In this document: positions 1 through 43,830 of the stretch, piece after piece
Layout of the letters: each line of letters opens with the position of its first letter
Numbering within the stretch: the first letter of the stretch is position 1
Source of the DNA: a virus
Virus record (IMG/VR): IMGVR_UViG_3300005542_000012
Location: 1 to 43,830 of that record
Reading direction: 5' to 3' (one strand)
Length of the DNA: 43,830 bases
Notes under the pieces: model-generated
The model's database searches: none
Told to the model about the DNA's origin: nothing
What the model saw: the letters and a program-made list of their open reading frames with translations, nothing else
Translations under genes and position numbers: made by a program

Positions 1-120
1 CCACCACGGAAACGGTGCTGTATCCCCATCTCTGCTCCAAATATCCGGCTTGCTTGGGAACCCAGTTCAGGCACCGCAGCAAGCGGTTATGCGGCATGTT
101 GAGCGGGTTCGAGCGGGAGT
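1..120. repeat. Left copy of 120-bp terminal direct repeat (circular overlap)
   Basis: These bases are identical to the last 120 bases of the window. A gene on the minus strand reads through this segment at both ends and is only complete when the ends are joined. The repeat is therefore best read as the overlap left by assembling a circular or circularly permuted molecule, not as a biological terminal repeat. Confidence 0.97.
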
Positions 121-163
121 CGACTCCGCCAAACTCCAGCTCTTCGAGTGGCTGCAATGGCAC
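1..163 (-). CDS. Tail tubular protein B-like, 5' part (gene continues at 43710..41864)
   Basis: This is the beginning of the large structural gene that continues at the other end of the window. The frame opens with GTG at 163-161, which overlaps the TAG stop of the preceding adaptor gene (TAGTG), with an AAGGA ribosome site nine bases upstream. It runs through the 120-bp repeat without a stop. The N-terminal residues (an LEELEFGGVDSRSNPLNMP stretch) resemble the start of podovirus tail tubular B or related large tail proteins. Joined across the junction the gene is 2010 nt and encodes 669 aa. Starting at the ATG at 43807 would cut off the first 22 residues. Confidence 0.8.
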   Translation of the reverse strand, partial: MPLQPLEELEFGGVDSRSNPLNMPHNRLLRCLNWVPKQAGYLEQRWGYSTVSVV

Positions 164-867
164 TAGGGAGAAATCCTTGTAGTCGAGCGCACCGCGTCTT
201 CCGAAGTCACGAACTGCCGGTCATAGCTTGCCGTGAACTGCGGCCGCATCATCATGGTCTCAATGCTAGCCTCGTAACTCTGTGCCGCAGTGACGTAGCG
301 GGAGTCATTCGATCCGTACACCCGTTTATTGATGCGCGCCTCCATGCCTTCCACGATGATGTTGTGGTGCCACGGAGGAATGATGGGGACGGTATTAGAA
401 GATGTTTCTTTGCCGAGGTTGGGCATCGCCCAGAACGTTATCTCAGCGGGATAAGTCTTGTCGGGAGGGTCGATGCGAAGCTTGTTCCAGGTAGTCGGAT
501 CGATGGTGTAGCGTGAGGGCTGCGCCTGGGTCTGGTTCTGCTTCATCGCGATAATGCCTGCCCGGTCGAATATCGGGGTGAGGTCAACGGTCTGTAATGG
601 GTTTACTTGCAGGATGAGTACGATACCGATGATTTCTTCCACTGCGACATCAGTCAGGTTAGGAGTGAAATTTGCGGGAACGGTGAAGTCGTAAGTCACA
701 ATTCCCTGAGTGAGATTGAAAGTTACATCCCACTTCCTCCACCAGTGCCGGCCGCGCTTGCAAATGTCGATACAGGTCGAGGCGAAAACCAGATTGAGGT
801 CTAAAATCTTCTCGCCCTTGCGCTCAGTGTACTGATTGGCGAGCTCGATTATGTCTGACCGGTTCAC
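163..867 (-). CDS. Head-tail adaptor / tail tubular protein A-like (234 aa)
   Basis: The 234-aa protein starts with ATG at 867, overlapping the end of the epimerase gene by four bases. It is immediately followed by the large tail protein. The N-terminus (NRSDIIELANQYTERKG) followed by aromatic and beta-rich segments, a TIDPTTWNKLRIDPPD stretch and a C-terminal PPWHHNIIVEGMEARI helix has the feel of podovirus connector/tail tubular A proteins. Size and placement just before the tubular-B-like gene support that. No signal peptide or catalytic motif is seen. The family assignment rests on resemblance and synteny only. Confidence 0.6.
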   Translation of the reverse strand: MNRSDIIELANQYTERKGEKILDLNLVFASTCIDICKRGRHWWRKWDVTFNLTQGIVTYDFTVPANFTPNLTDVAVEEIIGIVLILQVNPLQTVDLTPIFDRAGIIAMKQNQTQAQPSRYTIDPTTWNKLRIDPPDKTYPAEITFWAMPNLGKETSSNTVPIIPPWHHNIIVEGMEARINKRVYGSNDSRYVTAAQSYEASIETMMMRPQFTASYDRQFVTSEDAVRSTTRISP

Positions 868-1874
868 TGGGCTACCGCCTCACATACCTTCAGAGTTCCT
901 GTGTAATAGGCTTCGTTGACTTGCTGCTCGATCCACTTGTAAGTGATGGTCAAGCCTTCACGCAGCCCAACTTCCGGCTTCCACTCTGGCAAGACTTTTC
1001 TCGCGAGTGTGTTGTCGGAGTTCCTTCCCCTCACTCCTTGCGCTCCCGAAACATGCTTGAAGGTAACGGGATATTCCGCTATTTCTGAGAGCATCTGGCC
1101 CAGTTCATTGATGCTCACCGTGTAATCGTTCCCGATGTTGACTGGACCGGAGTAATCGGATTCCATCAGTGAGACGAGTCCTTTGACGACATCCGAAACA
1201 TATATGAAGGAGCGTCTCTGTTCGCCGTCGCCCCACATCTCAATCTCTTTTTCGCCGCGCAGTTTCGCGATGGCGATCTTTCTAGACAGAGCCGCGGGAG
1301 CTTTTTCCCTGCCTCCCGTCCACGTCTCTTCTGGGCCGTAGACGTTATGAAAGCGGGTGACTCTGGTCTCAAGCCCATAGTCCTTCATGAAGTGCTCGCA
1401 GAGTTTTTCCGTGGTCAGCTTTCCCCAGCCGTAAGCAGCTTCGGGAAGTGCGGGGTAGACTTCATGCTCCTTGAGTGGCGCCGCATCCGTGGTCTCCTGG
1501 TTGTATTCCGGATAGACGCAGGCCGAGGAAGAAAACAGTAGTCGCTTTACTCCAAGTTCTTTCGCGGCGTTCAGGACATGTAAGTCGATGAGAAGGCTGT
1601 TTGAGAGTATCTCAGCGTGATGCGTGGTAATCCACCCGATTCCGCCCATGTCCGCCGCTAGATGGTAGACATGATCTATCTTCGGATTCTTCTGCATCAC
1701 CCGATAGGCAGCGGTCGCGATACGGAGGTCTGCGGTCTCAAAGTTTTTTGGAGAAGCGGAGAACTCTGGTGGTTTAACATCAGCTCCGATCACCGAATGC
1801 CCAAGTGCTTCTAAGTGTCTGACCAAGTGATGCCCGATGAACCCTCCCGCTCCGGTTACGAGGATGTTAGACAT
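864..1874 (-). CDS. GDP-mannose 3,5-epimerase-like NAD-dependent sugar epimerase
   Basis: This 336-aa protein is a short-chain-type nucleotide-sugar epimerase. It has a Rossmann GxxGxxG (GAGGFIG, residues 8-14), the active-site serine region SSSACVYP near 115-122, and the catalytic pair Y148/K152 in YGWGK. The segments RFHNVYGPEETWTGGREKAP and GVRGRNSDN closely resemble GDP-mannose 3,5-epimerases (EC 5.1.3.18), which make GDP-L-galactose and GDP-L-gulose for cell-surface glycans. It overlaps the upstream glycosyltransferase by 19 bases and the downstream adaptor gene by four, so it is co-translated with virion genes. Full length for the family, with no broken motifs. Another GDP-hexose epimerase/dehydratase specificity is possible. 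Confidence 0.85.
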   Translation of the reverse strand: MSNILVTGAGGFIGHHLVRHLEALGHSVIGADVKPPEFSASPKNFETADLRIATAAYRVMQKNPKIDHVYHLAADMGGIGWITTHHAEILSNSLLIDLHVLNAAKELGVKRLLFSSSACVYPEYNQETTDAAPLKEHEVYPALPEAAYGWGKLTTEKLCEHFMKDYGLETRVTRFHNVYGPEETWTGGREKAPAALSRKIAIAKLRGEKEIEMWGDGEQRRSFIYVSDVVKGLVSLMESDYSGPVNIGNDYTVSINELGQMLSEIAEYPVTFKHVSGAQGVRGRNSDNTLARKVLPEWKPEVGLREGLTITYKWIEQQVNEAYYTGTLKVCEAVAQ

Positions 1875-2785
1875 ACGCCTGCCTTCTGAAAGATTTGTTC
1901 AAAGCGAAGCTCCATGCGGTGCTTTTCGTACACCTCGCTCACTCCCGATATTGGTTCTGCAATTACCTTCTTGATTGCTTCCGCGCACTCTTTCGGCGAC
2001 TCATAGCTGTAGTAGTTCTTGAGGTCAACCGGCTGCTTCGGAGCTACGAGTGAGCAACCGCAAGCTAGCGACTCAAGGACTTTAGCCACGAGTACATTCG
2101 ACAGGCTGGGGAAGGTGACGAAGACCTTTATTCGGCGATAAGTTTCAGCAAGAAGCTCCATCGATCTGCGAACGTTCAATCCGTCGAAGTCATAGACCGC
2201 GATGGCCGGGACCAATCCCTTTTCCGACTGGCAAGCATAGCGATAGTCGATTTTTATATCCCCTAAGTGCTCAGTGAGTTCTTGAACGAAGCGCGCGCGC
2301 TTGGGATACATCAGTCCGATGAAAGCAACATCGATGTCGCGGTGCGTAGGGAAATCTTCGTGGTATTGAAATGTCACCGTGTCGCAACCCAGCGGCAACC
2401 ATTCACCTTTATATTTCTCGGCATCGCTCTTATCGGGAAAGAAGTGGAAGTCGTACAAACCCTCAAAGTTTCTGTAATCCAGCGTGTAATCTTCCCGCTC
2501 AAAGCTCTCGTGATACCAGGCTACTTTGGGCATCTTCAGCTTGGAGAAATCGGGGTAGAAGGTATTGATCCACTTCCGCAGATGCTCAGGGCCGGATACG
2601 ATTACCATCTCCGCGTCATCAATGCGCTTGTTGACCTTTTCCGCGAGCGCTCGCGTTACCTGGTTCGTCGGCGGAACTGCGATAGGGACAACTTCATGTC
2701 CCATGCGGCTCAGGACATCGCAAAAGCCCTCTGCCTGCACCCATCCGGCAAAAGGCGAATCGGAGTAAAACGCTGCGATCTTCAT
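1856..2785 (-). CDS. GT-B type glycosyltransferase (309 aa)
   Basis: The 309-aa protein begins with a Rossmann-like strand MKIAAFYSDSPFAGW. In the C-terminal half it has the nucleotide-sugar-binding block PSLSNVLVAKVLESLACGC followed by SLVAPK, typical of GT-B glycosyltransferases (glycos_transf_1-like / DUF3880 relatives). A central WYHESFEREDYTLDYRN segment is also typical. It probably transfers a sugar in the cytoplasm. ATGA-type overlap with the upstream methyltransferase and a 19-base overlap with the epimerase place it in one translational unit with sugar-modifying enzymes. The acceptor (virion protein or host glycan) is unknown. Confidence 0.75.
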   Translation of the reverse strand: MKIAAFYSDSPFAGWVQAEGFCDVLSRMGHEVVPIAVPPTNQVTRALAEKVNKRIDDAEMVIVSGPEHLRKWINTFYPDFSKLKMPKVAWYHESFEREDYTLDYRNFEGLYDFHFFPDKSDAEKYKGEWLPLGCDTVTFQYHEDFPTHRDIDVAFIGLMYPKRARFVQELTEHLGDIKIDYRYACQSEKGLVPAIAVYDFDGLNVRRSMELLAETYRRIKVFVTFPSLSNVLVAKVLESLACGCSLVAPKQPVDLKNYYSYESPKECAEAIKKVIAEPISGVSEVYEKHRMELRFEQIFQKAGVCLTSS

Positions 2786-3279
2786 TGGATTTCCGCCATC
2801 CCGTAGCTCTTTGGGTGGAATATGACTGACCGTTTGGAGTCATCACAGTATTTGGTGACAGCTTGCCTTACTCCTGGATAATTCTCCGCATCGGTGTCGT
2901 GAACAAAAATGCGCTTCGCTCGTGGCCCGAAGTTTTCAAGGTCTGAGAGACACCCTTCATAGCTATGGTCGCCATCGACAAACAGCACATCGATTTCTTG
3001 AGGTAGCTTATCTCTCAGTTCCTCTGCTCCCTTAACGCTGTCGCAGCGCACGAACTCCCACTGTGGATGATGGAGTCCGGAAAGGCATTCGTTGACATCT
3101 ACGCTAGTCAGCTTTCCGCTATGGGCCTCGACACCAGCCAGTAGAGCACTGGTGGAATATCCCGCCCTGGTCCCAATCTCGACCACGGTTCCCTTTGCCG
3201 CTTCATAGAGCCGCGGGAGGTGGTCTTGAATATCCGACCAGTGGCTCAGGTTGTGCGCGTACCAGTCGCTAACCGACAA
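2782..3279 (-). CDS. Class I SAM-dependent methyltransferase (Methyltransf_24-like, 165 aa)
   Basis: A compact 165-aa Rossmann methyltransferase. Motif I is VEIGTRAGYST near residues 34-44, the following acidic strand is SVDVNE, and the post-motif block is DVLFVDGDHSYEGCLSDLENF. VDGDHSYEG is a hallmark of the Methyltransf_24 group often found in glycan and antibiotic gene clusters. It overlaps the upstream glycosyltransferase by 11 bases and the downstream one by four. Sandwiched between two glycosyltransferases, it most likely methylates a sugar hydroxyl. That role is inferred from context. Confidence 0.75.
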   Translation of the reverse strand: MSVSDWYAHNLSHWSDIQDHLPRLYEAAKGTVVEIGTRAGYSTSALLAGVEAHSGKLTSVDVNECLSGLHHPQWEFVRCDSVKGAEELRDKLPQEIDVLFVDGDHSYEGCLSDLENFGPRAKRIFVHDTDAENYPGVRQAVTKYCDDSKRSVIFHPKSYGMAEIQ

Positions 3280-4213
3280 GCTGTATCTCCGCCTCTAGTT
3301 TGTTTGAAGAAAGATACTTGCCCTCAGCTTTGGCTTTGGCAATGCACTCCTCGCGGTACGGAATGAAGTCGGCCATTGAATAGACGTAATCTCCAACGTG
3401 GCCGCACTGCACGTCTGTGTCGCAATAGGTTGGGACACCGGCGTAGCGTTTCGCGACATGGCAGAAAGAAACGTCTTCGCCCATCTCGTAGGTTCCTTCG
3501 AGGCATGGAAGGAAGCGGAACCAGTAGGCGTTAGCGTTCTTGTCAAAAGCCTCTAAGCGCTTCTCTTGCAGCCTGAGCGCTCGTTCCTCGCTCATCCCGT
3601 ACATCTCGCGCTCGTAGAGACACTTGAAATACACCTCGGCCACTTGCTCTAAGGCGTGACGCGAGATGAGCATCATTCCCGTTCCCGCGGCTCCGACTTC
3701 GATCAATCCCGACGGCCATCGCCACAGCTCTTTGTACTCGCCGCTCTTCTCATCGAACGCCCGGATATTAGGGATGGGAGGGTCAGTCCGGCGAGTACAT
3801 AAGGCCGCCACAATGTCTTTCTTGTGCGAGAGCAAGCGAAGCAGCGCATCCGCCGGAGCCACGATGTCATCATCAATGAACAGGACATGCGTCCAAGGCT
3901 TCTTCGTCTTTATCAGCTCCGCGATCAGCCAGTTTCGTGACCAGTGAATCACCGAAGAGGAGACCGGAGGCCCAGGGAAAAGCGTACAGTGGTCGCGCGA
4001 GGTTAACTGCATTTTGATGAAGGCGTCCTGCATCCGCGGTTCGGGATGGTCGTAGCATGGAACTAAGGCTGCGACCATCGGCCGCTCAGGGCTGAGTTCA
4101 GTCTTTTCCGGCTCGGATGGCTTTACTATTTCCACCCCCAAAGCCCGGCCTAGAGCCTCGCGCATCTTGGTAGAGCCCAGAATCCGCTCAACTTCTTTGT
4201 CGTAGTGGTTCAT
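3269..4213 (-). CDS. GT-A type glycosyltransferase (family 2-like, 314 aa)
   Basis: The 314-aa protein has a GT-A fold signature: an early strand MVAALVPCYD, then HVLFIDDDIVAPADALLRLL with the metal-binding DDD at residues 114-116. A later EVGAAGTGMMLISRHALE block and GEDVSFCHVAKRYG-like acceptor-side motif follow. Such enzymes transfer a sugar from a nucleotide donor using Mn2+/Mg2+. It has ATGA-type overlap with the upstream zinc-ribbon gene and is followed by the methyltransferase. The first 40 residues look like a separate helical leader. Acceptor unknown; a virion protein is plausible because capsid genes lie just upstream. Confidence 0.78.
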   Translation of the reverse strand: MNHYDKEVERILGSTKMREALGRALGVEIVKPSEPEKTELSPERPMVAALVPCYDHPEPRMQDAFIKMQLTSRDHCTLFPGPPVSSSVIHWSRNWLIAELIKTKKPWTHVLFIDDDIVAPADALLRLLSHKKDIVAALCTRRTDPPIPNIRAFDEKSGEYKELWRWPSGLIEVGAAGTGMMLISRHALEQVAEVYFKCLYEREMYGMSEERALRLQEKRLEAFDKNANAYWFRFLPCLEGTYEMGEDVSFCHVAKRYAGVPTYCDTDVQCGHVGDYVYSMADFIPYREECIAKAKAEGKYLSSNKLEAEIQLVG

Positions 4214-4623
4214 GCGTCGTAACAGGTGTCCGGGTCTTCGATCTGTGGGCGAAGGTACATGTCTATCTTTCTCAGTGCGGCTGCGATTTCCATCTGGTCA
4301 AGCGGTTGGGTGCGGCGCTGCGCGCGCTTCTCCTCTAACTTCTTTTCGTAGGCGGCCTTTTCTTCGCTGCACACGAAAAGGTTGCGCTCCCGCTCTGCCG
4401 TGACTTCCGGTTTTGGAACGTAGTACACGCCGTCCGCGTCATAGCGCTTCTCGTAGGAGTTAGGCTCGAACTCCGGGCCGATCCATATCTTGCGCGTCGA
4501 AGGGTCAGCGACCTTCTCAAATGACTGCGGAGCACAGTTCGGGCACTCCTCTTTAACTTCGTTTCGCCCGAAGATGACGCGGCTCCGTGTGGTCTCAGAG
4601 CCGCAGCTTCCGCAAATGCTCAC
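4210..4623 (-). CDS. Zinc-ribbon protein of unknown function (137 aa)
   Basis: The short N-terminus holds CGSCGSE (CxxC) and a second ECPNCA pair about 20 residues later, a classic four-cysteine zinc ribbon. The rest is charged and helical (a run rich in E, K and R near residues 84-106) and ends in IEDPDTCYDA. It overlaps its upstream neighbour, another zinc-ribbon gene, and the downstream glycosyltransferase, each by four bases. I do not recognise the family. Its place between capsid and sugar genes does not settle a role. Confidence 0.6.
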   Translation of the reverse strand: MSICGSCGSETTRSRVIFGRNEVKEECPNCAPQSFEKVADPSTRKIWIGPEFEPNSYEKRYDADGVYYVPKPEVTAERERNLFVCSEEKAAYEKKLEEKRAQRRTQPLDQMEIAAALRKIDMYLRPQIEDPDTCYDA

Positions 4624-5087
4624 TTACGCCCTTTCACCGTAGCCAGCAATTCGTTCTCGCGCTGCTCAAGGCGCTGCTCTCTGGCCGATAGTTCAAGAGC
4701 TCTCATCTGCTGCTTCTCGTCATCGTTGAGATAGACTTCCCGCCAGCGAGCCTCTGAACACAGGCCGTCTTTCTTGTCGAGATAGAACTGGATCTCCGGG
4801 TCGGAGGTCTCAAACATTCCCCGGATGAATTCCACTGTGCCTCCAGGGATACGCGTAGTTTGCTCACCTTCTCTGATCTGTCGCTCCGGAGGGACATTCA
4901 GAACTTGGGTGCGCGAGGCAGCTTTGTTGATGAACGGCCGGCCGTCGCGCCACTCCGGGACCGTGGGAGCATCGTCCATGTAGTAACGCTTTGGAGCGAC
5001 CACATGCTTGATTCCGGGCATGCAGTCCCAACCCTGGTTAGGAGTAAATTCTTTGCCGCATTCCGTGCACTTGAAAGTTACCGCCAT
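4620..5087 (-). CDS. Zinc-ribbon protein downstream of capsid gene (155 aa)
   Basis: It starts MAVTFKCTECGKEFTPNQGWDCMPG, with a CxxC knuckle and further C and H residues (GWDCMPGIKH), suggesting one bound zinc. The C-terminal third is a long charged helix (ALELSAREQRLEQRENELL), likely coiled coil. It is the first gene after the major capsid gene, with 57 bases between, and overlaps the next zinc-ribbon gene by four bases. It could be a minor head component or assembly factor; no clear homologue is recognised. Confidence 0.6.
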   Translation of the reverse strand: MAVTFKCTECGKEFTPNQGWDCMPGIKHVVAPKRYYMDDAPTVPEWRDGRPFINKAASRTQVLNVPPERQIREGEQTTRIPGGTVEFIRGMFETSDPEIQFYLDKKDGLCSEARWREVYLNDDEKQQMRALELSAREQRLEQRENELLATVKGRK

Positions 5088-5144
5088 GGTTTCTCCTCTA
5101 AAATTGCCAGCCCCAAGATCGCTCTCAGGGCCGGCATCAGTTGC

Positions 5145-6362
5145 TTAGGAGTAAGAGGAAACGTCGAACAGCCAAGCGTGTTTGCGCTCGTGACGAATCT
5201 CCCAGCCTCCCTGAGTGCGGTACTCGTCCGTCCGGGTGGTGGAACCGTCCGGGAGCACGTTCTCAAATAGTTTGGTATCGCCTAAGAGGTTGTCGCCTCC
5301 GCCCTGCAAGTAGCGCCAAGCGATCGAAGGAAGATCGATCGAATAGCCATGCGAGTAGAAGTTGTTACCGCCTGAGGGATACCCGATTTCAGCCGTTGAC
5401 AGCCGATAGTCGTTGGCTAGCATGAATTCTCCCAAGGCCAACTCGAAGCGGCTGATCTTCACCCCAAACACCGTGTCACCGACCCGGGTCAGGAGCTTGT
5501 TCTGCGAGAAGAAGTTGAGCGCAGCCAATATCTTGGCCGAGCACAGAAACAGCTTTTGCTTTTCTCCCCAACGGAACGCGGTCTCACCAAAGGTGTTGAA
5601 ATTGGTGAGGGTGAGGGTGGTTGAAGCATCCGTCTTGTTGGTTGCGATACGCGGCAACCAACCCATCGTGGTCCAGCGCGAAGAGGGCGATGCCAAGCTC
5701 TCTGACGCGCGTGACCACAAGCCGGCCGCTTCAATCTCTGAGCGGTGACGGATAAGTGCCTTCACCAGCTGATACTTACGCTCACCTTGCGGCGCGCCGT
5801 ACTGCTTGGTAGAGGCTGCGGTGTGGGTGACTTTGACCGGCGTCTTGAAGATCTGGGCGTAGCTGATCTGCACCGTTTTTGCGGTGTAGCGCTGCGCTCC
5901 GATGTTGTCATCTTCTCTGAACGCCGAGGCCAGAATCTTAATGGAGCCAGTCGCGGCTATAGTGTCCGCGCCTGACCCACCTACGCCTCTGGTGATGGTC
6001 AAAGTGTTGGTTGCGATGGCGGTAACGAGAAACACTTCCGGAGCTGCGTTGGACGACTGCGCCTTAGGTACAGCGCAAATGTCGCCAACTCCGAACAGGG
6101 TTCCATCCGCTACCAGGATGTTGGTTGCGACCGAGGTGTAGTCGGTGGTGCCGTTGTTGGACTGGCCCCACAGCGCCACTTCGTTGTCCTCAACCCACTC
6201 AAAACGCGGTGCGATCGTGGGCTGTTTTCTCTTGGCGGCATTGGTGAAGACGAATAGCGGGGACGCATCCGGCTCCAGCAACACCATCTGCTCAGACACG
6301 TCGCGGACCTGGGTGGTGTCCGAGACCATCTGATTGAAACTGCGTGCTACGCTTAATGCCAT
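5145..6362 (-). CDS. Major capsid protein (SU10/DUF5309-like, 405 aa)
   Basis: A 405-aa protein with no cysteine-rich or catalytic motif. It has the extended N-arm followed by a FEWVEDNEVALWGQSN block, a beta-rich middle with DICAVPKAQ and FLVTAIATNTLTITRGVGG, then AQRYTAKTVQISYAQIFKTPVKVT. This pattern is typical of SU10-type/DUF5309 major capsid proteins with the HK97 fold. Position (directly after a Glu/Gln-rich scaffold-like gene and downstream of terminase and portal) agrees. ATG at 6362 is the natural start and the spacing to the scaffold gene is 35 bases. Confidence 0.82.
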   Translation of the reverse strand: MALSVARSFNQMVSDTTQVRDVSEQMVLLEPDASPLFVFTNAAKRKQPTIAPRFEWVEDNEVALWGQSNNGTTDYTSVATNILVADGTLFGVGDICAVPKAQSSNAAPEVFLVTAIATNTLTITRGVGGSGADTIAATGSIKILASAFREDDNIGAQRYTAKTVQISYAQIFKTPVKVTHTAASTKQYGAPQGERKYQLVKALIRHRSEIEAAGLWSRASESLASPSSRWTTMGWLPRIATNKTDASTTLTLTNFNTFGETAFRWGEKQKLFLCSAKILAALNFFSQNKLLTRVGDTVFGVKISRFELALGEFMLANDYRLSTAEIGYPSGGNNFYSHGYSIDLPSIAWRYLQGGGDNLLGDTKLFENVLPDGSTTRTDEYRTQGGWEIRHERKHAWLFDVSSYS

Positions 6363-6397
6363 TGGTTTGTCCTTTTATTGCTCAGGACAAAGGCTGC

Positions 6398-7489
6398 TCA
6401 GACTCTCCCGTGCTCACGCTTCCAGATTTCCATCGTGTCATCACCAAAGATGTCCTGATTGGTCTGGAATTTGGAAGAGCCTTGATTGCCTCCCGAGCCG
6501 TTAGGTTTGCCGGCCCCGAGGTTGCCCGCCGAGCGGCGTACTTCGCCGCGGCGTGCATTGCGTGCGCCTGCTTGCGCAGCTTGCGCTAAGAGCACAGGAT
6601 CAACATTCTGTTTGACCGCGAGTTTCGCCACCGTGGAATAGAACTTGTCCGCGGCAGGCCCGTAAAGCTGGCCGCCGTTGGCCCGTTCCAACGCTTTACC
6701 CATCTCGGTAAGAGCCGGGTATTCGTTGTCCAATTTAGTGCACAGATCAACGAACTCTTTCGAGCCATAGGCGGGAAGCCCCGAAAAGGCCGGAGAAGAG
6801 TTGCGGATCGTGTCCCAGCTCGAGGCCCGCGCTGACTGGTAATACATGCCGGAAAATCCCGGCATAACATTGTCCAGAAGCGGTGCGAGTTCTTGAGAGA
6901 GAGCGGTTCTCACTAAGTTCAATCCGAAGGTCGTCATCGTCCGAGTCAGGGCTTGCGCCATCTCTGGCGTTGCCTGCTCCTTGACTCCGAAGGCCGTCAG
7001 AAACTCATTGGCGAAAGCCTGGGCCATCCGGGGGTCGGTATATTTCTCCCCGATCTGCTTGAGCTGTGCCATGTGTTCATCGAATGTTGGGGATTGTGGT
7101 TGAGTAAGCTCTTCAGCCTGCTCAACCTGCAACTCCTCCTGCTCCGGCGACTGCTGTTGTCGCAGGTAAATATCGGAATTGAGCTTGTCCATGAGCAGTT
7201 GGCGGTTCAGTGGGTCTGCTAGCCATTGCTCATCGCGGTTGTAGCGCTGCGCGTACTTCACCAGCACGTCATCGGGAAATACCTTCTCCTGCTCCGTGGG
7301 GAGCCAGTCGTCGTCTATCTCTTCCGCGGCCTGCTGTTCCGTATCCTCTTGTAGGGTTTCCGTTTCCTGATTGTCAGCAACAGCCTCGGTGCCAGCATTA
7401 GGCTCTGTCTCTGCCTGCTCAGTTTGCGGATCACCCAATAAGGAATCGGCGATCGCGTCTTGCTCAACTGCTGCGGTTACGTCACTCAT
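6398..7489 (-). CDS. Scaffold / capsid assembly protein (363 aa)
   Basis: The start is ATG at 7489 with AAGGAG seven bases upstream. A longer in-frame GTG/CTG start at 7522 is less likely. The N-terminal 140 residues are strongly acidic and glutamine-rich (blocks such as EQAETEPNAGTEAVADN and EEIDDDWLPTEQEK). Helical regions follow, with a Gly/Ser-rich, Asn-rich C-terminus ending KREHGRV. An acidic, helical, low-complexity protein directly upstream of the capsid gene is characteristic of phage scaffolding proteins, which shape the procapsid and then leave. No protease domain is visible. Confidence 0.7.
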   Translation of the reverse strand: MSDVTAAVEQDAIADSLLGDPQTEQAETEPNAGTEAVADNQETETLQEDTEQQAAEEIDDDWLPTEQEKVFPDDVLVKYAQRYNRDEQWLADPLNRQLLMDKLNSDIYLRQQQSPEQEELQVEQAEELTQPQSPTFDEHMAQLKQIGEKYTDPRMAQAFANEFLTAFGVKEQATPEMAQALTRTMTTFGLNLVRTALSQELAPLLDNVMPGFSGMYYQSARASSWDTIRNSSPAFSGLPAYGSKEFVDLCTKLDNEYPALTEMGKALERANGGQLYGPAADKFYSTVAKLAVKQNVDPVLLAQAAQAGARNARRGEVRRSAGNLGAGKPNGSGGNQGSSKFQTNQDIFGDDTMEIWKREHGRV

Positions 7490-7550
7490 TTGTTGCTCCT
7501 TTGCCGGTGGGTCCGGCTGCATCCGAGTGGGTCTCGGAGAAAATTGGTGT

Positions 7551-7727
7551 TCACCTACAACCCACGCCCATAAGGGCTATTGAGTTATTGCAGGTTGGCC
7601 CTCCAGAGGCCGGGCCGGATACGCTGGCCGTGATCGGGCCTTTCTGGATGACCGCTAACTGCGCGCTGGCAGGCATCGCGAATAGCGCGCCGATGGCCAG
7701 CAAAAGTGTTGCGAATCTGAGTTTCAT
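7551..7727 (-). CDS. Small exported protein (58 aa)
   Basis: This small gene starts with ATG at 7727, behind an AGAGGAAC ribosome site. The first 22 residues (MKLRFATLLLAIGALFAMPASA) are charged then hydrophobic and end at an AxA cleavage site: a standard Sec signal peptide. The mature part is about 36 residues, begins QLAVIQKGPI and has two cysteines. Its neighbours are the 600-aa membrane-anchored protein and the scaffold gene. No function is recognised; an exported peptide in the head operon is unusual. Confidence 0.65.
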   Translation of the reverse strand: MKLRFATLLLAIGALFAMPASAQLAVIQKGPITASVSGPASGGPTCNNSIALMGVGCR

Positions 7728-7747
7728 GTTCGTTCCTCTCTTTGTTT

Positions 7748-9550
7748 TTAGTGGTAGAAAATCGTTACTTGCCCAGCCGTGCCACAGGCCGTGCTGCCGT
7801 TGTAGGCGGTCGCCATGCCCACCGAGATTCCGGTCGAGAAATTTGACATCGCCAAGTCTGTCGGCATAGCAATGACGTTTGCCGGTGCAGTACTCGAACT
7901 AACTGGGATTGGGATTGAGAACACAGCTCCAGTCCCTAGTGTCGGTGAGCTAGCTACGTTCATAAACTCCAGATAGCAAGCCGTTGTAGTCGAGCCGTTC
8001 GTCGCTATAAAGCCGTAAACATTTCCGCTTGAAGCTTTCACCACTACCGCGGTCGTGAGCGACGTCTGTACTGAAGTGTTTACTTGGCCCGTAGCATTCG
8101 TTGTCGCATTAGCGACAGAACCAGCAGCAGATACCGTGTTCGTCTGGTTAGCGCTTAAAAGTACGACCGCGCCTGAAGCCGTTACTGCCGTCGTAGCTTG
8201 GGCGTGCAGCGTACACGTTCCGGTTCCAGAGATTACCGTTGACAGCCGCGCTCTCCATTGCGAATAACCAGCAACATTGAACTGCCAGCCATTCGAATTC
8301 ACTCCGAACGTGAAACTCAGGTCAAAGTTCCCGCCGTTCACGTTACGAGTACCGAATATCGGCAGTGTTATATTAACGAAATTGTCATCCGAGACTTCAA
8401 ACGTGATTACGCCGCCCGTCAGTGTCGAGGTACAAACTTCCGTCAATAGCACGGTGTTGTAATTGGTCGTGGTCAGCGTCAGCGCTGTGTTTGAGCTGGT
8501 GGCTGAAGTCCACGAAGCTGTCGCCTGCGCCACATTGCCAGTGACCATCGGCCAGCCCGCCGTTCCTGCGGCCGCCGTGCTTTGCGATACGCTCCAAGGC
8601 GCGCCGCCTTGATTAGCGGTCACCGTCCCACTTACGGTTGTGGTCGGAGCAGTGTCAACAATCACGTGCTGAGCGGAGGGGAACACCACATCCAGATCGC
8701 CACTGGTGTCGCTCTTTGCTCTTTGCACGTTGGTGCCGTCGAATGTTCCCATCTGAACCGGATTCTTGGTTGGAGCAACGCCCGGCGCGTCCGGTCCTGA
8801 AACGATGGGGTCAGAGAAGGTAAACGTTCCGTCAGCGTTACTCAAAGCCGCTTGGCCGACATTCCCTACGTTGGTTGAGGCCATCAATAAGCGGTCGTGG
8901 CCGTTCTGCCAGAAATGCCAATATCCCGTGGTCGAATCCTGCCCAAAATCTCCGTTGGTCGAAGTCGTAAGCCCCGCCGAGAAGCGGGCTTTGAGAAGAG
9001 TCGCTAAAGAAAAATCCCAGGTATTTCCTGAGACAGCGAATGTTCCGGCGTTGGAGTCTGTCCCGGCCACTATCGCTGACCAGTTAGTAGAGCCCGTCGA
9101 ACTTGAAGTGATCGTAAATACAGAACCAGATTTGGAGCAGGTCATGTTGCTGGAGCAATTGATTACGAACGGCGCCGCGAACGTACCGAGAGTTGAGCCC
9201 TGGTTCTGAACTTTGATGGTGTATATCTGGGAGTCTCTCTGGCAGTGCGCCGCGCGAACACACGCGAACAGCAAAAGGATGATTACCAGAACTCGCCATC
9301 CCAGCGTCCAGTAATCTCTTCGCACCAGCGGCCCGGTATCGCCTTCGCGTATCACTTTGCGGTGGTTAGGATGGGTGAGGCAGTAGATCGCCGCTTCGGT
9401 GTGAGCTTTTTCTCTGCCCAAATGCTTCCAATGGCTGAAGGCGTACTGATAGACCGAATCCTCTACTTCGTGGACGAGGTCAGCTGGAGATAGCTTAAAG
9501 CCCTCTCCCTTGAGCCGGTCTGCGATGTCCGATGAGACGAGGAGTTTCAT
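7748..9550 (-). CDS. Membrane-anchored Ser/Thr-rich protein (600 aa), possibly virion or surface decoration
   Basis: The first 80 residues are a soluble, charged domain (KLLVSSDIADRLKGEGFKL...). A single hydrophobic segment follows near residues 84-103 (LGWRVLVIILLLFACVRAAH) and the rest is a long Ser/Thr/Gly/Asn-rich beta region with repeated TTVSGT/NTALTLT-type strings. It looks like a fusion of a small cytoplasmic protein to a signal-peptide-bearing secreted protein. It overlaps the 93-aa gene by four bases and sits between portal and scaffold. A host-surface or head-fibre role is possible. The family is not recognised. Confidence 0.55.
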   Translation of the reverse strand: MKLLVSSDIADRLKGEGFKLSPADLVHEVEDSVYQYAFSHWKHLGREKAHTEAAIYCLTHPNHRKVIREGDTGPLVRRDYWTLGWRVLVIILLLFACVRAAHCQRDSQIYTIKVQNQGSTLGTFAAPFVINCSSNMTCSKSGSVFTITSSSTGSTNWSAIVAGTDSNAGTFAVSGNTWDFSLATLLKARFSAGLTTSTNGDFGQDSTTGYWHFWQNGHDRLLMASTNVGNVGQAALSNADGTFTFSDPIVSGPDAPGVAPTKNPVQMGTFDGTNVQRAKSDTSGDLDVVFPSAQHVIVDTAPTTTVSGTVTANQGGAPWSVSQSTAAAGTAGWPMVTGNVAQATASWTSATSSNTALTLTTTNYNTVLLTEVCTSTLTGGVITFEVSDDNFVNITLPIFGTRNVNGGNFDLSFTFGVNSNGWQFNVAGYSQWRARLSTVISGTGTCTLHAQATTAVTASGAVVLLSANQTNTVSAAGSVANATTNATGQVNTSVQTSLTTAVVVKASSGNVYGFIATNGSTTTACYLEFMNVASSPTLGTGAVFSIPIPVSSSTAPANVIAMPTDLAMSNFSTGISVGMATAYNGSTACGTAGQVTIFYH

Positions 9551-9828
9551 TCTTCGTACTGCACGCCGGTAGTGCTTCCCGTCTTGCAGGCAACTTGCCC
9601 GGCAACGTCTCCCACCTGAAAGGGTTTCCCGTTCGTGTTGCCTATGTATTTGGGTTTCCCCGCAGTCAGTTCTTCCGTGTCATCGCTTGCCGAACCGCGA
9701 TATTGAATGTTCACCGTGGGATAACCCGCTACCGACTCATCTTCTTTGACCATCACGGTCTTGCACACGGTCAGCACAACGATGTCCTGGAAGGTGCTGG
9801 TAAGCGCCAGAGATTTGGTTCTAGCCAC
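9547..9828 (-). CDS. Small beta-rich hypothetical protein (93 aa)
   Basis: The 93-aa product has the sequence character of a small beta domain: TFQDIVVLTVCKTVMV, VNIQYRG and a C-terminal GDVAGQVACKTGSTTG. No signal peptide or membrane segment is present. It overlaps both neighbours by a few bases, so translation is coupled. The location between portal and capsid genes would fit a minor head or head-decoration protein, but the sequence alone does not show this. Confidence 0.5.
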   Translation of the reverse strand: MARTKSLALTSTFQDIVVLTVCKTVMVKEDESVAGYPTVNIQYRGSASDDTEELTAGKPKYIGNTNGKPFQVGDVAGQVACKTGSTTGVQYEE

Positions 9829-10069
9829 TGTGTTTCATGGCCTCTCGGGAGAATTCTTCAAGCTCTTTGAAGGCGTCCTGATAGGCGAACGCGATACAGG
9901 CGTTGCGAGTAGCCAGCTCTTTATTCTGGGGAACGCTCGCCATCGATTCCTGACACTTTTGTGTAGCGTAGTCAGCTTGCACGGCGAAGAAGATTTCGAT
10001 CGCCTCGCGAAAGGAAACGTCCTTCAGCGCTTCGTGCAGCGCCAAGGCTTGCTGAGTTGTGAGGTTCAC
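9821..10069 (-). CDS. Small helical hypothetical protein (82 aa)
   Basis: An 82-aa, largely alpha-helical protein (MNLTTQQALALHEALKDVS, then RNACIAFAYQDAFKELEEF) with no zinc ligands or membrane segment. Its ATG overlaps the end of the portal gene (ATGA-type) and its end overlaps the next gene by eight bases. It may be a small head-assembly helper. No family recognised. Confidence 0.5.
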   Translation of the reverse strand: MNLTTQQALALHEALKDVSFREAIEIFFAVQADYATQKCQESMASVPQNKELATRNACIAFAYQDAFKELEEFSREAMKHSG

Positions 10070-12231
10070 GCTTGTCGGCTGAGATTGGTTTCTGGCTCAG
10101 TGTCTTTTGGCTGCTCACTGGGCGCGGTCGAGAGTAAGTTATCGGCAGCTGTTCCGGCTTGATCGAGTTTCACGATTCCGCGCAGAGTGTCATCGTGGCC
10201 AAGCTCTTCTGAAATCTCCGGCGTCATCTGCACACCGCCGGCCGTAAGGATCTGTTCCTGCACATCGGCGGGTAACTCTGGCCACTTGGCCGCAATTGTC
10301 ATCGAGACTTTAGGCGGAGGATTAGGAGGAGGTTGCGGCGGTGGCACAGCTTTGTCCGGATCGACTCCGCGGATCGTGCTAGCAAAGAAACGCGCTACAT
10401 AATGCGGGTCCCAGACTCCAGGCTGTTGCGAGGCTGCCTGCATCATCTGTAAAGCGGACTGCCGGCGGATGTCATCGTCTACGGAGAGCATTGACATGGC
10501 AGCGGGCTCTACCTCGAACTCGTCCTGGATTTCTAGTTGGTCTAACGTCACCCTTGCGGTCTTGCCGTAACGGTTTGAAAGCGCCTCGACTTTGTTGACG
10601 TACTTTTGCCCGATCTGATAAGGCTCGTCGGCTTCTTGCTGTTGCAGCATCCAGAGCTTCTTTTCCCCCTGCTCTTTCAGATACCAGTTGAGCGAGTCGA
10701 GCTCGAATTGCGTGAGGGCGTCGGCAGACTTTGCGGCAAGCACCGCTGTAGTCGCTGTCTTTCCTGCTTGCGGATTGGAGTCTGTGCCGGTCTCGACGTT
10801 GGTCAGATTTGGCTCTGCTAGGGCCATCATGCGCATGATCTGCGCTTCCTCTTCCCCAGCCCCCTGAATAGCCGCTGAAATAGGAGACATGTTCTCGAAA
10901 AGCAGACGGAAAGAATCGAGGTCCTTGACCACAATCTCTTTAAATAGTTTGCGGTCCGTAAGCTCATCAGGTATGTCAGCTAGCGCTTTCCTTAGAACCA
11001 TTGGGCGCAGGATGTTTCCCACCAAGTCCTTGCGCGCACCTACTGTGGCATTGTGTAAGGACTGAAGGAATCGCAGCAGCCGTGGTGTCGAATCACCGTA
11101 AGCTGAAAGCTCATCAAATAGCGGAACGAATTCGGTGTAGACGTATTTCCCATAAAGGTCCCAGGGATAAGGCATCGAACCCAGAACGAACTTCTCATTG
11201 CCTATCCAGGTGATCCACATCTGCCCATCTTCATCGCGGGCGTGATGCTCAAGGATGTCGAAGCGCTTTCCGGGAATGAGCTTTACCGGGAATAGTGGGA
11301 CTTGCTGGCCGAGCACAGAGGTACGAAAGCGGGTACGCAGATCATATGGCTGCTGCGTGCCTTGATTGGGGTTCCAGCTTCCCATATCGAACAAGTCTGC
11401 GACTGCCTTCTTGTCGAATATTGGGACTTCGGCGCCGGATTCCGGGTCAATGTAAGTCCGCTGCGCCATCTTTTTCAGCCACAGGTCGGTCTCCCAGTAG
11501 TTCTCTACCGCCCATCCAGATTCGTTAAGGGTTGGTGCGCCGGGTTCCATGAAGAAGTCGCCGATGAATATCCACTTCGCGCACGGGCCTTCATACTTCG
11601 TGAGTTCCTGGGGGACTTGTACAGTGTTCCCGAATCGCGCGATGGCTTGGCTCAATTCTTGGTCGTTGAGTTCGGTTCCGTTTTCGCCAAGCGAGCCTTG
11701 AATCTCATCCGGCGTTGCTCCCATCAGCTTCATGACTGAAGCCCGATCGCGGTAAGGGGCAGTCTCGCCGCGCTGCACGAATGAGCGGGTGAACTTCCGG
11801 TTTACGGTTAGAACATCCCAGTACAGTTTGCTCACTGAGAAGCCGAAGGTAACGCCAGATTGCACGAGTTTGCGGTGCTGCTGAACTTCGCCGGAGCGGT
11901 CAAATTGCTGGAAGGCCCATGCGGTAAGTTTGTCGGATATTTCGGGGCTTGAGTCAGACGAGTAATTGATCTGCGGAGGATTGGCGGTAAGCCGCGCGGT
12001 TTTTCTGCGCTTGATAAGCGAAGTCTCTGGCATGCACACGTTGGTGCGCGTGGTGTCCTCGATCTGTGAGCCGTCTTTAGCCGTGACCATGATCTTTTTG
12101 GTCAAGCACTTCGAGGAGCGGTAGACCTCTTCCCACTCGTCCCAATAGTTGATCTGCATGTAACGCCGTGACTCGTTGCGCCGGTCGAGAACGTCTGCTA
12201 GGTCGACCTTAATGGGAGGTTTATCCGCCAT
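10066..12231 (-). CDS. Portal protein (721 aa)
   Basis: The 721-aa protein lies directly after the terminase nuclease half, sharing one base. The N-terminus (NESRRYMQINYWDEWEEVYRS) is the start seen in large podovirus-type portal proteins. A typical region around WIFIGDFFMEPGAPTLNESG and FDELSAYGDSTPRLLRFLQ follows, then the long-helix crown region (AAKSADALTQFELDSLNWYL) and a Pro-rich C-terminal stretch PPPQPPPNPPPK. Portals form the dodecameric gate for DNA entry and dock the terminase. Length is within the range of large portals. Confidence 0.82.
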   Translation of the reverse strand: MADKPPIKVDLADVLDRRNESRRYMQINYWDEWEEVYRSSKCLTKKIMVTAKDGSQIEDTTRTNVCMPETSLIKRRKTARLTANPPQINYSSDSSPEISDKLTAWAFQQFDRSGEVQQHRKLVQSGVTFGFSVSKLYWDVLTVNRKFTRSFVQRGETAPYRDRASVMKLMGATPDEIQGSLGENGTELNDQELSQAIARFGNTVQVPQELTKYEGPCAKWIFIGDFFMEPGAPTLNESGWAVENYWETDLWLKKMAQRTYIDPESGAEVPIFDKKAVADLFDMGSWNPNQGTQQPYDLRTRFRTSVLGQQVPLFPVKLIPGKRFDILEHHARDEDGQMWITWIGNEKFVLGSMPYPWDLYGKYVYTEFVPLFDELSAYGDSTPRLLRFLQSLHNATVGARKDLVGNILRPMVLRKALADIPDELTDRKLFKEIVVKDLDSFRLLFENMSPISAAIQGAGEEEAQIMRMMALAEPNLTNVETGTDSNPQAGKTATTAVLAAKSADALTQFELDSLNWYLKEQGEKKLWMLQQQEADEPYQIGQKYVNKVEALSNRYGKTARVTLDQLEIQDEFEVEPAAMSMLSVDDDIRRQSALQMMQAASQQPGVWDPHYVARFFASTIRGVDPDKAVPPPQPPPNPPPKVSMTIAAKWPELPADVQEQILTAGGVQMTPEISEELGHDDTLRGIVKLDQAGTAADNLLSTAPSEQPKDTEPETNLSRQA

Positions 12232-13244
12232 CAGTAGGCCACTCCGTTAAACAGCGGCTTCCAAGGGTGCTGAGATTTGCGCACTGGCGGAACGAATTCC
12301 AAACCGCACAGGCAGGCGTATTTCAAGAGGTCGGTCAGATGGTTGCGCTTGGCAATCGGCTTAGGAGAGGGGTCGCGTTTATCGGCCATTACCGGAGTGA
12401 GGGTTTCAAAGCGGTTGTTGCGCAGCTCCCAGATCAGCTCCGGGCACTCGCTCTCGATGATGTGTAACCGGGATTTGCCTTTGAAGGTTCCATCCAACTG
12501 CTCGACTAAACGAGGCTTTAGCCACTCGTTCACGGCTTCAATGCCGGCTTCAACGTCTTTTATGGCGTCGTCAAAAGTCATGCCATAGCCAATCTCTGCC
12601 GAGACTTCTTCGTAGCGCTGTTGGATGGAACGCTGGTCAACGTCATCTGTGGTGGGGACAAAGCCGCGCGCCGCGTAGTCGATCACGCGCTTGTAGATTT
12701 CAAGGTCCTTGCCGTGGTTCTTTTCGCACTGCGCCGATTCCAGATACTTGATGGTCTCGATGTAATCACGAATGCGATAACGGTTGTCATCATCCGGCGT
12801 GCTGCCTGATTTTCCGTAGATTTTTGAAGGCCAGAGTTCGCGGAAGGCCCAAGCATCTCCCCATTTGTCGACTCGTATCCAGAGATGAGCGTGAGGAACG
12901 CGAGGATGAGGATCAAGGAAGTAGTAATCTGTGCCTTCTTTTGGTAAAGCGGAAAGCGGTTCGAGCGTGGCTGAGTCTTCAAGCTGGTAGAGAAGCGCTC
13001 CTGACTTGGCCGAGAAATCAATCTCAATCTCCTGGAAGAACGACCGCTTGTTGGTGAAGCCGTCATATTGCGCCTTGGCCCACGGCGAAAGCCATACACT
13101 CTCCTGCGGTAGAAATACCTTCTCGCCTTGGTTCTTATCTTCGTCGGCTGAGTAGTGCAGCCGGAAGATATGAATCCCGTTCTCGTTATCCCACTCTTGG
13201 ATACCAGTGTGGGAGCTATTTTCCGTAGAAACGGGGATAGCCAG
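12231..13244 (-). CDS. terL: Terminase large subunit, nuclease half, no canonical start codon
   Basis: The open frame runs from a TAG at 13247-13245 to the stop at 12231, about 337 codons. It carries the C-terminal nuclease domain of a large terminase: GIHIFRLHYSADEDK, QEIEIDFSAKSGALLYQL, YYFLDPHPRVPHAHLWIRVD, DAWAFRELWPSKIYG and RVIDYAARGF. No ATG, GTG or TTG occurs in the first ~185 codons; the first is GTG at 12686, well inside the domain. Start options are CTG at 13244, ATC at 13238, ATT at 13175, or a frameshift from the preceding gene, whose end it overlaps by 29 bases. The matching ATPase half lies 1.65 kb upstream. Splicing, a rare start codon, or a dead gene are all possible. Confidence 0.75.
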   Translation of the reverse strand: MAIPVSTENSSHTGIQEWDNENGIHIFRLHYSADEDKNQGEKVFLPQESVWLSPWAKAQYDGFTNKRSFFQEIEIDFSAKSGALLYQLEDSATLEPLSALPKEGTDYYFLDPHPRVPHAHLWIRVDKWGDAWAFRELWPSKIYGKSGSTPDDDNRYRIRDYIETIKYLESAQCEKNHGKDLEIYKRVIDYAARGFVPTTDDVDQRSIQQRYEEVSAEIGYGMTFDDAIKDVEAGIEAVNEWLKPRLVEQLDGTFKGKSRLHIIESECPELIWELRNNRFETLTPVMADKRDPSPKPIAKRNHLTDLLKYACLCGLEFVPPVRKSQHPWKPLFNGVAY

Positions 13245-13659
13245 CTACCTTCTTGGTGGTCTTTCCGGCGCCGGGAGAGCTGAGCGATGGATGTCCGACC
13301 GGAGCAGGACTGTTGAGCTTGGGAGCGACTTTGCTGCTGATGCCGCTCTTGGGCTTTTGCACTGGGTTGAATATCCCTCCGCCTGAATCGCGGCCGGAGG
13401 CTGTCGGCGCCATTGCCGGGCCTTGAGAGCTCTGGAATGGCATTGGCGAGCGCGAAGCCATCTGCTGCGCCTGCGAGGACGAATCGCTGTATGCCGAACT
13501 TCCACCAGGCGACATCTGCGAAGCCGCGCCGGTGATCGGACGATTGCCCTTTGGCTCCGGCGACACAGCCTTTTTGGTGGGCTTAATTCCTGAACCCGGA
13601 GCAGGATTGCTACCTTGGAAATGCCTTCCCTTGTTAACGTCTCTGCCTTTGAACATCAC
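13216..13659 (-). CDS. Low-complexity Ser/Pro/Gly-rich protein inside split terminase (147 aa)
   Basis: A 147-aa basic, disordered protein rich in Ser, Pro, Gly, Lys and Met (for instance SAYSDSSSQAQQMASRSPMP and GAGKTTKKVAGYPRFYGK). Its start overlaps the end of the phosphatase gene by four bases, and its TAG stop lies inside the open frame of the terminase nuclease half. Just before the stop it contains a CCCC run (TAT CCC CGT, around 13232-13237) where a +1 slip would carry ribosomes into the nuclease frame. No domain is recognised. Composition is like that of other disordered virion proteins in this genome. Confidence 0.55.
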   Translation of the reverse strand: MMFKGRDVNKGRHFQGSNPAPGSGIKPTKKAVSPEPKGNRPITGAASQMSPGGSSAYSDSSSQAQQMASRSPMPFQSSQGPAMAPTASGRDSGGGIFNPVQKPKSGISSKVAPKLNSPAPVGHPSLSSPGAGKTTKKVAGYPRFYGK

Positions 13660-14234
13660 TGCACCTTCCTGATTGAGATTGAGTTACCGTTCCTGACCAA
13701 TTTCGTGATCTGCGCTCCGCGGGGCTCATCGAACTTTACGTCTCCAAGCTCAGCGTCGAAGCCGTTCTTCGCCCAATGATGGATTAGCTGCATATCGCGC
13801 GCATGAGAGACGACCGCAATAACCGGATCGTCGTCCTTGAACTGGTGCAGCCATTCTTTCTTGATCTTCTCTGCCCACGGCCCAATGGACTCACCCTTGG
13901 GAAAAGCCAACGTTGGGCGTCTATAGAAGAACTCAAGATACGGTTTGACTGTGGAGTTCTTCTTACCAGCCAAAGAGCCAATATCGAGCGGGGCGAGATT
14001 CGGCCTGACAATGACTTTAGCTTTGAGCGCTTTGGCCACAATCTCCGCGGTCTGCCTGGTTCTTTTGAGCGGAGAGCAGTAAACGCAATCAATCCCTAAG
14101 TCGGCGAGTGCTCGCCCTGCTGAGCGGGCTTGCATCTCGCCTTTGTGACTCAATCCTTCGTTGATGAGTCCCTGCGCACGGTCTTGCATGTCGTACTTGG
14201 TGTCGCCGTGCTCGACGTGGTAGATGATGGCCAC
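13656..14234 (-). CDS. Histidine phosphatase superfamily (phosphoglycerate mutase-like) protein, 192 aa
   Basis: The protein follows the histidine-phosphatase pattern. The N-terminal motif appears as VEHGDT (residues 7-12), with catalytic histidine at 9. CSPLKRTRQTAEIVAKAL carries the second arginine, and VVSHARDMQLIHHW the second histidine. The usual first arginine of RHG is a glutamate here, so phosphatase activity may be altered. The family dephosphorylates small metabolites or proteins. The gene abuts the 71-aa gene upstream and overlaps the low-complexity gene downstream, and it lies between the two halves of the terminase. Confidence 0.75.
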   Translation of the reverse strand: MAIIYHVEHGDTKYDMQDRAQGLINEGLSHKGEMQARSAGRALADLGIDCVYCSPLKRTRQTAEIVAKALKAKVIVRPNLAPLDIGSLAGKKNSTVKPYLEFFYRRPTLAFPKGESIGPWAEKIKKEWLHQFKDDDPVIAVVSHARDMQLIHHWAKNGFDAELGDVKFDEPRGAQITKLVRNGNSISIRKVQ

Positions 14235-14450
14235 TTAGCTGAGAAAATTGCTGGCCGCGGAAACGTGGCCTACCGACTCGATCACGCAGGAGCCAATGCC
14301 GTTATTGGTCTTGCCGTTGTTGGTTAGTACCGCGGTAAGCGCATCAAAGCCACTGCTCGCGGCCAGAACGTTGTCCTGGAAGGTATCTGAGCAGCGCTTA
14401 CCGTTCTTCTCAAAGTGATAAGTTACCCGAAACACTGAGCTGGTTGACAT
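14235..14450 (-). CDS. Small hypothetical protein inside split terminase (71 aa)
   Basis: A 71-aa protein with a beta-rich start (SSVFRVTYHFEKNGKRCSDTFQDNVLAAS) and an Asn/Gly-rich middle. Two bases separate it from the methyltransferase upstream and none from the phosphatase downstream. No membrane segment, signal or known motif. Function unknown. Confidence 0.55.
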   Translation of the reverse strand: MSTSSVFRVTYHFEKNGKRCSDTFQDNVLAASSGFDALTAVLTNNGKTNNGIGSCVIESVGHVSAASNFLS

Positions 14451-14452
14451 CC

Positions 14453-14911
14453 CTATTTCTCCTTTTCCATCATGACAAAACGAACGTATGCTCCGATTCT
14501 TTCTGGGCGCACCGTGCCATCAACTTTCCGGTAGCGAGTGAGCTTCTGGCATTCAGCCGTGCCGGTGGGAGCGACGATCCGGCCGCCTTCTTTCAATTGC
14601 TCCGCCCAAGCCTGGGGAATCTCTGGAACTCCGCAAGTGGCTACAATCGCGTCGAATGGCGCCACATCGGGAAGCCCTTTGGCGCCATCTCCGTAACTGA
14701 GATAGACATGCGGTCCCAAGGCATCCGAGATTTTGTATTCCCGCGAGAGTTCTATGCTGTGCACCTCAGCGCAGTGATCTTGCCAAACCGAGGTCTGTGA
14801 ACCTGTCCCCGTGCCTATTTCAAGTAACCGGTCTGTTGGCTGCAACTCAAGCATTCCCAGCATGAGCAAAGTCGCTTCAACTGCCGGTACGGGGGGCTCT
14901 ACCGCGAACAC
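14453..14911 (-). CDS. Protein-L-isoaspartate O-methyltransferase-like SAM methyltransferase (152 aa)
   Basis: It starts with GTG at 14911, behind GGAGA, within the last 13 bases of the terminase ATPase half. SAM-binding motif I is LLEIGTGTGSQT (residues 30-40) and the later block ATCGVPEIPQAWAEQLKEGGRIVAP is typical of protein-L-isoaspartate methyltransferases (PCMT/Rossmann). At 152 aa it lacks the first ~50 residues of cellular PCMTs. It may be a minimal phage form that methylates a protein or a small molecule. It is the first of four genes separating the two terminase halves. Confidence 0.72.
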   Translation of the reverse strand: MFAVEPPVPAVEATLLMLGMLELQPTDRLLEIGTGTGSQTSVWQDHCAEVHSIELSREYKISDALGPHVYLSYGDGAKGLPDVAPFDAIVATCGVPEIPQAWAEQLKEGGRIVAPTGTAECQKLTRYRKVDGTVRPERIGAYVRFVMMEKEK

Positions 14912-15615
14912 TGGTCTCCGAACCAGCCCGGCCCCGCCGAACTGATAGCGATGATCTGGCCAGCCACCGGCTCAGCCGCATCGAAGCACTGCTGCGCTTC
15001 AGGAAGAAAGCTGGCTTCATCCATGATGTAGATCGTGGGATGGTGCATGCGGATCTTGTGCTCGCCCTTGGGAATGCCAAATACCCTGCCGCCCGACTGG
15101 TATCTCAACTCCGTAAGCGATGAATTGGCCAGCGGATGCTTCGCCCGTAACCAGTCTGGCTGATTTCTGTAGAGGCAGGCCGCGTAACCGACAAGCTCTT
15201 TCGCCTTGTCCTCCGCGTCGGTCTGTACGATGACCTCTGCTTTGTGCCACTGCGCTTGATGGGCAGCCCATAGCATTGCGCACCAAGAAGTCATCATCTC
15301 GCGCGTCTTTGGAATGAACAGCCGCTTGTATGTTCCGAAAGCCTGAAATAGCGGAACGAAGTAGCTCTTCTTGGGGAACTTCGAGCGCCACTCTAAACCC
15401 TGGTCTTTCCACTTGGGATTTTCGGTGAACGTCCAATTCTGTCCCCAGTAAAGAGCATCTCTCGAACACCACAGGTCAAGCTCCGTGTAGAGCTGCTCTT
15501 CAAAGGCTTCAAAGTCCGCATCACTCAGCTCCGCTATCGAAGCTGGCGAGAATCTCTTGCACGCGAGCGCGCCGATCAGCGAGGTCTCCGCTTGGCTTGT
15601 CTCCATCAAATCCAA
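14899..15615 (-). CDS. terL: Terminase large subunit, ATPase half (238 aa)
   Basis: This is the N-terminal ATPase domain of a DNA-packaging terminase. It has a deviant Walker A IPKTREMMTSW near residues 101-111, Walker B TIYIMDEAS (194-202) with the catalytic glutamate, and coupling motif ISSAGPGW (224-231). It then stops at TAG only a few residues later, exactly where the linker to the nuclease domain should begin. The nuclease half is found 1.65 kb downstream. The N-terminus overlaps the small-subunit gene by 95 bases; a later start is possible but no strong one is seen. The motor half looks intact. Confidence 0.85.
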   Translation of the reverse strand: MDLMETSQAETSLIGALACKRFSPASIAELSDADFEAFEEQLYTELDLWCSRDALYWGQNWTFTENPKWKDQGLEWRSKFPKKSYFVPLFQAFGTYKRLFIPKTREMMTSWCAMLWAAHQAQWHKAEVIVQTDAEDKAKELVGYAACLYRNQPDWLRAKHPLANSSLTELRYQSGGRVFGIPKGEHKIRMHHPTIYIMDEASFLPEAQQCFDAAEPVAGQIIAISSAGPGWFGDQCSR

Positions 15616-15874
15616 TCACCGCAACCGGCGCACGCCCAAAGCTCCGGTTAAGCAGATCGCGAAAGGTTTCTCCGCGGTGCCGGATGTCAGGAGCCGCCAG
15701 CAAGTGAAGAGCGTAGTCCTCGGCATCCTTGATCGTCTGTTTGGCCGGCAAGTCATTCAGGTTTAGCTCTCCAATGCGCTTTAGGACTCGCATAGAAAAG
15801 TCCTTTGCAATCAGTTCTTTGCTTAACCGTGTACGTCTCCTGCCTGCTCCCTTTCGTGCTCCTCCGTGTGCCAT
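15521..15874 (-). CDS. terS: Terminase small subunit-like DNA-binding protein (117 aa)
   Basis: The start MAHGGARKGAGRRRTRLSKEL is the glycine/arginine-rich N-terminus seen in many phage small terminase subunits and associated HTH proteins, followed by helical sequence. It lies immediately upstream of the terminase ATPase half, which it overlaps. Small subunits recognise the packaging site and load the large subunit. The assignment rests on the N-terminal pattern and position. Confidence 0.65.
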   Translation of the reverse strand: MAHGGARKGAGRRRTRLSKELIAKDFSMRVLKRIGELNLNDLPAKQTIKDAEDYALHLLAAPDIRHRGETFRDLLNRSFGRAPVAVIGFDGDKPSGDLADRRARVQEILASFDSGAE

Positions 15875-15919
15875 CTTGAAAAGTTCGCCAAATTCAAGTT
15901 GCGAGCGCGATTCGGTCTT

Positions 15920-16447
15920 CTACTCGGCGGCTTTCTCTATCGCTTTACTGGCCTCTAAATCGCTGGTTTTAAGGTACTCTCCCGTGCTTGCGATCGAGCG
16001 GTGTCCTAACCTCTGGCGCACGTTATGAATCCCGGCTTTCTCGATTGTTTGCATCGCGATAGAGTGTTTGCAAACATGGGGATGACGGAGATGTTTGGGA
16101 ATGCCGGCCGCTTTGCCATGCTGCTGCACGATCTGCCAGAATCTCTCGCGGGTGAGTGGGAAGACGCGGCTTTGATTATGCAGTCCAATCAATGCCTTTT
16201 CAAAGCCTGTGGCTTCATCGAGTAGCGGATCGCTCGAACGCACGAGGGCTTGGGTGGTCTTCATGCTGCCTTTGAGCCGCTGCACTGTGAGGAATCCGTC
16301 TTGCACGTCAATCCGTTTGATTGCAACCACTTCCGAAGCTCTTAGCCCGTGCCAGTAGGCCACCAGGATCATCAACCAATCACGCTCGCGGACTGCGCGC
16401 GCTTGCGTCAGAAGCGCTCGAAGTTCCTCTTTTGATAATGCTTCCAC
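15920..16447 (-). CDS. Catalytic-domain-only tyrosine recombinase (175 aa)
   Basis: It has the catalytic residues of a tyrosine recombinase: R36 in YWHGLRASEV, HPHVCKHS (residues 122-129, with Lys in the usual second-Arg position), H149 in RLGHRS, and nucleophile Y158 in STGEYLK. The core-binding arm domain of full integrases is absent. The start is GTG at 16447; a TGA stop lies two codons upstream in frame, so the gene cannot be longer. Such short recombinases occur in late operons of other phages and may act in resolution or DNA rearrangement. This is the second recombinase in the genome. Confidence 0.75.
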   Translation of the reverse strand: MEALSKEELRALLTQARAVRERDWLMILVAYWHGLRASEVVAIKRIDVQDGFLTVQRLKGSMKTTQALVRSSDPLLDEATGFEKALIGLHNQSRVFPLTRERFWQIVQQHGKAAGIPKHLRHPHVCKHSIAMQTIEKAGIHNVRQRLGHRSIASTGEYLKTSDLEASKAIEKAAE

Positions 16448-16766
16448 TCTTCACGGTACGAGGAATTGTGAAATCCTTATTCCGCTGCTTGATGAATGCC
16501 TGAGTGAGCTTCCACAAGTGCTCAAACTGATAGCCGCCGAAGGTGTGCTTGCGGATCTGAGCCAAGCGTTTGGCTACCATCTCGCCGAATGGGGGAAATT
16601 TCTTCCACCACTGCTCGCTCGGAGACTTGTCGAAGTCCCACTCTGGCAGTCCTACTTTCCCGCGGTGCCAGTTGACCAGCTCGTGAACGTCTTGAATGAT
16701 GCGCGGGTTGAGCGTGTGGCATTGGCCGAAGTCAGCCTTGCGCTCATGCTCGTTTCTCCCGCGCAC
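16380..16766 (-). CDS. Hypothetical protein (128 aa)
   Basis: The 128-aa protein has a well-defined middle (NPRIIQDVHELVNWHRGK, then WDFDKSPSEQWWKKFPPFGEMVAKRLAQIRKHTFGGYQFEHLWKL, split across several helices). Its last 25 residues overlap the start of the short recombinase in another frame. It begins seven bases after the exported protein gene. No membrane segment is seen and HELVNWH is not a proper HExxH. It could be a DNA-binding partner of the recombinase, but that is a guess from position. Confidence 0.5.
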   Translation of the reverse strand: MRGRNEHERKADFGQCHTLNPRIIQDVHELVNWHRGKVGLPEWDFDKSPSEQWWKKFPPFGEMVAKRLAQIRKHTFGGYQFEHLWKLTQAFIKQRNKDFTIPRTVKSGSIIKRGTSSASDASARSPRA

Positions 16767-16772
16767 ATGGAG

Positions 16773-17120
16773 CTAGTTACTGGAGCCGAAGAAGAACAGC
16801 TCTGCCTTTTCCCAACCCGCATCCAGTTTCCCTGCGCCAATCGCCAGATAATGAATCGGTTCGTAAGGCTTGATGTTCGAGGCAAAGGCGGCATCGAAGG
16901 CGTTGAAGCTGATGTGAGCGACATCTACCGCCGGTTCGGAGGCAAAGAGAAGTGAGCCCAAGATTTGCTTCACTGTCCGCTTGGGATGGACCACGGGAGC
17001 GACCAGGACTTTGGCCATTTTGAAGCTGGAGTGCTTCTTGGCCGACTGGGGAATGGGCGCGGCGAACGAGCTGAAGCTGAAGCTAAGAACCAGGAACAGG
17101 ACTGCTACATACTTACGCAT
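16773..17120 (-). CDS. Exported protein with signal peptide (115 aa)
   Basis: Residues 1-20 (MRKYVAVLFLVLSFSFSSFA) are a clear Sec signal peptide with an SFA-A cleavage site. The mature protein is small, basic in its first part (SAKKHSSFKMAK) and then mixed. The start ATG overlaps the end of the 58-aa gene upstream. Function unknown. Exported products in the operon leading to packaging genes are unusual. Confidence 0.6.
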   Translation of the reverse strand: MRKYVAVLFLVLSFSFSSFAAPIPQSAKKHSSFKMAKVLVAPVVHPKRTVKQILGSLLFASEPAVDVAHISFNAFDAAFASNIKPYEPIHYLAIGAGKLDAGWEKAELFFFGSSN

Positions 17121-17289
17121 TGCTTTTCTCCTTAGAGAGTTCTGATTGAGGTAACGAAGAGGTCTTTTGAATCCACTCGGTAAAAGGCAGGGGTTCTTGG
17201 CGAAGCTGGGCGCAGAATCGCTGATACGATTCGTAGGCCGCTTGCTCTTGATTTTTCACAGAATTTAACGAGGACGGCTGGGTAGCCAT
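17113..17289 (-). CDS. Small hypothetical protein (58 aa)
   Basis: ATG at 17289 begins MATQPSSLNSVKNQEQAAYESYQRF and the frame ends NA-TAA at 17113. The product is hydrophilic and helical, including CAQLRQEPLPFTEWIQK. It overlaps the signal-peptide gene downstream by eight bases, and the ribosome site of that gene (GGAG) lies within its last codons. Nothing else is recognisable. Confidence 0.55.
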   Translation of the reverse strand: MATQPSSLNSVKNQEQAAYESYQRFCAQLRQEPLPFTEWIQKTSSLPQSELSKEKSNA

Positions 17290-17318
17290 CCCCGGCTCTG
17301 GCGAAACTCTCCTCAGTT

Positions 17319-17588
17319 TTAAGTGAGAGCCGCGCCCGAACTTTCTAAGACTTTGAAATTGAATTTGTCGAAGCGCTTGGGGCGATAGGTCGAGGCTTTT
17401 CCGTCGAAGCCGTCTATCACCAGGATTTTCTTCTTCTTGCCGATCTGCACCTTGTCCCCTATCTCTACTTGCAGCGCGATTTCCTTGTAGAGTTCATCGG
17501 AGATTTCGTAGAGCGAGCTGATGGCCGCCTGCACGCGCAGATACTTCCGGAGCATCTGTGGAAGAGTTAAGGTTTTCTTGTCAGGCAT
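17319..17588 (-). CDS. Small hypothetical protein (89 aa)
   Basis: An 89-aa protein with a helical first half (LPQMLRKYLRVQAAISSLYEISDEL, in part) and a basic strand (VQIGKKKKILVIDGF). It is immediately preceded by the 97-aa gene. The composition resembles early regulatory or structural helper proteins, but no family is recognised. Confidence 0.55.
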   Translation of the reverse strand: MPDKKTLTLPQMLRKYLRVQAAISSLYEISDELYKEIALQVEIGDKVQIGKKKKILVIDGFDGKASTYRPKRFDKFNFKVLESSGAALT

Positions 17589-17882
17589 TCAGCGGGGAAC
17601 GTAGCCCCGTACCGCGTCAAATTGCAGCACAGGAATCCGATAGTCTCCTACCCCGGAGCCGTGAACCTCCCACTCGCCATTGCTCACTCCGTCAGAGTAG
17701 GAGCGCCGGGGCATGGGAGGCTTCAGGGCTGGCTCGAGGGAGAGAGGAAGTTGTATCGAGCCGTCGCGCAGTTCTTTAGCGCCGCGTGCGATGAGCCGTT
17801 GTTTGCGGGAGCGGGAAACGTAGTTATGAGGCGGGTCACTCTGAGGATTCTGGCCGTGTTTGAAGACACGAAAGGTAGGCAA
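17589..17882 (-). CDS. First gene of the leftward operon, hypothetical (97 aa)
   Basis: The frame starts at TTG (17882), with an in-frame TGA upstream, so no longer form exists. A start codon further in is possible because no good ribosome site is seen. The product is basic (SRSRKQRLIARGAKELRDG) and ends FDAVRGYVPR. It is the first gene downstream of the divergent control region and so may be the first product of the late transcript. No known family. Confidence 0.5.
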   Translation of the reverse strand: MPTFRVFKHGQNPQSDPPHNYVSRSRKQRLIARGAKELRDGSIQLPLSLEPALKPPMPRRSYSDGVSNGEWEVHGSGVGDYRIPVLQFDAVRGYVPR

Positions 17883-17990
17883 TGGTCAACCGCAGTCAGG
17901 CGGCGAAGCTGGTACTGTGCAATCCCATCAGATGACACTTCTTATGGCATAGGAAAGGGAAATCAGCATTTGGCTATTACGACCCTAGAA

Positions 17991-18013
17991 AACCTATGGG
18001 AAAGCTATAGGTT
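17991..18013. promoter_or_regulatory. Inverted repeat AACCTAT-N9-ATAGGTT, candidate operator
   Basis: Seven-base arms AACCTAT (17991-17997) and ATAGGTT (18007-18013) form a perfect inverted repeat with a nine-base centre. It lies just upstream of an extended -10 element for the rightward operon, a typical place for a dimeric repressor. The binding protein is not known. Confidence 0.45.
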
Positions 18014-18014
18014 A

Positions 18015-18023
18015 TGTTATAAG
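18015..18023 (+). promoter_or_regulatory. Extended -10 promoter element for rightward arm
   Basis: TGTTATAAG matches the extended -10 form TGnTATAAT at all but the last base. The -35 region (near 17995-18000) is poor, as is common for extended -10 promoters. Transcription would begin about 10 bases before the ATG of the MerR-like gene at 18039. Confidence 0.45.
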
Positions 18024-18038
18024 TAAGTTGCACCTTTC

Positions 18039-18263
18039 ATGGAGAACAGGTACACCATTGGTAAGGCTGCTAAGCTGCTCGGCGTGACGGCTGAGACGCT
18101 GCGTAATTGGGAATTGCATGCCGGATTTCCCATCCCTCCGCGCGATCGCTTCACAAATCGCTTCTATACCGAGACCCATCTGCTGAAAATCAACGCCTGG
18201 CGCGATGCCGAACCAGACCCCAAACCCAAGCCGAAGAGCCCACCGGTTGAATTGCACCCCTGA
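18039..18263 (+). CDS. MerR-type winged-helix protein, excisionase/regulator candidate (74 aa)
   Basis: Residues 1-45 (YTIGKAAKLLGVTAETLRNW, then ELHAGFPIPPR) form the MerR/excisionase-type DNA-binding motif, with a short Pro-rich tail (EPDPKPKPKSPP). It lacks the long dimerisation and effector domains of full MerR proteins, as expected for phage excisionases. It lies 111 bases upstream of the integrase start, consistent with control of excision or of integrase expression. Confidence 0.7.
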   Translation: MENRYTIGKAAKLLGVTAETLRNWELHAGFPIPPRDRFTNRFYTETHLLKINAWRDAEPDPKPKPKSPPVELHP

Positions 18264-18266
18264 ATC

Positions 18267-18302
18267 TTAGGCGTTGACAAGCCCCCCATCTGGGATTAGT
18301 TT
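18267..18302 (+). promoter_or_regulatory. Promoter with TTAGGCGTTGACA element, upstream of integrase
   Basis: A consensus -35 TTGACA (18274-18279) is followed after 17 bases by a weak -10 (TAGTTT, 18297-18302). The 13-mer TTAGGCGTTGACA is found again, identically, in front of the moron cassette at 36589-36601, suggesting shared control of the integrase and the cassette. Confidence 0.5.
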
Positions 18303-18373
18303 CTCGCCCACGCCACCTACGTCTTAGCAAATTGATTTCCTCCCCTCGCAGGAAATCCACAGAAAGACCCAGC

Positions 18374-19546
18374 ATGAAAAGCTCAACTCTCTCATTCCAC
18401 ATCACTTTGCCCAAAGATAATGCACCAAATGATGTGCATAACAATTCTATTGACAGGCGAACATCCGGCGAATATATTTCTCGGCTTCAGCACACGCTAG
18501 GGCACCTTGAATGCCCAGCCTGTGACCTGAGCCGGATGGTACTCATGCAGTCTTCAGAGTTTTCTTCAGAGCGTTTCGAGCAAGCCTCAGCGGTTTGGTT
18601 GGAGTCGCGAATCAGGTACATCTCTCCCCGCACAGCACACGATTACAAGCAATATTTATCAGCCCTGGTTCCCTTCTTCGGCTCGCTGACGTTAGAGGAA
18701 ATCCACATCGTCCACATTCGGGAATATCAAAAGCAGCGCAGCGAAAAAGCCGGGTCGTTGCGAGTCAATCACGAACTGGGCGCGATGCAGCAGATTCTTA
18801 AACGCGCCGGGCTATGGGCTGCCATCGAAGCCCACTATGAGACGCTTCCCATTTCAAGGCCGAAACCAGGAAAGGCAATCTCACCGGAAGATGAAGACCG
18901 CCTGTTTTTGATCGCCAGCAAAAAGCCCAGATGGAAGGTAGCGTACTGGGCGAGTTCACTTACAGCGAATACCACAGCCGGGCCGGGAGAGATTCGACAC
19001 TTGCGAATCGGTGACGTGGATTTGAACAAGAAGCTTTTGTACATCCGTGAAGGCACGAAGAATGAGTTTCGGGTGCGCAAAATCCCCTTGAATGACCGGG
19101 CTTTCAAGATGGTTTGCAGGTTGCTGGAAAGAGCCGACAAGATCGCCAAGCGCCAGAAGCAGGAGTTGAGCGGAGACGATTATCTTCTGCCTCATCTCAG
19201 AAGAAATGGCATGGGCTCAGGGTATGACTTTCAAAAACCGATGTTCTCTTGGAGATGCGCGTGGAATTCGTTGCGCGAGGCGGCAGGCCTGAAGAAGTTG
19301 CGACTTTATGACCTCAGACATTTGGCGATCACAAAATTGCTTGAGAATCCCGATGTGAGCGAAGAGACGGCGCGCGCAATAGCTGGCCACATCAGCCGCC
19401 AGAGCATGATGCACTACTCCCATGTGCGGCAACAGGCCATGACAGATGCGGTGAAAGCGCTGGAAGCTCCGGGGTCGAGGTTAAGGCCAGTGCGGATGAA
19501 GATAGACCCCTACTGGCGGCCTGTGGAAAAGAAGGATGTGGGGTAA
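18374..19546 (+). CDS. int: Phage-type tyrosine integrase (390 aa)
   Basis: A SAM-like core-binding domain (FEQASAVWLESRIRYISPRT..., with SLTLEEIHIVHIREYQKQR) is followed by a catalytic domain. In the catalytic region the usual R-x-G-E appears as AGPGEIRHL (first Arg missing), the HxxR box as YDLRHLAIT, then AGHISRQSMMHYSHVRQQ with nucleophile tyrosine. ATG at 18374 is chosen; TTG at 18332 would add 14 residues. It would recombine attP with a host attB. The tRNA-Ser-like element at 19.84-19.89 kb is a good candidate site. The missing Arg I may be a family variant or may reduce activity. Confidence 0.75.
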   Translation: MKSSTLSFHITLPKDNAPNDVHNNSIDRRTSGEYISRLQHTLGHLECPACDLSRMVLMQSSEFSSERFEQASAVWLESRIRYISPRTAHDYKQYLSALVPFFGSLTLEEIHIVHIREYQKQRSEKAGSLRVNHELGAMQQILKRAGLWAAIEAHYETLPISRPKPGKAISPEDEDRLFLIASKKPRWKVAYWASSLTANTTAGPGEIRHLRIGDVDLNKKLLYIREGTKNEFRVRKIPLNDRAFKMVCRLLERADKIAKRQKQELSGDDYLLPHLRRNGMGSGYDFQKPMFSWRCAWNSLREAAGLKKLRLYDLRHLAITKLLENPDVSEETARAIAGHISRQSMMHYSHVRQQAMTDAVKALEAPGSRLRPVRMKIDPYWRPVEKKDVG

Positions 19547-19574
19547 GTTGCTGAAAATAGGGCAAATTTAGTTC

Positions 19575-19603
19575 TTGACAAAGAAATCGTGTTAAACTAG
19601 ATT
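19575..19603 (+). promoter_or_regulatory. Strong sigma-70-like promoter for the RHH gene
   Basis: Perfect -35 TTGACA (19575-19580), 17-base spacer and -10 TAGATT (19598-19603). Expected transcription start is about 19610, only a few bases before the ATG at 19614, with no Shine-Dalgarno, so the gene may be translated from a leaderless or near-leaderless message. Confidence 0.6.
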
Positions 19604-19613
19604 TATACACGCA

Positions 19614-19784
19614 ATGGCAAACAAAAAGACCAAGCGACCTAAGTTTTACGGCTTCAAGCCAACCAACCAGGATGACGTATTGCTGGCGAAGTTGGAAGAG
19701 AAGCTGGGGATCAACAATTTCGCGGACCTGGTCAGGGTTGCGCTCCGGCGCCTCGCTGATGCAGAAGGACTCCGCGCGGCCTAG
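19614..19784 (+). CDS. Ribbon-helix-helix type small regulator (56 aa)
   Basis: The 56-aa protein starts with a basic tail (MANKKTKRPKFYGFKP), then a short strand and two helices (LEEKLGINNFADLVRVALRRL) in the arrangement of Arc/CopG ribbon-helix-helix DNA-binding proteins. It has its own strong promoter, between integrase and tRNA-like element. It may be the lysogeny or copy-control regulator that is otherwise missing, but that is inference. Confidence 0.55.
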   Translation: MANKKTKRPKFYGFKPTNQDDVLLAKLEEKLGINNFADLVRVALRRLADAEGLRAA

Positions 19785-19797
19785 ATTTTAGTATTTA

Positions 19798-19924
19798 GCG
19801 ATGCCCAATGGAACCGTTGCATTGTCGGTTCCGCGATAAGAGAACGGTTTAGCAAACCGCCGCCTTCAGCCACTCGGCCATCTCTCCGGCGGATGCGACC
19901 GTTCCATTGTAGCAAGGGCATCGC
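19798..19924. repeat. Large imperfect hairpin flanking a tRNA-Ser-like element
   Basis: The left arm GCGATGCC+CAATGGAAC (19798-19814) pairs with GTTCCATTG (19901-19909) and GGCATCGC (19917-19924), with a seven-base bulge. Inside lies another hairpin, GGAACCG-TTGCATTGT-CGGTTCC (19810-19832), and on the minus strand a tRNA-Ser-like 5' portion. The DNA is non-coding and sits beside the integrase module, fitting an attachment site or a structured RNA. Confidence 0.5.
19840..19887 (-). other. tRNA-Ser(GCU)-like 5' part, candidate attP core or tRNA remnant
   Basis: Reading leftwards from 19887 the sequence is GGAGAGATGGCCGAGTGGCT, then GAAGGC and an anticodon stem-loop with TTTGCTAAA, matching the acceptor 5' strand, D-arm and anticodon arm (GCU) of bacterial tRNA-Ser. 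The T-arm and the 3' acceptor strand are not present; the sequence becomes unrelated after position 19840. A functional tRNA is unlikely. It is best explained as the tRNA-identical core of attP. Confidence 0.5.
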
Positions 19925-19941
19925 GTGAAAGGGAAAACGCG

Positions 19942-20283
19942 ATGGCTACCAAAACTTGCTCATCCCAGACCGCCTTAGCACGCTCAACTCCGGGGCCGTG
20001 GCATTGGGAGAACGCGCGAACCCTCAGGCATCTTTCGGATGCGAACGGTTCTTGCTTCGCTGGCGTAAATATGCCGCTCAAGCATGGACGAGGCCATCTC
20101 ACGTTAGCCGACAGCAACCTTGACGCGGACGCAGCCCTCATCGCCTCCGCTCCCGCTCTCTTAGAAGCCCTCGCCTCAATTGTCGAAACGGTGCTTTCGT
20201 CGGACACGCGCACGGCCAGAATCTCACGCAAACAGTTAGAGCAGGCGCAAGCGGCTCTTAAGCAAGCCGGGGTGACGAAATGA
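19942..20283 (+). CDS. Hypothetical phage protein (113 aa)
   Basis: A 113-aa protein with a GPWHWEN-type aromatic N-terminal region and a helical C-terminal part (DAALIASAPALLEALASIVE), a pattern seen in many phage early hypothetical proteins. The stop overlaps the start of the next gene (ATGA). No catalytic residues are recognisable. Confidence 0.6.
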   Translation: MATKTCSSQTALARSTPGPWHWENARTLRHLSDANGSCFAGVNMPLKHGRGHLTLADSNLDADAALIASAPALLEALASIVETVLSSDTRTARISRKQLEQAQAALKQAGVTK

Positions 20284-20729
20284 ACGTGAAATTGTTGCGA
20301 GAAGTGAAGCGCTACATTCTGGCCGAACCGCTCCGTTTCAACATGAGGGACTGGGGGAAAGGCAGCGCCCATGCTCCGTGCGGAAGCGTTGCCTGCATTG
20401 CGGGGAACGCCTGCATTGTGGGCGAGAAGGGACTCGGCTTCAAGATTCCCACCAAGGTTCGCAAGGGCCAGCGAGTTATTGATTGGCAAGGCTGGTACAA
20501 CAGCGAATTTATTGGCGAATTTATTGGGCCAGAGGAATGCGCCTCGGAACTCCTAGGTCTTACAACAGCGCAGGCCGACAGACTTTTCCTCATAGAGAGC
20601 CTTCATGGGTTCGTCGGATGGCCAGAGAGATTTGAGAAAGCCTATCTCGCCGCCAAGACACCGCCCGAACGCGCCAAGGTAGCCGCAGAGCGTATTGAGC
20701 ACTTCATCAAGACCAAAGGCAAAGAGTAA
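20280..20729 (+). CDS. Hypothetical phage protein (149 aa)
   Basis: The 149-aa product contains PCGSVACIAGNACIV near residues 34-48, a Cys-rich signature known from a phage/bacterial hypothetical family, then an EECASELLGLTTAQADRLF helix and a C-terminal helix of Lys and Arg. Start overlaps the previous gene by four bases. Function is unknown. Confidence 0.6.
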   Translation: MNVKLLREVKRYILAEPLRFNMRDWGKGSAHAPCGSVACIAGNACIVGEKGLGFKIPTKVRKGQRVIDWQGWYNSEFIGEFIGPEECASELLGLTTAQADRLFLIESLHGFVGWPERFEKAYLAAKTPPERAKVAAERIEHFIKTKGKE

Positions 20730-20740
20730 GCGGAGGGGAA

Positions 20741-21070
20741 ATGAACTCAGACCAAGTATTCACCGGGACTTCGATAGACGATCTGACCGAATTCACCAAA
20801 CGATTTGTAGACAACGCAATCAAGGTTCAAAAACTTTCTGCGGCGTCCGTTGCGCGAACGGAGTTCAGTGGAACAACCGATGCTGGCAACCTTTCGGCCA
20901 CTGATTTACCAACGGCCAGTGAGGACACTTTAGGCATTTGCACCTCGCAATCTGGCCCGCAGGAAATTCCTCCCGAAGATGACGAGCAGAACGAGCCCTA
21001 CATTACCTATGAAGAGCACTACTCCGACCCGGTCTATGACGCGGAGAGAAGCGGCTGGAGGCACTCGTGA
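20741..21070 (+). CDS. Acidic hypothetical protein (109 aa)
   Basis: A 109-aa acidic, Ser/Thr-rich protein. The N-terminal portion is helical (IDDLTEFTKRFVDNAIKVQK) and the C-terminal region carries PPEDDEQNEPYITYEEHY. Its stop overlaps the GTG of the membrane peptide that follows. No known family. Confidence 0.5.
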   Translation: MNSDQVFTGTSIDDLTEFTKRFVDNAIKVQKLSAASVARTEFSGTTDAGNLSATDLPTASEDTLGICTSQSGPQEIPPEDDEQNEPYITYEEHYSDPVYDAERSGWRHS

Positions 21071-21177
21071 AACACGATATTCAATTGACTCCGCTGGGCG
21101 GGATTTTCTTTGGAGCGATTTGCTCTTTGCCCTTCTGGGCGCTTTTGATCGCGGTCTATTTCAAGTGGGTCAAGTAA
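21067..21177 (+). CDS. Small membrane peptide (36 aa)
   Basis: It starts with GTG at 21067 overlapping the preceding stop and ends with TAA at 21177. The product has one membrane segment (GGIFFGAICSLPFWALLIAV) with a short charged tail (YFKWVK). Such small membrane peptides are common in phage early operons; the role is unknown. Confidence 0.5.
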   Translation: MKHDIQLTPLGGIFFGAICSLPFWALLIAVYFKWVK

Positions 21178-21225
21178 CAAAAATAAAGGGGCGCTGAGAA
21201 CGCCCCAGAAGAGAGAGAAACTGAA

Positions 21226-22467
21226 ATGTCACAACCAGCCTACAACAATTCACCTGAATTATCTAGTTATCCGAAAGTGGGGGTGCAGGGCGGAACCGGA
21301 ACCGGCAAGTCCACCACAATCGGCCTGATAGTGCTCGGCGCCGCCGCCGAACTCTACAACCGCCGCGCTGTCTATGTGGCGGACACCGAACCCGGCTGGC
21401 AATTCCTGAAGCCGATTTTTGATGCTGAGGGAGTTCCTCTGATTATCCGGAACACCCGCTCATTCCTGGGAATGCATGAAGCTCTCAAGGAGGCAGTGGG
21501 CGCGAATGCCTGCGGCTTCGTGGTGGATTCCATCACGCATCCCTGGTCAGAACTATTGCTGCGCTTCGCTGATTCCACGGGGCGGGTTCCCTTCCACAAG
21601 TTCAATCAGATACGCCCACTGTGGAACGAGTGGACACGCGACTTCCTCAACTCTCCGCTGATGGCCTTCGCCTCTGGGCGTTTGACCTGGGAGTACTTCT
21701 ACGAAGAAGCCGAGGACGGCAAGAAGGAACTCATCAAGGGCGATACCAAGATGAAGGCCGGCGGATCGGAATCGTTCGGCTATGAACCGCACTTGACCTG
21801 TGAGATGTACCACGAGCGCAAGAAGGCCAAAGGCGGCAAGCTCGGCGGGATGCAGTATCGCTGCGTCATCCTCAAAGACCGCTCCCGCGTTCTGAACGGG
21901 CAAGAGTTTGTCTGGGATGACATTGGCCAGTACAAGAAGGGCGCATACAAGCCAGTATTCAATAAATTCCTGGCGCACTTCAAAAACCTGGCGCAGATCA
22001 CCAGCCCTGTGCTGCCCAATGACACCAGCGAAGCGCTCATTCCCAATGGCGACTCGTCTTACTACAAAGACCAGAGAGAGCGCACGGCGCTCCTTGAAGA
22101 GTGGGATGCCACGGTGCTGAAGCTATCCGCCGGCATGACTGCGGATGAGAAGCGCTTCCGCCTGATTCTCGGAGAGGCCATCACCGGAGTCATATCACGC
22201 ACCCGCTTTGAACAGTTCCCAATGGATCGCATTCAGAACTGCGTATTGATTCTGATGCGTTTCGAGGAGCGCTACCGCAGCGAGAAGGTAGCGGCAGAGA
22301 AGGACATCAAGGCACTGGTGGAACTCTGCCGGAAAGAGATGGCACCCATCACGCGCGACTTTGACCGTTCACGGGGAGTCGAGCAGTTCATCAAGAAAGC
22401 TCCAGAGAAAACTTTGCTCGAATCGCAACTCGAAAAATCCATCGAGCAAGCCCAGGCGGGTGACTGA
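21226..22467 (+). CDS. AAA/RecA-like ATPase, Sak4-like recombination protein (413 aa)
   Basis: An N-terminal ATPase core with Walker A GGTGTGKST (residues 22-30) and Walker B CGFVVDSITH (D101), the latter typical of the AAA_24/Sak4 group. A charged helical C-terminal half of about 170 residues follows. Sak4-type proteins are RecA-like single-strand annealing and strand-exchange partners in phage recombination or replication. It is longer than canonical Sak4, so the extra C-terminal part may have another role. It is the only obvious DNA-metabolism ATPase in the genome besides the terminase. Confidence 0.75.
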   Translation: MSQPAYNNSPELSSYPKVGVQGGTGTGKSTTIGLIVLGAAAELYNRRAVYVADTEPGWQFLKPIFDAEGVPLIIRNTRSFLGMHEALKEAVGANACGFVVDSITHPWSELLLRFADSTGRVPFHKFNQIRPLWNEWTRDFLNSPLMAFASGRLTWEYFYEEAEDGKKELIKGDTKMKAGGSESFGYEPHLTCEMYHERKKAKGGKLGGMQYRCVILKDRSRVLNGQEFVWDDIGQYKKGAYKPVFNKFLAHFKNLAQITSPVLPNDTSEALIPNGDSSYYKDQRERTALLEEWDATVLKLSAGMTADEKRFRLILGEAITGVISRTRFEQFPMDRIQNCVLILMRFEERYRSEKVAAEKDIKALVELCRKEMAPITRDFDRSRGVEQFIKKAPEKTLLESQLEKSIEQAQAGD

Positions 22468-22667
22468 TGATGCGCAAACATCGAGCCGCTCTGCCGCTGC
22501 ACTTAGGAAAGATTGACCAGATACACGGGGCCGGATTCATCTCGCCAAGTTTCGGGAAGCTCTCTGCCCCTTGCAAGGATGCGCAGCACAAGTACTGCTT
22601 CAAGGTGTCTTGTCCTTGCCCTTGTCACCCAAAGCCAGTTGCTAGCTGGAGAGGAAACGCCGCATGA
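22467..22667 (+). CDS. Cys/His-rich zinc mini-protein (66 aa)
   Basis: The C-terminal half holds C-x4-H-x2-C-x4-C-P-C-P-C-H. The same spacing is found in the protein at 22890-23039, so the two are paralogues. Four or more metal ligands imply a small zinc-binding domain. Start ATG at 22467 overlaps the preceding TGA; a second ATG follows at once. Function unknown. Confidence 0.6.
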   Translation: MMRKHRAALPLHLGKIDQIHGAGFISPSFGKLSAPCKDAQHKYCFKVSCPCPCHPKPVASWRGNAA

Positions 22668-22882
22668 GTGAAATTCAAGACCCGCAAGAAATTCGCCTGA
22701 CCGAGAAAGAGACTGCTGTGCTGGGCAAGAAGCTGGCACGCGCGATTGGCGATTTGGTGATGATGAAGGAATCCAAGAAAGACGCCATGAAGGATTTACA
22801 AACCGAGATAGACAAGCAGGAGAAGGTTGTCATCAATCTCGCGAACCAGATCAAGAGCGGACAAAAAGAACTTTTCGGGTGA
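22664..22882 (+). CDS. Small coiled-coil protein (72 aa)
   Basis: A 72-aa highly charged helical protein (LTEKETAVLGKKLARAIGD and KESKKDAMKDLQTEIDKQE) with heptad-like spacing, most likely a coiled coil. Start overlaps the preceding stop. The family is not recognised. Confidence 0.55.
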   Translation: MSEIQDPQEIRLTEKETAVLGKKLARAIGDLVMMKESKKDAMKDLQTEIDKQEKVVINLANQIKSGQKELFG

Positions 22883-22889
22883 ATCGCAT

Positions 22890-23039
22890 TTGGGCCGAAT
22901 CCTGGGCAAAGAAGTTCTCTATCCCTCAAGTTGGAAAAGGGAGTCGGAAAAAATAAGTGAGCAGTGCATCACAAACCGTCACCCCAAATGCCGAACAGAG
23001 GGCTGTCCCTGCTTGTGCCATGACCGGGAAAGAGAATGA
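22890..23039 (+). CDS. Cys/His-rich zinc mini-protein, paralogue of 22467-22667 (49 aa)
   Basis: The start is taken as TTG at 22890 with GGTGA nearby; an ATG at 22827 lies inside the previous gene in another frame. The C-terminal half carries C-x4-H-x2-C-x4-C-P-C-L-C-H, the same spacing as the protein at 22467-22667. Its TGA overlaps the ATG of the next gene. A 25-aa GTG-started ORF (22879-22956) overlaps it and is less convincing. Confidence 0.5.
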   Translation: MGRILGKEVLYPSSWKRESEKISEQCITNRHPKCRTEGCPCLCHDRERE

Positions 23040-23371
23040 CTGAGCAGCAGGCCCAATCCGTACTCGCTTCCACGGTGAAGTACCTGAAGCAGATTGATGG
23101 CATCACCGCCAATCAATTTGAACAGGCACTCAAGGTCTTGTGTCCGCCAGCGCAAGCCAGCCTGCACTTTGAAGCCGAAGCCGACCGCGAAGAACAGCGC
23201 TCGAAGATTCTGAAAGCTCTCGAATCCGGCGCAAAGCTGAATACCGAGCTGAACGAAATCTGCCTCCGCTTCGGCGCACGCATCTGGGAGCTGCGTCACG
23301 ACTTCGGCCACAAGATCAAGACCAAAGCAATGGGAGCTGGGCTGTATCTCTACACCCTGGAACGCGAATGA
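23036..23371 (+). CDS. Hypothetical helical protein (111 aa)
   Basis: A 111-aa protein with a helical N-terminus (QQAQSVLASTVKYLKQIDG), a central charged helix and a C-terminal part (CLRFGARIWELRHDFGHKI) reminiscent of winged-helix resolvase-like or regulatory proteins. The similarity is too weak to name. It overlaps the next gene by four bases. Confidence 0.5.
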   Translation: MTEQQAQSVLASTVKYLKQIDGITANQFEQALKVLCPPAQASLHFEAEADREEQRSKILKALESGAKLNTELNEICLRFGARIWELRHDFGHKIKTKAMGAGLYLYTLERE

Positions 23372-23679
23372 CCTGGATTCAACTCATCCCGCGCAAGAAA
23401 CGCATCCGCTACAAGCGCAAGGCGAATCGGGTGTGGCACAAAGGCAAAGTGCGACTCGATGCCGAGGGTACGGCGGAACTGCGGCTTCAGGCCTTTGAAC
23501 GTTCCGGCGGAATCTGCGAGTGCGGCTGCCGGCGGCCCGTAACTTTTGAAAAGGGCGAGATGCATCACGAAACCGACCACGGAACGCGCAGCGACGTTTT
23601 AGATCGCGTGATATTCATCCGCAAAGATTGTCACGAGCACATCACCGGAAAACTGCAATGGACGAAGAGGCCAGCATGA
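23368..23679 (+). CDS. HNH endonuclease (103 aa)
   Basis: A basic N-terminus (PRKKRIRYKRKANRVW) leads to an HNH domain with CECGCRRP, the EMHHETDHG metal block and RKDCHEHITGK. It is small but has the ordered zinc and catalytic histidines. Phage HNH enzymes nick or cleave DNA in packaging, homing or repair. This one lies in the early arm, far from the terminase. Confidence 0.72.
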   Translation: MTWIQLIPRKKRIRYKRKANRVWHKGKVRLDAEGTAELRLQAFERSGGICECGCRRPVTFEKGEMHHETDHGTRSDVLDRVIFIRKDCHEHITGKLQWTKRPA

Positions 23680-23933
23680 AGTCCCATTTCTTGATCAGCC
23701 CGGAGCCCATCAAGATCGAATCCAGCGTCCGTGCTTTGTGCGGCAAAGTGGTAGTGAATCCCACCTACATAGCCCAAAGCTCGCCCGAAGATGTAGCTGA
23801 ATTTTTAGATTACGAACTGAGCCCCATCACCAACTGCAACGAGTGCATTGTGGCATTGCTCAAGAATTTGCAGAGCGGAAAGAGATTGTATGTCTCTTCT
23901 GTGGCTACCGGGCAGGAGGCGATGACCGAATGA
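23676..23933 (+). CDS. Hypothetical protein (85 aa)
   Basis: The ATG at 23676 overlaps the preceding TGA (ATGA) and yields MKSHFLISPEPIKIESSVRAL. A longer frame from 23628 overlaps the HNH gene and is unlikely. Contains one ALCGK and one NCNECIVAL cysteine pair, perhaps a zinc site. Function unknown. Confidence 0.5.
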   Translation: MKSHFLISPEPIKIESSVRALCGKVVVNPTYIAQSSPEDVAEFLDYELSPITNCNECIVALLKNLQSGKRLYVSSVATGQEAMTE

Positions 23934-23951
23934 AAAATTTAGGAGGGGGAA

Positions 23952-24587
23952 ATGGAAATTAAAGAAACAGCTCCGCTGAAGTGGCCGGAGGGTTGGTCGC
24001 GCACGCTGATTGGGGAACGCAAGACTCAAGCCAGTTGGAAGAAGCCGTATTCCTTCTATCGCGACTTGGTTGAAAAAGAACTATCTCGCATGGGCGTTAG
24101 CTCGGTTCTCATCTCGAAGAACTACGACGCGAAAGAGCGGCTTGACCCGGGCGTAGCTGTGTGGTTCTCGCTCAAGCCGACCGAGGACTTCTCATGGCAG
24201 ACCGGGCTGAAGCTCGATAATCCAGCCCCAAGCCTAAGCGATATTGACGTCGCATTCCGCAGGCTGATTCAGCCTCATCACCCCGACGCCATCGAGAACG
24301 GCTCCGGGGGCGACATTGCCATGTATCACAAGCTCCAGGACTATCGGAAAAAAGCGCGCGCTTGGGTTCTTGGCGAGAACGTAGAGAAGCACGACAACTG
24401 CATTCCCTGCGACCGCTTCACCGATGCTCGCCAGAATCTCGCTGCGATTCGTTCCGCCCTCGCCCACTTTCGCGGATTAGAGCGCGTAGGGATTCCCGCG
24501 ATTCTTGAGCGCGTGATGTCCTCGGCGTTCAAGGCAGCTTTGCCAGTTCACGCGACGGAGACAACCAATGCCGCAACATCTGCTTAA
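23952..24587 (+). CDS. J-domain (DnaJ-like) protein (211 aa)
   Basis: After about 95 residues of unrecognised N-terminal sequence comes a J-like domain, SDIDVAFRRLIQPHHPDAIE with HPD at residues 110-112 and a following HKLQDYRKKARAWVLG helix. HPD is essential for stimulating the ATPase of Hsp70 (DnaK). The phage may recruit the host chaperone for replication or virion assembly. A good AGGAGG ribosome site precedes ATG at 23952. Confidence 0.7.
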   Translation: MEIKETAPLKWPEGWSRTLIGERKTQASWKKPYSFYRDLVEKELSRMGVSSVLISKNYDAKERLDPGVAVWFSLKPTEDFSWQTGLKLDNPAPSLSDIDVAFRRLIQPHHPDAIENGSGGDIAMYHKLQDYRKKARAWVLGENVEKHDNCIPCDRFTDARQNLAAIRSALAHFRGLERVGIPAILERVMSSAFKAALPVHATETTNAATSA

Positions 24588-25029
24588 CGCCGGCCCGGAA
24601 GAGTACGTTGACGATTCCGATGCGCTGCGCCAAGAAATCTACGATCTGAAGCAGCAGTTGATAATTGCGCACGGCGAAATCGTCACGCTCAAGCGCACCA
24701 ACGCAAAGGCTGTGGCCGAACTACGTAAACAGCTCACTCCGGTATACAGCGCTTTCAAGCTCCTCTTCGGCGAGATGGACGCCATTGACGGAGGCGAAAT
24801 TGGCGCAATTGGTGGGAACGCTAAATGGGATGCGGTGAAGCAGCGCCTCGCCCCCCGGCTCCGCGAAGCCGTAGACATATTCCTTACCCAAGGAAGCCTG
24901 AAGCGCACACAGCTCGCCTCCGCGATGCGAATGGACTACAGCAACTGCACCAAGAATGTCATAGGAATACTTCTGAAACAGGGATTGCTGGTTGATAACG
25001 CTGGGCAACTGTCGCTGAAGGAACTGTGA
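24568..25029 (+). CDS. Coiled-coil plus winged-helix DNA-binding protein (153 aa)
   Basis: The N-terminal half forms a long helix (DALRQEIYDLKQQLIIAHGE and following, likely coiled coil). The C-terminal part (SLKRTQLASAMRMDYSNCTK and VIGILLKQGLLVDNAGQLSL) is a winged-helix-like DNA-binding domain. It may dimerise through the coil and bind DNA as a regulator or replication factor. It overlaps the J-domain gene by 20 bases. Confidence 0.55.
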   Translation: MPQHLLNAGPEEYVDDSDALRQEIYDLKQQLIIAHGEIVTLKRTNAKAVAELRKQLTPVYSAFKLLFGEMDAIDGGEIGAIGGNAKWDAVKQRLAPRLREAVDIFLTQGSLKRTQLASAMRMDYSNCTKNVIGILLKQGLLVDNAGQLSLKEL

Positions 25030-25184
25030 TGACCGAATCCACCGCCTTACGTTTGATCGCCGCCATAGAAACCTTAAATTCGAGCGTCAATCGTTTGTCA
25101 GAACTCTTCGAGCAAGAATCCCAAGCCACCGAAGAGTTTTACGAGTTTGAGAACGCCAGAGGAGCCGTGCGATGCGACTCCTAG
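25029..25184 (+). CDS. Small acidic helical protein (51 aa)
   Basis: ATG at 25029 overlaps the preceding TGA; the frame closes at TAG 25184. The product is an acidic amphipathic helix (LNSSVNRLSELFEQESQAT) with 12 Glu/Asp residues. The role is unknown; overlaps with both neighbours support it as a real gene. Confidence 0.5.
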   Translation: MTESTALRLIAAIETLNSSVNRLSELFEQESQATEEFYEFENARGAVRCDS

Positions 25185-25441
25185 ACTGGTTCTTGGGCTG
25201 CACTCATAGGGAAACAAGCCGGGTATTCGGGAGAAAGTTCAACTCCTATGTGGTCTGTCTCAACTGTGGCGCCGAGTTTGAATATTGCTTGCGAACCATG
25301 CGCCGGGGAAAAGAGATAAAACGCCAGCCGCTCACGCCCGACATTGTGATGCAAGAGCGAACCCGTCCCGAAGCCAGTCAAGAATTCGATGTAGACCGAG
25401 TTTTAAGCCGTTACGAGCAGCAGATGAGGACCAAGGCATGA
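25172..25441 (+). CDS. Small zinc-knuckle protein (89 aa)
   Basis: An 89-aa product with one N-terminal Cys/His pair (LGCTHRETSRVF) and one VCLNCGAEFEY zinc-knuckle motif, which together give four ligands in a compact ribbon. A mixed charged tail follows. Starts overlapping the 51-aa gene. Common in phage early regions, function not known. Confidence 0.55.
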   Translation: MRLLDWFLGCTHRETSRVFGRKFNSYVVCLNCGAEFEYCLRTMRRGKEIKRQPLTPDIVMQERTRPEASQEFDVDRVLSRYEQQMRTKA

Positions 25442-25599
25442 CTTTTTATCCCGGCCTAATCCAATCAGGCACTTTACAGAAAGAAGTCACCGTACACGCG
25501 AATCAGAAAGTGGGGTTGCTGGGTTCCTCCGGACTTGGCAGCCCCGCTTGGCAAAGATTTCAACAGGCGATTTTCGGCCCAAGTGATGAATGCTCTTAA
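25438..25599 (+). CDS. Small hypothetical protein (53 aa)
   Basis: ATG at 25438 overlaps the preceding TGA. The product MTFYPGLIQSGTLQKEVTV... is glycine-rich with aromatic residues and no clear domain. The frame also opens upstream but that part overlaps the previous gene. Function unknown. Confidence 0.45.
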   Translation: MTFYPGLIQSGTLQKEVTVHANQKVGLLGSSGLGSPAWQRFQQAIFGPSDECS

Positions 25600-25635
25600 C
25601 CCCTAGTAGTCGTAGTGGGCGCGAGGAAAAGTAGG

Positions 25636-26136
25636 ATGAAACGCCAACTCACAGAAAAAGAACGGGAAATGACCCAGAAAGCTCTGGATTCATCTGTGAA
25701 AAAAAGTAGCGGAACGCGGAAAACCTACGAGAAACACCGTTGGGAAGCCATCGAAATCATGCTTAATTCACAGCCCAAGAAGAACGACGACGGATGCTGG
25801 CTGTGGCCGGGGATGATCGCTTCGACGGGATATGGAGTCATCAAGATTTGGGGAAGGTTCTATCCGGTTCACCAGCTTTCCTACTTCCACTTCAAAGGGA
25901 AGATACCCCAGGGAATGGTAGTGCGGCACACCTGCGACGTGCGCGCCTGCTGGAATCCGAAGCATTTGATTAAGGGAACGCCAAAGCAGAACTCCCAAGA
26001 CATGGCGAAACGCGGCCGGTGTTATTTCCAGAGCCCGGAGTCGAAGAAGCGCCGCAAAGAGAAAAAGGAATTTGAAGGATTCAATGAGCGGCTGTATCAG
26101 CAAATGTATTCGTATCCCAAGGCACCGAAGCGATGA
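25636..26136 (+). CDS. HNH_3-type endonuclease (166 aa)
   Basis: ATG at 25636 has AGGA eight bases upstream; a GTG at 25615 would add seven residues. The protein carries DDGCWLWPG, the VHQLSYFHFKGKIPQG core, VVRHTCDVRACWNPKHLIKG and a NSQDMAKRGRC tail, the classic layout of the HNH_3/AP2-linked phage nuclease family. These are free-standing homing-type nicking enzymes. The C-terminus is Lys/Arg-rich. Confidence 0.78.
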   Translation: MKRQLTEKEREMTQKALDSSVKKSSGTRKTYEKHRWEAIEIMLNSQPKKNDDGCWLWPGMIASTGYGVIKIWGRFYPVHQLSYFHFKGKIPQGMVVRHTCDVRACWNPKHLIKGTPKQNSQDMAKRGRCYFQSPESKKRRKEKKEFEGFNERLYQQMYSYPKAPKR

Positions 26137-26687
26137 ACGTCCTTCAGATGAAACCGGCAGAGGAGATTGACCGGCAATCTTCGCTTTACCGCGAAATCTA
26201 CGCTCGCGATCTGGGGGTGTGTGCGCTGTGTGGCCTGGATTGTGTGGCGCTAAAAGTTGCGTTGCAGTACATCGAGAGCCAGTGGGATGAGATTGCCTGT
26301 GTACCGCTGCACTTGTCAGGGTTGATGAAGGCGTTTTCTATTGCCGGCCAACCCAGGGGAGCGAGTAAGGAATGGGCGAGGTCGAATCAGGCTGAAAGAT
26401 TACGGCATCCCGAATTTGGCTTGAAACCGCTGGGCCAAGATTTGGTGGCAATTCGATTGGCTCTGGGTATAGGGCTTACGCTAAAGCCTCTCACATTCGA
26501 TTCCTGGCGCTCCGAGCTAGGGGTATGGGCGAGGAGATACCCAAAGGGCTTGTGGGACAAGCATCACCGAATTCCTAGGAGCCGAGAGGGATCAGACAAG
26601 TTGGAAAATCTGATGACGCTGTGCTTGGGATGTCACGAAGTAGAAACGAAAAAAGGGAAGTTTGGGGCGCACCCTCAAGGAGCCTAG
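26133..26687 (+). CDS. HNH endonuclease with split zinc knuckle (184 aa)
   Basis: ATG at 26133 overlaps the preceding TGA. The first zinc knuckle (LGVCALCGLDC) is separated by about 100 residues from the HNH core DKHHRIPRSREGSDKLENLM, which is followed by LCLGCHEVET. The long insert is helical and also known in some phage HNH proteins. Its last residues (HPQGA) come from the first copy of a 15-bp direct repeat. Whether it nicks DNA in this genome is unknown. Confidence 0.68.
   Translation: MNVLQMKPAEEIDRQSSLYREIYARDLGVCALCGLDCVALKVALQYIESQWDEIACVPLHLSGLMKAFSIAGQPRGASKEWARSNQAERLRHPEFGLKPLGQDLVAIRLALGIGLTLKPLTFDSWRSELGVWARRYPKGLWDKHHRIPRSREGSDKLENLMTLCLGCHEVETKKGKFGAHPQGA
26669..26683. repeat. 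Left copy of 15-bp direct repeat GCACCCTCAAGGAGC
   Basis: Identical copy at 27343-27357. It encodes HPQGA at the end of the HNH gene and supplies AAGGAG as ribosome site for the next gene. Confidence 0.85.
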
Positions 26688-26689
26688 AT

Positions 26690-27367
<678 letters not shown>

Positions 27368-27412
27368 AAGTGCTTTTCTATGCCGCAGTTTAGCCAGCGG
27401 TAAACACTTAGC

Positions 27413-27425
27413 GGGTCCCGGACCC
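27413..27425 (-). promoter_or_regulatory. GGGYNNGGGACCC motif copy 1
   Basis: On the minus strand the motif reads GGGTCCGGGACCC. It lies 33 bases before the ATG of the lipoprotein gene. Three further copies (27827, 28379, 29245) share the 13-base pattern. Possible protein-binding or RNA-structured leader element. Confidence 0.4.
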
Positions 27426-27458
27426 ATAACGCGCGGCATCGCCGCAGGAGACGAAAAC

Positions 27459-27806
27459 ATGAAGACATTAGTTGTTGTGACTGCCGCACTCGCGTTGACC
27501 GGATGCTCCGGGCGAATTGTGAATCAGGGCGAAAAAGTGGGCACGGTTATCAAGCTGGCGCAGCAGGGCTTTTTCGTCAAGACCTGGGAAGGCGAATTGA
27601 TACGCGGCGGAATGTCAAATGGGAGCGGCGGGTTCAGCACGAAGCCTCTGGAATTCACCATCAACGATGAAGGCTTGCGCCGCAAGGTTCAGGACGCACT
27701 CGACAATCAGTACGAGGTGCGCGTTACCTACAACGACTATTTTTGCTACACGAGCATCGCCTCGGAGAACGGCTGCCTATTCTTGTCGAGCATTGAAAAA
27801 CGCTAA
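27459..27806 (+). CDS. Lipoprotein (115 aa)
   Basis: The first 16 residues end in the lipobox LTGC (MKTLVVVTAALALTGCSG), so the product is probably lipid-modified at Cys16. The mature part has strands (GTVIKLAQQGFFVKTWEGEL and VRVTYNDYFCYTSI) with a possible Cys pair. A phage-encoded exported lipoprotein could alter the host envelope, for example superinfection exclusion; no named family is recognised. Confidence 0.65.
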   Translation: MKTLVVVTAALALTGCSGRIVNQGEKVGTVIKLAQQGFFVKTWEGELIRGGMSNGSGGFSTKPLEFTINDEGLRRKVQDALDNQYEVRVTYNDYFCYTSIASENGCLFLSSIEKR

Positions 27807-27826
27807 ACACGATTCAGGGTGTATTT

Positions 27827-27839
27827 GGGTAAGGGACCC
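27827..27839 (+). promoter_or_regulatory. GGGYNNGGGACCC motif copy 2
   Basis: GGGTAAGGGACCC, followed by ACTTACAGCC, 64 bases before the ATG at 27904. The downstream CTTAC.GCC word also appears after copy 4. Confidence 0.4.
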
Positions 27840-27903
27840 ACTTACAGCCTATCTCGAAGCGAGGATGCAACAAAGAAAAAGATTTCCGGGGGAGAGAGCT
27901 TAG

Positions 27904-28320
27904 ATGCCTGAGAGTCCCGAAGTAGAGGCGGCTATGCCGGAAGAGGAAAGGCCAGACCAGTTTGAAACGCCGGATACTGTTGAGATTAGGATGCGCGACA
28001 AGTGTGCGACCTGCGCCTTCAGGCCGGGAACTGGGCCGAACCGAAGCAAGGTAACGCTCATCAAGGCCAAGCTCTGCGCCGATACGGCGATTCCATTCCT
28101 GTGCCATGAGGCTGACCGGGAAGCGATGTGCGCCGGATTCGCCGACTTAATAGAGCGCCAATATGCAAAAGGTGAACTGGCCAACGGGCCAGACTGGAAG
28201 AAGGAAATCTCGCTCGGAATCTTGGACATCATCGACAAGTTTGAGGACGCGGATCGCGAAGGCAGACCATTGCCAGATTTCCGAGAAGAGATGATGGCAA
28301 TGCTTGAGAGAACCAAATGA
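27904..28320 (+). CDS. Cys-rich hypothetical phage protein (138 aa)
   Basis: Contains DKCATCAFRPGTGPN and a later PFLCHEADREAMCAGFADLI, together four or five ligands for zinc or an Fe-S cluster; the CATCAFRPGT/CHE pattern recurs in phage hypothetical proteins. The N-terminus is acidic and the C-terminus helical. The preceding gap carries motif copy 2. Function unknown. Confidence 0.6.
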   Translation: MPESPEVEAAMPEEERPDQFETPDTVEIRMRDKCATCAFRPGTGPNRSKVTLIKAKLCADTAIPFLCHEADREAMCAGFADLIERQYAKGELANGPDWKKEISLGILDIIDKFEDADREGRPLPDFREEMMAMLERTK

Positions 28321-28378
28321 AAGCTGAGAGTCCCAGATTTTTACATGAGAGAGCTTTTACTTCGGGAGGATTCAGCGC

Positions 28379-28391
28379 GGGTCCCAAACCC
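28379..28391 (-). promoter_or_regulatory. GGGYNNGGGACCC motif copy 3
   Basis: On the minus strand the sequence is GGGTTTGGGACCC. It lies 29 bases before the GTG of the cytosine methyltransferase locus. Confidence 0.4.
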
Positions 28392-28420
28392 GAAAAACCC
28401 AGCATGGGCGTGAGGAAAGA

Positions 28421-29218
28421 GTGCTGACACATGGCAGCTTGTTTACAGGGATTGGCGGCGTGGATTTGGGGTTTGAACGAGCAGGAATCCGCACCGTGTT
28501 CCAAGTTGAGAAGGACGAATTTTGCGGAAAGGTGCTGAAAAAACATTGGCCTCAGACCTTGAGAATTTCCGATGTGACATCCTTTCTGGCGGATTCCCCT
28601 GTCAGGACATCAGCGTTGCCGGCGAAGGACTCGGCATTGACCTCGGAATCCGCAGCGGACTGTGGCGAGAGTTCGCCAGACTCATTCGCTTGCTACGACC
28701 AAAGTACGCGTTCGTGGAGAACGTCGCAGCTCTGCTTGACGGGGATATTGGCCGAGTACTCGGCGACCTGGCCGAGATCGGGTACGACGCGGAATGGGAT
28801 AGCCTTCCGGCGGCCGCCTTTGGTGCCCCTCACCTCCGTGATCGGCTGTTCTGCGTGGCCTACCCCAACGGCCAGCGATGTGTACACGGGCAACTTGAAG
28901 GACAGTCAGCAGAAACCTGGCTGCAAACACAGCGTCACGCTGGCGCAAGCCGCAACAGTGGGCAGATACGAGGGAAGGCCGGAATCCTGGCGGATGTGGC
29001 CGACGCCCATAGCGCGAGATTCGCGGACATACAAGGGCGCGCAACGTCAGCCGAACGCACTAGGAACGGAGCCGCTGGTAATCATCGCTGGTGGGACATT
29101 GAACCCGAATTGGGTCGAGTGGTTGATGGGATACGAAATCGGATGGACATCCCTCGAATCAAAGCCCTCGGTAACAGTATCGTCCCCCAAATCGCGGAGT
29201 GGATCGGAAGAAGAATAG
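28421..29218 (+). CDS. Cytosine methyltransferase locus, frame A (N-terminal motif I and 'TWPRSG/LNPxWVEWLMG' type C-terminus, 265 aa)
   Basis: Starts with GTG at 28421. The first 48 residues, with GSLFTGIGGVDLGFERAG, are motif I of C5 cytosine methyltransferases. Later in the same frame come YSATWPRSGTTRNGIAF, PPLVPLTSVIGCSAWPTPTA, a second WPTP block and GGTLNPNWVEWLMG, all familiar from the C-termini of phage proteins annotated as DNA methylases. The catalytic PCQ and ENV motifs are not in this frame; they are in the overlapping frame B. Frame A is open throughout. It is either an alternative product or the 5' part of a frameshifted gene. Confidence 0.6.
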   Translation: MLTHGSLFTGIGGVDLGFERAGIRTVFQVEKDEFCGKVLKKHWPQTLRISDVTSFLADSPVRTSALPAKDSALTSESAADCGESSPDSFACYDQSTRSWRTSQLCLTGILAEYSATWPRSGTTRNGIAFRRPPLVPLTSVIGCSAWPTPTASDVYTGNLKDSQQKPGCKHSVTLAQAATVGRYEGRPESWRMWPTPIARDSRTYKGAQRQPNALGTEPLVIIAGGTLNPNWVEWLMGYEIGWTSLESKPSVTVSSPKSRSGSEEE

Positions 29219-29307
29219 TCACTCACGCCGACGCTTCGCTTTCTGGGCTTGGGACCCAATCACCCTTACTGCCGGAGGAAGAGAGATGTGTAGAGAAAAA
29301 GATTTAG
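28522..29307 (+). CDS. Cytosine-C5 DNA methyltransferase, catalytic part in frame B (261 aa)
   Basis: Holds the catalytic motifs: DILSGGFPCQDIS (PCQ, motif IV), FVENVAALL (ENV, VI), GAPHLRDRLFCVAYP (QxRxR-like, VIII) and RIKALGNSIVPQIAEWIG (IX-X). Motif I is missing and lies in frame A, offset by -1. Joining the frames at or near the A6 run at 28537-28542 would restore a methyltransferase. The stretch normally between HWP and DIL is shorter than in relatives, so there may also be a deletion. Either a pseudogene, a sequencing indel, or programmed frameshifting. Dcm-like enzymes methylate phage DNA against restriction. Confidence 0.7.
   Translation: MRKGAEKTLASDLENFRCDILSGGFPCQDISVAGEGLGIDLGIRSGLWREFARLIRLLRPKYAFVENVAALLDGDIGRVLGDLAEIGYDAEWDSLPAAAFGAPHLRDRLFCVAYPNGQRCVHGQLEGQSAETWLQTQRHAGASRNSGQIRGKAGILADVADAHSARFADIQGRATSAERTRNGAAGNHRWWDIEPELGRVVDGIRNRMDIPRIKALGNSIVPQIAEWIGRRIVTHADASLSGLGTQSPLLPEEERCVEKKI
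29245..29257 (+). promoter_or_regulatory. GGGYNNGGGACCC motif copy 4
   Basis: GGGCTTGGGACCC, within the end of the methyltransferase frame, 28 bases before the ATG at 29286. It is followed by AATCACCCTTACTGCC. Confidence 0.4.
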
Positions 29308-29516
29308 CTGACCGCCGCCGAGGGGACAAAATGAAGCTGAAGCAGGTCAAGACTGGCGAGTGGGTGCAGCCGATTCGCAGAGGTTACCGCATGGCCTGTT
29401 GTGACTGTGGCCTGATTCATCACATGGATTTCCGTATCTATCGAGGCCGAGTACAGATGCGGGGATTTCGTGACCGCAAAGAATGGCAAGCCGCGAATAG
29501 AAAGGGTGGGCGATGA
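29286..29516 (+). CDS. Small phage zinc-binding protein (76 aa)
   Basis: ATG at 29286 follows GGAGG by seven bases; an internal ATG at 29331 also has a good site. The core QVKTGEWVQPIRRGYRMACC, then DCGLIHHMDFRI, is a well-conserved small phage protein with a CCDCGLIHH metal site. Function is not known. It overlaps the next small ORF by four bases. Confidence 0.65.
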   Translation: MCREKDLADRRRGDKMKLKQVKTGEWVQPIRRGYRMACCDCGLIHHMDFRIYRGRVQMRGFRDRKEWQAANRKGGR

Positions 29517-29668
29517 AACTAACAACCGAGCAGCGACAAGAACTCTACACCCTTATGCAGCAGTGGCACCGCAATGCTGACTTGCAATTCCAGCACACCG
29601 CTGACTAGGTCGATAAGCAACTGGAGTCAGCTTCTTATGCTGAGTTGAGCCGCCGAGGGAAGCCATGA
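29513..29668 (+). pseudogene. Small gene interrupted by an in-frame TAG (51 codons)
   Basis: From ATG at 29513 the frame gives MKLTTEQRQELYTLMQQWHR and 11 more residues, then meets TAG at 29606-29608. The following codons (VDKQLESASYAELSRRGKP) continue without another stop to TGA at 29666, which overlaps the ATG of the next gene, as do most junctions in this operon. CAG to TAG is a one-base change. The gene is thus a nonsense mutant, or TAG is read through. Other genes use TAG as stop, so a recoded genome is unlikely. Confidence 0.6.
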
Positions 29669-30135
29669 GCCATGCGTTGCGCATCGTTCCGATGACGATT
29701 AAGGCTGCTAACAAGTTTGTGGCGGAGTGGCATCGTCACCACAAGCCGGTAGTGGGCGCGCTGTTCGCTATCGCTTGCGAGGACGGGTCAAGAACGTGCG
29801 GAATCGCCATCGTTGGCCGTCCAGTAGCGCGAATGATGCAAGATGGCTTGACGGCTGAGGTCGTGCGCCTAGCGACCAACGGTACGAAGAACGCCTGCTC
29901 CAAGCTCTACTCTGCTGCGTGGCGCATCTGCCGCGAGATGGGCTACCTGCGACTCGTGACCTACATCCTCAGCAGCGAATCAGGTACGAGTCTGCGAGCT
30001 GCGAACTGGCGTATGGTCGGAAACACTACGGGCGGGTCGTGGTCGCGCCCCAGCCGAAACCGAACCGACAAACACCCGCTCGAAAGCAAAACACGGTACG
30101 AAGTGGGAAGCGGAGCACGAAATGACCGAGCTTAG
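29665..30135 (+). CDS. XF1762-like GNAT-type phage protein (156 aa)
   Basis: The sequence has ALRIVPMTIKAANKFVAEWH, the HRHHKPVVGALFAIA block, IAIVGRPVARMMQDGLTAEV with RLATNGTKNACSKLY, and MGYLRLVTYILSSESGTSLR. This pattern defines a widespread phage family (XF1762) related to GNAT acetyltransferases. The substrate is unknown. Overlap with the preceding frame by four bases. Confidence 0.7.
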   Translation: MSHALRIVPMTIKAANKFVAEWHRHHKPVVGALFAIACEDGSRTCGIAIVGRPVARMMQDGLTAEVVRLATNGTKNACSKLYSAAWRICREMGYLRLVTYILSSESGTSLRAANWRMVGNTTGGSWSRPSRNRTDKHPLESKTRYEVGSGARNDRA

Positions 30136-30146
30136 GAAGCCCAGCC

Positions 30147-30326
30147 GTGTGTGAATGGTGCAAACTCGTGTTCGGCAAGGATGTGCAGCTTCGATTGGTA
30201 AGCGTATCGCAGTGGCGTGGCTATGTGTGGCGATGCCCGAACCGAGAATGTCCAACACACCGACGCGAGATTTGCTGGATGCCATCTTACGAAGAGTTGA
30301 GAGACCCAGAAGGAGAGAGCAAGTGA
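30147..30326 (+). CDS. Small zinc-ribbon-like protein (59 aa)
   Basis: It starts with GTG at 30147 and ends with TGA at 30326. It carries CEWC at the start, then RCPNRECPTHRREICW, giving five or six cysteines. Although short, the paired cysteines and overlap with the next GTG argue that it is real. Function unknown. Confidence 0.5.
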   Translation: MCEWCKLVFGKDVQLRLVSVSQWRGYVWRCPNRECPTHRREICWMPSYEELRDPEGESK

Positions 30327-30450
30327 GCCAAGACTACGATGAGATTTGCGACATTTGCCTACGCTACCGAATAGCGAGAAGTCGGTGTGCGGACGCTGCG
30401 CCAAAAGCTCTTGGAATTCTAGCCAGCGCGGAGCCGCAGAACATGATTGA
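30323..30450 (+). pseudogene. Zinc-knuckle ORF with apparent frameshift
   Basis: From GTG 30323 the frame gives SQDYDEICDICLRYR with one CxxC. The matching second pair, SVCGRCAKSSWN, lies in the frame shifted by -1, which is open to TGA at 30448-30450 and overlaps the start of the next gene. A one-base indel near 30360-30375 would restore a four-Cys knuckle. Could be a sequencing or real frameshift. Confidence 0.4.
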
Positions 30451-30799
30451 TGAAGTCATAGCGAATGCTACCAGCGCCCCACTAGGCCAAGCCGCGCCCA
30501 CCTGTAAGTGTTCGATGACGCGACCAATCACTGGAACTGGAACGTGCGTGATATGCGGGTTACCGATTCGCCAGAACGGGTTTGTAGGCGTGAATGTTTG
30601 GCACGACGAAGAGACAGGGCAGTACATCGCGGAATTAAATAGCTTGCTAACTTGTGCGCCGACAGAAGAACAGGCGCTCTTAAATCTGCAACTCGTCGCA
30701 CGGCACACGGCAGAGACACCATTCGCCAAGATGCGCGACCATCACGATTGCTGTTGCTGCCGAAAACACAAATTGGCTTCGCCCCTAGCGGGGCTATAA
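30443..30799 (+). CDS. Hypothetical protein (118 aa)
   Basis: ATG at 30443 has GGAG nine bases upstream. The same frame is open upstream from GTG at 30323 but that part looks like the decayed zinc-knuckle gene. Features: TCKCSMTRPITGTGTCVICG (Cys-rich metal site), then VGVNVWHDEETGQYIAEL and a C-terminal HDCCCCRKH cluster. Function unknown. Confidence 0.5.
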   Translation: MIDEVIANATSAPLGQAAPTCKCSMTRPITGTGTCVICGLPIRQNGFVGVNVWHDEETGQYIAELNSLLTCAPTEEQALLNLQLVARHTAETPFAKMRDHHDCCCCRKHKLASPLAGL

Positions 30800-30894
30800 G
30801 GTTCGCAAACTATTCACACACAAGTCGCAAGACGAACATAGCGCGCGGCACACAGTCGGTCGGGCGATTCGTTGGAGGAGAAATTCAAGACGAA

Positions 30895-31089
30895 GTGTGC
30901 GAAGCGATGGCCGATTTCGCCTCTCTTATCCGCTCCCAAGTAGTAGAAGAGTGCACCCCGTTTATGCAGCACAAGTACGGATGCGGGTCGGGGTTTTCGG
31001 CGTGGCGGGAAAGCGATGCGAAGACGTGCAACTGCGGACTAGCTGCGGTTCGCCAGCTTGCTTCCGGGGAGGCCGATCATGGCAAGTGA
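30895..31089 (+). CDS. Small Cys-containing hypothetical protein (64 aa)
   Basis: The start is uncertain: GTG 30895 (chosen) or ATG 30907; GGAGGAG at 30874-30880 lies 14 bases upstream. Product: CEAMADFASLIRSQVVEECT and a later YGCGSGFSAWRESDAKTCNC. The Cys residues suggest metal or disulfide. Overlaps the last early gene by 11 bases. Confidence 0.45.
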   Translation: MCEAMADFASLIRSQVVEECTPFMQHKYGCGSGFSAWRESDAKTCNCGLAAVRQLASGEADHGK

Positions 31090-31345
31090 GCCGCGCAAGC
31101 TCCGGTACTTCGCCGTGGATTATGAGGTTTGGACGCGACCCTGGTTTGGCAAGGGCAGGCCGAAGAGGGTAACGGTGTGCTTTGCCGAGTACGATGTCGT
31201 TGGAATGCTGGCACAATCACGCGACCATCTGCGCGAGTTCGGGAGGCGCAAAGCGAAGTTTCTAGATTTTCACGAGATTCAAAACGTCGAGAAAGATGGC
31301 CGGGCAGGGCCCCCGGTTACAAACGCCCGAAGCGAAAAGGCGTAG
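31079..31345 (+). CDS. Last early-arm gene, hypothetical (88 aa)
   Basis: ATG at 31079 with GGGGAGG six bases upstream is a strong start; an upstream in-frame ATG at 31058 lies within the previous gene. The product contains RYFAVDYEVWTRPWFGKGRP and a charged C-terminus. No family recognised. The gene ends at 31345, 14 bases from the convergent gene of the late arm. Confidence 0.55.
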   Translation: MASEPRKLRYFAVDYEVWTRPWFGKGRPKRVTVCFAEYDVVGMLAQSRDHLREFGRRKAKFLDFHEIQNVEKDGRAGPPVTNARSEKA

Positions 31346-31366
31346 AAGAAAAGGCTTTTTACTTTT
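31324..31366. terminator. Possible bidirectional terminator at the convergence point
   Basis: CGCC (31324-31327) can pair with GGCG (31339-31342), and a palindromic AAAAGGCTTTTT with T-runs follows. The stem is weak and the T-run is displaced, so this is a tentative call; some terminator is expected between the two converging arms. Confidence 0.25.
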
Positions 31367-31682
31367 GAATGCTAACCGGGATCTGGTGGGAGTCTAAAGC
31401 GGAGTTGTCTTGCGGTTTTACCGAGACGCAGTGGTACTTGATGAGAGATTTCACCGTGCATTCGCTTGTAGAATTTGGCACGGGCTCACAGCTTCCTAAG
31501 AAGGTGATATGTTCGATGCAGGATGGGGTGACGAACTCGTGAGCTTCGGAGGTTACAGGCTTGTGAGAGGCGCAGCCGGAGAGTAAGGGAAGAAGCATGA
31601 CAATCATTGTTGCAATCGCTTTGGTCATCTGCGTTGCAGTGCTCTCCAATGACATCCAGAAACTTGCGAGTCGAGTTAGCAA
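31359..31682 (-). CDS. Lipoprotein of the lysis region, possible spanin-type (107 aa or shorter)
   Basis: A hydrophobic segment ending in the lipobox LLSGC is followed by CASHKPVTSEA and a Cys-containing, Ser-rich mature part. The start is either TTG 31682 (GGAAGA upstream, just after the previous TAA) or ATG near 31625 giving MTKAIATMIVMLLPLLSGC, which has a better signal peptide. Position at the end of the lysis cluster suggests an outer-membrane spanin-like lipoprotein, not proven. Confidence 0.55.
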   Translation of the reverse strand: MLTRLASFWMSLESTATQMTKAIATMIVMLLPLLSGCASHKPVTSEAHEFVTPSCIEHITFLGSCEPVPNSTSECTVKSLIKYHCVSVKPQDNSALDSHQIPVSIQK

Positions 31683-31683
31683 A

Positions 31684-31908
31684 TTAGAATCTTCCGCCCG
31701 TCAAGAAGTGAGCGCAGAGCCAAGCCAAGAAGCTGAGTAGAGCGAAGCGGCGCAACCGCCAGAACCTTCCCTGATTTCCGATCGCGAACCAAGCCCATAC
31801 GTGCTCACTCAAAGTCATTCCCTGACCTCTATGTAATTTCAAAGCTAAGAACTCCTCCACTCCAAACCAAAGAAGCCAGAGCAGCCAGCCGAGTGTGTAA
31901 GCGGTCAC
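31684..31908 (-). CDS. Membrane protein of lysis region (74 aa)
   Basis: Two hydrophobic stretches, TLGWLLWLLWFGVEEFLALK and LLSFLAWLCAHFL, with TLSEHVWAWF between. The pattern (WLLWFG...TLSEHVW...WLCAHF) recurs in small phage membrane proteins near endolysins. Candidate holin partner or inner-membrane protein. Ends two bases before the lipoprotein gene. Confidence 0.6.
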   Translation of the reverse strand: MTAYTLGWLLWLLWFGVEEFLALKLHRGQGMTLSEHVWAWFAIGNQGRFWRLRRFALLSFLAWLCAHFLTGGRF

Positions 31909-31915
31909 GTTGTAG

Positions 31916-32104
31916 CTACTTTGTGGCTACAGCCTGAGAAGTCTGCGAAGCGAGATGGATTCCCCAGCCACTAAGAATCGGGGCAGCGGCGAGAGCCAGA
32001 GCGCCATATTTGCTTGAGGCATTCGCGCCGCCGTAGAGCGACAGTGCAGCCCCGGCCCAGCCCAGAGCTTTTGCCCAGAAAGATTTGGTGAATAGAAATT
32101 TCAT
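31916..32104 (-). CDS. Small membrane protein, holin candidate (62 aa)
   Basis: A 62-aa protein with a basic start (MKFLFTKSFWAKALGW) and two short hydrophobic stretches (WAGAALSLYGGANA, ALALAAAPILSGWGI). Size, charge and location next to the DUF5675 gene fit a small holin, which would make pores for lysis. Start overlaps the preceding gene by four bases. Confidence 0.5.
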   Translation of the reverse strand: MKFLFTKSFWAKALGWAGAALSLYGGANASSKYGALALAAAPILSGWGIHLASQTSQAVATK

Positions 32105-32517
32105 ACTGTCTCCAATGTTGGAAGTGGATTAATGACCGTGATGGTCGAGGGATTCCCTTTGTCTAATTCGTCTTGCAGTTGCGGAAAGAATTTGTCGAAG
32201 GCATCGCGTGATTCGAGGATGGCGTCCTTCGATTGGATTTCTCCGACCAGAATGCAGCCCTTGGTATTCGCTACCCAGTTGCCGGGATGGATCATGATTC
32301 CGCTGCGCCCCGGCACGTTCAGCAGATAGGGCATCAGCCGTTTGAAATCTTCCGAGAAGTAGATTCCTAAGTCGTAAGTTCCCGCTGGGATGGCTTGACC
32401 TCGCATCCCTGAGCCGATGGGTAATTCCAGGGTGTAGCAGAAAAAGGAATTGTTGATGCAGAAGCGGCCTAGTGTGCAGATGCCATCGTCTACGTCACGC
32501 TGAAGGAAGATTCTCAA
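32101..32517 (-). CDS. DUF5675-family protein of the lysis cluster (138 aa)
   Basis: Matches the DUF5675 pattern: TLELPIGSG, AIPAGTYDLGI, VPGRSGIMIHPGNW and TKGCILVG. The family occurs in phages near endolysins and may act on peptidoglycan, although activity is not established. No other endolysin is recognised in the genome, so it is the leading candidate for the lytic enzyme. ATGA overlaps on both sides. Confidence 0.7.
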   Translation of the reverse strand: MRIFLQRDVDDGICTLGRFCINNSFFCYTLELPIGSGMRGQAIPAGTYDLGIYFSEDFKRLMPYLLNVPGRSGIMIHPGNWVANTKGCILVGEIQSKDAILESRDAFDKFFPQLQDELDKGNPSTITVINPLPTLETV

Positions 32518-32720
32518 ATGCGCGCGCCGAGCGAAGCCAGCTTTTCTCCGTGGTCTTGCAATTTTTCTTCGTGTCGGTCGAGTCGCTCATCGTGCTTTGC
32601 GACGAGCTGGGCGAGAATCTCCTGCCCTTTGCTCATCCGCCCGTAGAAATAAATCGCCGTCGCTCCGCTGATGACTACGCCAGAGACAGCGGCCAACGCA
32701 GCTACCATGTCCCAGTTCAT
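32514..32720 (-). CDS. Membrane plus coiled-coil small protein (68 aa)
   Basis: An N-terminal membrane segment (MVAALAAVSGVVISGATAIYF) is followed by a heptad-like charged helix (EILAQLVAKHDERLDRHEEK). The topology resembles inner-membrane spanins or holin-associated proteins. Start overlaps the TGA of the 40-aa peptide upstream. Confidence 0.55.
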   Translation of the reverse strand: MNWDMVAALAAVSGVVISGATAIYFYGRMSKGQEILAQLVAKHDERLDRHEEKLQDHGEKLASLGARI

Positions 32721-32839
32721 CGCTTATCGTCCAGAATTCCCCAAATCACAACTAGAGCTAATAGGAGAACCATTCCCAGAATCACTTTGTAATCAGGGGC
32801 CAGTTGGAAGAAGAGTAGGAAGCAGATAATGCTCTTCAA
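32717..32839 (-). CDS. Small membrane peptide (40 aa)
   Basis: The TTG at 32839 begins one base after the TAG of the spike gene and the TGA at 32717-32719 overlaps the next ATG. Product: two hydrophobic stretches (IICFLLFFQLAP and ILGMVLLLALVVIWGI) joined by DYKV. Its position by the lysis genes suggests a holin or antiholin-like role. Small size lowers confidence. Confidence 0.5.
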   Translation of the reverse strand: MKSIICFLLFFQLAPDYKVILGMVLLLALVVIWGILDDKR

Positions 32840-32840
32840 G

Positions 32841-35800
32841 CTAGTAGGCTACGGCTGAGAACACGAACACATCATTCTGGGTCACAGAAGTTATGGTCAA
32901 CGTGCAGGAAGTCGTGCTGTGTGATGTCTGCTGAAATAGGTTTGCCCGTGTAGTCTCGTCTTGTACGTAGCACACCCACCCATTAAGTGCCGTTACACCG
33001 GGCGTTATGGTAATCGTGGACGCGCCAGTCGTCCCCGTACACTTGGCATCTCCGGCCCACGAACCGCCATGCTGTGTTGTGATAGTTGCACACGCTCCTG
33101 TACCAGTAAGACTTGCCGCTGTTCCCGTCGCCTCATAAGGCATAGCCGAGGTAGCAGGTCCAGATTGTGGCCAGCTATAAAGGAAGCTAGCGGGGTCATT
33201 GTTGCAATTCGCCACGAAGCCGAGCTGGACGCTTGCGCCCGTCCCCGGTCCATACCATGCCGGGCAAACGCTTGAACCGTCGCCCATGAACCAGGTGCCG
33301 GCATCAGTCCGCAAGCTCTGGATCTTGCCGAGCGTCGTTACTTTTGCCGAGGCCGTGTTCGGGTTGCCCCCCTGCCCGTAGTTCAAGATCACATCTTGGC
33401 TGTTTCCTTTGCCAAGCTCTACAGGGCCAGGCGTCGGAACGGCAACGGTAGCGGGGCCGCGCAATACCAGCGAGTTATCGAAGGTATCTGCAATTATCGC
33501 AGCATGCGTGGCATCTCCCGGTGGGGAGAGGCCGTAAACCGCCGTGCCACCTAACCCGAAAAACAAACCCATCTTCGTATTGCCGAGATGGTCGAGAAGA
33601 TTGAACTGCCACGCTTGGTCAGCGGTCAAGCCCGGCTGAAAGCTCCAGCGCGCTACGTTCGTATCTTTTGGTGACTTCCAGTTGATGCCTTGCGCGATCT
33701 GCGTCACGCCGCTTCCGAGTCCCAGCACGAACGGCAGGGAAGTCGGCGTCACAAAATCCATCGCCGCTTGTTGGTCACCGATAAACGCATTCTCTGCATC
33801 AGCGATCACCGGCGAGCTAGTGATTTCGGTGTATGCGTTTAGCCAAATGTTGCGTGCTGATCCCGCTCGGTTCGCGATGATGGAACCGACAGTGAAACCG
33901 CCATCCCACTGTGCGCTAGTTCCGCTGGGTTGCGAAGTCGAGGCATTAGCTCCCATTACAATCTCATAGGGATTGTTGAGAGACGAAATGGTTGTCGTCA
34001 GATACCCGCCAGCCGCTCCGCAACCTTTCACTGTGATGCTCTTTCCGACATTAGCTGGAGCAGACCATAGTGCAGTATTGGAGGTAAGTATATTGCTTCC
34101 CGAAGTGCATACTGCATCCGTTACAAGACGGTTGACGGAAGCGAACACGTCCCATGACCCGCCGACGTAAACGTCCCCAGTAGTAGAGAAGCTGTAACTG
34201 CAATTTACGCAGGGAAAAGTGAAGTGCGTCCAAGGCGCACTAGTGTCCGCCGTGGTGAGCATGAAGCACTTGCCATCTAATCCTGTGCTGGTAGCAGTGA
34301 AACACGCTGGCACATTGGCCTTGAATGTGTTAGCGGTAACTCCCGCCCCGCCGCTTCCACTAACGCCTGAGCAGACATCACTGGCGCACGATATGCTGGA
34401 CACTATAAAGGCGTCGCCCGTGCCTCCGCCGACCGTTGCGGTCTCATTAGCGCCGGTCTGTGACCAGCTTTTGCTAGGAGATGATGTTCCGGTTCCCGTA
34501 TCCGCAGTGACTCCGTAATTAGCGCTGCTGCAACCTCCGGAGCTTGGTAGGTTAAAGGTCGCAGTCGAGCCGCTCATAGTCACAATAGTTTCAACGCATT
34601 GGTTGAGATAGGTCTTTGTGGTCAACCCCGCGAATGTAATCACCTCTCCGCCAACGAACGTGCCAGATGCGAAGACTACAGTGAGCACGTTAGAAGTCAC
34701 GGTTGTGCTTGTAATATTCACCGCTGCTCCGTTGTCTATGCTGGTCAGAGTGAATATGCCGTTGAATGAATTGGTGACTGCCGTGGAACCGCTTACAATG
34801 ATTGTGCGTCCTACCGTTCCCAACTCAGTAGGTATATCGGTCGTACAAGTCGCTGTGTTAGACCCTCGTGCCAAGGTTCCGCACTTTTGGCCCATACCGG
34901 AATTTCCGCCGTTTCCAGGGCCCCCTGGCGGAATGGAGTTATGAGCGTCATTGTGCGAGCCAAAATTGTGAGTATTGCCAAGACAAGAAAGTTCTTCGAT
35001 ACCGCCCATCTGATTGCTGTAACTCTGCTCACCCAGCATCATCCCGGCGTTAGCATCTCCGCACGGCTGTCCGTTGCCTTGCCCAAAAATCATCTCGCCA
35101 AAGCCTGCGTTGGCGTTGGTCATGATGTTAAAGAAGCTGGCGAAGTCCGGTTGGCCTGCAACACCGCCTTGGACTAAGTTCGTGCCGTTTAGCGTGACCC
35201 CGCTCTGTCCTGAAGAGGATGCCGCTACGTTCTCAAGTATGGGATGGCCGCCACTGATATAGAAGCCGCTGCCTGCATGGGAAGTGTCGCCCAATCCGAT
35301 GATCGAGGCGTTACCGCCATACTCATTAGCGTAAGGGCCGAAGGCATACAGATTCTTGAATCCGCAGCCCGTGCAATTCGACGGGTCAACAAATTCGTTC
35401 TGACCAGAAACCAGCGGCAGAAAACAGACTGAGACTTTGCTATTCCACGGCTTGCCGGTAATGTCACCTTCAAGCGTCATCCCATTGCCCGAAAGGATTA
35501 AAGGCACAGAGGAGACATAATCGCAACCTATAACGGAGCCTTCTTGACCTCCGCCGAACAGTGGCGCGATCAACTTCGGTAAAATGATGTGTCGGCCGGG
35601 ATTGGCATTGATTAATGCTTGGATAGCTGGCCCGTCGTCGTTGCACCCGGTGCCGACGAAGTTGCCAGTACCCGGATATACACATCCCGCGCCTGCACCT
35701 ATAGCCCCCCCATCCGTCAGCACATTGAGGAACCCTTTACTGTGCTCTGGTATTGTGACCAGCCCAGTGAATGTGGCACCTCCATTGAAGGTCGCAAGTC

Positions 35801-36332
35801 CGGAAGTGGTTTGCGTTGACATGAAGCTCACCGGGCCCGTAACTGGAGAATTTCCACCATCCAGGCGCAGATAGGTGTTGTCTCCCGTGGGCGAGGGAAC
35901 TACGGGTGTGGTTGTGATCGGGGTAACGTTGGACACATCGATGGTTGCAGTATTGTTCGCTGCGATCGGCGTCTCGGGTCCGCCCTTGCCGCCAGAGAAG
36001 ACTTGCATCCCGTACCAGACCGCGGTAAGCGATCCTCCGCACTCAATTTCCCCGTTAGTTGTTCCTGTAACGTCTCTTGTGGAGTAGAGCGTTCCTGAAA
36101 CCAGACCCGAGGAGCTGGTCGGAAAATCAAAGTAGAAGACTCCGCCCTGCGACGGCGCAATGATTCCGGTTCCTGCTACGCGTGGCTGGTTTCCAGCGCA
36201 ACCTCTGAGCCAGAAACGGACGAACCCTCCAGTGGAATTCGTCGTACCCAAGGTCTTGAGCACACCTGTGACCGTGGTAGTCGCGAATGACGGAGAGCAG
36301 AATAGGAAGAAGATTGTTAGGAGTTTTTTCAT
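32841..36332 (-). CDS. Tail spike/fibre with beta-helix and N-terminal signal peptide (1163 aa)
   Basis: The first 17 residues (MKKLLTIFFLFCSPSFA) are a classic Sec signal peptide, unexpected for a tail protein assembled in the cytoplasm. A small domain, a Thr/Val-rich linker and a CNDDGPAIQALINANPGRH block follow, the last being the entry to pectate-lyase-type parallel beta-helix spikes. A long Ser/Thr/Gly/Asn repeat-like region and a C-terminal YVQDETTRANLFQQT-type domain complete the protein. It is likely the receptor-binding or polysaccharide-degrading spike. No catalytic residues can be assigned. Overlaps the 80-aa gene upstream by four bases. Confidence 0.65.
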   Translation of the reverse strand: MKKLLTIFFLFCSPSFATTTVTGVLKTLGTTNSTGGFVRFWLRGCAGNQPRVAGTGIIAPSQGGVFYFDFPTSSSGLVSGTLYSTRDVTGTTNGEIECGGSLTAVWYGMQVFSGGKGGPETPIAANNTATIDVSNVTPITTTPVVPSPTGDNTYLRLDGGNSPVTGPVSFMSTQTTSGLATFNGGATFTGLVTIPEHSKGFLNVLTDGGAIGAGAGCVYPGTGNFVGTGCNDDGPAIQALINANPGRHIILPKLIAPLFGGGQEGSVIGCDYVSSVPLILSGNGMTLEGDITGKPWNSKVSVCFLPLVSGQNEFVDPSNCTGCGFKNLYAFGPYANEYGGNASIIGLGDTSHAGSGFYISGGHPILENVAASSSGQSGVTLNGTNLVQGGVAGQPDFASFFNIMTNANAGFGEMIFGQGNGQPCGDANAGMMLGEQSYSNQMGGIEELSCLGNTHNFGSHNDAHNSIPPGGPGNGGNSGMGQKCGTLARGSNTATCTTDIPTELGTVGRTIIVSGSTAVTNSFNGIFTLTSIDNGAAVNITSTTVTSNVLTVVFASGTFVGGEVITFAGLTTKTYLNQCVETIVTMSGSTATFNLPSSGGCSSANYGVTADTGTGTSSPSKSWSQTGANETATVGGGTGDAFIVSSISCASDVCSGVSGSGGAGVTANTFKANVPACFTATSTGLDGKCFMLTTADTSAPWTHFTFPCVNCSYSFSTTGDVYVGGSWDVFASVNRLVTDAVCTSGSNILTSNTALWSAPANVGKSITVKGCGAAGGYLTTTISSLNNPYEIVMGANASTSQPSGTSAQWDGGFTVGSIIANRAGSARNIWLNAYTEITSSPVIADAENAFIGDQQAAMDFVTPTSLPFVLGLGSGVTQIAQGINWKSPKDTNVARWSFQPGLTADQAWQFNLLDHLGNTKMGLFFGLGGTAVYGLSPPGDATHAAIIADTFDNSLVLRGPATVAVPTPGPVELGKGNSQDVILNYGQGGNPNTASAKVTTLGKIQSLRTDAGTWFMGDGSSVCPAWYGPGTGASVQLGFVANCNNDPASFLYSWPQSGPATSAMPYEATGTAASLTGTGACATITTQHGGSWAGDAKCTGTTGASTITITPGVTALNGWVCYVQDETTRANLFQQTSHSTTSCTLTITSVTQNDVFVFSAVAY

Positions 36333-36571
36333 TCGTATCTCAGCATTCCGTCCGCGCCGGTTCTTCGTGGCTGAACCCTTCCGATACCTAGCGATCCTCC
36401 GCCCGGTCTTGCCGGAGGTTTGAGCGCCGCGGCTGGCTCCGGGGGATTCAGGGGCAGGAAGTTATTCAAGGGAGCTTGTGGCGGAGCCTGGGCTTGCGAG
36501 ACCACGTTGGAATCCGGGGACTGACCGAACGGCGTCGGCCAAGGAAAGAACTTAGCTGGGGTTTGGCCCAT
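36329..36571 (-). CDS. Pro-rich small virion protein (80 aa)
   Basis: An 80-aa Pro/Ala/Gln-rich protein (SQAQAPPQAPLNNFLPLNPP) with a Gly/Arg-rich tail ending GMLRYE. Its stop overlaps the spike start by four bases. It begins just upstream of the moron promoter, reading in the opposite direction. It is probably a disordered minor virion component. Confidence 0.5.
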   Translation of the reverse strand: MGQTPAKFFPWPTPFGQSPDSNVVSQAQAPPQAPLNNFLPLNPPEPAAALKPPARPGGGSLGIGRVQPRRTGADGMLRYE

Positions 36572-36588
36572 AGGAATGCACCTACTTT

Positions 36589-36624
36589 TTAGGCGTTGAC
36601 AGGGGGTAAGCCGGGTAGTTGAAT
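36589..36624 (+). promoter_or_regulatory. Moron promoter containing TTAGGCGTTGACA
   Basis: -35 TTGACA at 36596-36601, 17-base spacer and -10 TTGAAT (36619-36624, four of six). The 13-mer TTAGGCGTTGACA is identical to that upstream of the integrase. It would drive three rightward genes inside the leftward virion operon. Confidence 0.55.
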
Positions 36625-36633
36625 TGGGTGGCT

Positions 36634-36873
36634 ATGAGCTTGACTGAGGCTCAGGAAAGAGAACTTGTGGCGCTAATTGACGAGACTGCTCAGCGCTCAG
36701 TTGAAATCTTTGGCGAAGTTCTGCGGCTTCAAGAAGCCGTGCTTTCCGATCCGGGGAATCGGGAACGTTATAGCGTTGGAACTGGCTCTCAGAGATTTCT
36801 AAAAATGCAAGACGAGCTAGAGCAACTCGCTCGGCGCTCGCACGCATTGCGCACAGAATTTGGTCAGTCATAA
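36634..36873 (+). CDS. Moron gene 1: small coiled-coil protein (79 aa)
   Basis: ATG at 36634 (MSLTEAQERELVALIDETAQ) is ten bases after the -10; a TTG at 36619 lies inside the -10. The product is an acidic, heptad-rich helix. It is the first gene of the opposite-strand cassette. Function unknown. Confidence 0.5.
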   Translation: MSLTEAQERELVALIDETAQRSVEIFGEVLRLQEAVLSDPGNRERYSVGTGSQRFLKMQDELEQLARRSHALRTEFGQS

Positions 36874-36888
36874 GCCTAGGAGAAAACG

Positions 36889-37191
36889 ATGAAATACCTT
36901 GCACTCTTTGCGCTCGGCTTCATTGCCATTACCGGATTCGGCTGTTCTGACTACCAACCAACCACAGCAGCCGCCGCACCGGCTCCCGTTCCATATTCGC
37001 CTAAAGAAAGAAGGTTTGAGACTATAAACCCGTCCCCATCAGTGGTCGGCTGGCCTATTGGCGGATATGCGCTAGACACAAAAACGGGGCGCCTTTGTAG
37101 AACTTGGGACTGGGTGATTAAGCAAAAAGACGGCTCGGAACTTCCAACCAACACCCCTACCTGTTATTCGCTTTATCAATCAAACGAATGA
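36889..37191 (+). CDS. Moron gene 2: lipoprotein (100 aa)
   Basis: The leader MKYLALFALGFIAITGFGCS ends in a lipobox-like FGC. The mature part is Pro/Ala-rich then compact, with GGYALDTKTGRLCRTWDW and a terminal TCYSLYQSNE. A lysogeny-expressed lipoprotein could modify the host surface, a common superinfection-exclusion strategy. AGGAG lies eight bases upstream of the ATG. Confidence 0.6.
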   Translation: MKYLALFALGFIAITGFGCSDYQPTTAAAAPAPVPYSPKERRFETINPSPSVVGWPIGGYALDTKTGRLCRTWDWVIKQKDGSELPTNTPTCYSLYQSNE

Positions 37192-37364
37192 ATAAAGATG
37201 AAGTCATTGTGTGCGAGCAATGCGGATGCACAGAGCAATTCAATGCCTCGCTCTGCGACTGCTACTGTCATCAGCCTTGGGGAATCGTAAACAAGGCAGA
37301 GAAGTCACTTACCCGCCCTTGTCGAACGCACCATATCAATCGAACGCCTGAGCGCATCAGCTAG
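37188..37364 (+). CDS. Moron gene 3: Cys/His-rich zinc mini-protein (58 aa)
   Basis: ATG at 37188 overlaps the TGA of the lipoprotein gene. The N-terminus contains CEQCGCTEQFNASLCDCYCH, seven Cys residues ending CxCxCH, similar in style to the two mini-proteins at 22.5-23.0 kb. The 3' end overlaps the opposite-strand 435-aa gene by 60 bases. Confidence 0.5.
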   Translation: MNKDEVIVCEQCGCTEQFNASLCDCYCHQPWGIVNKAEKSLTRPCRTHHINRTPERIS

Positions 37365-38612
37365 ATCCTGCGTTGAAGTAAATTGATTCGTTACCTTGGG
37401 CTTAGGGGTAACGGTACGAGTGAATTTAACTGGCGGATTCATCGTTTTTTCGTATGCCTGCTGAGCTGCGTACTCCGCCTGAGCTTGTCTCTTAGACTTG
37501 TCAATCCACGCTAGCGCTTCATCGAAAGGCTCTCGCTCAGCTTTTAATCCAGCTCTTTCTTGAGCATCTAAATCTTCCCTGTTTCGTTGGACGATCGCTT
37601 GGTCCTCGAGCTGGTCAGGAAGCCCTGTAGGTATTGGCTGCTGGTAGCGCTTCAGAATTGGAATGTCGGGAATCTGCGAAGGCTCGGCTTGCTGCGTGCC
37701 GATGATTTGAGCTGGGCCTTCATCTTGGAGCGGAAGTGGATTAGTTTCCGGCAACTGAGTAGGAGAGGCTTTCTGCGCGATCTGGAACGCCGGGCGCGCA
37801 GGCTTTGGTCCAGACTGCAAGCTGCGCCCATAAGAGTTCCACGGAAGTTCAGACGATTGGGCTACCGGAGGCTGGGGCTTTTCAGATTCAGCCGGCGATT
37901 CGACATACTCTCCTTCAACAGCGTCGGGATACTTCGGAAGCGGTGCACCGGGATAGACTGGCGGTCTCTGTGTCTGAGCAGCTTCAACATAATCACTTAC
38001 TGATGGCCGACGAACCGCCCGCCCTATAACAGGAATACGCGAAAAAGCATCCTGGGCAGCAACTTTACCAACAGCAGCAGCCTTTGGGCCGACATCCATA
38101 GCGGCTACGCTTGGGGCCGCTTTCCGCAAGCCCGAAGCCAGCATAATGAAGTTGCCGATTGTCTGCCCGAGTCCTTCCGCTCCTTGGCCTGTAACTACGG
38201 GATTCAAGGATTTTGCTTCTTGGAGAGTAGAGCTTGCGGCATTCCCCAAAGACATTCTCTTTACAGCTCCCATAAAATTAAAGGGCTGCGCGCTCTGGGC
38301 TTGGGGGACAGATACGTTTCCAGGCATCACGGGATTTGACAACGCACTTACCGTTGGTTTTGCCAGACCATTAAGAAGACCTGGTATATCCCCAGCGAGA
38401 GATGTTTCCATGTCAACTTTTGGCGCAGGCGACCCTGGGGCAAGTCCGGCGTTGGGAGCGCTTCTCGGCATATCCGAATACTGCGGATATTTCGCCAGAA
38501 TCTTTTCCTCAAGATCGGAATCGCTAAGGTCATCGTAAGAACCTGGATACTTTGAGCGTATTGCTTGCGCCAAAGTCGATGTCTGCGGCTGAGGAATAGG
38601 CTGAGTGCTCAT
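37305..38612 (-). CDS. Large disordered virion-associated protein (435 aa)
   Basis: A 435-aa Pro/Gln/Ala-rich protein without clear domains. The N-terminus has IRSKYPGSYDDLSDSDLEEK, the pattern of short motifs seen in internal virion proteins (ejection proteins). The C-terminus contains VKFTRTVTPKPKVTNQF. Start overlaps the 492-aa gene by four bases. Probably an internal head or ejection protein. Confidence 0.5.
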   Translation of the reverse strand: MSTQPIPQPQTSTLAQAIRSKYPGSYDDLSDSDLEEKILAKYPQYSDMPRSAPNAGLAPGSPAPKVDMETSLAGDIPGLLNGLAKPTVSALSNPVMPGNVSVPQAQSAQPFNFMGAVKRMSLGNAASSTLQEAKSLNPVVTGQGAEGLGQTIGNFIMLASGLRKAAPSVAAMDVGPKAAAVGKVAAQDAFSRIPVIGRAVRRPSVSDYVEAAQTQRPPVYPGAPLPKYPDAVEGEYVESPAESEKPQPPVAQSSELPWNSYGRSLQSGPKPARPAFQIAQKASPTQLPETNPLPLQDEGPAQIIGTQQAEPSQIPDIPILKRYQQPIPTGLPDQLEDQAIVQRNREDLDAQERAGLKAEREPFDEALAWIDKSKRQAQAEYAAQQAYEKTMNPPVKFTRTVTPKPKVTNQFTSTQDLADALRRSIDMVRSTRAGK

Positions 38613-40087
38613 CGGATGGCGAGAGGATCATTAGCTCCAGCTTGTGGCAGATTTGGCTGCCCTTTGAGCCCCTGCTGGATTCGCTGCTGGGTGACTTGCA
38701 TCTTGCTATTGGCGAGTTGCTTATAGTTCGCGATCGCTGAGCGTAAGGTTGCAAGATTTGCGTTGTTCGGCAAGGTTGCTCCCTGCTGAGAGATTTCAGA
38801 ATCGGTGAGGTGTCCGCCAGAGAGCATCTTCGTTACTTCGCGGCTGTAGGCATTCGCAACCACGCTGAAGTCGTTCAAATTGGAGGAACCGAACTGCGAC
38901 TTCCATTGGTTCTTCAAAGTGTTCAAGGCTCGCGTGTCATTGTTCTGTAGGGCTGCTGAGACTTTATCCAGTAAGTCGGCATGCGCAAGCGCAGTCTTGT
39001 AGGCGTTTATTTCGTCACCCATCTTGCCCGATGTGGCCGATTTCAAAGTCGCCTTGGCAGCTTGCGTGGTTGCAGACTGCGGACTCTGCGCCCCGCTGCT
39101 TACCGCCTGGGATTTAGTCGCGTATGTGACATTGCCTGGGTTATTTGGGTCGGCTACTTGCACCACTCCGCCCATTGCAGGCGCACCGAGTCCCAGCGGA
39201 GTTTTCTTGCCGCTTATTTTGTTGACGAGGGTTGGACCAGCGGTACCTTGCACTGGTACCGTCTGCGCCGCCGTTCCTCTCAATAGTTGAGAGTATCTCC
39301 CCATATCAATTTCTTGGTTGGCGAGCTCGGGATGTCCGATAGCTTGCGCTTCCTCCGCGGTCATCAAGACTTGGGGGACTTCGGCGCCCTGCACCGGCTG
39401 ATACTGGCCGTTTTCGTCTTTCTGGAAAAGTCCTCGTCCGGGGACGACGACCGGCTTACCGGCTTGTACCTGGGCGGCTCCAATCCTTCCCCCTGCGCCA
39501 ATCTCGGCAGCCTGAGTTCTTGCCCCTGCGCCGATCTGCGCCTGTAAAATCTTCGGCAATTGGTCGTTCGGAACCATCATCTGGCCGCCGTTTGGCAGAG
39601 TTACGGCAGTGCTGTTCTGCATGCGCTGCGTGATGGCTTTTTTCTGCTCCGTCTCCGCCTGCTGCGCCTCAAGCTGAGCCTGCTGATACTTTCGTAAAAA
39701 CGGCAGTTGATAGGGAGCTTGGTAGCCAGCTTCAAGTCCTACTCCAAACCCGCCATTCCTTCCTGTGCGCGCGTAAGACTCAGCGCTGGCCGCCTGTCCC
39801 GCGATGGCTCCCTGGAGTCCTCCCATAAGGATTTGCATCAGTTTATGGGCTTTGGTCTGAGGTGGAGGCGCGGGAGCGACTTGCGGTTGAGATGGCGCAC
39901 TCTCAGGCATTGCCGTCGCGCCCTGTGGCTGCGCTGTGGCCTGCTGCGCTTGGGGTGGGGGGAGAACACCCGGCGAAGGCGCTAATGGGCTTTGAGCGTC
40001 CCCTTGGGGCATATTCTGGCCGCCCAAAGCTCGAAGAAAGAACGGAACAAGTTGGGTAGGGTTAGGGGTTATCTGTGGGCTGCTCAT
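38609..40087 (-). CDS. Large Gln/Pro-rich internal virion protein candidate (492 aa)
   Basis: A 492-aa protein: Pro/Gln/Ala-rich N-terminal 110 residues, a middle helical zone (QLPFLRKYQQAQLEAQQAET) and a C-terminal helical domain (YKTALAHADLLDKVSAAL). Low complexity with long helices is typical of podovirus internal proteins injected with DNA. Position between tail and spike genes supports a virion role. No lysozyme motif. Confidence 0.5.
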   Translation of the reverse strand: MSSPQITPNPTQLVPFFLRALGGQNMPQGDAQSPLAPSPGVLPPPQAQQATAQPQGATAMPESAPSQPQVAPAPPPQTKAHKLMQILMGGLQGAIAGQAASAESYARTGRNGGFGVGLEAGYQAPYQLPFLRKYQQAQLEAQQAETEQKKAITQRMQNSTAVTLPNGGQMMVPNDQLPKILQAQIGAGARTQAAEIGAGGRIGAAQVQAGKPVVVPGRGLFQKDENGQYQPVQGAEVPQVLMTAEEAQAIGHPELANQEIDMGRYSQLLRGTAAQTVPVQGTAGPTLVNKISGKKTPLGLGAPAMGGVVQVADPNNPGNVTYATKSQAVSSGAQSPQSATTQAAKATLKSATSGKMGDEINAYKTALAHADLLDKVSAALQNNDTRALNTLKNQWKSQFGSSNLNDFSVVANAYSREVTKMLSGGHLTDSEISQQGATLPNNANLATLRSAIANYKQLANSKMQVTQQRIQQGLKGQPNLPQAGANDPLAIR

Positions 40088-40393
40088 CTAGCCTCCATAA
40101 AACGGGTTCTTGGGGCCTTGCACCCCGAAATACCTCGGATCGACCATCGGCGCCTGTGGGGTATTGATCGGCGGCTGAAAGCCTTGGCTTTGGGCGTTGC
40201 CCTGCTGCTGGAGCCCTTGTCCGAGTCCAGAGAGGCTATTGGACAGCGCTTTGCGGGCGAACATCTGCCCTTGGGTCAATCCTTGGTTTGGGTCGGCGAC
40301 CGTCTTTGCTCCCGGCGTTCCCGTAGCGACCGCTTGGCCACCCAGCATATCGTTCGTCGCGCTGGGGTCTAACTTTCCTAGTGCTTGTCCCAT
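40088..40393 (-). CDS. Small Gln/Gly-rich virion protein (101 aa)
   Basis: The start is ATG at 40393 with AGGAG eight bases upstream; a longer frame to 40483 overlaps the previous gene. The product is Gln/Gly/Ser-rich (SLSGLGQGLQQQGNAQS) with a Pro-rich end. Likely a disordered minor structural protein. Confidence 0.5.
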   Translation of the reverse strand: MGQALGKLDPSATNDMLGGQAVATGTPGAKTVADPNQGLTQGQMFARKALSNSLSGLGQGLQQQGNAQSQGFQPPINTPQAPMVDPRYFGVQGPKNPFYGG

Positions 40394-40403
40394 GATCGTT
40401 CTC

Positions 40404-40946
40404 CTAGAAAGGAATCGCGCTGGCCAGTCCGCCAGCCACGCCGCCGAGTAAGCCGCCAATCCCAGGTTTTTGCAAAGGCGCATTCATGATGGAAGCGTTT
40501 CCGCCGATGGCCTGCCCGGAGTAAGCCGTGGGGTTGGCGATCTGCGCCTGACCCATAAGCCCCGCAGCTCCGCCCTGCTTTGCCGACTCCTGTGCCTGGA
40601 GTCCTTGCATAAGCTGGTCGTCAAATGCTCTGGCCTGCTGAGAATCAAGGTCGGTGAGCGCCTGATTGCGGAATCCGGATGGCAAGCCTTGTTGCGTTCC
40701 CAGACGTTGAAGTAGCTGCTGGCGAGCTGGCGCAAAACTTCGCGCCACAAGCCCCGAACTGGCGTCGGTGAGTTGATTGAAGTACGGCAGCCCATTGTTC
40801 ATGCGCGAGGTATAGAACGGGTTTACCTTGTTCTGCTGGTTCTCCAAGAACTGCTCTTGCCGGCCGTAGGTCCCGGAAAGTTGGTTCGTAAGATTCGCTT
40901 GCGCGTTGGCTGCATTATTTTGAGCTGAAGTTGGACCGCCGCCCAT
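40404..40946 (-). CDS. Gln/Ala/Gly-rich structural protein (180 aa)
   Basis: A 180-aa protein with NAANAQANLTNQLSGTYGRQ, a middle helical region (RNQALTDLDSQQARAFDDQL) and a Gly-rich tail (GGLLGGVAGGLASAIPF). The Gly-rich amphipathic end might insert in membranes, as in DNA-ejection proteins. This is inference from composition. Confidence 0.5.
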   Translation of the reverse strand: MGGGPTSAQNNAANAQANLTNQLSGTYGRQEQFLENQQNKVNPFYTSRMNNGLPYFNQLTDASSGLVARSFAPARQQLLQRLGTQQGLPSGFRNQALTDLDSQQARAFDDQLMQGLQAQESAKQGGAAGLMGQAQIANPTAYSGQAIGGNASIMNAPLQKPGIGGLLGGVAGGLASAIPF

Positions 40947-40950
40947 ATCT

Positions 40951-41367
40951 CTACCTCACCGTGACCGAAACCCTGTCGGCCGATTTTGCTCCCCACTCGC
41001 GTAACACCACGTTCCAGTCCGGGCATCGCTGCTCCGGCTTCTCTCGTCTTGCGATGTGGATGAAAGTCTCTTTTCCCCGTGCTCCGTTGTCCGCGAGGAA
41101 GTTGTTATAGCGTTGCGCCAAGAGTCTCAGTGCCAAGGGGTCGATGGCGCGAAACACCGGAACGTCCGGCTTGAGGACATAGCCCATGATCCCCAGAACA
41201 TCAGCGCCGTTCTTTGCGATCCAGACCTTAGCCAGATGGGATAAATTGATGTCTTCAACCAGCTCCCGCCGGCAGAAATCTACCGCGGCATCATGTAACT
41301 CTGGGTCAAGCGGAGTCAGCATCGCTCCGTTTCCCAAAAAATCGATTGGATAGATCCGTGTACTCAT
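40951..41367 (-). CDS. GNAT-like / internal virion gp13-like protein (138 aa)
   Basis: The ATG at 41367 overlaps the stop of the preceding gene (ATGA). The 138-aa product has ISTRIYPI-like start, DINLSHLAKVWIAKNGADVL, and a helical part followed by ETFIHIARREKPEQRCPDW. It resembles small GNAT-fold proteins found among podovirus internal virion proteins. Catalytic competence is not apparent. Confidence 0.5.
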   Translation of the reverse strand: MSTRIYPIDFLGNGAMLTPLDPELHDAAVDFCRRELVEDINLSHLAKVWIAKNGADVLGIMGYVLKPDVPVFRAIDPLALRLLAQRYNNFLADNGARGKETFIHIARREKPEQRCPDWNVVLREWGAKSADRVSVTVR

Positions 41368-41867
41368 CAGAATGTCAGCTTGGAGTTGTTGATTCTGCCG
41401 TAATAGTTGCTGCGGTCTGAGCCGCCCGATGCGGTCTTGGTGTACTCCGGAGGAGTCGAAGGGATGCTGGGCGCTCCCGTCTCGGCAGTGGCTTTGCCCT
41501 GGGCCTGCACTTTTCTCGACTCCCGCCCCAGCGCATTGATCGAGGACACAAAGAAATTGGTCGTGGGAGGAGTTGTTCCTGACGTGCACTCCACGAACAA
41601 TTGCCGGTTGCCTCGATCCCTCAATTCATGGAACAAGGTATTTTCGTCGTTCTTGTAAACCCGCCATCCGATGATGTCGAAGAACACCTGAGGAAGGTTC
41701 CAGGTCAACAGAACTCCTCTTGACCCTGACTGGACGATGATGTCTCGCGGCGCTTGGGGAAGTTTGGCGGTTCCCCGGTTTCTGAGAAAATCGAGCGCGA
41801 CCTGGCGCTCTTTGTTTCTATCAAGCGCCGTCTGTCCTTTCGACGGCCACTTCCCGGTGAACCTCAT
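41367..41867 (-). CDS. Fibronectin-like domain protein of the tail module (166 aa)
   Basis: The middle (PQAPRDIIVQSGSRGVLLTW, WRVYKNDENTLFHEL, TTNFFVSSINALGRES) has the strand pattern of a fibronectin type III or Ig-like fold, common in phage virion surface proteins. The C-terminus is Gly/Ser/Asn-rich. It overlaps the large tail gene by four bases. Confidence 0.55.
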   Translation of the reverse strand: MRFTGKWPSKGQTALDRNKERQVALDFLRNRGTAKLPQAPRDIIVQSGSRGVLLTWNLPQVFFDIIGWRVYKNDENTLFHELRDRGNRQLFVECTSGTTPPTTNFFVSSINALGRESRKVQAQGKATAETGAPSIPSTPPEYTKTASGGSDRSNYYGRINNSKLTF

Positions 41868-43830
41868 GCGCCTCTGGAATCTCCGATGATCGGTAAGAGC
41901 GCATACACTCTGCCGTAGCTTTCCAGGGGGACGTGCGGAGGAGAGTTAAGCGCCAAACTTCCATCCCCAGAGTGCGAGGTTAAGCGTATGCGGAAATAAG
42001 TGTGGTGAAGCTCCGGGCGGTCGATAGTCGCGCGGAACCTGAAATCATCTTCGTATCCAGAGACCACGATTCCAGGATTGTCGCTCGGGGTAAGTTCCTC
42101 AAATGCAAAGTTGTCAGTTCCTAAATCCGTCTTCAGTGTCTTGCCGATGGCAATGTCTACGTTCGGGTCTCCGTACCAATCAACGAACTGCACAGAAGGC
42201 CTCTCAGGTCCAGGATTGACCAGCGAGATTGCGTCCGAAGTGAACTGATTATGTGCGTCGTCTGCTCCCGAATAGTGCTGGTACAGTGAGGTCAAAACTC
42301 CGTTGCTATTTCCTGTGGGCATCGCCCAAACCTGCATCTTGCCGTTAACGTCCCTTACGACTGCCGAGGTGAACGGGCCGCTAAGCTGCCCAAGAAACTG
42401 CGCTGAGTAACCTTGCCCGTAAGGACTCGAGGACTCGCTGATACCGTATGGGCTGCTGGTCTCAGTCAGCTTGAAGTCATGGATTATGGTGTACGGTGTC
42501 CCGTCAGATTTCCGGCCCTCGATGCGAATCTCGTCTTTATGAAGAGCTGCCGACCGGAAGTACAGCAGCTCCACTGTAGAAAGATACTGGTCGCCGATCT
42601 GCGAAAGCTCCGCGGCTTCGTATTCTTCCGAGATGACCATCGGCAATCCGTTAACGAATGTGCAGAGTTCCTTGTCGCCAGATACCCAGAAGAATCCGTG
42701 ATGGGTCTTAGTCTTGGCTCTCGCTCCGGCACACCCAACCGGCCACGGGCCGCGCCACGCTCTGACTCCAGCAAGGTCAGTCAATATGGCGCAGTCGCTT
42801 TGGGTAGCAACAAAGGCTTCAAGATCGACTTCAGCTAAGCAGCTTACGGGTTGCGCGGTTGGAAAAGTCTCGATGTCATCCGGAGCCCACGATTGCTCCG
42901 GAACTCCCATAAATCGCCCATTGCGTGCGTCCAGTGCACTTCCCGAAATCCTTACTGTGGGCGAGGCTGGGTCACAGGAATATATGTAATCACCGATGAC
43001 CGCGAACATGGTCTGCGCTGTGGGGATGACGCCGTTTCGGGTAGGCAGTTCAAAGTTGCCGTCGATCGACCCTGATGTTAGGGTGAAGGATGTGGCTGTG
43101 TTAGGCACGGTGATCCAGTTGTTTCCTGAATCCACGCATACATACGGGACTTGGGCTCCGTCTCCCGTCCGACCTAATACGATCACCCACTCCGAATCCC
43201 CAGCCGAATTGTTTCCGCCCACGGTCGACATTTGCGGCAGCCCGGTAAAGCTCACATCAACTGTCGAGGCGGTATTGGCGAGCCGGGAGCCGATAGAGAT
43301 GCGGTTACCTACCTGCCCTGAGACTGGGTTGTAGTAAGCCGCGTAAAACTGATAACCAGAGAGGATTGCTACCGGAAGCCCATTCGCGTCATTCGCTCCC
43401 GCCGAAACCGTTACCGAAGCGCCCTCCGCCGTGGTCGGAACTCTTATCCCGTTATCTCGCCAAGTCGAGCCATCAAAGAACTTCTGGTTGCTACCGTCTC
43501 CGTAATAAAAGCGATTGCTGAACGAATAAGAATTTCCTGGGACCGTGGTTGAGACCAGCGGTGTCCCCCGTATCGTAGGAACAATCTCACTGGGGGGAGT
43601 GGTGATCGTAAAGGTGCGCCACTGGGGAAGCGTCTGAAATATCAGAATGTATTTTGTGCCATTCCAAAGCGTGATCGGGAAAATGCCAGTGGTAGAGCCG
43701 ACCACAGTTCCCACCACGGAAACGGTGCTGTATCCCCATCTCTGCTCCAAATATCCGGCTTGCTTGGGAACCCAGTTCAGGCACCGCAGCAAGCGGTTAT
43801 GCGGCATGTTGAGCGGGTTCGAGCGGGAGT
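41864..43830 (-). CDS. Tail tubular protein B-like structural protein, main part (669 aa in full)
   Basis: Beta-rich structural protein with a RCLNWVPKQAGYLEQRWGYS start region, typical of tail tubular B or P22-like gp10/stabiliser proteins. It continues through the circular junction to GTG at base 163. Later features include NRFYYGDGSNQKFFDGSTWR, repeated Gly/Asn/Ser-rich strands, and a C-terminal ALLPIIGDSRGA. It follows the 234-aa adaptor gene and precedes the FN3-like gene. No enzymatic motif is seen. Probably forms the tail nozzle. Confidence 0.7.
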   Translation of the reverse strand, partial: SRSNPLNMPHNRLLRCLNWVPKQAGYLEQRWGYSTVSVVGTVVGSTTGIFPITLWNGTKYILIFQTLPQWRTFTITTPPSEIVPTIRGTPLVSTTVPGNSYSFSNRFYYGDGSNQKFFDGSTWRDNGIRVPTTAEGASVTVSAGANDANGLPVAILSGYQFYAAYYNPVSGQVGNRISIGSRLANTASTVDVSFTGLPQMSTVGGNNSAGDSEWVIVLGRTGDGAQVPYVCVDSGNNWITVPNTATSFTLTSGSIDGNFELPTRNGVIPTAQTMFAVIGDYIYSCDPASPTVRISGSALDARNGRFMGVPEQSWAPDDIETFPTAQPVSCLAEVDLEAFVATQSDCAILTDLAGVRAWRGPWPVGCAGARAKTKTHHGFFWVSGDKELCTFVNGLPMVISEEYEAAELSQIGDQYLSTVELLYFRSAALHKDEIRIEGRKSDGTPYTIIHDFKLTETSSPYGISESSSPYGQGYSAQFLGQLSGPFTSAVVRDVNGKMQVWAMPTGNSNGVLTSLYQHYSGADDAHNQFTSDAISLVNPGPERPSVQFVDWYGDPNVDIAIGKTLKTDLGTDNFAFEELTPSDNPGIVVSGYEDDFRFRATIDRPELHHTYFRIRLTSHSGDGSLALNSPPHVPLESYGRVYALLPIIGDSRGA
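43711..43830. repeat. Right copy of 120-bp terminal direct repeat (circular overlap)
   Basis: Exact copy of bases 1-120. Removing one copy gives a circle of 43,710 bp. A true short terminal repeat, as in T7-like phages, is possible. The round length of 120 and its position inside a coding region favour an assembly overlap. Confidence 0.97.

Follow-up and report, generated by a model that had tools for sequence, protein, structure and literature searches.

To our knowledge, the motor protein of nearly all studied phages, the large terminase (TerL), is one protein. T4-type TerLs (T4 gp17 and those of Rhodothermus phage RM378 and Flavobacterium phage immuto) are single polypeptides, as is the TerL of Geobacillus phage D6E, while BcepC6B-type TerLs (BcepC6B, Rollin, Hodr, Pmp11 and Ss1) are fused proteins of about 450-540 aa whose Walker A is of the ordinary GSGK[ST] form. 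Packaging ATPases of the phi29 type work without an active nuclease. In herpesviruses, the terminase ATPase/nuclease gene UL15 is interrupted by other genes, the interruption being a spliced intron whose genes lie on the opposite strand. In some actinophage annotation lists, the ATPase and nuclease domains of TerL are entered as two genes. A literature search largely confined to journals open without subscription found nothing relevant on split terminases and no paper describing a two-gene TerL, an absence that counts as weak evidence.

The window, a 43,830-nt viral metagenomic contig (IMG/VR record IMGVR_UViG_3300005542_000012), encodes its TerL as two open reading frames rather than as the single chain of T4 or D6E (Table 1). 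Gene 1, the ATPase gene, is 238 aa long when counted from TTG at 15615, although its start may be ATG at 15606. The nuclease frame (12231-13244) is open from stop to stop and is separated from the ATPase stop by 1,654 bp, matching the 1.65 kb given in the earlier note. The genes between are tightly packed on the same minus strand, so that, unlike in UL15, all run the same way, and there is no sign of splicing. Neither half by itself matches Pfam or PHROGs; profiles and structure models confirm both, and with them the original observation of a TerL whose halves are separated by ordinary genes running in the same direction. A match at 21265-21390, considered as a second TerL, was at chance level (10 bits) and was rejected.

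Table 1. Features of the two-gene TerL locus, in window coordinates.
Feature	Position	Strand	Basis
Probable small terminase, 117 aa, begins MAHGGARKGAGRRR	15521..15874	-	position and basic N-terminus only
Large terminase gene 1, ASCE core through motif III, ends in ISSAGPGWFGDQCSR and stop	14899..15615	-	ORF, profile, model
PCMT-like methyltransferase, first cargo gene	14453..14911	-	PF01135, E=2e-27
71-aa protein, no assigned function	14235..14450	-	ORF
Histidine phosphatase, branch 1	13656..14234	-	PF00300, E=1.2e-27
Basic low-complexity protein, 147 aa, pI ~10.8, ends in YPRFYGK	13216..13659	-	ORF
Large terminase gene 2, first ~72-75 aa: end of ATPase domain (last strand and lid)	13002..13226	-	model, homologous start
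Large terminase gene 2, RNase H-like nuclease domain	12231..13001	-	AF2 model, structure matches
Probable portal/head-tail connector, 721 aa	10066..12231	-	position; no family match

The cut falls inside the ATPase domain. The ATPase half had been thought to end exactly at the ATPase-nuclease linker; it ends instead after motif III, upstream of the lid, leaving the last strand and the lid to gene 2, together with the linker and the RNase H-like nuclease. The gene 1 profile matches gp17 (E=2e-22) and scores 117-119 bits with RM378 and immuto, marking a core like that of T4-type TerLs. In its AF2 model (pLDDT 93.6), residues 1-235 correspond to gp17 residues 65-300 (Z 21.5), short of the gp17 ATPase domain construct, which runs on to about 360. 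The ASCE core, with Walker A and B and motif III, is present as first described, except that its Walker A (PKTREMMTSW) is deviant: the usual GK is replaced, and the invariant lysine stands at the position before T/S-R. The same KSR-type form without GK occurs in the fused T4-type TerL of immuto (KSRQLGIST). K100, R102, W108, R186 and E197 of gene 1 are invariant, and D196 nearly so.

Gene 2 (AF2 pLDDT 84.3) finds its best fold match in D6E TerL, with VIA Z 18.5 over 230 residues, followed by P22 (14.9) and HK97 (14.6). Residues 1-309 of the model align to D6E residues 166-415, while isolated nuclease-domain structures align only from residues 73-79 on. The boundaries of the lid and linker are taken from D6E, where the linker comprises residues 230-241 (PMC5727402). 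Candidate metal ligands are D105, D183 and D299 of the product, the first two invariant and the third conserved in at least 90% of 56 sequences. A PDB profile search with the nuclease domain of the window clade by itself found nothing. As the core, lid and nuclease of a TerL are present, though not on a single chain, the pair is predicted to work like a TerL, of a two-gene variety in which the second polypeptide carries the lid that follows the core.

The two modules of the wider family differ in ancestry. The lid region is weakly like that of T4-type TerLs (hhalign 81-94%), whereas the nuclease has no detectable likeness to theirs (0.1-0.3%), which leaves the family T4-type in its core but not in its nuclease. 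In BcepC6B-type TerLs the situation is reversed: it is their nuclease that resembles the wider family's (hhalign 100%, E=4e-52; family profile 81-174 bits), but their ATPase has no match to gene 1. For the window clade taken by itself, a plainly BcepC6B-type nuclease was rejected (hhalign 10%), although the assignment was kept for the wider family. The clade nuclease is linked only weakly to this type, through L030/L032 (96%, 96% and 84%).

The split is conserved in related genomes. It is common to 15 distinct related contigs and an Acidobacteriota MAG, with the same ATPase end residue and the nuclease gene 1.2-5.4 kb further on. The 15 clade loci come from different samples, and in each the ATPase gene ends 13-14 aa past the first residue of SSAGPG, with gene 2 resuming about 22-24 aa ahead of HYSAD. 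In the wider family, 71 deduplicated loci contain both halves; 61 of them have the split at the homologous point and 10 are fused, a ratio that does not represent a frequency because the queries were built on split members. The gap ranges from -22 bp to 5.4 kb; in about 20 split loci the halves are adjacent or overlapping, and others hold unrelated cargo. Fused members carry a linker of about 50 aa at the cut position and are nested among split ones in the tree, where supported branches force at least two changes. What had been read as one interrupted gene is indeed split, but it belongs to a family whose TerL is usually two genes with one homologous cut, often adjacent. Seemingly nuclease-only contigs are mostly short fragments; one of them, L073, is a 50.9-kb contig with its ATPase close to the opposite end, which fits a gap of about 3 kb if the contig is circular. 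All contigs come from metagenomes, and the split was not found in any cultured phage.

The earlier note had named a PCMT-like methyltransferase, a 71-aa protein, a histidine phosphatase and a low-complexity protein in the gap, and the ORFs and Pfam matches agree. It had called them unrelated; in the window clade they are instead a recurring accessory module of PCMT, histidine phosphatase and FYG-tailed basic disordered proteins, not random passengers. The PCMT gene overlaps the ATPase stop by 13 nt, and in 15/15 clade loci, as well as in the MAG contig (L130), it lies directly after the ATPase gene or within a few hundred bp. FYG-tailed homologues occupy the gap in 15/15 loci and a histidine phosphatase in 11/15 by Pfam match; homologues of the 71-aa protein sit there in some relatives (L012, L013, L017, L020 and L024). 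The cargo genes are presumably dispensable for packaging.

Both TerL halves are under strong purifying selection (pN 0.08-0.24 against a saturated pS of 0.73-0.96). Fragments of phage genes can be maintained by selection for something other than packaging. Fully congruent inheritance of the halves was rejected, as core and nuclease identities differ between genome pairs: 49% versus 82% for L034-L043, 62% versus 91% for L019-L022, and 57% versus 81% for L020-L021, with 86/87 for L019-L026. The halves thus partly reassort between genomes.

The arrangement is very probably that of a large terminase made of two polypeptides assembling non-covalently. Gene 1 would supply the nucleotide-binding ASCE core and gene 2 the remainder, both translated separately from one co-directional gene run. 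The pieces would assemble on the portal, with the core and lid of two chains forming one motor subunit; we infer both this co-assembly and packaging activity. The cut would lie in a loop that tolerates a gene end, an overlap, a fused linker of about 50 aa or a space of several kb, filled by the accessory module in the Acidobacteriota-phage clade and by unrelated genes in other lineages. With somewhat less assurance, the phages probably form a family with an obligatory two-subunit TerL, whose cut, within the ATPase module, puts core and lid on different genes. The wider family would pair a T4-type motor with a BcepC6B-type nuclease, with genes that reassort, a gap that houses cargo, and fused members that are later re-fusions.

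Of the other readings, the least improbable is that the halves work apart, gene 1 as a stand-alone translocase and gene 2 as a stand-alone nuclease with a vestigial lid. The phi29 precedent and the partly independent inheritance speak for it. However, every split member has the conserved lid on its nuclease chain (window clade versus the rest of the family, hhalign 99.8%, E=1e-28), so a gene 2 product that never meets that of gene 1 is hard to accept, and core and nuclease distances remain correlated across the family (Mantel r 0.90).

It is slightly less likely still that the TerL is broken and decaying, with packaging by another enzyme or helper. The deviant Walker A could suggest this, as could the window nuclease gene, which lacks a standard start codon. 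At the site homologous to the relatives' start (ATG, GTG, TTG or CTG) it has ACG (13226-13224), and its frame holds no ATG, GTG or TTG before 12686; translation could be weak, another codon could be used, or a base could be in error. Yet the arrangement recurs in all 61 deduplicated split loci under strong purifying selection, catalytic residues are invariant, immuto shares the Walker A form, and a search of the window and six relatives of 30-47 kb found no other TerL ATPase.

Production of a single polypeptide, through a large intron or through trans-splicing or a split intein, is very unlikely. Spliced terminase genes are known, UL15 among them. Phage gene introns have been listed (PMC11878797), and the halves abut at one fixed place. 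Nevertheless, neither an intron nor an intein was found. At gathering score, Rfam matched nothing in the window, although the lack of a curated family does not wholly disprove an intron. The 'length' of such an intron would span negative values to 5.4 kb, with different genes inside. In relatives the two reading frames overlap, or adjoin without being in frame, with a separate start for each, and adjacent halves each have a ribosome-site-like sequence and an ATG of their own (L031, L033 and L034). In gene 1, 13-34 aa follow motif III before the stop, and gene 2 starts straight at the lid, leaving no intein-sized segment. An assembly chimera, conceivable for a single metagenomic contig, is refuted by the same gene order in independent contigs from different samples and the Acidobacteriota MAG, which confirms the split as real.

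Competing models exist for what the TerL lid does and for the way in which hydrolysis in the core is relayed to the nuclease domain. As the motor is split here, these phages could be used to test how its parts cooperate: with core and lid on separate chains, association, exchange and swaps become directly testable without cutting a natural enzyme. For annotation, phages of the window clade may be scored as terminase-less because neither window half matches Pfam or PHROGs.

The probable small terminase, without a family match in Pfam or PHROGs, overlaps the start of the ATPase gene, and L004 has a similar small ORF (5715-6059) at the same place. The connector candidate lies directly downstream of gene 2, and its clade homologues (54-70% identity) likewise follow the nuclease gene.

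The large terminase (TerL) of the window is a two-gene system, cut between the ATPase core, encoded by gene 1, and the lid, which gene 2 encodes together with the nuclease. An earlier note had located such a split here, and the ORFs of the window, one entire IMG/VR record of 43,830 bp, bear out both its coordinates and its four co-directional intervening genes: a PCMT-like methyltransferase, a 71-aa protein, a histidine phosphatase, and a low-complexity protein. The finding stands, with its boundary corrected and its meaning widened. Rfam families and tRNAs were absent from the window. A literature search restricted to open-access papers found no description of a two-gene large terminase. Very probably, the two chains assemble into a single motor, which is the favoured mechanism.

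Features of the window, with positions and strand
Feature	Position	Strand	Remark
Nucleotide-sugar epimerase	867-1874	minus	PHROG 540, E=7e-73; near contig end
Nuclease frame, gene 2	open 13244 to 12231	minus	opens 1,654 bp beyond ATPase ORF stop
F[Y/F]G-tagged basic disordered protein	13216-13659	minus	in the gap
Gene 2 start codon ACG	13224-13226	minus	
ATPase ORF, gene 1	14899-15615	minus	product end ...ISSAGPGWFGDQCSR*
Short tyrosine-recombinase-like ORF, ~175 aa	15920-16447	minus	PHROG integrase
Separate full-length integrase	18332-19546	plus	
DNA methyltransferase	28421-29218	plus	
Mom-like DNA modification protein	29665-30135	plus	
F[Y/F]G-tagged basic disordered protein	40088-40483	minus	outside the gap

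The ATPase half had been thought to end exactly at the linker, which is wrong. Both products gave confident AlphaFold2 models (pLDDT 93.6 and 84.3). The gene 1 model aligns to residues 65-300 of T4 gp17 (Z 21.5), and also to P74-26 4-192 and to D6E as far as 186. Residues 1-309 of the gene 2 model align to D6E 166-415 (Z 18.5), and isolated nuclease-domain structures (P22, SPP1, T4-like RB49, G20c) align only from residue 73-77. As the lid-to-nuclease linker of D6E spans residues 230-241 (PMC5727402), gene 2 starts well upstream of it, and the first ~72 residues of its modeled product form the ATPase-domain end including the lid. The corrected cut is the more interesting one, since a working ATPase module would then require both chains.

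Searches that began from the individual halves and went on to small alignments yielded a clade of 15 distinct contigs, the window included (L014 and L015 are identical sequences from two samples). The split is conserved in all 15, answering the earlier note's call to check related genomes. Their common order is ATPase, PCMT, further genes, nuclease, and then a 721-aa portal-like protein, scored only where the contig extends far enough; the ATPase-nuclease gap is 1.2-5.4 kb. In a metagenome-assembled genome (MAG) of Acidobacteriota, one contig carries ATPase-PCMT-histidine phosphatase, and a second has nuclease-portal at its edge. An assembly chimera is excluded by this shared arrangement. Because the MAG carries both TerL parts, the host is probably Acidobacteriota, though prophage binning is not proof.

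In the wider family, the nuclease-half alignment matched 320 IMG/VR stretches. Eighty of them were retrieved, and their loci were classified by comparing stop-to-stop ORFs with a profile for each half. Both halves occurred in 71 deduplicated loci, 61 split and 10 fused in a single ORF, a ratio biased by the use of split members as queries. About 20 of the 61 have a gap <120 bp, many with overlap (-22 bp in L034); in L033 the second gene's ATG, preceded by a GGAGG-like site, comes before the first gene's stop. A single small ORF separates the halves in L032, and the remaining gaps are 0.15-5.4 kb. Where motif III is readable, 13-34 aa separate its start from the stop of the ATPase gene, and the start of the second gene lies about 17-46 aa upstream of [L/V]HY[ST]AD. 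Fused members whose motif is clear have 50-54 aa in the corresponding stretch. The agreement of these distances indicates one homologous gene boundary rather than scattered breakage.

Both genes bear signs of function. In gene 1, K100, R102, W108, R186, and E197 are invariant among 66 sequences and D196 nearly so; in gene 2, D105 and D183 are invariant among 56 and D299 nearly so, the three aligning with the D, D, D of the D6E nuclease motifs. Nonsynonymous divergence in the clade is 0.08-0.24, with synonymous sites saturated. A further TerL ATPase was sought in the window and in six relatives of 30-47 kb, and none was found.

The halves appear to differ in ancestry. Built from the whole family, the gene 1 profile hits T4-type TerLs at 59-119 bits but no BcepC6B-type TerL, whereas that of gene 2 matches BcepC6B-type TerLs (81-174 bits), mainly over the nuclease domain, and T4-type TerLs weakly, in the lid region only. 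Profile-profile comparison of sub-domains agrees, assigning the family lid to the T4-type (94%, against 0.1% for BcepC6B-type) and the nuclease to the BcepC6B-type (100%, against 0.1% for T4-type). Taken alone, the window clade has a T4-type core (98.7%) and a lid common to the family (99.8%). Its divergent nuclease joins the BcepC6B-type only via L030/L032, so a mosaic origin, well supported for the wider family, is supported only indirectly for the window.

In a quick core tree with fused T4-type TerLs as its root, fused members occur as scattered tips amid split ones; it has 5 changes among family members, of which supported branches force at least 2, and the nuclease tree has 3 (2 forced). 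The simplest reading would be an ancestral split with at least two re-fusions, but the outgroup is itself fused and the rooting, over long branches, is uncertain. Between core and nuclease distances the Mantel r is 0.90 for the whole family but only 0.46 within the clade, and nearest neighbors concur in 22/55 cases. L034 and L043 agree at 49% in the core and 82% in the nuclease gene, with supported conflicting placements in both trees, which points to a half-motor swap between phages. Similar pairs are L019-L022 (62% vs 91%) and L020-L021 (57% vs 81%); rates are equal in L019-L026 (86/87) and L017-L024 (87/86).

Clade start codons of gene 2 at the homologous site are ATG (5), GTG (6), TTG (1), CTG (2; L025 and L014/L015, taken once), and the ACG of the window, which may be a sequencing error. 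The ATG of L016 shares bases with the stop codon of the FYG-tailed gene upstream (TTCTATGGCAAGTGA); the window reads TTCTACGGAAAATAG. Given the weak starts and the overlap, translation may be coupled and nuclease output low.

PCMT is present in 15/15 clade gaps and histidine phosphatase in 11 of 15 (Pfam). All 15 also encode between one and three strongly basic proteins, rich in Gly/Pro/Ser/Lys/Gln, whose C-terminus is F[Y/F]G followed by one or two residues, a tail found in 60/3,612 ORFs of clade loci (duplicates counted) against 1/5,925 elsewhere. These proteins could be packaged internal proteins, or the tag a docking peptide. They have a pI of ~10-12, and usually one or two lie immediately 5' of the nuclease gene. 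Two clade gaps additionally hold a ~600-aa fibre-like protein. Other lineages carry different genes, for instance an FkbM methyltransferase and a glycosyltransferase (L075), a UDP-glycosyltransferase-like protein (L091), or an HTH/sigma-like protein (L116); the gap thus looks like a gene-collecting place in which the clade retains a particular set.

The DNA methyltransferase and Mom-like protein of the window suggest that the phage DNA is modified. At least three clade members, the window, L003 (233-778), and L004 (5188-5718), have the tyrosine-recombinase-like ORF immediately 5' of the probable small terminase.
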